Shown here in pieces: positions 1-32,634 of a DNA stretch of 32,634 nucleotides. Position numbers and translations under genes: made by a program. Where the stretch lies: assembly GCA_963169075.1 (NCBI GenBank), contig CAUJGC010000099.1:1-32634 (forward strand). The letters are read 5' to 3'. This stretch comes from Myxococcota bacterium. Its GTDB lineage: Bacteria > Myxococcota_A > Bradymonadia > Bradymonadales > GCA-2716585. Below the pieces are notes generated by a model. The model saw only the letters and a list, made by a program, of their open reading frames with translations, made no database searches and had not been told where the DNA came from. Numbering within the stretch: position 1 is the stretch's first letter; each line of letters begins with the position of its first letter.

Positions 1-573
1 GCATCGCAGCGCGACGGCGTCGAGCGACCCTCGCTGCACTGCACATCGTGGACGAACCTCCTGCTCGGCGTCGCGCTCGGCGTTGATGCGGCGTGGCGTC
101 ACAGCGGCAACATCCCGCCGCTGGAGTGGATCTGCACCGAGCGCGGCGAGGGTGTCTGGACGAACCCTCACAACGCGAGCGACAAGGCGCGCGCCTACGG
201 CTACGGCGACCACGTCCGCAGCGTCACGCCGCGCCGGGGGCGGACGATGACCCTGCGCGAGCTCTGGGAGCGCCGCGACGAGCTGGGCACGATCACCGTC
301 GCCGCTCAGAGCACCTACCGGGGGCCTGGCCCGAACGACTACCGCTGGGAGCACCACACGGTCGCCTTCGTGCGCGTGGCGGGGCGCGACGATCGCCTCT
401 ACCGCGTCGCCGCGGACGGCTCGGCCTCCGCGGGTCTCTACAGCGGGACACCGATGGATGTGGAGGTGGTCGATGGAGACATCGCTACCTCCACAGGGCG
501 AACCCGCCTCTATCGCGCCTGGACCCTCCCTCGCCTCAACCCCTCCCGCTGCCCCATCACCCTGGAGCGCTGA
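1..573 (+). CDS. Partial protein, possible papain-fold (NlpC/P60-like) cysteine hydrolase
   Basis: The reading frame is open from the first base, so the true start lies outside the window and only the last 190 codons are seen. A cysteine followed by a helix-like stretch (HCTSWTNLLLGVAL, about residues 13-26 of the fragment) and a later His pair before a strand (HHTVAFVRV) resemble the Cys/His layout of papain-fold amidases and peptidases, including phage lysins. This is a pattern resemblance only. The stop TGA overlaps the start of the terminase small subunit (TGATG), so the two are translationally coupled. It could be an endolysin placed upstream of the packaging genes, or another phage hydrolase. 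Confidence 0.5.
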   Translation, partial: ASQRDGVERPSLHCTSWTNLLLGVALGVDAAWRHSGNIPPLEWICTERGEGVWTNPHNASDKARAYGYGDHVRSVTPRRGRTMTLRELWERRDELGTITVAAQSTYRGPGPNDYRWEHHTVAFVRVAGRDDRLYRVAADGSASAGLYSGTPMDVEVVDGDIATSTGRTRLYRAWTLPRLNPSRCPITLER

Positions 574-1094
574 TGTCCTCAAGGCGCGCCAAGCCAGGCC
601 GGAGCAAGAAGGGGAAGGAGCAAGCAGCTCCCGCACCCCAGGATGGCGAGCTGCTTGCCCTGGCGCTGGAGGGGCTGAACGACCGCGAGCGCCTCTTCGT
701 CGTAGAGTATGCTCGCTCCGGCAACGCCGCGGCGTCCTACCGCGTCGCCTACCCAAACTGCTCTCCGGAGCGGAGCCGGGTCGGGGGCGCCCACATGAAG
801 GCGCGTCCCCACGTCGCCCAGGCCATTGAGCGCACCGTCTCCTCGCTGGTCGCCTCCCGTGCGGAGGTCCTGGTTCGCCTGGGGGAGATGCTGGCAGATG
901 GGACCATCGCCCCGGCCGCGCGTATCCAGGCCGCTGCGCTGATCTTGAAGGCGCAAGGTGGCTTCGCGCCCGAGCGCGTCCAGGTGGAGCACAGCGGTGA
1001 TGTGGCGCAGGTGGACCCCTCCCGCCTCAGCCTCTCGACGCTGCGAGAGCTCCTCGCCGCCCGAGCCAACGGGGACCTCCCCGATGGCGACTGA
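573..1094 (+). CDS. Phage terminase small subunit
   Basis: 173 residues from the ATG that overlaps the upstream stop. The frame is open further upstream, but this ATG fits the packed operon and removes a low-complexity Arg-rich extension. After a basic, disordered N terminus, residues about 33-85 carry the usual small-terminase pattern: LNDRERLFVVEYARSGNA, then AAASYRVAYP and a helix ending in RPHVAQAIE. This is the helix-turn-helix part that recognises phage DNA. The remainder looks helical and would form the oligomeric ring and the contact with the large subunit. It overlaps the large-subunit gene by 11 bases, the normal order for a packaging operon. The family call is good; the subfamily is not determined. 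Confidence 0.87.
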   Translation: MSSRRAKPGRSKKGKEQAAPAPQDGELLALALEGLNDRERLFVVEYARSGNAAASYRVAYPNCSPERSRVGGAHMKARPHVAQAIERTVSSLVASRAEVLVRLGEMLADGTIAPAARIQAAALILKAQGGFAPERVQVEHSGDVAQVDPSRLSLSTLRELLAARANGDLPDGD

Positions 1095-2574
1095 GCTCCT
1101 CTCCCTTGGGTTGACCTGGGTCCAGATCGAGGCCGAGCTGGTTCGCCGCGACCTGGCGGAGTTCGTCCGCCGCGTCTGGTCGATCGTCGAGCCTGGCGCG
1201 GCGCTGATCTGGAGCTGGCACCTCGACGCGGTCTGTGAGCACCTCGCGGCGGTGACGCGGGGCGAGCTCCAGAACCTCGTCATCAACATCCCCCCCGGGC
1301 ACATGAAGTCGCTGCTGGTGTCGGTCTGCTGGCCGGCCTGGGAGTGGCTGTCGCGACCCGAGGAGCGGACGATCTTCTCCTCCCACAGCGACGACGTGAT
1401 CCTCCGGGACAGCGTGCGCTGTCGCTTGATCGTCGAGTCCGACCGCTACCAGCGCTGGGTGGCGGCGCTGGCGGGGCAGGGGGGCGGCGCGCCATGGGGG
1501 CTGGCGCGGGACCAGAACGCCAAGAGCTACTTCGAGAACACCCAGCGGGGCTTCCGCCAGTGCGTCACGGTGAAGGGGAAGGTGACGGGGAAGCGCGGCG
1601 ACAAGCTCGTCTGCGACGATCCGGTGGACGTGGGCGACACGATCCGGGGAGACCCCTCCCGCGTCGCGGAGCGCATGAGCGAGGTCCTGCACTGGTGGGA
1701 CAAGGTCATGTCGTCGCGCTTGAACGACAAGCGCACCGGGCGCCGCGTGCTCATCATGCAGCGCGTCCACACCGAAGACCTCGCCGGCGTGCTGGCCGAG
1801 CGCGCGGGCTGGACGGTGCTGTGTCTGCCCACCGAGTACGACCCTACCCACCCCCACGCCTGGGGGGGCGACCCCAGGACCGCCCCCGGCGAGCTGCTCT
1901 TCCCCGCGATGTTCCCGGCGGAGGTCGTCGCCGGGATCAAAGAGGAGCTGGGCGCTGCGGACTACGCCGCCCAGCACGAGCAGCGCCCGAGCCCCAAGGG
2001 TGGCCAGCTCTTCCAGCGGGACTGGATGCGCGATCGCAACCGCTACCGCGCCGACCCGCGGGACCTCGCCGCCTCCTGTGACGAGGTGGCGATCTTCATG
2101 GACTGCGCCTTCAAGGGGAAGAAGAGCAACGACCCGGTCGCGCTCCACGTCTGGGGCCGCCGCGGCGCCGACCGCTTCCTCCTCGACCGGGTGCATGGGC
2201 GGATGGGGATCGTCGCCAGCCGCCAGGCGCTGCGCGACCTCGCCGCGAAGTGGCCGGAGGCGACGGCGAAGCTCATCGAGGACAAGGCCAACGGCCCCGC
2301 GGTCGTCGAGGAGCTGGGGGCGGAGCTTCAGGGCATCATCGCCTTCAACCCCGACCCGTTCGGTGACAAGTACGCCCGCGCCGAGGTCGCCGCGCTGACG
2401 ATGGAGGCGGGGAACCTCCACGTCCCGCTGAACGCCCCCTGGGCCTCGGAGGTGCTGGAGGAGTGGTTCGGCTTCCCTGGCCGCCCCCACGACGAAGATG
2501 TGGACTGCCTCTCGATGATGAACCTGCGCTGGCGTCCTCGCCGCAAGCGCAACATCTGGGACACCTTGCCATGA
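1084..2574 (+). CDS. Phage terminase large subunit (packaging ATPase/nuclease)
   Basis: 496 residues from ATG 1084, which sits inside the end of the small-subunit gene. The N-terminal ATPase domain has a deviant Walker A, IPPGHMKS at about residues 69-76, and a Walker B with a hydrophobic strand ending in DD (LVCDD, about 175-179). The C-terminal RNase H-like nuclease domain shows the expected acidic residues: Asp340 in IFMDCAF, Asp400 in IEDKANG, and an acidic cluster near 470 (HDEDVD). It powers DNA entry into the prohead through the portal and cuts the concatemer. Length and motif order are normal, with no sign of damage. Confidence 0.95.
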   Translation: MATELLSLGLTWVQIEAELVRRDLAEFVRRVWSIVEPGAALIWSWHLDAVCEHLAAVTRGELQNLVINIPPGHMKSLLVSVCWPAWEWLSRPEERTIFSSHSDDVILRDSVRCRLIVESDRYQRWVAALAGQGGGAPWGLARDQNAKSYFENTQRGFRQCVTVKGKVTGKRGDKLVCDDPVDVGDTIRGDPSRVAERMSEVLHWWDKVMSSRLNDKRTGRRVLIMQRVHTEDLAGVLAERAGWTVLCLPTEYDPTHPHAWGGDPRTAPGELLFPAMFPAEVVAGIKEELGAADYAAQHEQRPSPKGGQLFQRDWMRDRNRYRADPRDLAASCDEVAIFMDCAFKGKKSNDPVALHVWGRRGADRFLLDRVHGRMGIVASRQALRDLAAKWPEATAKLIEDKANGPAVVEELGAELQGIIAFNPDPFGDKYARAEVAALTMEAGNLHVPLNAPWASEVLEEWFGFPGRPHDEDVDCLSMMNLRWRPRRKRNIWDTLP

Positions 2575-3965
2575 ACAACAAGCTCGGCCGCATCCTCCGC
2601 CTCGACTCCTGGGCCACCCTCTTCGGCGGCTTTGGTGATGTCCGCAAGGACAAGCTGGAGGGGGCCTCCTACCAGCGCTCCCGCACGCTGTCTCGGGTGG
2701 AGCTGGACGACCTCTACCGCTTCAACGGCATCGCCGCGGCGATCATCGACCTGCCTGCCTTCGAGGCGACGCGGGAGGGGTTCGACGTCAAGCTCGACGA
2801 CCCCGAGGTCGCCGCTGCGGTGGAGGGTGCGCTGAGCCGCCTGCCGATCGGCCTCGGAGTGCGCGGGGCGGGGCTCGCGATCCGTCGTGCGCTGTCCTGG
2901 TCCCGCCTCTACGGCGGCGCGGCGATCATCCTGGGGTGTGATGATGGCCTGGATGCTCGCTTCCCCCTCAACCTCGCGCAGCTCCGGGCGGTGCGCTTCC
3001 TCCGCGTCCACCACCGCCACGAGCTGCGCCCGCTGACCTGGGAGACCGACCTGACCTCGGAGACCTGCGGTGAGCCCGAGACCTACCAGCTCAACCCCGA
3101 CCCGCGCGGCGCCGCGGCGGCGCGCCGCGGCGAGGTGATCCACGCCAGCCGCATCCTCCGCTTCAACGGCGTTGAGGCGCCGGGTTGCTGGAGCGAAAAC
3201 GACGGGTGGGGCGACCCCGTGCTGAACCGGGTGTTTGAGCGCCTCCGCAACGAGGGGATCGTCGATGACGCGGCCTCCCGCACCGTGTTGGAGAAGAACA
3301 TCCCGATCTTCCGCATCAACGGCCTCGCGGAGATGATCGGCGCAGGAGAGGACGGCGAGCGCAAGGTGAAGCAGCGGGCGGCGATGCTCGCCCGCTGCAA
3401 GAGCCTCCTCAACGCGATCCTCCTCGACGGTCAGGACGAGAGCTTCGAGTACATCGACGCCTCGCTGGGAGGGCTCGCGGAGCTGCTCGACCGCTACCCC
3501 ATGCGGACGGCGGCCGCCGCGCGCATCCCGATCACGAAGCTCTACGGCGTCTCGCCTGCGGGGTTCTCCACCGGGGAGAGCGACCTCCGCAACTACTACG
3601 ACATGGTGAGCGGTGAGCTCATCGAGCCCATCGCGCTCCCGGCCTACGCCCAGCTCGTCGAGATGGTGATGGCGTCGAAGGAGGGGCCGACCGGAGGCCG
3701 CCTTCCCGCCTCCTGGACGGTCGAGGCCCGCCCCCTCTGGCAACCCAGCGAGAAGGAGCAGGCGGAGGTTGAAGAGCTCTCCGCCCGCCGTGTGGCGACC
3801 CTGATCGCCGCCGGCGTCGTCACCCCGGCCGAGGTCGCGGAGTCGCAGTTCACCGACGAGGGCTGGCGGTCGGAGATCCGGCTGGCCTGGGAGACGAGGA
3901 GGCAGGAGGCGTCACCCACGGCGCCTCCACCAGGTGAGAACGACAAGGAGGACGCCAATGGCTGA
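2571..3965 (+). CDS. Phage portal protein, DUF1073-like
   Basis: 464 residues starting at the ATGA overlap with the terminase stop. It would form the dodecameric ring at the unique capsid vertex, serving as the DNA channel and docking site for terminase and connector. The sequence has the features of DUF1073-type portals: an N-terminal segment (YRFNGIAAAIIDLPAFEATR), a central LSWSRLYGGAAIILG stretch, and the strongly typical IPITKLYGVSPAGFSTGESD near residue 320, followed by a helix with YYDMV. The C terminus is Pro/Glu-rich and probably flexible. It lies directly after terminase and before head morphogenesis genes, as expected. Confidence 0.92.
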   Translation: MNNKLGRILRLDSWATLFGGFGDVRKDKLEGASYQRSRTLSRVELDDLYRFNGIAAAIIDLPAFEATREGFDVKLDDPEVAAAVEGALSRLPIGLGVRGAGLAIRRALSWSRLYGGAAIILGCDDGLDARFPLNLAQLRAVRFLRVHHRHELRPLTWETDLTSETCGEPETYQLNPDPRGAAAARRGEVIHASRILRFNGVEAPGCWSENDGWGDPVLNRVFERLRNEGIVDDAASRTVLEKNIPIFRINGLAEMIGAGEDGERKVKQRAAMLARCKSLLNAILLDGQDESFEYIDASLGGLAELLDRYPMRTAAAARIPITKLYGVSPAGFSTGESDLRNYYDMVSGELIEPIALPAYAQLVEMVMASKEGPTGGRLPASWTVEARPLWQPSEKEQAEVEELSARRVATLIAAGVVTPAEVAESQFTDEGWRSEIRLAWETRRQEASPTAPPPGENDKEDANG

Positions 3966-4353
3966 TGTGAGGATCGGAGACGAGGTCGTCGAGGTGTACG
4001 CGAAGGCGGCCCCCCGGGCGCAGGAGCTGATGGATGAGCTGGCGCGTCTCCGAGATGTGGAGGCGAAGCGGAGCGAGCCCACCCCTCCCGCGCCGATCCA
4101 GGAGCCCGACCCCGATCCGGTGGATCTGCTCTGGAGTGAGGTCCAGCTGGAGCGAGCCGGGATCAGCGGCGCGGGGGTTGCGCGCGTCGTCGCTGCTGGT
4201 GGCGCGCTCCTGAAGCGCCTCGCGGATGAGCGGCTGAAGCTGGTTATTGTGAAGGAGGGGGAGGAGATCTGGGTGCTCCCCGCCGGGAGCCCCGTGGACC
4301 AGGGCAACGCCGTCGTCCGCCTCCCGCTCAAGCACGTCCGCTACACCCGCTGA
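3958..4353 (+). CDS. Small phage protein of unknown function
   Basis: 131 residues. The chosen start is ATG 3958, 5 bases after AAGGAGG (3946-3952), rather than an in-frame upstream codon that lacks a site. It overlaps the portal stop. The first third is acidic and helical with a Pro-rich linker (PTPPAPIQEPDPDP), and the end is a short strand-rich piece (KLVIVKEGEEIWVLPAGS). I recognise no family. Its place between portal and the gpF-like head protein suggests a minor head or head-assembly role, which is inference from position alone. Confidence 0.72.
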   Translation: MADVRIGDEVVEVYAKAAPRAQELMDELARLRDVEAKRSEPTPPAPIQEPDPDPVDLLWSEVQLERAGISGAGVARVVAAGGALLKRLADERLKLVIVKEGEEIWVLPAGSPVDQGNAVVRLPLKHVRYTR

Positions 4354-4356
4354 CCC

Positions 4357-4991
4357 GTGAGAGCGCAGCGCGTCCAGCGATGGCCCGACGCCCTGGAGGC
4401 GGAGCTGGCGGGGGTGATCCTCCAGCGCCTCCCCGCGGCGGCGTCGCATGGACCTGGGGTGCTGCTGTCCTGGCGGATGCAGCACCCCAGGTCCGAGGAT
4501 CTGAGGCTCGCCCGGCGCATCGCTCGCCTCGTCGCTGCTCAAACGCGGCGGGAGGTGGAGCGCGTCACCGGGCGGGTGCTCCCCGGGATGTCCCAGCGGT
4601 CGAGATCGAGGAGATGGCCCAGCAGCTTGTCGTCTCCACGGAGGCGACCCTGGTGAGGCTCTCGATCGATCTCAGGGCTGCTGAGACGACGAGGGCAGAT
4701 GGTCTACTCGACGCGGCCGCGGCGGCTGTGGGCCGCGCAGGGAGATCCATCGCTGGCGCTGTGCGGGGCCTCGTCCGGGTTGTCCGCCAGGTTGCGACGG
4801 AGGTCGCCGCTGTCGCCGTCGGTCTCACGATCTACCGTTGGAAGACCCAGCGGGATGCGCGCGTCAGGGACGCCCACGCCGCCCTTGACGGGCAGGTCTT
4901 CAGATGGAGCAAGGGTCACCCTGGGGACGCGTTTGGGTGCAGGTGCACCGCCGTCCCCGTCTCGGAAGGGCTCGGCTATCCATACAAATAA
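4357..4991 (+). pseudogene. Mu gpF/SPP1 gp7-like minor head protein, frame broken
   Basis: A GTG at 4357, three bases after the upstream stop, opens a frame encoding an Arg/Ala-rich helical N terminus up to about 4590 and closing at 4656. The family's C-terminal signature lies in another frame: YRWKTQRDARVRDAHAALDG, then HPGDAFGCRCTAVPV near 4840-4965, ending at 4991. Joining the two needs a -1 shift between about 4560 and 4614. No good slippery heptamer is visible there, though CCCCGGG runs are present. Explanations are a sequencing indel, a real inactivating mutation, or two proteins with the second starting at ATG 4614 (GAGGAG just upstream). Proteins of this family sit inside the head and bind the portal. 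Calling it broken is my inference from family layout. Confidence 0.65.
4450..4494. repeat. Perfect 16-bp inverted repeat inside the head-protein gene
   Basis: The left arm GGACCTGGGGTGCTGC (4450-4465) and right arm GCAGCACCCCAGGTCC (4479-4494) are exact reverse complements separated by 13 bases. It lies in the N-terminal half of the frame-broken head gene, about 70-120 bases before the frame break. An exact GC-rich palindrome this long inside coding sequence is unlikely by chance. It could form a strong mRNA hairpin or be a scar of local inversion or duplication. Confidence 0.9.
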
Positions 4992-5189
4992 GGATGCTAC
5001 AGATATGAAAATACCAGGCCAAGCTGGCAGGGAGGTGAGGAGAAGCGGCATGAGGGCCAGGGCGATGCCGGCCAGGGCCAGCAGCCCCCCGATGATCCGC
5101 AACGGGCGAAAAGAGCCCGTCGCCGCGTCGACGAACAGGAGCTTGAAGATCTGGATGGCCTTCTGCGACGGCCTTTTAAGAATGCTCAT
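4704..5189 (-). CDS. Two-helix membrane protein on the opposite strand (moron candidate)
   Basis: 161 residues, starting 12 bases after a GAGGTGA site at the end of the upstream small gene and overlapping its stop (ATGA). Residues about 30-75 hold two hydrophobic segments (IIGGLLALAGIALALMPLLL and WPGIFISVASLFVWIA). The remaining 85-90 residues are hydrophilic, and their codons lie antisense to the 3' end of the head-protein gene at 4704-4991. The first 65 residues occupy sequence not used by any + strand gene and are the most credible part. Lying against the direction of the late operon is typical of morons such as superinfection-exclusion or lysogeny genes. No family is recognised, and the C-terminal tail may be an accident of the insertion point. 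Confidence 0.5.
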   Translation of the reverse strand: MSILKRPSQKAIQIFKLLFVDAATGSFRPLRIIGGLLALAGIALALMPLLLTSLPAWPGIFISVASLFVWIAEPFRDGDGGAPAPKRVPRVTLAPSEDLPVKGGVGVPDARIPLGLPTVDRETDGDSGDLRRNLADNPDEAPHSASDGSPCAAHSRRGRVE

Positions 5190-5260
5190 AGGTCACCTCG
5201 GTGGTTGAGCATAGTTGGGGTGGACGCCTCGGCGTCCTGGAACGTGTTGGTATCTGACAT
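5186..5260 (-). CDS. 24-residue peptide, first gene of a minus-strand pair
   Basis: ATG at 5260 is preceded on its strand by AGAGGAGG about 9 bases away. The peptide begins MSDTNTFQDAEAS and is acidic, with no hydrophobic segment. Its TGA overlaps the ATG of the membrane-protein gene, the pattern of translational coupling, so it may be a leader peptide controlling that gene or a tiny protein in its own right. Support comes from the ribosome site and the ATGA overlap only. Confidence 0.42.
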   Translation of the reverse strand: MSDTNTFQDAEASTPTMLNHRGDL

Positions 5261-5718
5261 TGGAAGCCGCCTCCTCTGGCGGCAGGGTGACGGGGGTCGA
5301 CCCGCCGGGTGTTGTTGATAAGGCGATATAAAGAGTCCATCTTCTCGCGTTGCTACATATCGTCCACCTCCGTCAGCAGGGCGCGGCGCCAAACGCGCCG
5401 CGAAGGTCCACTGATAAATCACAGATCGAGCGCGGCCGCCGGTAACAGCAAAACCCCCCTCCAGCGCACACACGAGCGCAGACCCTGCGCCTCTACGTGT
5501 GAAGAGGGAGTGTGCTGATGGCGAAACTTGGGCGATGTCTCCGGGCGACTACTTCTGAAGAATTCGAAGCCCCGACATAACTACGCCGCAGGTTGTGTCC
5601 AGGGCGCGTCATTCAGGTAGTGTCTGTTCAAAGTTGACTTGTTTATAATTTTATTCTTGCGATCCAGACTCTTCATCTCTAGTCTCAAAAGCACCGAGTG
5701 CCCCGCCAAGGGACCACC
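5261..5718. other. 458-base stretch between the minus-strand pair and the capsid operon
   Basis: No convincing long gene. The left part should hold the promoter of the minus-strand pair. A 20-codon frame (5518-5580, + strand, MAKLGRCLRATTSE...) has AGAGGGAG about 8 bases before its ATG and could be a small peptide, though nothing else supports it. TATAAT at 5644-5649 in an AT-rich run, with a TTGACT only 4 bases before it, marks a possible promoter for the capsid genes; the -35 spacing is poor. Composition is less GC-rich than the flanks, as expected for inserted DNA. Confidence 0.4.
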
Positions 5719-6960
5719 ATGCCTGCGGTCTACCGCAACGACCGGCTCGACCTGGGGAGCGATGCTCTCCCTGCCGACGTGCGCGCGCTGCTGGCCTCTC
5801 CGGCACGGACCGTGGAGGGCTTCCTCCTCATTGAGGGCATCGCCGCGCGGAGCGGCATCCAGCTCTACCAGCGGGCTGACGGCGCGCTGGCGCGGGAGTA
5901 TCGGCCGCCGGAGGAGGTCCTCCACGCCGACTCGTTGGCGACCTACGCAGGACGCCCCATCACGCAGGAGCACCCTGTCGAGCGCGGCGCCCTGACGGGC
6001 CTGGACCCTACCAACGCGACGACCCACACACGCGGCTCCATCGTTGCAGTCGAGCCCATCGAGGCTCACGGGCTCGTGAAGGCGCGGCTGCTGCTCTTCG
6101 ACGCCGCCCTGATCTCGGACGTGGAGTCAGGGCGCCGCAAGGAGCTGTCGGTCGGCTACAGCACGCTGGTCGTGAACGCACCTGGGGTGACGCCCAAGGG
6201 GGAGCGCTACGACTCCATCCAGACCAAGATCCTCGCCAACCACATCGCCGTCACCCGCTGCGCACGCGCTGGGCGCATCGCGCAGCTTCGCCTTGACTCC
6301 GAGGGCCGCGCCCTCGTCCACGACACCCAGGAGCCCATCATGACCACCGTGAAGATCCGCTTCGACGGCCAGACCGTCGAGGTGGCGGAGACCGCTGCGC
6401 CCATCTTGGAGCGCGCTGACGCCGATCTGGCCGCCGCCCGCAAGGCAAAGACCGACGCCGAGGCGCAGGCTGCCGCCGAGAAGACCGCCCGCGCCGACGC
6501 TGAGGCGAAGCTCGCGGAGACCACCCGCGAGAAGGACACCCTGGCGGGGAAGGTGGCGGGGCTGGAGAAGCAGGTCCGCAGCGACGCGGACATCCAGAAG
6601 GCCATCACCGAGGGCGTCCAGGCCCGCGTGGAGCTGATCGAGAAGGCCGCCCGCGTGGTGAAGGCCGACGCCGCCGACAAGCTCACGAGTATGACGCCGC
6701 GGCAGATCATGGAGGAGGCCGTCAAGGCTTATGACCCACTGCTCAAGTTGGACGGCAAGAGCGACGACTTTGTTCACGGGATCTTCGAGGTCGCCGTCTC
6801 CCGCAGCGACGCGGGCACCAGCTCTCTGGCGAACCTGCGGGGTGCCTCGGCGGCCTCGCGCCGCGCCGACACCAGCGCGGACGGCGGCGCCCTCAAGGGG
6901 CTCGTGGACGCTCGCCGCTCCTTCGCGGACCGACTCGCAGGCAAGAAGGCGCTGAGCTGA
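5719..6960 (+). CDS. Prohead protease fused to scaffold (DUF2213-like)
   Basis: 413 residues from ATG 5719, which has AAGGGA 5 bases upstream; an in-frame GTG at 5698 lacks a site. Residues 1 to about 205 look like a capsid maturation protease of the DUF2213 kind: a REYRPPEEVLHADSLATYAG stretch, GRPITQEHP, a conserved-looking SVGYS strand and a NHIAVTRCARAGRIAQLRLD segment. The His in NHIAV and the Ser in ELSVGYS are candidate catalytic residues, which is inference. Residues about 215-310 are a long Ala/Glu/Lys coiled coil typical of scaffolding protein, followed by a Ser/Ala-rich tail. It would fill the prohead core, order the capsid subunits and then be degraded. It sits just before cement and capsid genes. 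Confidence 0.85.
   Translation: MPAVYRNDRLDLGSDALPADVRALLASPARTVEGFLLIEGIAARSGIQLYQRADGALAREYRPPEEVLHADSLATYAGRPITQEHPVERGALTGLDPTNATTHTRGSIVAVEPIEAHGLVKARLLLFDAALISDVESGRRKELSVGYSTLVVNAPGVTPKGERYDSIQTKILANHIAVTRCARAGRIAQLRLDSEGRALVHDTQEPIMTTVKIRFDGQTVEVAETAAPILERADADLAAARKAKTDAEAQAAAEKTARADAEAKLAETTREKDTLAGKVAGLEKQVRSDADIQKAITEGVQARVELIEKAARVVKADAADKLTSMTPRQIMEEAVKAYDPLLKLDGKSDDFVHGIFEVAVSRSDAGTSSLANLRGASAASRRADTSADGGALKGLVDARRSFADRLAGKKALS
6329..6342 (+). promoter_or_regulatory. Internal ribosome site and start for a nested scaffold
   Basis: AGGAG (6329-6333), then six bases, then ATG (6340-6342), all in frame with the protease/scaffold gene. The start falls right where the protease part ends and the scaffold part begins (MTTVKIRFDGQTVEVAE). 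Translation here would give a 206-residue free scaffold ending at 6960, like Nu3 nested in the lambda C gene. The site is visible; its use is inferred. Confidence 0.45.
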
Positions 6961-7024
6961 ACCAGGCGCAGACCCTCCCCAGGAACCGACGGGCGCTTGG
7001 CGCCCCGAACAGGAGCACAAGAAC

Positions 7025-8164
7025 ATGGCTGGACAGACCTCGGTAGGGCGCCTGAGCGATACGCCGTTCGCGGCGGGGCAGCGCACCCTGGATCAGAAGA
7101 TCTACTCGGCGAACATCGGCGGGGGCGCCTGCAAGGACGTCCGCGTCAACGTGGACACCGTCACCAACGGCGCGACCTACACCCTCCTGGTCGCCGCCGT
7201 CACCCTGGCCTACACGGCCTCCGGGGCGGCGACCGCGGCGGAGATCCGCGACGGGCTCATCGACCTCATCAACGAGAACGAGGCCCTGGGCAACCGCGTC
7301 TACGCCGAGAGCGTGGACGGCGACACGCTCAAGATCGTGGCTCGCGAGATCAACGACGACTTCTCCTTCAGCGAGAGCGACGCGAAGCTCTCCAGCTCGG
7401 TGCAGACCGCGGCGGCAGACTTCGAGTCCGTGGACTTCGGCGTCCTTGTGATGCATGGGAGCGACGCGGGCACCATCCAGAAGCCGACGGCGCTCGCCGC
7501 GGTGGCGCAGGTCATCGACCTCGCGCCCACCCCGACCAACAACGCGCGCTACATGGTGGCCATCAAAGGCGACTTCGACGGGAGCGGGTGGGAGGAGGTC
7601 TACACGTTTGAATACCTCGCGGACGCCAGCGCGACCGCCGCGGAGATCGTCAACGCCTTCGTCGCCGATATCAACGGGCAGATGCCCGCCTCCAGCATCC
7701 TCGCCGCCAACAGCGCCGACAAGCTCCGCCTCACCGCGGAGGTCGCCGGGACGCCTTTCGAGGCGCGAGGCGCCAGCGATGACGCGGCCTCCCCGTGGAC
7801 GCTCACCGAGGTGACCGCCAACGTCACCGCGGACTTCACCCGGCGCATCGCGGGCGGCGTCATCCGCCGCAACTTCGCACGCCAGGACGACGCCGGCGAC
7901 GCTGCTTATGGCAGCGGCGAGGAGGTGCCGGTCTGCTACCACGGCCCCTTCGCGGTGCTGCTCGACGCCGGGGTCAACCCCGCCCTGGGCGACCCCGTCT
8001 ACGTCCGCTGCACCGCGGGGGCCGCCGAGGTCGCCGGGGCCTGCCGCACCGACAGCGACGGGGGGGACGCCGTTCGCCTCAGCCGCGCCGCCTGGCGTCC
8101 TGGCGGCGCCAGGAGCGCCCTCGGCGGCGTGAACGTCGCCTGGATCGATCTGTCCCCTGTCTGA
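7025..8164 (+). CDS. Capsid decoration/structural cement-like protein
   Basis: 379 residues, ATG preceded by CAGGAG. The first lines (TSVGRLSDTPFAAGQRTLDQ) and the C-terminal barrel-like part (VCYHGPFAVLLDAGVNPALG, then a short strand-rich end) resemble cement proteins encoded next to DUF2184 capsid genes. The middle (about residues 35-280) contains two similar Ala/Thr-rich blocks, each with an ATAAEI motif followed by a helix and a DxLxxxA strand (near residues 68-110 and 200-240), which suggests an internal duplication inserted in the basic fold. It probably binds the outside of the capsid and stabilises it after expansion. The function comes from context and partial resemblance. Confidence 0.62.
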   Translation: MAGQTSVGRLSDTPFAAGQRTLDQKIYSANIGGGACKDVRVNVDTVTNGATYTLLVAAVTLAYTASGAATAAEIRDGLIDLINENEALGNRVYAESVDGDTLKIVAREINDDFSFSESDAKLSSSVQTAAADFESVDFGVLVMHGSDAGTIQKPTALAAVAQVIDLAPTPTNNARYMVAIKGDFDGSGWEEVYTFEYLADASATAAEIVNAFVADINGQMPASSILAANSADKLRLTAEVAGTPFEARGASDDAASPWTLTEVTANVTADFTRRIAGGVIRRNFARQDDAGDAAYGSGEEVPVCYHGPFAVLLDAGVNPALGDPVYVRCTAGAAEVAGACRTDSDGGDAVRLSRAAWRPGGARSALGGVNVAWIDLSPV

Positions 8165-8189
8165 CCTTGACCGCTGACCAGGCTCGCGC

Positions 8190-8208
8190 GGGCGGCTCGG
8201 CGCCGCCC
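8190..8208 (+). terminator. Small GC hairpin between cement and capsid genes
   Basis: GGGCGGC (8190-8196) pairs with GCCGCCC (8202-8208) over a 5-base loop. There is no T-run after it, so it is not a standard intrinsic terminator. It could tune transcript ends or stability before the highly expressed capsid gene. Confidence 0.25.
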
Positions 8209-8234
8209 CTGCGCCACTTCTGAAGGAGCTCCCC

Positions 8235-9221
8235 ATGCCCCAGCCCATCATCTTCACCGAGGAGCAGCTCGCCAACGCGCGGACCGCCCTGGAGTTCGAC
8301 TCCGAGGGGAACGTCCGACGCTCGGTGTTCGACTCCGGGACCACCCTCTTCCTGCGAGAGCAGCTCACCCGCATCGAGACCGACGTCGTGAAGCAGGACT
8401 TCGCTCCGCTGGACGGCCTGAACCTCTGCCCCATCGAGGCGGACCTCATGGTGGAGGACAAGTTCGTCAAGTGGGGGCGGCAGAACGTCGGGGGCCAGGC
8501 CGCCTTCATGACGCCGAGCGACACCAGCGTGCAGAACGTCAACCAGGGCTTGGTCCCCGAGGAGACCCGCGCGCACTTCATCGGCGTCGGCTACCAGGTG
8601 GACATCGAGGAGCTGGCTGCGGCGCAGCGCTACGGCAACAACCTCGACGCCGAGGGCGCCACGCTCTGCCAGGAGGCGATCCTCGACATCATCAGCTACT
8701 CGATCCTCGACGGCAACAAGCCGAAGAACATCAAGGGGTTCTTTGGTGACAAGGCGGTCAAGGGGCTGGAGGTCGCCGCGATCAGCGACGCCTCCACAGC
8801 AGACGCCGACCTGGCGACGCTCCACGCGGTGGTCAACGACGTCGCGACCAACAACAAGAACACGATCCGCCCGGACACGCTGGCGATGGGGCTCGGCACC
8901 TACAACACCGTCGCGACCAAGCGCCTCTCGGGCCGGGATCGCACGGTGCTGGAGCAGTTCCTCGCGTCCAGCCCCTACATCCGCAGCCTGGAGCAGGTGA
9001 TGGCGATGCCGAACCTGGACGCCACCTCCGCCGAGCAGGCCCGGATGGTCGCCTACCAGCGCAGCACCTCGGTGGTGCGCTGCAAGCTCCTGCCCCCGCG
9101 CTTCCACAAGATCATCGAGCTGCCCTTCGGCTATCAGGTCGTCTGGATGGCGAAGATGACCGACGTCAACTGGAAGCGACCCCTCGGGGGGCGGATCAAC
9201 CGCCTCAAGGCGAGCGCCTGA
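8235..9221 (+). CDS. Major capsid protein, DUF2184-like (HK97 fold)
   Basis: 328 residues, ATG preceded by AAGGAG at the right distance. The N-terminal FTEEQLANARTALEF helix, the RIETDVVKQDF segment, the repeated FIGVGYQVDIEELAAAQRYG stretch and a long strand-rich P domain ending in LPFGYQVVWMAKMTDVNWKRPLG match the encapsulin-like DUF2184 capsid family. It builds the icosahedral shell. It is flanked by cement and head-tail adaptor genes in the expected order. A strong hairpin follows 3 bases after the stop. Length is normal for the family and no defect is seen. Confidence 0.88.
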   Translation: MPQPIIFTEEQLANARTALEFDSEGNVRRSVFDSGTTLFLREQLTRIETDVVKQDFAPLDGLNLCPIEADLMVEDKFVKWGRQNVGGQAAFMTPSDTSVQNVNQGLVPEETRAHFIGVGYQVDIEELAAAQRYGNNLDAEGATLCQEAILDIISYSILDGNKPKNIKGFFGDKAVKGLEVAAISDASTADADLATLHAVVNDVATNNKNTIRPDTLAMGLGTYNTVATKRLSGRDRTVLEQFLASSPYIRSLEQVMAMPNLDATSAEQARMVAYQRSTSVVRCKLLPPRFHKIIELPFGYQVVWMAKMTDVNWKRPLGGRINRLKASA

Positions 9222-9224
9222 GCT

Positions 9225-9253
9225 GGTGGGGGCAGCGCGTCGCTGCCCCCACC
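9225..9253 (+). terminator. 12-bp perfect hairpin just after the major capsid gene
   Basis: GGTGGGGGCAGC (9225-9236) and GCTGCCCCCACC (9242-9253) form a perfect 12-bp stem with a 5-base loop, 3 bases after the capsid stop codon. It is followed by CCTTCAC rather than a T-run. It is probably a partial terminator or an mRNA 3' end stabiliser that lets capsid mRNA exceed that of the downstream connector genes. Confidence 0.5.
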
Positions 9254-9280
9254 CCTTCACTTCACCTGCGAGGGCGACCT

Positions 9281-9712
9281 GTGGCCTCTCCGCTCACCTA
9301 CATCGACTTCGCCGCCGTCTGTCCGCAGCTGTCCACCAGCGACGCGGACACGCGCGCGATCATCGAGGGGTTCATCAACCAGGCCGAGCTGGTGGTGCCC
9401 GTCAACCTCTTCGGCACCACCATCCCGGCGAGGGCGACGCGCAGCAAGGGGGACACCGCCGTCCTCCTCTACGCCGGTCACCTCTACCGCCACTACCTGC
9501 GCGCGCTCAGCACCCAGGGCGAGCAAGCCGTCGGGCAGGTGGTGTCCATCCAGGATAACGCCGGCGGCCGCTCCTATGCGCCGATCGCGGGCAACAGCAG
9601 CACCAACAGCGCCTCGGATCAGTGGCTCGCGACGACCCCCGAGGGTCTGGCGTACCTCGGCCTGCGCGCGGGCCTCGCCCGCATCTCCATGCCGCTCGTG
9701 GCCTGTGATTGA
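9281..9712 (+). CDS. Head-tail adaptor, DUF4054-like
   Basis: 143 residues from GTG 9281, with GAGGG upstream. The pattern TYIDFAAVCPQL, an N-terminal helix (ADTRAIIEGFINQAELVV), then KGDTAVLLYAGHLYRHYLRA and a Ser/Asn-rich loop before a short C-terminal helix matches DUF4054 head-completion proteins, which ring the portal and seal the DNA channel. It lies directly after the capsid gene and before the tail-completion gene, as in many siphophages. The second helical stretch (LAYLGLRAGLARIS) is consistent with the helical-bundle adaptor fold. Confidence 0.75.
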   Translation: MASPLTYIDFAAVCPQLSTSDADTRAIIEGFINQAELVVPVNLFGTTIPARATRSKGDTAVLLYAGHLYRHYLRALSTQGEQAVGQVVSIQDNAGGRSYAPIAGNSSTNSASDQWLATTPEGLAYLGLRAGLARISMPLVACD

Positions 9713-9724
9713 AGGAGGACGCTC

Positions 9725-10198
9725 ATGCTGGACCTCCAGATAGACGGACTCGAAGCTGCCACCGAGGCGTGGCTGGAGATGTTTGAGCGCGCCCGTGACG
9801 TCAGCGGTGCCAACGATGCCATCCACGACGCCTTCCTCAAGGGCCGCACCCGTGACTTCGCCAGCTTCGGCGCGACCTCCGCTGCGGGCGCCTGGGCGCC
9901 CCGTAAGGCCAGCACCCTCCGGCGCCGGCCTGGTGGACGCCTCCTGGACGCCTCCGGACGCCTCCGACGCTCCCTCACCGAGCCGAACCACCCCGAGCAT
10001 GTGTTCGTCGCCGGGGCGCTGGGAGTCGAGGAGATGGGGACGCAGGTGCCCTACGCCGGCTACCACCAGCACGGCACCCGCTGGATGGTGCGGCGCCCTG
10101 TGGTCGCCGCGCCGCCCGAAGAGGTGGCGCTCTACGGCCGCGCCGTCCTGGCGTGGATCACCGAGGGGCGCCGCGACGGGGGAGGTGACGCCTCATGA
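9725..10198 (+). CDS. Phage virion morphogenesis/tail completion protein (PF05069-like)
   Basis: 157 residues, ATG preceded by AAGGAGG. The central motif WAPRKASTLRRRPGGRLLDA, then SGRLRRSLT, followed by YAGYHQHGTRWMVRRPVVA, is the signature of the gpG/gpS-like tail completion family (also called minor tail protein Z-like). These proteins act at the head-tail junction. The C terminus overlaps the next gene by 4 bases. The strongly basic middle fits nucleic-acid or junction contacts. Confidence 0.82.
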   Translation: MLDLQIDGLEAATEAWLEMFERARDVSGANDAIHDAFLKGRTRDFASFGATSAAGAWAPRKASTLRRRPGGRLLDASGRLRRSLTEPNHPEHVFVAGALGVEEMGTQVPYAGYHQHGTRWMVRRPVVAAPPEEVALYGRAVLAWITEGRRDGGGDAS

Positions 10199-10761
10199 GC
10201 CTGCCCAACCCCGAGCAGGGCGCGCGAGGCGTCCTGCAACGAGCTGTAACCGTCCTGCGGGACGGGCTCGACGACGCCATCGCCGCCATCAACGCCCGCC
10301 TCATCGGGGAGGGGGCCGGGTACACGCTCACGTCGCCGGCGCCCGTCGAGATCAAGCAGCACGAGCTGCCGGGGGTGTGGCCGGCGACCTACCCCGCGGT
10401 GAGGCTGCAACGCGCCTCCTCGATCCCCCAGCCGCTCCTGGGCGGCCTGGGGCTGCGCGACGAGACGGTGCAGCTCGTCGCCCGCTGCTACGTCCAGCGC
10501 GAGCACGGACGCAGGAGCGTCACCGACGACTTCGACCTCTCAAGTCTCTCTTCAGAAGCCTGGGACTTCGCCGCCGCCGTGCGTCAGGTGCTGGAGCGTG
10601 ACCTCCCTGGCGCCGCAGGGATCTGGAACGTCACAGCGGTTGCTCAACGCGAGAACGGACCTGTGCAGCAGGGCGGGGACAACCTCCGCTCCATCTACCT
10701 GATTGAGCTGACCTTGAGCGTGATGCAGCGCGTCCGCGAAAACTTCGGCACCACCACGTGA
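10195..10761 (+). CDS. Probable tail terminator/neck protein
   Basis: 188 residues starting at the ATGA overlap with the tail-completion gene. It starts with a helical segment (ARGVLQRAVTVLRDGLDDAI), then alternates strands and helices (YPAVRLQRAS, ETVQLVARCYVQREHG, WDFAAAVRQVLERDL) and ends with a strand-rich YLIELTLSVMQRV. This alpha/beta layout, its length, and its place between the completion protein and the tube protein fit the tail terminator that caps the tube. The assignment rests mainly on gene order; no precise family is recognised. Confidence 0.6.
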   Translation: MSLPNPEQGARGVLQRAVTVLRDGLDDAIAAINARLIGEGAGYTLTSPAPVEIKQHELPGVWPATYPAVRLQRASSIPQPLLGGLGLRDETVQLVARCYVQREHGRRSVTDDFDLSSLSSEAWDFAAAVRQVLERDLPGAAGIWNVTAVAQRENGPVQQGGDNLRSIYLIELTLSVMQRVRENFGTTT

Positions 10762-10773
10762 GAAGGAGCCATC

Positions 10774-11844
10774 ATGGCCAATGAAACCCGCATCAAGGGC
10801 AAGTCGTACACCGGGATCGAGCTGGAGAGCACCTACGGTGTGGCCCCCAGCCCCGACGTGACCTTCCCCGCCGACGCGATCCCCACGTTCGGCTTTCAGT
10901 GCCAGCGCAAGAACACCGACCACCCCCGCGAGATCGACAGCCCGTTGGACGCCAGCGTCAAGGGCGTCACCGGGATGGAGGAGGTGACCTTCGGCTTCGA
11001 CGCGGAGCTGACCGGCCTCAACGTGGACGACTCCGCCAGCGCCCCCGTCATCATCGACCTGCTGCGCGGGATGGGGTTCGGCGCCCTCACAGGCTATGAC
11101 GCTGGACCACCCAAGAGCCTCTACACCGAGCTGGGCTCCAACGGCGCCGCGTCGTTCTCGATGGTCCATCGCCAGGAGGACGTGGTGAGCGGCCAGGGTG
11201 AGGCGTGGACCCTCCGGGGCTGCCGGTGTGATGGCACCCTGAAGCTCGCCCGTAACGCCAAGGTGCTCTTCGGAGTCCAGGGCCGCGCCAAGACGGGCGT
11301 CCGTAACGCCTACGCCACGAGCATCCCCGCCCTCACCTACGAGGACACCGAGGGGGATACCCGGCTGCCGCTGGTGACGAAGGGGATCACCAGCCTCATC
11401 GAGTCGGTGGACGGCACCATCACCTACGGAGGCTGCTTCATCGAAGCTGAGATCGCCCTGAACCGGGGCATGACGGCCACCGAGTGCAGCGACAGCCCCT
11501 CCGGCGTCGGCGAGGTCCTCTTGATCGCGCGCCAGCCCATCACCGGGACGATCCTGCTCAAAGACGTCCCCGTGGCCGACTTCAACGCGTGGGTGCAGCA
11601 GTCCACCCAGAAGGACATGAAGATCACGCTGACCTACACGCCCCAGGACGGGAGCACGGAGGCCGTCGAGATCCAGTGGTACTTCCGCGTCACCGGCGTC
11701 GAGGAGGTCGAGGACAACAGCCAGCACGCGCTCCAGCTCTCGTTCGCTGGGCTCTACCCCAGCCCCTCCCGCAGCGACGCCGCCCCTGCGGGCGTCACCC
11801 CCGCCAACAACCTCCGCATCACCTGGTATGGAGCCTCCGCATGA
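10774..11844 (+). CDS. Major tail tube protein
   Basis: 356 residues, ATG preceded by AAGGAG. The N-terminal GKSYTGIELESTYGVAPSPD and a repeated strand pattern (TITYGGCFIEAEIALNRGM, IQWYFRVTGVEEVEDNS, LQLSFAGLYP) match tube proteins with the gpV-like beta barrel that stack into the tail tube. It is longer than the simple 150-250 residue tube proteins, suggesting an added outer domain. It is followed directly by the tail assembly chaperone pair and the tape measure, as expected. No sheath gene lies next to it, which argues for a non-contractile tail. Confidence 0.78.
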   Translation: MANETRIKGKSYTGIELESTYGVAPSPDVTFPADAIPTFGFQCQRKNTDHPREIDSPLDASVKGVTGMEEVTFGFDAELTGLNVDDSASAPVIIDLLRGMGFGALTGYDAGPPKSLYTELGSNGAASFSMVHRQEDVVSGQGEAWTLRGCRCDGTLKLARNAKVLFGVQGRAKTGVRNAYATSIPALTYEDTEGDTRLPLVTKGITSLIESVDGTITYGGCFIEAEIALNRGMTATECSDSPSGVGEVLLIARQPITGTILLKDVPVADFNAWVQQSTQKDMKITLTYTPQDGSTEAVEIQWYFRVTGVEEVEDNSQHALQLSFAGLYPSPSRSDAAPAGVTPANNLRITWYGASA

Positions 11845-12236
11845 TGAGCAACCAACACCCGATCTTCATGGATCAGCCCGACGGCCCCTACGTCCTCCTG
11901 GAGGACGGGCTCCTGCCCTACCACAAGAGCCTGCTGCTCGACTGCGGCGGGCACGGAGCGCGCGAAGAGGGCGCCCTCCCAGGCCCCGCGGCGCTCTACG
12001 CCTGGATCGCCGTCGCCATCCGCACCACCGGGGGCGACTGGAGCGCCCTGGAGGGCGTCGATCCAGCCGTTGGGGCGCCGCTGATGGACGCCCTCGACCC
12101 GTACCCTGGGCTGCGGCGTCGCCTCGCGCTGGTGCGTCGCCTCCCGGTGGTGGGGGTCAACCGCCTCGGGGACGCCGCGATCTGGCTCGGCGGGATGGGG
12201 GGTGTGGAAAAAAACTCCGCGCCGCCGTCCGAGTAG
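11841..12236 (+). CDS. Tail assembly chaperone, short (G-like) form
   Basis: 131 residues from ATG 11841, which overlaps the tube stop as ATGATGA. It is a mostly helical protein (HKSLLLDCGGHGAREEG, ALYAWIAVAIRTTGGDW, LRRRLALVRRLPVVG) placed between tube and tape measure, the position of lambda gpG. Eight codons before its stop it contains the heptamer A AAA AAC, giving a longer product by -1 frameshifting. The short form should be made in excess and coat the tape measure during tail assembly. Sequence identity to known chaperones is not claimed; order plus frameshift site make the call. Confidence 0.8.
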   Translation: MMSNQHPIFMDQPDGPYVLLEDGLLPYHKSLLLDCGGHGAREEGALPGPAALYAWIAVAIRTTGGDWSALEGVDPAVGAPLMDALDPYPGLRRRLALVRRLPVVGVNRLGDAAIWLGGMGGVEKNSAPPSE

Positions 12237-12703
12237 CCACGGACGGCGGCGACTTCGACTGCGCCACCTGCGCCGTCGGCATCCGGGTTATGCGGCGCTG
12301 CCCGAAGCTGCGCCCAGGCGAGGAGAAGGATCAGCGCATTCGGCAGTCACACCCCGACCTTCAGCCCGATCCCAACCACCCGGACGCCTGTCTGCGCCTC
12401 CACGCCGAGCGCCTGCGCCCGGATCTGCGGGAGCTGATCGGCGACTGGAGCGACTATGGGCGCGGGCACCTGCTGCGCCGCGGGGGGATCGCGGATCAGC
12501 CGGTGGTGTGGCTGGAAACGATGCGGGTGATCGACAGCGAGATGGGGGCGATCCAGCGGGAGGAGCTGGATCGCCAGCGCAGCAAGCACCACCCACCCGG
12601 CGCTGACCCGTCCTTCGCTCCGGCGCCGGGGTTCAAGGAGGCGGAGATCCCCTACGGACGGAAGGGGAAGAAGAAGCCCAGGAAGCAGGAGGGTGAGGCG
12701 TGA
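11841..12703 (+). CDS. Tail assembly chaperone, long (GT-like) frameshift product
   Basis: Slippage at 12209-12215 joins 11841-12215 to 12215-12703, giving 287 residues: 125 shared plus 162 in the -1 frame. The second frame has no plausible start of its own near the junction and stays open to the tape-measure start, which its stop overlaps by 4 bases. The extension opens with a cysteine cluster, CATC then CPKL nine residues on, and a further Cys in DACLRL, so it may bind a metal. It then has a helical middle and a very basic Lys-rich end (GRKGKKKPRKQ). In lambda the T domain recruits the tube protein to the tape measure. Confidence 0.78.
12209..12215 (+). promoter_or_regulatory. Programmed -1 ribosomal frameshift site A AAA AAC
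   Basis: In the zero frame the codons are GAA AAA AAC, so the heptamer A AAA AAC is in the correct phase for simultaneous slippage. After it the zero frame ends at TAG 12234-12236, while the -1 frame runs on to 12703. A run of seven A in such GC-rich coding DNA is conspicuous. GC-rich sequence downstream could supply a stimulating stem, but I did not fold it. Confidence 0.85.
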
Positions 12704-15213
12704 GCACAGATCAAGATGTCACCCTCCGCGTCAACCTGGAGAACCGCGCGGCGGCTGGGTTCGCCGCCATCAAGAAGGACATGGAGGGGCTCACCAGCTC
12801 CCTCAAGACGGCGTTCGTCCAGACCAAGCAAGGCGAGAAGGGGCTGATTGAGCTGGACAGCGAGATGAAGAAGCTCGCTGACGTCGCCAACCGGCTGCGC
12901 AACGAGATCGACAACATCACCGACCAGCTCAAGCTCTTCGGCGAGCAGGGGTTGCAGGCCGCCAACGCCCTGGAGGAGATCGCGGACCCGGTGCGGCGAG
13001 TCGTGGAGGGTCAGCGCTTGCTGGCGCGGATGATCCGGGAGTCCACCTCCGAGCTGAACCAGCTCCAAGACGCCGCCAAGGTCCGCATCGCGGAGAACAA
13101 CCTCCGCGACATGACCGACACGCTCTCCCGCCTCTCGCCAGCGGGCCAGCGCGCCGCCGCGGCGCTGGGCGACGTGGCGGACGTGGGGCGGCGCAACGCC
13201 GTCGCCGCCCAGATCATGCGGGATGAGCTGAGTGGCCCTGGCGGGATCATCGGCCAGTTCGTCGCCTTGAGCGACAGCCTCTCCATCGCCCATGCCAGGT
13301 TTGCTGCGCTGCCTCCGGTGGCTCAAGGGGCGGTGCTGGGCGCTCTAGGTGGGTTGACGGCGGCTGCCGGACTCCTGGTCGCCGGGCTCCAGAAGCTCTC
13401 GGCGGCGACGGTGGAGTACGCCGCTGAGAGCCTCAAGCTGTGGCGCGAGCAGTCCCATGCCGCTCGCGTTGAACAAGATCGCCTCGACGCATCAACCAGG
13501 CAGCTCAACCTCACGCTGGGCCATGCGCTCAACAGCGCAGGCGACGTCGGGAGCATCTTCGGGTTCCTCACGCGGTCAGCGCGCGAGACTGAGGCGGCGG
13601 TCGTAGACTTCAACCGCTGGCAAGAGGCGACCCGGCGCGAGGGGGACTTCTGGAACAAGACGCTCGCCCGGAGCGTCTCCATCGTCTCGCTGCTCCCGCC
13701 AGAGTTGCAAAACGCAGGGCACGCCATCCTGGAGGCCGGGAGGAAGTTCAACGAGCTCACCCACGAGCAAGAGGCCTTCTATCGCTCGCTGGAGCAGGCG
13801 GACTACAAGACCGGAGCCTTCAACAACCGATTGCTCGAACAGGAGAGCACGATCAGGGCGCTGCGCGCCGAGCTGGGGCGCTGGAACACCGAAGAGGAGC
13901 GCACACTGCGGCTTCGAGCGCAGGACGTGGAGGCGCTGGAGCGCCAGAAGCTGGCGCTCCAGAAGATGGAGCAGGCGGGCGTGTTCATGGGTGAGCACAC
14001 CGCAGATGCCGTGCTGTCGCTGCGCGATGCGCTTAAAAGCCTGGATGACAGGATCGCCGCCAGCCGCGTCGATGAGCTGAGCGGGATGTTCCTGGATCTC
14101 GGCAAGGCAGGCGTCGAGGCTGCGGTGCTTCAGGGCGCCGCCGAGGATCTGATCCAGAGCGCCGAAGAGGGGACGATCTCGTGGGAGCAGGCGTTGACCT
14201 CCTTCCAGTCGCTCTTCAGCGGCGTGCAGACCGAGGCGAAGGGGGCGAAGGAGTCCACCGCAGCGCTGGGCGACGAGCTGGAGCGCATCAACGCGCTCCA
14301 GCGTGAGCTCGACCGCGAGCGCCAGGATGGCTACCTCCTCGAAGAGCAGCGCCTCGCTCAGATCGACCGCCAGATCGACCGGCAGATGTTCCAGTCCGAT
14401 CTGCTCAGGCAGCAGATCGAGCTGGAGAAGGAGCGCCGCACCGCCGCGAAGATCCCAGAGCGGATCGACGCCGCCCTCGAAGGCGCCGACACCTTCAAGG
14501 CCACAGTGCAGTCGAGCCTCCCCGGTGGGTTGACGAGCGACGAGATGCAGGCGCTCCGCGAGCAATACACCGCAGCGCAGGCGCAAATCGCAAACACCCT
14601 CGCCGACCCCAACCTGACCGGAGAGGAGGGGGCCGCGCTTGGCAGGGTGGCCGATGAGCTGGACCTCCTCATGGCAAAGCTCCGCGAGATGGGGACGATC
14701 AACCCCTGGGAGCAGATCGGCGGCGTCACGCTCGACATAACGATCGACAAGCTCCACGAAGCCGGGCTCGTCGCGCTGGAGACCTTCGGACAGATCGCCG
14801 TGGGCGAGGCCTCGATGGGCGATCTTGGCAAGGCGATGGTGGGGCAGCTTCAGAACCTGCTCAAGACGCTCGCGCCAGCCTTCACCCAACTCGGCGCCGC
14901 GCTGATCGCCACCCAGACCGGCAACGCCATAGGCCTCCTCGCCGCTGGGGCCGCGCTGGCCTTCCTGGCAGGCACCCTCTCCTCGTTCACGGCGAAGGGA
15001 GCGGCACCGGGTGGACGCTCCACCGCCGGCACCGATCGCCTCCGCGAGATCGCCGACATCTTCCGCTCCCAGAGCACCGAGGAGCGCGAGGGCCGCACCG
15101 TCAACGTCTACATCGACGGCGACCAACTCCAGGGGACCATCGAGCGCGGGGTCGAGCGCGGGATGCGCCGCGGCGTCTTCGGCGCCCCACAACCTGCGGG
15201 GTTCTTGCGATGA
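12700..15213 (+). CDS. Tail tape measure protein
   Basis: 837 residues from GTG 12700, overlapping the chaperone stop. The protein is rich in helix and coiled coil (residues about 15-190 and 370-640, many Gln/Glu/Leu heptads). It has hydrophobic segments at about 205-233 (GAVLGALGGLTAAAGLLVAG) and about 725-765 (ALIATQTGNAIGLLAAGAAL), as usual for proteins that set tail length and help DNA cross the membrane. The C terminus (RTVNVYIDGDQLQGTIERGV) is typical of tape measures. Using the known rule of about 0.15 nm per residue, the tail would be near 125 nm. No lysozyme-type domain is evident. Confidence 0.88.
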   Translation: MSTDQDVTLRVNLENRAAAGFAAIKKDMEGLTSSLKTAFVQTKQGEKGLIELDSEMKKLADVANRLRNEIDNITDQLKLFGEQGLQAANALEEIADPVRRVVEGQRLLARMIRESTSELNQLQDAAKVRIAENNLRDMTDTLSRLSPAGQRAAAALGDVADVGRRNAVAAQIMRDELSGPGGIIGQFVALSDSLSIAHARFAALPPVAQGAVLGALGGLTAAAGLLVAGLQKLSAATVEYAAESLKLWREQSHAARVEQDRLDASTRQLNLTLGHALNSAGDVGSIFGFLTRSARETEAAVVDFNRWQEATRREGDFWNKTLARSVSIVSLLPPELQNAGHAILEAGRKFNELTHEQEAFYRSLEQADYKTGAFNNRLLEQESTIRALRAELGRWNTEEERTLRLRAQDVEALERQKLALQKMEQAGVFMGEHTADAVLSLRDALKSLDDRIAASRVDELSGMFLDLGKAGVEAAVLQGAAEDLIQSAEEGTISWEQALTSFQSLFSGVQTEAKGAKESTAALGDELERINALQRELDRERQDGYLLEEQRLAQIDRQIDRQMFQSDLLRQQIELEKERRTAAKIPERIDAALEGADTFKATVQSSLPGGLTSDEMQALREQYTAAQAQIANTLADPNLTGEEGAALGRVADELDLLMAKLREMGTINPWEQIGGVTLDITIDKLHEAGLVALETFGQIAVGEASMGDLGKAMVGQLQNLLKTLAPAFTQLGAALIATQTGNAIGLLAAGAALAFLAGTLSSFTAKGAAPGGRSTAGTDRLREIADIFRSQSTEEREGRTVNVYIDGDQLQGTIERGVERGMRRGVFGAPQPAGFLR

Positions 15214-16046
15214 CCTACCCGCGCTTCACCTTGCCGGTCGTCCTCACGGCGACCGCGCCGCACATCCGGATCACCTACAACGACGCATCGACGCAGAACG
15301 TCACCCTGTCGGCGGCGACGTTCTACCCTGACGGCAGCGGGTCTGGCAGCGACCTCCTCAAAGAGTTGGGGGACGAGCTCACCAGCGACGAGACGGTGGG
15401 GGCGACGTGGACGGTGACGGACCACCCTGACGGCACCCTCACCCTCGCCGCCAGCGGGGGGAGCAAGACCGCTACGAGCCTGACCTTCCTGCGGCCCGAG
15501 GAGCTGGCCGCTGCCGATCTCGGCCTGGTCGCCCCCGGCGGCTCCAACACCGTCGCGCTGACCTCCCAGGCGATCACGGGACTCTACCGTCGCCGGCGCT
15601 GCTGGCAGCCCGACGTGCTGGTCTCCCAGGACCACCGCGAGCGGGAGCAGTGGATCGAGATCGTCGAAGGGGGCACGGGCGTCAGCCACAACGCCACCCC
15701 CTACGGCAGCGCGATCCGCCACGAGATCGAACTCCAGAAGGTGCTGCCAGCGCTGCTCTTCAAGCACTACGCCTCGCAGACCCTCCACGCCGCCGCCGCC
15801 GGGATCGCCGTGGGCGACCTCTACGCAACGCTGGAGCAATTCCGCGATGACATGATCAGCGGCATCGTCTCCAAGACGATGCCGCGGGTGCGCTTCGCCA
15901 AGGACAAGGACGCACCAGGCACCTACAACGCGCTCCGCATCACCGACCCCGCGCAGCTCGGCACGCTGACGGCTGGCGCCGTCAGCCAGGTCAACCGGGC
16001 GCCGCTCTACTACGATGTGCGGCTCCTGGGGAGGGCGACGTCGTGA
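15210..16046 (+). CDS. Distal tail protein candidate
   Basis: 278 residues starting at the ATGA overlap with the tape-measure gene. The N-terminal 115 residues are beta-rich, with repeated Thr/Ser strands (NASTQNVTLSAATFYPDG-like and GATWTVTDHPDGTLTLAA). The C-terminal half is helical, around SAIRHEIELQKVLPALLFKH. Immediately after the tape measure is where siphophages encode the distal tail protein that joins tube and tip. I do not recognise a named family, so the role is from position. Confidence 0.6.
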   Translation: MTYPRFTLPVVLTATAPHIRITYNDASTQNVTLSAATFYPDGSGSGSDLLKELGDELTSDETVGATWTVTDHPDGTLTLAASGGSKTATSLTFLRPEELAAADLGLVAPGGSNTVALTSQAITGLYRRRRCWQPDVLVSQDHREREQWIEIVEGGTGVSHNATPYGSAIRHEIELQKVLPALLFKHYASQTLHAAAAGIAVGDLYATLEQFRDDMISGIVSKTMPRVRFAKDKDAPGTYNALRITDPAQLGTLTAGAVSQVNRAPLYYDVRLLGRATS

Positions 16047-18268
16047 CCACGATCCTGGCGGTGCGCGTGGAGGGCCTGGGGCGTGGAGCTTACGGCGCAG
16101 GCAGCGCCGGTCTCTACCGGTGGGCGCTGGAGGAGCCGTTCACCAACGACTACGCTTCGGTCTACGTGAGCGGCGCGTTGGTCGGGCTCCCCGACGAGCT
16201 TGGCTTCTCCTGCGACTTCAGGGCGGGGCGCAGCAGCGTGGGTGGCCTCACCTTCCAGCTCTTCGCCTTCGTCGAGGGCGCGCCCCTTCAGCCCGAGCAG
16301 GCCTTCTACACCCAGACGCCTGCCGTCCACGCTCAGCTCCTGGATGGGATCGACGAGGTGCAGACGACCGTCCGGGTCCTCGCCTCGGACGATCTCACCG
16401 GCGAGACGCTGATCCTGGGCAACGAGGCCGTCTACTTCGACTACGTCGTCTCGGGTGGCACCTACAGCGTGCTCCGCGGCGTCCTGGGCACGCGGGCGAG
16501 AGCCCAGGGGATCGCAGGAGCGGAGATCCGAGGGGTAGACGATAACGAGCTCTACAACGCCAACGACGGCCCCATCCTCCGAGGGCGCCGCGTCGAGCTG
16601 ATCGAGGTGAGCTCCAGCGGCAGCTACGCCGACGAGGTCGTCCTGTGGACCGGCGTGATCGACGAGATCAACCACCCCACGCCCGACGTGATCGAGATCG
16701 GCTGCACCTCAGCGCTGGACCATCTCCGCGACCGACGCCTCTGCGAGAGCCTGTGGAGAGGGCGGCGGATCGACTGGAGGAGCCTGGGGGCCGGGGGAGG
16801 CTACGCCTCGGCGGGCTACACGCGCGTCAGCGGCCTCAACGCCTACACCCCCCGCGGCCTCTTCGCCTGGGGGGACAAGGGGGCAGTGATCAACAACGCC
16901 CCAGCCTCCACGGCCGGCGCCGCGCTGTCCTTCAGCAGCGAGAACACCGAGCCTCTCTACGCCGACGGCATCCTGGTCAACTGGGACGAGGAGCCCCCCG
17001 CGGAGGTCTGGCAGCTCTTCAGCACCGCGCCGCAGGCCCCGCCCCTCTACGGCACCACCAGGCTCTCCAACAACCTCGCCACCCTCACCCTCCAGGTCCT
17101 CACCACGACGGAGCTGGGCGGCAACTACGACGCCGCGGGCGGTGCCACCGACTACGACCTCGCCCTCCCCAACCTCGGCGCGGGGATCGATTGGGAGCTG
17201 GTGGACGTGGGGGGGATCGAGCGCGTCCGCGCTCAGCTGGGCGATCTCCTCCGGGTGGACGCGATCCATCTCGGCACGGACGGCAAGCCGGTCAAGGCGC
17301 TGGAGTGGCTCTCCTCGCTGTGGCGCCCTTACGGCGGCGTCGTCACCGGCGGGCAGGGGGGACGCATCACCGTGGCCCTCTTCACCGACAGCCTGGAGGC
17401 CGGGGCAGACACCGAGCTGATCGATGTATACGACCTCGCCGAGCGCGTCGCCCCCACGCAGCGCCGGCGCCTCGCCGACGCCATCGACTCGATCGCGGTC
17501 GCCTATGCCGACCGGCCCGGGCAGGAGCCCATCATCGACACGTTCAACGACGTGTTCAACCGCCGCCGCCAGCTCAAGGCCCCCGCCACCTCCAGGGAAG
17601 AGCTGGACCTCCTGGGGTGCGATGACCCCCAGCTGGTCCTCGACCTGGGCAGCTCCTACATCCAGCGCTACAGCCGCCCCATCCCCGAGCTGACGGTGCA
17701 GGTGCTGGGGCAGCTGGACCTCTGGCCTGGAGACCTCTGCCGGGTGACGTTGGGGATGGTGTCAGGGCGCAGCACGACCCAGGGGGTGGATGAGGAGGTC
17801 TACCTCGTCACGGGGCGGCGCTACAGGTGGCAGGGCGGGAGCCGCGCCACCTACGCCCTGCTCGCTGTCGGGGCGCTCTATGCGAAGCGCGGGGCGTGGG
17901 CGCCGACGGCGCGGATCGCCTCCTGGAGTAGCGGCACCTCCACGGCGACCTGCGACGCCAACGCCTACACCACCGGCCCCGGCCCCTTCGCCACCGACAT
18001 CGAGGCGCTCAGCCGCTTCGGCACCGCAGACCTCCTGATCCTCAGCGCCGCCGACCTCTCGGTGAAGGCGACCTGCGCCAGCACGGGCTACGGCGCCAAC
18101 ACCATCACGCTATCGGGGCTCGGCAGCTACACGCCGGTGGTTGGGGATCTCCTCGTCCTCCGGGACTATCCAAACCAGGGGGCCGCCGACGCGTTCGACG
18201 CGTTCGCTGTCGTCTCCGACGCGAACGGTGACTTCGATGGCGGCGCTGGATACCAATGGGGTTATTAA
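16043..18268 (+). CDS. Tail hub/tip protein candidate
   Basis: 741 residues from GTG 16043, overlapping the previous stop. Mostly beta structure, with Gly/Ser/Thr-rich loops, an internal VLRGVLGTRARA motif (near residues 149-160) of the kind found in tip proteins that end a carbohydrate- or hub-like domain, then VVLWTGVIDEINHPTPDVIE, typical of hub proteins that fold like gp27. The last 130 residues (after about 610) are Thr/Ser/Ala-rich with short strands, like an oligosaccharide-binding or fibre-docking domain. It probably forms the tip complex with the neighbours on either side. Position and composition support this; no catalytic motif is seen. Confidence 0.6.
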   Translation: MTTILAVRVEGLGRGAYGAGSAGLYRWALEEPFTNDYASVYVSGALVGLPDELGFSCDFRAGRSSVGGLTFQLFAFVEGAPLQPEQAFYTQTPAVHAQLLDGIDEVQTTVRVLASDDLTGETLILGNEAVYFDYVVSGGTYSVLRGVLGTRARAQGIAGAEIRGVDDNELYNANDGPILRGRRVELIEVSSSGSYADEVVLWTGVIDEINHPTPDVIEIGCTSALDHLRDRRLCESLWRGRRIDWRSLGAGGGYASAGYTRVSGLNAYTPRGLFAWGDKGAVINNAPASTAGAALSFSSENTEPLYADGILVNWDEEPPAEVWQLFSTAPQAPPLYGTTRLSNNLATLTLQVLTTTELGGNYDAAGGATDYDLALPNLGAGIDWELVDVGGIERVRAQLGDLLRVDAIHLGTDGKPVKALEWLSSLWRPYGGVVTGGQGGRITVALFTDSLEAGADTELIDVYDLAERVAPTQRRRLADAIDSIAVAYADRPGQEPIIDTFNDVFNRRRQLKAPATSREELDLLGCDDPQLVLDLGSSYIQRYSRPIPELTVQVLGQLDLWPGDLCRVTLGMVSGRSTTQGVDEEVYLVTGRRYRWQGGSRATYALLAVGALYAKRGAWAPTARIASWSSGTSTATCDANAYTTGPGPFATDIEALSRFGTADLLILSAADLSVKATCASTGYGANTITLSGLGSYTPVVGDLLVLRDYPNQGAADAFDAFAVVSDANGDFDGGAGYQWGY

Positions 18269-20494
18269 ATGGCCGTATCGATCAATGCATTCTATCGCCT
18301 CTATGACCGCCCTGATGCTGTGTTCCGCGTCGGCGGCGTGATCAAAGAGACCGGGCTCCAGCGCCTCATCCAGAACCACGCGAACGCCTGGGCACTCCTC
18401 AACCGCCGGGCGCTCCTCCACTACGCGCCAGCCGGGCCGGCTGAGCTGAGCGGGACCCTCACCACGCTCCTCGACGTCGGCGTCTACCTCAGCTCGGGAC
18501 GCGGCGCGCGCCCGCTGGAGATCGACCTCTATGGCACCGACTTCTACGTCGAGATCGAGCTGTTCAACGACTCCGCCGTCTCGCTCGGCTCGGTGAGCTG
18601 GACGCAGATCGGGACAGCTCACAAGGCCCTGACCCTCACACCGTCGTCGCCTGCCGCGCGCGGCTACCTCCAGGTCCGCGCACGCTACGACTCCTATGGG
18701 CCTGGCGAGATCGAGCGCATCCGCGTGCTGGAGGGCGCGATCACCGACCCCGCCCAGCTCGCTGCGCCGTGGAAGCCCATCGACTCCAGCGTGGTCGCCG
18801 CCAACGCGTACCTGCACACCGTCGTCGCCCGGCGATCCGTCGAGAACCTGGTCACACTCGGCACCTACCGCCAACGCCACCCCTCGGCCTGCTGGCGCGC
18901 CGACGACGCGCCGAAGGTCCACGGGCTCACCAGCGAACTGGCTCAGCTCGCACAGTTCGGCGGGGACGTCCGGACGGCGATCCCGTTCCTTGTGCCGCGC
19001 CCGCGCTTCGGGCAGAGGATCAACGTTCGGGTGCGCGGCCGGGCGATCGGTCACAACGTCACGGTCGGCGCGGTGCAGCTCCCGTTGAGGCCAGGGGAAC
19101 GCCTCACGCCCAGCGAGGACACCGTGACGTTCACGCCGTCCTCGACGCTCTCGACCCTCACTCTCCAGCTCGACACGACCAGCTGGCGCAACGACGTCCA
19201 CCTCGTCCTCCTCACGTTTGCCTCCGACTTCGACGCTACAGGCGAGGAGCTGGAGAAGGTCGGGGTGACGCCCAACCTGGAGGTCGAGCCGCCGTTTGTG
19301 CTCGTCGAAGACGGCTCGGAGTGGAGCAGTTCGGGGGCGTTGGTGGATGAGATCGGCGCCTACTGGATCGAGTTTGTGGAAGGGGCGCAGTCGAGCACGA
19401 CGCCATCCACCCCCAACCCCGGCAAGCGCTTGATGCTCCGCGCCGTCGAGGACGCCGACGGTTCAGGCGACGGCTCCAGGCTCTACATCTACCCTCCGAT
19501 CCCGCCAGGCCAGGCCGTGCTCGCGCTCTCGGAGTCGAGCAAGAGCAGCTCCGGCGTCTGGGTCCGGCGGCACGCGATCGGCACCCTGGCGCTGGCGAGC
19601 GTGGAGTGGGAGGCGGACACCTCCACCATCGATCTCGACGGCTCCTGGGCAGACGCGATGGAACCAGGAGCGCGGACCCTGGCGCTGGTGGCGCGTCGGC
19701 TCCAGACCCTCGGCGACACGATCTGGGGGCGTTGCACCCGCGTCCACCACTGCGGCCCGGCGAGCAACCCTGCCGTCTCGGACCCGGCGGCCAGCCTCCC
19801 CGGAGCCGCGGACAAGCTCACCTCCTCCCTCGACTACTCGACCTCCTGGGAGACGCTCGCTGACTGCGTGGTGGGGGACGAAGACCCATTCGAGATCTAC
19901 ACCGGCGACGACTTCGAGCGCTCCGTGTATGTGGTCGATGCCCTGGTGGCCGTCGTCGTCGAGAATGAACTGGACGTGGCAGGAGCCTACGTCCGCGGCC
20001 AAGATCGCCTCTTCGACTACAACTTCAGGCTCCAGCTCGGCACCGTTGCAGGGGGCAGCTTCACCGACGGCGCCGTCGATGCTGGGGGCCGCATCGACGG
20101 TGTGCCCATCAGCGCCCACGTCCACACGGTCTATGGATTCGACGACCCGCTGGGCTACTGGATGGGCTTCTGGCCAGGGGGCTACCGCTTCCCAGGCTCG
20201 CCCACCGAGCACCCCCCCGACAGCAACTTCAGCGCGCAGCCGGAGCTTGCAGCGCACAGCGGGAGAGGTGTGATCCCAGCCAGGTTGTGGCCTTCCTTGC
20301 GCTTCCAGTTCGTGCGGCTTATTTTGAAAGATACCGCGGGGGTGAGCAACCCTCGCCTCTTGCGTCTCCAGGCGCAGGCCCTGGGGCCTCACGGCGGCGG
20401 CAGCATCGGGCTGCTCGCCCCGCGGCTCCATCTCCTGACGTGGACGGTGCGCACCCTGGAGGGCACCGACGCTGAATCCATCACACCCACATGA
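18269..20494 (+). CDS. Large tail-tip or receptor-contact protein, unknown family
   Basis: 741 residues, ATG directly after the previous TAA; a GGGG run 9 bases upstream is the only ribosome-site candidate. It is rich in beta strands and aromatic residues (GYWMGFWPGGYRFPG; WIEFVEGAQSS; LRFQFVRLILKD). It shows domain-like sections: an N-terminal part with AELSGTLTTLLDVGVYLSSG, a central TVTFTPSSTLSTLTLQLDT segment resembling a carbohydrate-binding beta sandwich, and a C-terminal part ending in RLHLLTWTVRTLEGTDAE. As the last structural gene before accessory DNA, it is a candidate for host recognition. This is inference; no known fibre signature is recognised. Confidence 0.55.
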   Translation: MAVSINAFYRLYDRPDAVFRVGGVIKETGLQRLIQNHANAWALLNRRALLHYAPAGPAELSGTLTTLLDVGVYLSSGRGARPLEIDLYGTDFYVEIELFNDSAVSLGSVSWTQIGTAHKALTLTPSSPAARGYLQVRARYDSYGPGEIERIRVLEGAITDPAQLAAPWKPIDSSVVAANAYLHTVVARRSVENLVTLGTYRQRHPSACWRADDAPKVHGLTSELAQLAQFGGDVRTAIPFLVPRPRFGQRINVRVRGRAIGHNVTVGAVQLPLRPGERLTPSEDTVTFTPSSTLSTLTLQLDTTSWRNDVHLVLLTFASDFDATGEELEKVGVTPNLEVEPPFVLVEDGSEWSSSGALVDEIGAYWIEFVEGAQSSTTPSTPNPGKRLMLRAVEDADGSGDGSRLYIYPPIPPGQAVLALSESSKSSSGVWVRRHAIGTLALASVEWEADTSTIDLDGSWADAMEPGARTLALVARRLQTLGDTIWGRCTRVHHCGPASNPAVSDPAASLPGAADKLTSSLDYSTSWETLADCVVGDEDPFEIYTGDDFERSVYVVDALVAVVVENELDVAGAYVRGQDRLFDYNFRLQLGTVAGGSFTDGAVDAGGRIDGVPISAHVHTVYGFDDPLGYWMGFWPGGYRFPGSPTEHPPDSNFSAQPELAAHSGRGVIPARLWPSLRFQFVRLILKDTAGVSNPRLLRLQAQALGPHGGGSIGLLAPRLHLLTWTVRTLEGTDAESITPT

Positions 20495-20946
20495 CACGCC
20501 ACCTCGCCCTGATCGCCCTCATCGCGCTAACCCTGCTCGCCTGCGGGGACGACCGACGCTCCAGCGATGAACCCGTTCCGGATTGCGAGGTGGGGCAGGG
20601 GCACTTGTGCGGAGAGAGCGCACCTGGTGTCGAGTGTCCGGTGAACATGGTGTGTGTCAACGTCAGCGGCCTTGCGACGGGCGGGCTCCACTACTGCCAG
20701 ATGAGGTGTAACCCTGCGAACGCAGGACTGTGCGTGCCAGACTTCTGCGAGCAGGGCGCCCCGTGCTGGGAGGCCCATAGCTGTAAGGCAACTGCAACGG
20801 CGCCAGGCGCCGTCTCAGATCTATGCTACAGCCCGCTCTACTACAGCTGCGTGGGTCCAGACGGGACCTGCCCATCTGGTTATGAAGAACGCGATGGGTG
20901 GTGCGCCGAGTTTGGCGAGGCATGGTCTGGGACGCCATTCGACTGA
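20491..20946 (+). CDS. Cysteine-rich lipoprotein
   Basis: 151 residues, starting at an ATGA overlap with the last tail gene, so probably co-transcribed with it. The N terminus is a lipoprotein signal: a short basic start, hydrophobic core (LALIALIALTLL) and lipobox LLAC with Cys18 followed by Gly-Asp-Asp. The mature part has 14 further cysteines, mostly in spaced pairs (CEVGQGHLC, CPVNMVC, YCQMRC, CVPDFC), suggesting a disulphide-knotted domain on the membrane surface. Cys-rich lipoproteins of this style are common in Myxococcota-type bacteria. In a phage operon it could alter the host surface or block superinfection, which is speculation. Its stop meets the stop of the facing gene in TGATCA. 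Confidence 0.78.
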   Translation: MTRHLALIALIALTLLACGDDRRSSDEPVPDCEVGQGHLCGESAPGVECPVNMVCVNVSGLATGGLHYCQMRCNPANAGLCVPDFCEQGAPCWEAHSCKATATAPGAVSDLCYSPLYYSCVGPDGTCPSGYEERDGWCAEFGEAWSGTPFD

Positions 20947-21825
20947 TCACCAGGCCCACTCCAGGGTCATCGCGCCTCCGCCCTCCCACACAGCTCCGTC
21001 GATCCTTGGCACCCACTCGCTGCGGGGATCACCGTCGCGTGGCGGGGGTGGGCAATCGAAGGGCATCATCCTTAGCATCCTCCTCAGCCCATGATTCGAT
21101 GAACGAGAGGCCACTAGCAGGATGGGTCCGTCAGGCGTTGTCCGATGCAGCTCGCCGTGCCACTCGCTGTCGCGCCGGATGGCGCTGAGGACACGATCAA
21201 CCTCGGCCGCTCCGAGGACCGGATCGATAGCGCGCACGATCAGCAGCAGGCCTCCCCCGCCGTCCGGCGTGGTGATCTTCCACGCTGCAGCCAGGACTCC
21301 ACGCCCCGCTTCATGCGGCTCCTCCTCGATCTTCCAGCCACGATCCTGCGCGCGCCCTTTGACCCACTCCGGGTTGATCTGATCTGCCGACAGGGCGCGA
21401 TCGCATGAAGCCGGGCGGCCTGGCCATGAAGATGGCCAGGATGGGGGACCAGGGGGCGACCATGCCGCCACTGAGATGTTGGGTGCAGTTTCTTCGTCTT
21501 CGTCTTCGTCTGTGGCCCAGGGAGGTTGGGTTGAGGAGCTGGAGGCCGCAGACGAAGCACCCCTGTCTGGCCTCGACAACGCAACGATCAGCCAGATCAA
21601 CCCACCGACGGCAACGGTGCCGAGGAGAACGCCAGCTACCACGGCTCCATCGACCTCTTCGCCACCTCCCCCGCTCCCGACGTGGCACTCTTTGTCGCGG
21701 CTGATGCAGGTGTTTCCGCACAGCTTCCCAGCAGTGCAATTGGGGGCTGCCACCGCCCACCCTCCCCAGACCAGCGCGATGGCGACGCCCGCCGCGACTC
21801 CGCTGAACCATCTTCCTTGCTTCAT
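20947..21825 (-). CDS. Secreted/membrane protein with CGNTC motif
   Basis: 292 residues, ATG preceded by GGGAGG. It begins with a signal peptide (FSGVAAGVAIALVWGGWAVA, cleavage near AVA/AP), then a small Cys cluster CTAGKLCGNTCISRDKECH. A transmembrane helix follows at about 62-83 (VAGVLLGTVAVGGLIWLIVA), then an acidic/Pro-rich linker, and a C-terminal domain of about 150 residues (WKITTPDGGGGLLLIVRAID, VDRVLSAIRRDSEWHGELH). The CGNTCIS pattern occurs in deltaproteobacterial envelope proteins. It faces the lipoprotein gene, and the two stops share TGATCA. The layout suggests an envelope accessory protein anchored with its C-terminal domain in the cytoplasm. Function unknown. Confidence 0.72.
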   Translation of the reverse strand: MKQGRWFSGVAAGVAIALVWGGWAVAAPNCTAGKLCGNTCISRDKECHVGSGGGGEEVDGAVVAGVLLGTVAVGGLIWLIVALSRPDRGASSAASSSSTQPPWATDEDEDEETAPNISVAAWSPPGPPSWPSSWPGRPASCDRALSADQINPEWVKGRAQDRGWKIEEEPHEAGRGVLAAAWKITTPDGGGGLLLIVRAIDPVLGAAEVDRVLSAIRRDSEWHGELHRTTPDGPILLVASRSSNHGLRRMLRMMPFDCPPPPRDGDPRSEWVPRIDGAVWEGGGAMTLEWAW

Positions 21826-21986
21826 ACTACCTCCCAGATTTTCGAGCTACTCTCGACAGATCCACACCCTGTCAACCCCGTCAACCCCTTCCATCCAGAG
21901 ATTCACATATATGCTTATAGTGGATATTTTGACGTGAATCGCATATATCCCTGCCCTGTACAAGGACCCCAAGCGCGGAGGCGACG
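21826..21986. promoter_or_regulatory. AT-rich divergent promoter region with inverted repeat
   Basis: This is the gap between a minus-strand gene and a plus-strand pair. GATTCAC (21900-21906) and GTGAATC (21934-21940) are exact reverse complements 27 bases apart, and each is next to a CATATAT word. The words between are AT-rich (TTATAGTGGATATTTTGAC) in otherwise GC-rich DNA. It probably holds promoters for both directions and an operator; I see no clear -35/-10 pair. Two copies of GTCAACCCC lie at its left side. Confidence 0.45.
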
Positions 21987-22095
21987 ATGGGCTACTACCA
22001 GGGCACAGGCGACGAGTGGGCAACGACGGTGGAGGCAGCTGAGAGCGCCCCCGCCAAAACGGACGGCATCCACACCGGAGGGCGGGCGACGCCTG

Positions 22096-22542
22096 ATGCG
22101 GCGCCTGGAGTTGGAGGAGCGGCGGATGGTGGCGTCGGCGCTGACCGGCATGGTGGATCGTCTGGAGGGGCGCGTGGCGCCGGACGTCCTCGACGCCTAC
22201 CGGGTGGTGGCGGCGGAGGGGCTGACGGGCCTCCAGCTTGGCGCCCTCAAACCGTCGGCCCCCGAAGGCCGCTGGCGCTCCCCCACCGAGATCGCGGGCG
22301 ACCTCGGCACCTCGGCGGCGATGGTGGGGCGGGTGATCACGGCGCTGGAGCTGAAGGGCGGCGAGCACGCCCGCAGCATCATCAACAAGTCGCCGCACTC
22401 CGACCGGACGATGGAGAGCTGGCTCTACGACGACGAGGCGACCGAGCTGATCCGCGCGGAGCTGGAGCGGCGTGGCAAGGTGCCTGCGCTGCCCGCCCCG
22501 AAGACCCCCGACACCCCCGACCTCCCCGGCATCACCCACTGA
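22096..22542 (+). CDS. Winged-helix-like small DNA-binding protein
   Basis: 148 residues from ATG 22096. The core (WRSPTEIAGDLGTSAAMVGR, then VITALELKGG) looks like a helix-turn-helix with recognition helix and wing, followed by a helical end and a Pro/Thr-rich tail. The start is uncertain: ATG 21987 has a better site (GGAGGC, 5 bases upstream) but lies in another frame. Its product (MGYYQGTGDEWATTVEAAES...) would run naturally into this one if one base-shift occurred near 22075-22095, where GGR is readable in both frames. So either a short overlapping leader gene exists or a frameshift has split one gene. Probably a phage transcription regulator. Confidence 0.58.
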   Translation: MRRLELEERRMVASALTGMVDRLEGRVAPDVLDAYRVVAAEGLTGLQLGALKPSAPEGRWRSPTEIAGDLGTSAAMVGRVITALELKGGEHARSIINKSPHSDRTMESWLYDDEATELIRAELERRGKVPALPAPKTPDTPDLPGITH

Positions 22543-22595
22543 CCTTGATGGGGCGGCGCCTGGAGCGACGCCTCGAAGACATGGAGAAGACGACG

Positions 22596-22793
22596 ATGAA
22601 CACGAACACACACACCACACCCACCTCGCCCGCCGAACCCACCTGGCTGACGCTCCGCGAGGTCGCCGACCGCCTCCGCCTCAGCGAGCGCACCATCCAC
22701 CGCATGATCCGCGACAGGCGACTGAAGGCGGACAAGCTCGGACGCGCGTGGCGCATCCGCGCGGAGGACGCTGACGCGGTGGTGGGGAGGTAG
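22596..22793 (+). CDS. Excisionase/MerR-type helix-turn-helix protein
   Basis: 65 residues from ATG 22596, with GGAGAAG 6 bases upstream; in-frame ATGs at 22581 and 22548 are alternatives. The domain WLTLREVADRLRLSERTIHR, then MIRDRRLKADKLGRAWRIRA, is the standard helix_turn_helix_17 (Xis/BldC-like) fold, with a recognition helix RTIHRMI and a wing ending in WRI. Such proteins act as excisionases or small regulators. It follows the winged-helix gene by 53 bases and ends 38 bases before a strong terminator, so the pair is one transcription unit. No integrase is in the window to say whether it works in excision. Confidence 0.8.
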   Translation: MNTNTHTTPTSPAEPTWLTLREVADRLRLSERTIHRMIRDRRLKADKLGRAWRIRAEDADAVVGR

Positions 22794-22831
22794 GGGCTGG
22801 GGCTTCGGGGGAGCCGTGCGTTGAAACCGAA

Positions 22832-22862
22832 AGAGCCACGGACCAAGTTGGTCCGTGGCTCT
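22832..22862. terminator. Strong intrinsic terminator hairpin
   Basis: AGAGCCACGGACCA (22832-22845) and TGGTCCGTGGCTCT (22849-22862) make a perfect 14-bp stem with a 3-base loop, followed by ATTCTTTG on the plus strand and preceded by an A-rich stretch, so it can stop transcription from both sides. It separates the regulator pair from the minus-strand cluster, whose first stop is at 22918. Confidence 0.85.
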
Positions 22863-22917
22863 ATTCTTTGCTGTCGTGTTGGGCGTCAACCAGCCCGACT
22901 TTTGCGATCCCTTGGTT

Positions 22918-23166
22918 CTATCGACGGCGGGGGCGAGAGACCGTTGACGATGTTGCCGCAGGCATTGCGACTGGGGTGTTCGTAGTGGTCAGCGCTTCTG
23001 GGGGGAAACTCTTCTCATAGGGCTTACCTGTGTTGTCAGTCCATACGCAGAGGAAATGACCGCCATAGATCATCATCTCGCCATCGAGGAGTGCAGTGAT
23101 GGTCATCGCAGGACTTCCAGATTTCAGGTAAACGACATCGCCAATCTTAAGTTGTTGTTCGGTCAT
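22918..23166 (-). CDS. YodC-like (DUF2158) small protein
   Basis: 82 residues; AAGGA lies 8 bases before the ATG on its strand. The N terminus LKIGDVVYLKSGSPAMTITA is the hallmark of the YodC/DUF2158 family, and the later VWTDNTGKPYEKSFPPEAL fits its second half (a Trp-containing strand, then a lysine/phenylalanine stretch and a final FPPEAL). The last 20 residues (Thr/Ala/Arg-rich) are an extra tail. The protein is a small beta-barrel of unknown biochemical role. Base composition is lower in GC than the phage genes, suggesting separate origin. It is downstream of the DUF6575-like gene on the same strand, with a gap of about 110 bases. Confidence 0.83.
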   Translation of the reverse strand: MTEQQLKIGDVVYLKSGSPAMTITALLDGEMMIYGGHFLCVWTDNTGKPYEKSFPPEALTTTNTPVAMPAATSSTVSRPRRR

Positions 23167-23276
23167 GTTTTTTCCTTTTGAGGAAGTTGTGGCCTAATCT
23201 CAATGATAGGCCAGGGGGGGGCTAGTCAGATGTTAAGTTGATATTGCAGGGCTAAGTGTGATGACACGTCTGTCTG

Positions 23277-24575
23277 TTATTGGAGATTGTATTCTAAGCC
23301 GATCAAAACGTACTTGTACTTGGTGTCACCCGCCGAAGTGACCTCTTCTATCTCTTCAAGAGTGGCATAGTAACTCCCACTAATGACAAGTCGAATCTTT
23401 CCGCCGAGAATGCTTTCGTGTACTTTGCCGGAATATTTTTTTGCGCTTATTTCTTCAACCAGCGCATAAGTGTTATTTGTTATGTCGAAAGCGACAAGTG
23501 TTCCCAGCACGCTGATCTCTTTGGACTCCTGGGAAACAAGCTCTTTGAGGCTTCGAGATGCTGTTCGTGCGCTGCTGTTTGATAAGCGTGAATGCTTGGG
23601 ATATGCTTGAGATGGAGAATCCCAGTCTGTTGAGACGTGCTGTGCATACTTTGATACTCGGTTGAGGAAATCAAGGTAACTAGAAGCAACGCGCCCTTTC
23701 ATTGACTTCACAAGGCTAAACAACTCTTGAATGTTGTCACCTGTGTCCAAGAGATTGCTTATTTGCTCCAGCACGGCATCAAGAGGGGATTCGTTGAACA
23801 AGTTGGAGGACTTGTTGGCCCTTATTAAAATCGCAAAAGAACCACCGCCAAAGCCAGCAGCATCCAATTGGAAATTATCCTGAACATCCGAGGGGAAGGC
23901 GCCTCTTTGATTTGGCCTTCCCGTGAGAGACTGACCGATTGCGTATACGAGTTGCTGAAGTGATTCCAGTATGCCTCCAAGAGGGGCAATTGGAGCTTCA
24001 GCAAAGATACCATTCAGGAATTCAATTTTAAAAACCATCACAGGGCACTTGAGCTGTCTAGAGAGCCGGTTGTCCTTCTCGAAAAACTGATCGACATTCA
24101 GAAAATGTCTTCCCTCATGCTCTTTCCAGAGTTCGACGCGCCCCGTGCCTGACTCAGCAGCAGTCCACGCTGGCATGAGGATCTCCTCCAGGTCAATCAA
24201 AGGGCACTCTTCGGGCAAGAAATAGCCCTTAAGAGGCAGCTCTGAGTCTCGAAGATCCTCAGCTACAACAACGTCAACGACAGGCTCTAAGTCTGTCGAT
24301 GTGTAAGATACCCGGTAAGAGTTAAGCACACCACGACCTTTGTAGATATCATGTACAGGGGTTTGGCGCTTGCGAAGAGACATCAGCTGGTGAAGAGTGA
24401 TAGGGGCATAGAGCCACGCCTGTCGCTCCTCAGAATCTTCAGATTGTGTCACAAGATACATGTTTGTAGGTGAGGAGACATTGCGACACAAGAAAAGAAG
24501 TGGAATGTCGAGTTCGATGTAAATCTCGACAATCTCCAGGGTTCCAAGCAGTGTCAAGTTGTAGCGCTCTGACAT
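23277..24575 (-). CDS. DUF6575-like protein, possible defence gene
   Basis: 432 residues from ATG 24575; an upstream in-frame TTG would add two. The N terminus SERYNLTLLGTLEIVEIYIE, then FLCRNVSSPTNMYLV and an AWLYAPIT strand, resembles DUF6575 as I know it. The central region (about 190-300) looks like a helical dimerisation part with a conserved-looking FGGGSFAILIRA segment. The C terminus is a strand-rich domain (VLGTLVAFDITNNTYALVEE, then KIRLVISGSYYATLEEIEEV) like a small barrel. It has no nuclease or ATPase motif I can see. GC content is much lower than the phage genes. Four bases separate the upstream stop from the longer TTG start, so the two genes are an operon. Function unknown; a defence role is a guess from the cargo setting. 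Confidence 0.68.
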   Translation of the reverse strand: MSERYNLTLLGTLEIVEIYIELDIPLLFLCRNVSSPTNMYLVTQSEDSEERQAWLYAPITLHQLMSLRKRQTPVHDIYKGRGVLNSYRVSYTSTDLEPVVDVVVAEDLRDSELPLKGYFLPEECPLIDLEEILMPAWTAAESGTGRVELWKEHEGRHFLNVDQFFEKDNRLSRQLKCPVMVFKIEFLNGIFAEAPIAPLGGILESLQQLVYAIGQSLTGRPNQRGAFPSDVQDNFQLDAAGFGGGSFAILIRANKSSNLFNESPLDAVLEQISNLLDTGDNIQELFSLVKSMKGRVASSYLDFLNRVSKYAQHVSTDWDSPSQAYPKHSRLSNSSARTASRSLKELVSQESKEISVLGTLVAFDITNNTYALVEEISAKKYSGKVHESILGGKIRLVISGSYYATLEEIEEVTSAGDTKYKYVLIGLEYNLQ

Positions 24576-24585
24576 TAACAATGCC

Positions 24586-24993
24586 TCATATCACAGCAAA
24601 CCGTGGAGAGGGGTCACATCCTGATGGAACCCACCACTCTTGATGAGATGGATAGTTTCGAGTTGGGTGTGTTTTGTGTTGACCCACGTTTCCATCTATT
24701 TGGCCTTTCGCGATTAACTTGTCTCGTTGGCCTGCGACTAATGAGCGAAGATTCTCGGCATCTTCCTTTTTGAGCATGACAGACGTGCCACACTTGTCGC
24801 ATGTTATGTTGGATTGTTTTTTGTTTGGATGCCCTACGGGTATGTTTAGTTTTCTTCTTCTCTGCTCTTCGCAGTGAGCTAAAAAATCATCAAATATCGG
24901 AGGGTCGTTGCTTACAAGGCGAAACACAGTTAGTGGATCTGTTTTAGCATCTAAGGGCGGGCAACCTTCGGGATAAAAGTCGGGCCACTCCAT
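24586..24993 (-). CDS. Small CxxC protein paired with the DUF6575-like gene
   Basis: 135 residues, ATG with GAGGGGA just upstream on its strand. It opens with PDFYPEGCPPLDAKTD, then TVFRLVSNDPPIFDDF, a pattern I have seen only in uncharacterised bacterial proteins. A half zinc ribbon ITCDKCGTSVMLKKEDAE lies at about residues 64-80, followed by a helical piece (LRSLVAGQRDKLI) and a His/Pro-rich end. It lies just upstream of the larger gene and has the same low GC, so they were probably acquired together. It might act as a partner or sensor for the larger protein. No family name is known to me. Confidence 0.65.
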   Translation of the reverse strand: MEWPDFYPEGCPPLDAKTDPLTVFRLVSNDPPIFDDFLAHCEEQRRRKLNIPVGHPNKKQSNITCDKCGTSVMLKKEDAENLRSLVAGQRDKLIAKGQIDGNVGQHKTHPTRNYPSHQEWWVPSGCDPSPRFAVI

Positions 24994-25247
24994 CAGTCCC
25001 CTCTACACAAGGTAAGGTGTGCCAAATGTTTAGCAACGGCAACGCCCTAATGGGTCTATTTGTTCAGGTCGGCCTCCATGGCCGCTCAGGTGGTGAGCAG
25101 GATGAATATGTCGGGCCAGTCGCTTCCTGTCAACATAAATAGGGTCGAAGTTGTCATTGAATGATGAATAAAATATGCAAATAAAATCAATGCTGACACG
25201 ATTTCTGTACCTCGCTACCCGCTGACCGACAGGCCACGGAGGAGCGC

Positions 25248-25580
25248 ATGGACTTGCAGCTCGGAGCAGACGGTGACCTCGCGCTGGAGCGAGGCGATGG
25301 GGTGAGGGTGGCGGGGGCGGCAGAGATCGCCCAGCGCCTCCGCCTCGCCCTGGGCACCCACACGGGGGAGTGGCTGCCTGGCACATCCTTCATCCTTCAC
25401 CGTCCCCCCACGGCCCACCTGGAGGCCACGACCGCGCCCAGAGGGCACCGCTCCTGGCGGCTTCGACAACGGGCCAGAGGAAGCCTCGGAGCTGGCAGAC
25501 GACAGCCTCCAGGCTCTCCTCCTCCAGCTTGTTCTTGCGGAGGAACGCCTTCCACTCCTTCTCTTTGTCAGGGCTCTTGA
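25248..25580 (+). pseudogene. Baseplate wedge (gp25/Mu gp46-like) gene, cut by AbiE insertion
   Basis: ATG 25248 has a strong GGAGGAG site. The first 43 residues (MDLQLGADGDLALERGDGVR, then IAQRLRLALGTHTGEWL) match the N terminus of small baseplate proteins of the gp25/gp46 type, which normally go on with a wedge domain after GEW. From about residue 44 the sequence turns into the low-complexity reading of the antisense AbiEii gene, so the break lies near 25380-25390. The remaining part of the gene is not seen beyond the AbiE pair. Such proteins belong to contractile-tail phages, so this fragment may come from another phage. Confidence 0.68.
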
Positions 25581-26304
25581 AGAAGGCCTCGGTCCACGCC
25601 ACGGGGAGGTCTGCGGGGAGGTCGGTCTGGCGCCGCTCGAAGGTCCGCTGGAACGCAAGAACAAGCTCCTCGCCGCTGAACTCGAAGCTCCTGGAGAGGA
25701 ACGCGACGTCGAAGAAGTCCTTGAGGCGGGTGTTGATCATCCCCAGGTCCATCATGGCCTGGCTCTTCTCCGCGATCACCGTCGCGCGAGGGTAGGCCCG
25801 CACCTCGGGGGCCGGTGAGTCGTCGAGCAGGGTGGGGTATCGCGCCGTGATCGCCCCTGGCGTCACAGCATCTCCGAAGCCGACATCGACGGACAGGGGG
25901 ATGACAGCGCCTCCCAGCGCGGCGCGGAGGGTGATCCGAACGCCCTCATACGCCAGGCCCTCCTTGATCCGGCTGGCGAGCACGGTGGAGGGGTCGAAGC
26001 TCAGACCGTCCTCGGGGGCCGCGACGGCGCACAGCTCCACAAAGATGGAATGGACACGCTCCAGGTCGGGGGAGCCGAACGACAGGAGATCGATGTCTCG
26101 GGTCGGGCGGTGGCGCAGGCTGGGGTCCCACAGGAAGAAGAGCGCCGCCCCTTTGAGGATGAAGCTGCTTGCGTGGGGGGATGCCCCGATCCGGTACAGC
26201 AGGCGCTCCATGCCATAGCGGGTCAACGTGAGGTTGAAGTCCTCCCGCTCGGCCTTGGCCTTGTTCAACAGGCGCTGCTTGATCGAAGCGGCGGGGTTCT
26301 TCAT
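25390..26304 (-). CDS. abiEii: AbiEii toxin (nucleotidyltransferase)
   Basis: 304 residues, ATG at 26304 overlapping the AbiEi stop (ATGA). Motifs of the DUF1814 nucleotidyltransferase are all present: a KGAALFF strand (51-57) and the catalytic RPTRDIDLLSFG (Asp70, Asp72), a third acidic residue in PLSVDVGFGD (about 140), the essential Lys in IAEKSQAMMD (180), and the RLKDFFDV block (about 193-200). Family members transfer nucleotides to tRNA and act in abortive infection. The last 17 residues (WARSWPPGGPWGDGEG) are Gly/Trp-rich and unlike the rest, read from flanking DNA; the natural end may have been near PVVEAAR. Intact and probably active. Confidence 0.92.
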   Translation of the reverse strand: MKNPAASIKQRLLNKAKAEREDFNLTLTRYGMERLLYRIGASPHASSFILKGAALFFLWDPSLRHRPTRDIDLLSFGSPDLERVHSIFVELCAVAAPEDGLSFDPSTVLASRIKEGLAYEGVRITLRAALGGAVIPLSVDVGFGDAVTPGAITARYPTLLDDSPAPEVRAYPRATVIAEKSQAMMDLGMINTRLKDFFDVAFLSRSFEFSGEELVLAFQRTFERRQTDLPADLPVAWTEAFFKSPDKEKEWKAFLRKNKLEEESLEAVVCQLRGFLWPVVEAARSGALWARSWPPGGPWGDGEG

Positions 26305-26906
26305 CGCCAGGCGCTCTCCAGATAGGGTTTCATGACGTTGGACACCCGGCACACCCGCGCGGCCTCCAGCAGCTCCTCCAGGGTACCGGCTCGCCGCTGC
26401 CTGTAGTCCTTCAGCGCGGCCAGGCAAGGCTCCAGCCCGAGCTGCCCCCGGAACTTGAAGCAGTCCGCGACCGTCTTCGCGGGGGAGGTGATATGGACCT
26501 CCACCCCCTCAATCCGGTGAGCCGTGACGCCATACCGGAAGGACGCCGCGGAGAACGCCACCAGGCGCAGGGGCAGCTCTTCCACCTGCGGGCAGGTCTG
26601 GCCGCGTTCGTAAGCCACCCAGACCTCAAAGGGGCTCTCGTCGGAGAGGCCGTGGAAGGCCAGCGCCGAGAGCAGGCACACCACCCCCTTCGGGAAGCGG
26701 GCCGCGGCTTCCACCAGGCTGTGATGCTCGGTGATGTCGGCCTCGGGGGACATGTAGACGCCGCGTGCCACGCGGAGCAGCTCCCCCTTCTCGACGAGGC
26801 GCCCGAGGATCGCGTGGGGAATCCCATGCGCGCTCACCTCCTGGGCGCTGATCACGCCCTGGGCTCGGGCGAGGTCCAGGAGCTGTTCGTGAAGTGGAGT
26901 CCCCAT
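26301..26906 (-). CDS. abiEi: AbiEi antitoxin and autorepressor
   Basis: 201 residues starting at ATG 26906. The N-terminal winged helix-turn-helix (ARAQGVISAQEVSAHGIPHA, then LGRLVEKGELLRVARGVYM) is the AbiEi_4 DNA-binding domain. The C-terminal domain (VVCLLSALAFHGLSDESPFE, VEVHITSPAKTVADCFKFR) is the AbiEi_1 part needed for antitoxin action. AbiEi proteins block AbiEii toxicity and repress their own promoter by binding inverted repeats. A matching 18-bp-armed inverted repeat lies 14 bases upstream of the start. Length is usual for the family, and the pair is co-translated by the ATGA overlap. Confidence 0.92.
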   Translation of the reverse strand: MGTPLHEQLLDLARAQGVISAQEVSAHGIPHAILGRLVEKGELLRVARGVYMSPEADITEHHSLVEAAARFPKGVVCLLSALAFHGLSDESPFEVWVAYERGQTCPQVEELPLRLVAFSAASFRYGVTAHRIEGVEVHITSPAKTVADCFKFRGQLGLEPCLAALKDYRQRRAGTLEELLEAARVCRVSNVMKPYLESAWR

Positions 26907-26920
26907 GTCGCACCTTGGGG

Positions 26921-26966
26921 GTTACTTTTCGGCTGCACCTCTAAACAAGTGCAGCTGAAAAATAAC
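26921..26966. promoter_or_regulatory. AbiEi operator inverted repeat
   Basis: The left arm GTTACTTTTCGGCTGCAC (26921-26938) and right arm GTGCAGCTGAAAAATAAC (26949-26966) are reverse complements except at two positions, with a 10-base AT-rich centre. It lies 14 bases upstream of the AbiEi start. Streptococcal AbiEi is known to bind paired inverted repeats at its promoter, so this is very probably the autoregulatory site. No other feature explains it. Confidence 0.8.
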
Positions 26967-27046
26967 AAGCTGGCGCCTCGCGTCAAGCCCCGTCGCAGCC
27001 CTTTGAGCCCTCTCTCCACCCCTCCTTCCACCAGGGAGCGAGGGGG

Positions 27047-27277
27047 GTGCTCCACCTCTTCATGATCGAAGGGGATGAGCTGGCTGAGCTGCGGGAGGTC
27101 ATGTCTCACTTTGCGTCGCCCGATTCGGGCGACGCAAACTTTGTGGGTCCCGAATCGGGACCCGCAAACCTGATCGGTCCCAAGGTCCGTAACCTCCTCT
27201 TGTGGACCGAGCAGGGCGTCTACCTGGCCTGCATCAAGAGCGACAAGCCTGTCGGCGTGCAGCCGCCTCGCCTTTAG
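27047..27277 (+). CDS. Truncated Bro-N/antirepressor-like protein
   Basis: 76 residues from GTG 27047 (AGGGGG just upstream); ATG 27062 is an alternative start. The C-terminal half, GPKVRNLLLWTEQGVYLACI, then KSDKPVGVQ, resembles the end of the Bro-N domain, where a LLTEQGVY-type helix and a (R/K)SxKPxxxxF segment are characteristic. The usual following aromatic/basic residues (F-R-W) are missing and replaced by PPRL and the stop, and no C-terminal domain follows. The middle, residues about 22-41, is a tandem repeat FASPDSGDAN, then FVGPESGPAN, whose DNA forms two palindromes. Probably a remnant of a phage antirepressor, or a very small active form. Confidence 0.52.
   Translation: MLHLFMIEGDELAELREVMSHFASPDSGDANFVGPESGPANLIGPKVRNLLLWTEQGVYLACIKSDKPVGVQPPRL
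27110..27168 (+). repeat. Two tandem 29-bp palindromes with covarying arms
   Basis: Unit 1: TTTGCGTCGCCCGA (27110-27123), centre T, then its exact reverse complement (27125-27138). Unit 2: TTTGTGGGTCCCGA (27140-27153), centre A, then TCGGGACCCGCAAA (27155-27168), with one G-T mismatch. The units share their ends and CCCGA/TCGGG cores but differ at three arm positions (7, 8, 9), and in each case the opposite arm differs to keep pairing. That covariation suggests the hairpin shape, or a two-fold protein site, is maintained. They lie within the Bro-N-like reading frame. Confidence 0.9.
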
Positions 27278-27334
27278 GCTCCTTCGGTGGCTGCGTGCGT
27301 TGACACATGGGCCCTATGCACTAAAACAAGGACC

Positions 27335-27373
27335 TTGACGATCTACCTTATAAGAGCTAGATATACTCTTATA
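27335..27373 (+). promoter_or_regulatory. Promoter with overlapping operator for fibre/lysis genes
   Basis: TTGACG (27335-27340), a 17-base spacer, then TAGATA (27358-27363) make a good sigma70-type promoter. An inverted repeat TATAAGAG (27349-27356) and CTCTTATA (27366-27373) straddles the -10 element with a 9-base gap, so a bound repressor would block polymerase. The first gene downstream starts at 27398. The segment is flanked by a near-direct repeat: CATGGGCCCTATGC (27306-27319) and CATGGGAGCCCTATGC (27386-27401). Confidence 0.6.
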
Positions 27374-27397
27374 CCGAGTGCATGTCATGGGAGCCCT

Positions 27398-27763
27398 ATG
27401 CCCTCCACCCCCAACTACGTCCAGCCTGACGGCGCGGAGGGGTCTGCTGTCGTCGCTGCTTCGGAGAGTGCCCCCACGGGCGCCGCGGGCGTGAGCACGG
27501 GCGGCTTCGCCTGGCTCCAGGCGTCGGCGCTCCCGTGCAACCTCGACGGAGGGGCGGGCAACCTGATCGTCTACGGCGCCCTTGATGGAGCAGCTCCTGG
27601 CGCGCTGACCCCCATCGACACCACCGCGCTGGTGGACGGGGAGGGAGCGGCTCGGGTGCTGTTCGTGGGCGGCTTCGACCGCGTGGCGGTGCGGGTGCGC
27701 GGCCTCACGGGCGGCTCCCCCTCGGTGACGCGGACGCTGCGTCTGCTCCGGGAGCGACCCTGA
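27398..27763 (+). CDS. Small beta-rich phage protein upstream of fibre gene
   Basis: 121 residues; ATG 27398 is preceded by GGGAG and lies 35 bases after the promoter. The frame extends further upstream but lacks a site there. Strand-rich, with GGFAWLQASALPCNLDGGAG, then NLIVYGALDGAAPGALTPID and ARVLFVGGFDRVAVRVRG: alternating small and hydrophobic residues like virion surface or fibre-associated domains. Overlaps the next gene by one base. No family recognised; probably part of the host-contact structure. Confidence 0.6.
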   Translation: MPSTPNYVQPDGAEGSAVVAASESAPTGAAGVSTGGFAWLQASALPCNLDGGAGNLIVYGALDGAAPGALTPIDTTALVDGEGAARVLFVGGFDRVAVRVRGLTGGSPSVTRTLRLLRERP

Positions 27764-28599
27764 TGGGCAGCAACATCGCGTTTGGCCTGGATGAGCTGGT
27801 CCGGGGGAAGGGGGCTGAAGGCTCCGGCGAGGAGGGCGTCGGCACCTCCCAGGCCTTCGCCGCCGACACCTCCGCAGGCCCCGTCACCGTCACCCTCCCT
27901 GCCCTCGACGGGCTGGAGGACGGCTACCTGGTGCGGGTCTACGACAGCGGCTCCAACGCCAGCGTCAACAACATCACCATCAACGACGCTGACGCCGCCG
28001 AGCTGGACGTGATCGCCGAGGACGACGGTGAGCGGTGGCTGGTGGTGGTCGGGGGGGCGTGGGAGGTGCGAGGGTATCTGCCGGGGCCGAGTGGAGGCGG
28101 AGGTCAGCAGATCTACCCCATTGCGATCCCCACGGAGTTCGGCGGCGGCATGTACACCCTGGACTCGGAGGGAGATTACAACCCTGGGGATCTGCTGATC
28201 CTCACGGCGCCGGGGGGGTACAACGGCGTGTTTGTGTTCGCCGTCAGCGGCGAGAACATCGACGGAGAGGGGCAGATCCGGCTCAACGGCGCGATGACCA
28301 TCTACCTCGAAGCCACGGGCTCGGGGTACTGGCACGTCGCCGCCACCTCCCCGGATCAGAGGCATCAGGAGCTGGCGGCGGGTGGTGATGAGATCACGTT
28401 GCCCGCCTTGGCTGATGTGCCTTATGGCGCGGTGTGGGAGGTCGTCTACAACGATACAGGCAACTCCGATCCTGTAACGATTGTGTCCGCCGAGGGCTAT
28501 ACAATATCCGGTGAGCCTATATCTCTCAGCTCCATCTATGATGCTGCGGTGTTTATCAACACCGGATACGGTTCGTGGCAGCAGTACAATAAGGCGTGA
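27763..28599 (+). CDS. Tail fibre-type protein
   Basis: 278 residues, start overlapping the previous stop (TGATG). Two similar beta modules are visible: one near residues 35-110 (AGPVTVTLPALDGLEDGYLV, then NNITINDADAAELDV) and another near 205-278 (EITLPALADVPYGAVWEVVY, then DPVTIVSAEGYTISG). Both follow the xITLP...GxxxxVxD...xxITI pattern common in phage fibre and appendage domains. A Gly/Ser linker (GPSGGGGQQ) joins them to a middle strand-rich part. It would contact the host surface. The 3' third is less GC-rich than the rest, hinting at exchange of the tip domain. Confidence 0.68.
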   Translation: MGSNIAFGLDELVRGKGAEGSGEEGVGTSQAFAADTSAGPVTVTLPALDGLEDGYLVRVYDSGSNASVNNITINDADAAELDVIAEDDGERWLVVVGGAWEVRGYLPGPSGGGGQQIYPIAIPTEFGGGMYTLDSEGDYNPGDLLILTAPGGYNGVFVFAVSGENIDGEGQIRLNGAMTIYLEATGSGYWHVAATSPDQRHQELAAGGDEITLPALADVPYGAVWEVVYNDTGNSDPVTIVSAEGYTISGEPISLSSIYDAAVFINTGYGSWQQYNKA

Positions 28600-28604
28600 C
28601 AATT

Positions 28605-28853
28605 ATGCTCAAAAATATCCTCGCACTCGCCCTCCTCTTCGCCTGCCTCCTCCTCACCGCCTGCGCCTCCAGCCCCCAGCTCGGCGCTGGGGCGACGGTC
28701 GCGCTCGACGCCTGCGGACAGCCCGTCGTCACCACCCAGCTCACCGGCGTCCCTGCCGGGGGCGACTGGAGGGCAGACAGCCAGGTCACCGTCTACCGCC
28801 CCTGCAACCCCACCGCCCCGGAGGCCCTCAATGCCACTCCTGCCGATCGCTGA
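28605..28853 (+). CDS. Small lipoprotein, possible outer spanin (Rz1-like)
   Basis: 82 residues from ATG 28605, five bases after the fibre stop. Signal peptide with core ILALALLFACLLL and lipobox LTAC, then SSPQLGAG. The mature protein is about 60 residues with two more cysteines, Pro-containing, without helices. Short lipoproteins next to a holin-like gene often are outer-membrane spanins; here it overlaps the two-helix protein by 23 bases. The role is from position. An unrelated surface lipoprotein is the alternative. Confidence 0.62.
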   Translation: MLKNILALALLFACLLLTACASSPQLGAGATVALDACGQPVVTTQLTGVPAGGDWRADSQVTVYRPCNPTAPEALNATPADR

Positions 28854-29364
28854 CCAGCCCTCCCTCCACCTCGCCGCGGAGGTCGGGGAGGAGCGTCCCC
28901 AACCCATCCAACCCTCCGCACCCGGCCCCCTCCACGAACCAGGCCCTCTCCGCGGTGTTCTCCGGGACACCCAGCGCTCCTGGCCCCTGGTCCTCTTTCA
29001 CCTCCTCGTCCTCGGTGGGGCCGTCGGCTACGCCGCCACCGCGAGCGCCCAGCCTGTGGACGCCGCAGGGGTGGTCTCTCCCGAGGCGATCCAGGCTGTC
29101 GCCGGCGATCCCTGGGCCACCGTCGTCGTCGCGCTCTTGTTCGTCGGCGGGCAGCTCGTCGCAGCCTGGCGCGACTGGTCCAAGGTCCGGGGCAGCGATC
29201 TGGAGAAGGCGCTTGCGAGGGTGGAGCGCCTGGAGGCGGAGGCCGTGGTGGCGGCGAAGGAGATCGCCCGTTTGGAGGCCCGAGCCGAGCTGGCGCAGCT
29301 CCGGGAGGGCGACGCCCGAGCGGCGGTGAGCGGCGTGGTGGCGCGAGGAGATAGTGCCGGATAG
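28831..29364 (+). CDS. Two-helix membrane protein with coiled coil, holin-like
   Basis: 177 residues, GGAGG 7 bases before ATG 28831. After a Pro-rich, hydrophilic 48-residue N terminus there are two membrane helices, about 51-73 (PLVLFHLLVLGGAVGYAATA) and 93-112 (ATVVVALLFVGGQLVAAW). A basic/acidic helical coiled coil follows (DLEKALARVERLEAEAVVAA, then KEIARLEARAELAQL). Two helices plus a charged end fit a class II-type holin, and the coiled coil could pair it with a spanin-like partner. With the adjacent lipoprotein this is a likely lysis cassette; the endolysin may be the gene at 1-573 if the genome is circularly arranged. No holin family signature is certain. Confidence 0.6.
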   Translation: MPLLPIADQPSLHLAAEVGEERPQPIQPSAPGPLHEPGPLRGVLRDTQRSWPLVLFHLLVLGGAVGYAATASAQPVDAAGVVSPEAIQAVAGDPWATVVVALLFVGGQLVAAWRDWSKVRGSDLEKALARVERLEAEAVVAAKEIARLEARAELAQLREGDARAAVSGVVARGDSAG

Positions 29365-29446
29365 AAAATTTTTCGCACCAGGAAGGAGGGTTGAGCTCTG
29401 ACCCATCATGTGCTCTCATCTCCCCAGCGATGCTGAGGAGGTACAT

Positions 29447-30409
29447 ATGAGTCAGATGGAGCGCATCTACACGATCCACCGTCTTCTACAGCGAGGTAGG
29501 CCCGTCTCACGCCGCGAGCTGGAGGAGCGGTTTGAATGCTCCAGAAACACGATCTTGCGTGATATCCAGTACATGCGAGATCGCTTGGAGGCGCCGCTCA
29601 TCCACGTGCGCTCACCCTCTCCAGGGTACATCTACGATCCCGAGAAGCCTGCGTGGGAGCTGCCGGGGCAATGGCTTGGGCCTGGAGAGCTTCAGGGGTT
29701 GCTTGTGATGCAGGGGTGGCTGGAGAGCCTGAACCCCTCGCTGCTCAAGACCCTGATGGGGCCGATCCATGAGCGCTTCAAGGACATCTTGAAGCGCTTC
29801 AGCGACGGCGCCGACCTGGCGCGGGTCGTCGTCCAGCCCCTCGAAGCCAGGACCCCCGACGCCGACCAGTTCGCGCGGGTCGCCGAGGCGACGCTGACCC
29901 GAAAGGCTCTCCAGATCACCTACCACGGGCGGAGCCGGGACGCTGCTTCGACGCGGGTCGTGGACCCCCAGCAGATCGTCTTCCACCGCAACAGCGTCTA
30001 CCTGCTCGCCTGGTGCCACAAGGCTCAGGGGCTCCGCACCTTCGCGTTGGATCGCATCATCGACGCCGAGCTGCACGGGCCGGTCCGCTGCAACCTCCGG
30101 CCCGAGGAGCTGAAGACCATCGTCGCTGAGAGCTTCGGCATCTTCCTGGAGTCTCCGCAGGCGCTCGCGCGGCTGCGCTTCAGCCCCAAGCGGGCGCGCT
30201 GGGTACGGGACGAGAGCTGGCACACGCAGCAGCGCGGCGAAGAGCTCCCCGATGGGGGGTATCTCCTGGAGGTCCCCTTTGGCGACCCGACCGAGCTGAT
30301 CCTCGCGATCCTTCGACACGGCAAGGAGGTGGAGGTGCTTGAGCCCGCCTCACTCCGCGAGGCCGTCGCAGCCGAGCTACGGGCTGCGACGGAGCTCTAT
30401 AAGAGATGA
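29447..30409 (+). CDS. WYL-domain transcription regulator (HTH-WYL)
   Basis: 320 residues from ATG 29447, which has GAGGAGG 6 bases upstream; an upstream in-frame ATG at 29408 has no site. The N-terminal helix-turn-helix (IHRLLQRGRPVSRRELEERF, then CSRNTILRDIQYMRDRL) is of the DeoR/HTH_11 type. The WYL domain lies at about 145-225 (LQITYHGRSRDAASTRVVDP, then NSVYLLAWCHKAQGLRTFAL, DRI), and a WCX-like end follows (YLLEVPFGDPTELILAILRH). Members sense nucleic-acid or small ligands and often control CRISPR-Cas and other defence genes. It sits before the CRISPR repeats and cas3, so regulating that locus is the best guess. The stop codon overlaps the first repeat. Confidence 0.88.
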   Translation: MSQMERIYTIHRLLQRGRPVSRRELEERFECSRNTILRDIQYMRDRLEAPLIHVRSPSPGYIYDPEKPAWELPGQWLGPGELQGLLVMQGWLESLNPSLLKTLMGPIHERFKDILKRFSDGADLARVVVQPLEARTPDADQFARVAEATLTRKALQITYHGRSRDAASTRVVDPQQIVFHRNSVYLLAWCHKAQGLRTFALDRIIDAELHGPVRCNLRPEELKTIVAESFGIFLESPQALARLRFSPKRARWVRDESWHTQQRGEELPDGGYLLEVPFGDPTELILAILRHGKEVEVLEPASLREAVAAELRAATELYKR

Positions 30410-30491
30410 ATCCCCACAGTGTGGGGAACTGTGTTGCGTCGATGGCAACACCAAGGCGCTTGAAGGCCCATCCCCACAGCGTGGGGAACAT
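30404..30491 (-). CRISPR. Two type I-E-like repeats around one spacer (degenerate mini-array)
   Basis: A 20-base core ATCCCCACAGYGTGGGGAAC occurs at 30410-30429 and 30470-30489, differing at one base. The spacing is 60, which equals a 28-base repeat plus 32-base spacer, as in type I-E. The core matches the stem part of I-E repeats (GTTCCCCxxxxxxGGGGAT on the minus strand). The 8 bases that should form the 5' handle differ between the copies (ATGGGCCT and ATTCATCT) and from the usual ATAAACCG or ATGAACCG, so the array is degenerate. The spacer contains its own hairpin, GTGTTGC/GCAACAC over 7 bases. cas3 lies 600 bases away. Alternatives: paired operators, or an RNA structure. Confidence 0.55.
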
Positions 30492-30759
30492 AAAGTAAGG
30501 GCGAAGATCACACGGTCGCACCATCGCCATCAAGCCCGAATCCAGGTTAGCAGGCAAAACGTTCGGGGTCAAGGTATAAAGCACTTGACTTCTTTGGTGC
30601 TGGCGGAGGTTGTTTCTTAAAAACACTAAGGCTCTTGACTTAGGATTGAGCGCGCTTCATGTTGTGTATCGAGGCAGGGCAGCGTTCTGCCTCTCAACAA
30701 TGGCTCCGTGCATCTGCTCGCTTGAGTAGGCTGAGCCCCTGGCAACATGAGGCCTTACG
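30492..30759. other. Leader-like intergenic region beside the repeats
   Basis: No gene is seen. It is less GC-rich than the flanking genes and lies on the side where a minus-strand CRISPR leader would be. It holds two CTTGACTT words (30584-30591, 30634-30641), the segment TTTCTTAAAAACAC, and a hairpin GAGGCAG (30671-30677) with CTGCCTC (30687-30693). Promoters for the repeats on one strand and for the next gene on the other are likely, but I cannot place them. Confidence 0.35.
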
Positions 30760-31002
30760 GTGAAAGATTTATTTTGGATTGAGGTTAAAGGCGAGTCCGA
30801 TCGGAAGAATTATTTTCTTAAGCAGCCGACACTTCCAGGAACTTTATGTCATTCTACTAGATTAGATAGTACTGGCCGAACTATCTGTTGCTATGATTCC
30901 CCCGGGCCTGAGTCTGGAAACTATAGGGTTTTCAGGGCTTTGGACTCTTCGGGTCTTGAGGTTTGCTTTTTTGTGATCAGCACAGACCCTTGGCGTCCTT
31001 AG
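30760..31002 (+). CDS. AT-rich orphan protein between CRISPR repeats and cas3
   Basis: 80 residues from GTG 30760, with TGAGG about 9 bases upstream. Codons often end in T or A, unlike the GC-rich cas3 and phage genes. The product is strand-rich (DLFWIEVKGESDRKNYFLKQ, then GNYRVFRALDSSGLEVCFFV) with four cysteines (CHS, ICCYD, CFF) and no signal peptide or membrane helix; it looks like a small soluble beta protein. No family recognised. It ends 78 bases before cas3 and lies in the same direction. It may be a cas-linked accessory, an inserted gene, or a CRISPR inhibitor; nothing in the sequence decides. Confidence 0.55.
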   Translation: MKDLFWIEVKGESDRKNYFLKQPTLPGTLCHSTRLDSTGRTICCYDSPGPESGNYRVFRALDSSGLEVCFFVISTDPWRP

Positions 31003-31080
31003 AACTTTTGGGGTGGCGCCTCACTCTGTGGGGCGGTGCCTGTTTTACATTGCCCCCGGCTGATGCGTGAGGAGGTGAGT

Positions 31081-32634
31081 GTGGAGACCTATGTGACCCA
31101 GTACTGGGCAAAGACACGAGAAGAAGCGGACGGGAGCATGAGCTGGCACCCCGTCCCCTACCACAACCTGGATGTGGGGGCGTGCGCGGTGGTGCTGTGG
31201 GACAGCCTGCCACGGCTGCGCGCCTTGATGGTCCGCTTGACAGGGCTCCCCGAGGCGACGCTGCGGGCGACCGTGGGGTTCCTGATGAGCATCCATGACG
31301 TCGGAAAGTTTGCAGAGGGGTTCCAGGGGCTCTGCGAGGAGCTGAAGGATCGCCTCCAGGGGAGGGGTAGGACATATCCCTACAACACGCGCCACGATAC
31401 GGTGGGGTATGTCATCTGGGAGGAGGTGCTCCTGGATGAGCTCGCCGGGGGGAAGCTTGGAGGGGAGGGAGCTGACCCGGACCAGCTCCAGATCGTCCTG
31501 GGGCCTTGGCTGCGCGCTTCAATGGGGCACCACGGGAAGCCGCCCGAGGCGCAGCCGAAGGTGATGCTGCGCGAGCAGGTCCCCAAGAGCGTCAAGAGAG
31601 ATCTGCTGGCCTTCGTCCGCGATGCCCTCGCGCTCTTCGCGCCGGAGGGGCTGGAGCTTCCCTTGGAGTGGGAGGAGCTGGGGCAGGCGATGGAGCGAAG
31701 CTCCTGGGTGTTCGCGGGGCTCGCGGTGCTGGCGGACTGGATCGGCTCCAATCACCAGTGGTTCCACTTCGCGCCCCCGGCCTTCAGCGTCGCGGAGTAC
31801 TGGGAGCAGCGGGCGCTCCCGCAAGCGCGCGAAGCGGTCGCCGCCGCGGGCCTGGGCACGCTGGAGACCCGCGCGGAGACAGGGCTGGCGGCGCTCTTTC
31901 CGGCCTTCACCGAGGGGACGGCCCTCCAGCGCTTCTCCGAGGCGCTCCCGTTGGAGGCGGGGCCGACGCTGGTCATCATCGAGGAGGTCACCGGCGGAGG
32001 GAAGACGGAGGCCTCTCAGGTCCTCGCGCATCGCATGATCCGGGCTGGGCACGCCGAGGGGATCTTCATGGCGCTGCCCAGCATGGCGACGGCCAACGCC
32101 ATGCATCGCCGCGTCCGCGCGCTGGCGTCGCGCCTCTTTGAAGAAGGGGTGGAGGCGCCGCGGGTGGTCCTGGCGCACAGCGCCGACAAGACTGCGCTGC
32201 GGATGCAGGAGGTCGCCGGCGACGGGGAGTACGCTGCGGGAGAGCTCCGCGCCTCGACGGCGTGTCGCGCGTGGCTCTACGACAGCCGCAAGAAGGCGCT
32301 CCTGGCCCAGCTCGGCGTGGGCACCATCGACCAGGCGTTGATGGGGGTGCTGCCGCTGCGGCACCAGTCGCTGCGGCTCTTCGGGATGAGCCGCAACGTC
32401 TTCATCGTGGATGAGGTCCACGCGTGTGATGCCTACGTCCTCCGCCTGCTGGAGCGCTTGCTGGAGTTCCACGCGGCGTTGGGGGGCAGCGCGATCCTGA
32501 TGTCGGCGACCTTGCCGCTCCAGATGCGGCGCTCGCTCACGGCGGCCTTCGCGAAGGGGGCGGGGTACAAGACCCCGGCGCTTCGCGAGCAGGCCTACCC
32601 CCTCGTCACCCAGCTCGGCGCTGACGCCCTCCTC
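31081..32634 (+). CDS. cas3: CRISPR-associated helicase/nuclease Cas3, type I-E-like (partial)
   Basis: 518 codons to the window edge; the stop is outside. Start chosen at GTG 31081 because GAGGAGG ends 7 bases before it; an in-frame ATG at 31063 has no site. The N-terminal HD nuclease has YHNLDVGAC (His near residue 26), the key SIHDVGKFAEGFQ (His-Asp near 71-72) and a GHHGKPPE motif, then LADWIGSNHQWF, very like I-E Cas3. The helicase follows: motif I EVTGGGKTEAS (about 302-312), ALPSMATANAM, the DEVH box in FIVDEVHACDAYVLRLL (about 443), and MSATLPLQM. It unwinds and degrades DNA marked by Cascade. The later helicase lobe and C-terminal domain are not visible. Confidence 0.94.
   Translation, partial: METYVTQYWAKTREEADGSMSWHPVPYHNLDVGACAVVLWDSLPRLRALMVRLTGLPEATLRATVGFLMSIHDVGKFAEGFQGLCEELKDRLQGRGRTYPYNTRHDTVGYVIWEEVLLDELAGGKLGGEGADPDQLQIVLGPWLRASMGHHGKPPEAQPKVMLREQVPKSVKRDLLAFVRDALALFAPEGLELPLEWEELGQAMERSSWVFAGLAVLADWIGSNHQWFHFAPPAFSVAEYWEQRALPQAREAVAAAGLGTLETRAETGLAALFPAFTEGTALQRFSEALPLEAGPTLVIIEEVTGGGKTEASQVLAHRMIRAGHAEGIFMALPSMATANAMHRRVRALASRLFEEGVEAPRVVLAHSADKTALRMQEVAGDGEYAAGELRASTACRAWLYDSRKKALLAQLGVGTIDQALMGVLPLRHQSLRLFGMSRNVFIVDEVHACDAYVLRLLERLLEFHAALGGSAILMSATLPLQMRRSLTAAFAKGAGYKTPALREQAYPLVTQLGADALL

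What the first reader, a model, noticed from the sequence alone, without database searches (positions are those of the whole stretch)
23277..24993. Low-GC two-gene unit with a DUF6575-like protein: candidate new defence system
Two minus-strand genes, a few bases apart, stand out by low GC in a GC-rich phage and lie in an accessory stretch that also carries an AbiE system. The larger has a DUF6575-like N terminus and a C-terminal barrel-like part; the smaller has an FYPEGCPP motif and a half zinc ribbon. Neither has a known activity. Conserved pairing, cargo position and foreign composition are the usual marks of a defence or counter-defence module.
Basis: partly seen in the sequence, partly recalled or inferred. 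Interest (0 to 1): 0.62.

Follow-up and report, generated by a model that had tools for sequence, protein, structure and literature searches.

The report
Phage-borne relative of PD-T4-10 toxin-antitoxin
Two low-GC genes carried by a phage in a Myxococcota genome form a strictly conserved pair that is distantly related to PD-T4-10, an already tested toxin-antitoxin system that makes infected bacteria stop growing so that phage cannot spread; it is therefore a divergent version of a known kind of defence rather than a new kind.

Summary
Two adjacent minus-strand genes (135 and 432-434 aa) lie at the stated coordinates, at 47% GC against 68% for the rest of the window. The larger is a DUF6575 protein above Pfam's cut-off (E 4.8e-13). 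The contig is a phage (terminase, portal, major head protein) in a Myxococcota genome.

Pairing is real: all 10 small-gene homologues found in 379 same-phylum genomes, and all 51 further DUF6575 loci checked, carry both genes. Their sequence distances co-vary (Mantel r 0.87). Homologues sit in prophage cargo slots or beside Druantia and restriction-modification genes.

It is not a new kind of system. Homologues of both genes hit PADLOC PD-T4-10_A and PD-T4-10_B. PD-T4-10 is a published abortive-infection toxin-antitoxin system. The window pair is a remote branch: neither of its proteins reaches the PD-T4-10 models directly, and its C-terminal module resembles candidate family PDC-M63B.

Best explanation: phage-carried toxin-antitoxin, small = antitoxin, DUF6575 protein = toxin, used for superinfection defence. 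New here: the small protein's model looks weakly ADP-ribosyltransferase-like, and DUF6575 is a constant domain joined to interchangeable C-terminal modules.

The parts
24586..24993 (-). small protein, 135 aa, first gene; proposed antitoxin (PD-T4-10_A-like superfamily); predicted alpha+beta fold weakly ADP-ribosyltransferase-like
   Evidence: profile match of homologues to PADLOC PD-T4-10_A; family profile; AlphaFold2 pLDDT 90.1, pTM 0.83; Foldseek
23277..24581 (-). large protein, 434 aa from TTG (432 aa from ATG 24575), second gene; DUF6575 N-terminus; proposed toxin (PD-T4-10_B-like superfamily)
   Evidence: PF20215 E 4.8e-13, residues 10-217; PDC-M63B E 1.1e-9, residues 201-362; profile-profile match to the enterobacterial type over columns 8-322, E 1.2e-20
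24207..24554 (-). DUF6575 domain (about residues 10-125), the constant module of all paired large proteins
   Evidence: modelled at pLDDT mostly 72-91
23277..24011 (-). variable C-terminal module (about residues 191-434): helices plus a low-confidence beta part; shared with PDC-M63B, phrog_6603 and, through homologue L034, PDC-M32A
25105..25133 (-). sigma-70-like promoter, TTGACA-17-CATATT, upstream of the small gene (consensus match only)
   Evidence: 10 of 12 matches; 4 sites found vs 2.0 expected in the region, so suggestive only
22918..23166 (-). DUF2158 small protein, co-directional, lower GC (0.53); probably passenger of the same block, not part of the conserved pair
   Evidence: PF09926 E 1.3e-11; GC; no DUF2158 annotated beside the pair in annotated homologous loci
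22832..22862 (-). intrinsic-terminator-like hairpin (14 pairs) at the end of the low-GC block

Best explanation
A two-gene toxin-antitoxin module of the PD-T4-10 superfamily, carried as cargo by a phage of Myxococcota. The first gene makes a small antitoxin that holds the second gene's product, a DUF6575 protein, inactive. During infection by another phage the balance is broken (loss of the antitoxin through host shut-off, or a direct phage trigger), the DUF6575 protein is freed, and its activity arrests the cell so that the invading phage cannot spread (abortive infection). Shown here: genes, conserved order, pairing, co-variation, mobile and defence context, homology of the superfamily to PD-T4-10. 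Inferred from PD-T4-10 in E. coli: which partner is toxic, neutralisation, abortive infection. Unknown: the toxin's target, the trigger, and which domain kills.
For: Homologous pairs hit PD-T4-10_A and PD-T4-10_B in the same gene order; a Myxococcota pair, L022, is a clear PD-T4-10 (E 1.6e-29 and 9.8e-32) and its small gene was found by the profile that includes the window gene (E 3.5e-6). The DUF6575 and middle regions of window-type and enterobacterial proteins are homologous (E 1.2e-20). PD-T4-10B is toxic, PD-T4-10A neutralises it and cannot be deleted, and the system gives abortive defence against T-even phages (PMC9519451). Pairing 10/10 in Myxococcota and 51/51 in other fetched loci; genes usually abut or overlap by a few bases. 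Mantel r 0.87, 0 of 5000 permutations, and 0.79, 2 of 5000, among ten divergent pairs. Enterobacterial prophage pairs lie between antiterminator and lysis genes, or lysis genes and terminase. Oscillatoria's pair directly follows Druantia DruE. Pair GC is below flanks in 13 of 13 loci.
Against: Neither window protein itself matches a PD-T4-10 model; the link runs through intermediates. The window small protein and L022's small protein do not align significantly by BLAST (E 0.26). The C-terminal module differs from the enterobacterial type, so toxicity need not carry over if it lies there. PDC-M63AB, which shares that module, gave no measurable protection when deleted from E. coli NILS69 and tested with ten phages (PMC12409345). 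G004 (L018) and phage contig L038 carry a DUF6575 protein with no small gene found, which is unexpected for a freely toxic protein.
Confidence: 0.68

Rival explanations
1. A two-protein defence complex that is not a toxin-antitoxin: the small protein is the sensor or enzyme and the DUF6575 protein an adaptor with an interchangeable effector, activated only on infection.
For: DUF6575 is fused to different C-terminal modules: PDC-M63B/M32A type, DUF7226, a membrane-spanning stretch in L038, or almost nothing in L033. The small protein's model is weakly ADP-ribosyltransferase-like with a near-invariant Arg and an invariant Ser and His. Modular effector swapping is typical of sensor-effector defence systems (general knowledge).
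Against: The characterised relative PD-T4-10 behaves as a toxin-antitoxin pair (PMC9519451).
Confidence: 0.17
2. An addiction or superinfection-exclusion cargo whose main benefit is keeping the (pro)phage, with little defence against unrelated phages.
For: Enterobacterial homologues are typical prophage cargo at moron sites; homologues also occur on plasmids; no protection seen for the related PDC-M63AB in one strain (PMC12409345).
Against: PD-T4-10 was found by selection for T4 defence (PMC9519451); some homologues lie beside Druantia and type I restriction genes.
Confidence: 0.1
3. A phage counter-defence or regulatory module used in the phage's own lytic cycle.
Against: Homologues also occur on plasmids and in defence neighbourhoods of several phyla; tblastn with a homologue found none in 50,697 phage records although prophage-derived viral contigs hold many, which points to temperate cargo rather than a lytic-cycle gene.
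Confidence: 0.05

Closest known systems
PD-T4-10 (PD-T4-10A antitoxin, PD-T4-10B toxin; Vassallo et al. 2022, PMC9519451)
   Same: gene order, small protein of the same superfamily, DUF6575-type N-terminus in the second protein, mobile-element context
   Different: window proteins do not reach the PADLOC PD-T4-10 models; the large protein is longer (432-434 aa against a 353-position model) with another C-terminal module
PDC-M63 (PADLOC candidate; PDC-M63B)
   Same: C-terminal half of the large protein (residues 194-426) matches PDC-M63B, best E 1.1e-9
   Different: PDC-M63B (309 positions) matches only from about position 76 on, so its N-terminus is not shown to be DUF6575; no PDC-M63A match for the small protein; tested once without detectable defence (PMC12409345)
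PDC-M32 (PADLOC candidate; PDC-M32A)
   Same: the C-terminal module of the Myxococcota homologue L034 matches PDC-M32A, E 1.1e-6
   Different: no match of the window protein itself
Pfam DUF6575 (PF20215)
   Same: N-terminal domain, above the curated cut-off
   Different: a domain of unknown function; says nothing on activity
ART-fold proteins (ParT, RES-Xre toxin, PARP family)
   Same: highest TM-scores of the small protein's model
   Different: TM only 0.31-0.41, E above 1, no sequence match; in toxin-antitoxin systems known to me this fold is in the toxin, here it would be in the proposed antitoxin

Membership tests
PD-T4-10 | small first gene matching PD-T4-10_A | tested here: inconclusive
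   window small gene: no hit; homologues of the same profile family hit at 4.7e-10 to 0.0064, L022 at 1.6e-29
PD-T4-10 | second gene matching PD-T4-10_B | tested here: inconclusive
   window large gene: no PD-T4-10_B hit; homologues hit on the N-terminal domain at up to 2.8e-10 and L022 at 9.8e-32
PD-T4-10 | two adjoining or overlapping genes, small one first | tested here: met
   window gap 4-10 bases; homologues mostly overlap
PD-T4-10 | second protein toxic, first neutralises it, abortive defence against T-even phages | not testable with these tools
   needs expression and phage assays
PDC-M63 | PDC-M63B-like protein | tested here: inconclusive
   C-terminal half only, E 1.1e-9
PDC-M63 | PDC-M63A partner | tested here: not met
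   small protein matches no PADLOC model at E up to 1
DUF6575 (PF20215) | score above the curated cut-off | tested here: met
   49.5 bits vs 26.6
ART superfamily (small protein) | significant structural match | tested here: inconclusive
   the eight highest TMq values among the 50 PDB hits shown are ART-fold proteins, but TM 0.31-0.41 and E above 1; PARP-like, DarT, 2'-phosphotransferase and rifampin ART among viral hits, also weak
ART superfamily (small protein) | catalytic triad residues (R-S-E or H-Y-E) | tested here: inconclusive
   R25 (21 of 23) and S71 (23 of 23) conserved, no Glu among positions conserved in 70% or more; H117 and W121 invariant. Mapping to ART motifs is by eye

The most novel reading that the evidence does not exclude
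The small protein is an ADP-ribosyltransferase-fold antitoxin or sensor that controls DUF6575 toxins through NAD+ or ADP-ribose chemistry (for example by modifying the toxin), and DUF6575 is the docking domain through which one antitoxin type controls several interchangeable toxic modules: a modular, enzyme-controlled toxin-antitoxin superfamily.
Probability: 0.12. Interest if true: 0.75.

Novelty: new variant of a known kind. Interest (0 to 1): 0.42.

Why it matters
PD-T4-10 was described from E. coli, and I found no mechanism paper on it in the library searched. This work places it in a wider superfamily, in Myxococcota, Cyanobacteria, Actinobacteria and enterobacterial prophages, with one constant pair (small protein plus DUF6575) and several C-terminal modules, one of which also occurs in the candidate families PDC-M63 and PDC-M32. 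It gives concrete domain-swap tests and a fold hypothesis for the antitoxin.

Tried and rejected
Direct search of genome contigs (large protein) and viral contigs (small protein) with the window proteins alone found nothing; alignments of intermediates were needed. PDB sequence searches gave no credible match. A Pfam scan of the small family at loose E-values gave only chance-level, inconsistent hits, none of them an ART family. Fold search with the large protein's model (pLDDT 68, pTM 0.48) gave no meaningful match. The zinc-ribbon idea was rejected on conservation. A 'solo' DUF6575 in Arthrobacter was rejected after a profile found a small-like unannotated reading frame directly upstream, E 5e-10. 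No paper beyond PMC9519451 was found for PD-T4-10 or DUF6575.

Full report
OBSERVATION. The small gene (24586-24993, minus) precedes the large one (23277-24581, minus) by 4 bases if the large one starts at TTG 24581, or 10 if it starts at ATG 24575. The pair is 47.0% GC and the window outside 22.8-25.2 kb is 67.9%; third-position GC is 0.41 and 0.50 against 0.81-0.96 for ten of eleven other window genes measured (the exception is the 80-aa ORF at 30760-31002, 0.41). A promoter-like site (TTGACA-17-CATATT, 25133-25105) lies upstream and a 14-pair hairpin terminator at 22862-22832 closes the low-GC block, after a small DUF2158 gene. The window lies at G000:C99:1-32634 and has terminase, portal and major head genes.

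IDENTITY. The large protein scores 49.5 bits against DUF6575 (cut-off 26.6), and its C-terminal half matches PADLOC candidate PDC-M63B, best E 1.1e-9. The small protein matches nothing directly. Plasmid relatives gave the first pairs, small gene then DUF6575 gene: Oscillatoria, Rhodococcus, Rahnella, then E. coli and Pantoea. PADLOC scans of five such pairs returned PD-T4-10_A for all five small proteins and PD-T4-10_B for four of five large ones. One Myxococcota pair, L022, is a clear PD-T4-10.

KNOWN BIOLOGY OF PD-T4-10. Vassallo et al. 2022 (PMC9519451) found PD-T4-10 by selection for T4 resistance. The second component is toxic, the first neutralises it and cannot be deleted, and defence is abortive and directed at T-even phages. 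The paper lists DUF6575 among domains new to defence without, in the passages read, saying for which system; that it is PD-T4-10B is my inference from the profile matches. PDC-M63AB, in an E. coli prophage, was deleted and tested against ten phages with no effect (PMC12409345).

PAIRING. In 379 genomes of the phylum, the small-protein profile found ten genomes and the DUF6575 profile six. All ten small genes have a DUF6575-like frame directly downstream or overlapping (confirmed by a local profile for G007, G016, G080, G099 and G293). Five of these large proteins were missed by the Pfam search. One DUF6575 gene, in G004, has no small gene found. Of 51 loci fetched with large-protein queries, four from genomes and 47 from viral contigs, all 51 have the small gene upstream, most overlapping by 1-25 bases when the longest start is used. 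These 47 viral loci include close relatives, so they are not 47 independent events. Distances in the two proteins co-vary (Mantel r 0.87, 0/5000; among ten divergent pairs 0.79, 2/5000).

CONTEXT. The enterobacterial pairs lie between antiterminator and lysis genes, or between lysis genes and terminase, in prophages, which are cargo slots. Oscillatoria's pair directly follows Druantia DruE; Arthrobacter and G007 lie near type I restriction-modification genes; G176 lies near a DNA methyltransferase. In 13 of 13 loci the pair has lower GC than its flanks, by 0.5 to 16 points.

ARCHITECTURE. Profile-profile comparison shows the first 322 columns of the window type to be homologous to the enterobacterial type (E 1.2e-20), with different C-termini beyond. 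Enterobacterial proteins end in a region weakly like DUF7226; L034 ends in a PDC-M32A-like module; L033 is hardly more than DUF6575; phage contig L038 carries DUF6575 followed by a single hydrophobic stretch and no small gene. DUF6575 with the small protein is thus the constant part, and the C-terminus varies.

STRUCTURE. The small protein is modelled well (pLDDT 90.1, pTM 0.83). No PDB match is significant, but the eight highest query TM-scores in the list shown (0.31-0.41) are ADP-ribosyltransferase-fold proteins of several families, including the ParT and RES toxins, PARPs, a bacterial toxin subunit and IcmQ; the next value is 0.23 (that IcmQ has this fold is from my own knowledge). Weak viral hits include PARP-like, DarT, RNA 2'-phosphotransferase and rifampin ADP-ribosyltransferase proteins. 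Conserved residues are P12, P13, S71, A95, G104, H117 and W121 (all invariant in 23) and R25 (21 of 23); no conserved glutamate appears. I read this as a possible degenerate ART-like fold, not as a shown enzyme. The large model is poor beyond the DUF6575 domain.

MECHANISM. Most likely a toxin-antitoxin with the small protein as antitoxin, giving abortive infection and protecting the population of lysogens or carrier cells. Shown: homology, order, pairing, context. Inferred: toxicity, neutralisation, abortive outcome. Unknown: target, trigger, and which domain is toxic.

VERDICT. A real, well-conserved, phage-borne defence-type module; a divergent variant of PD-T4-10, not a new kind.

Noticed in passing
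window 25390-26906 (-): AbiEi/AbiEii type IV toxin-antitoxin pair of normal phage GC (0.67-0.69), next to the low-GC block; so two toxin-antitoxin-type modules sit side by side on this phage.
   Followed up: partly
window 29408-30409 (+): HTH_11-WYL-WCX transcriptional regulator (WYL E 8.9e-22). WYL proteins often regulate defence genes; not linked to the pair here.
   Followed up: no
window 30301-31200: Second low-GC patch (0.53) with an 80-aa ORF at 30760-31002 (GC 0.44) that matches no Pfam family.
   Followed up: no
window 22918-23166 (-): DUF2158 small protein closing the low-GC block just before a strong terminator hairpin; may be a third cargo gene.
   Followed up: partly
L038 3131-3613 (+): IMG/VR phage contig with a DUF6575 domain followed by one predicted membrane-spanning stretch and no small partner.
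   Followed up: partly
L004 7525-7977 (+): Unannotated reading frame matching the small-protein profile (E 5e-10) directly before an Arthrobacter plasmid DUF6575 gene.
   Followed up: partly
L037 1828-4053 (-): G007 locus with two degenerate copies of the small/large pair beside a type I methyltransferase gene, a broken remnant of the system.
   Followed up: no
L034 2783-3955 (-): DUF6575-like N-terminus (PD-T4-10_B E 1e-9) joined to a PDC-M32A-like C-terminus, linking two separately catalogued defence candidates.
   Followed up: partly
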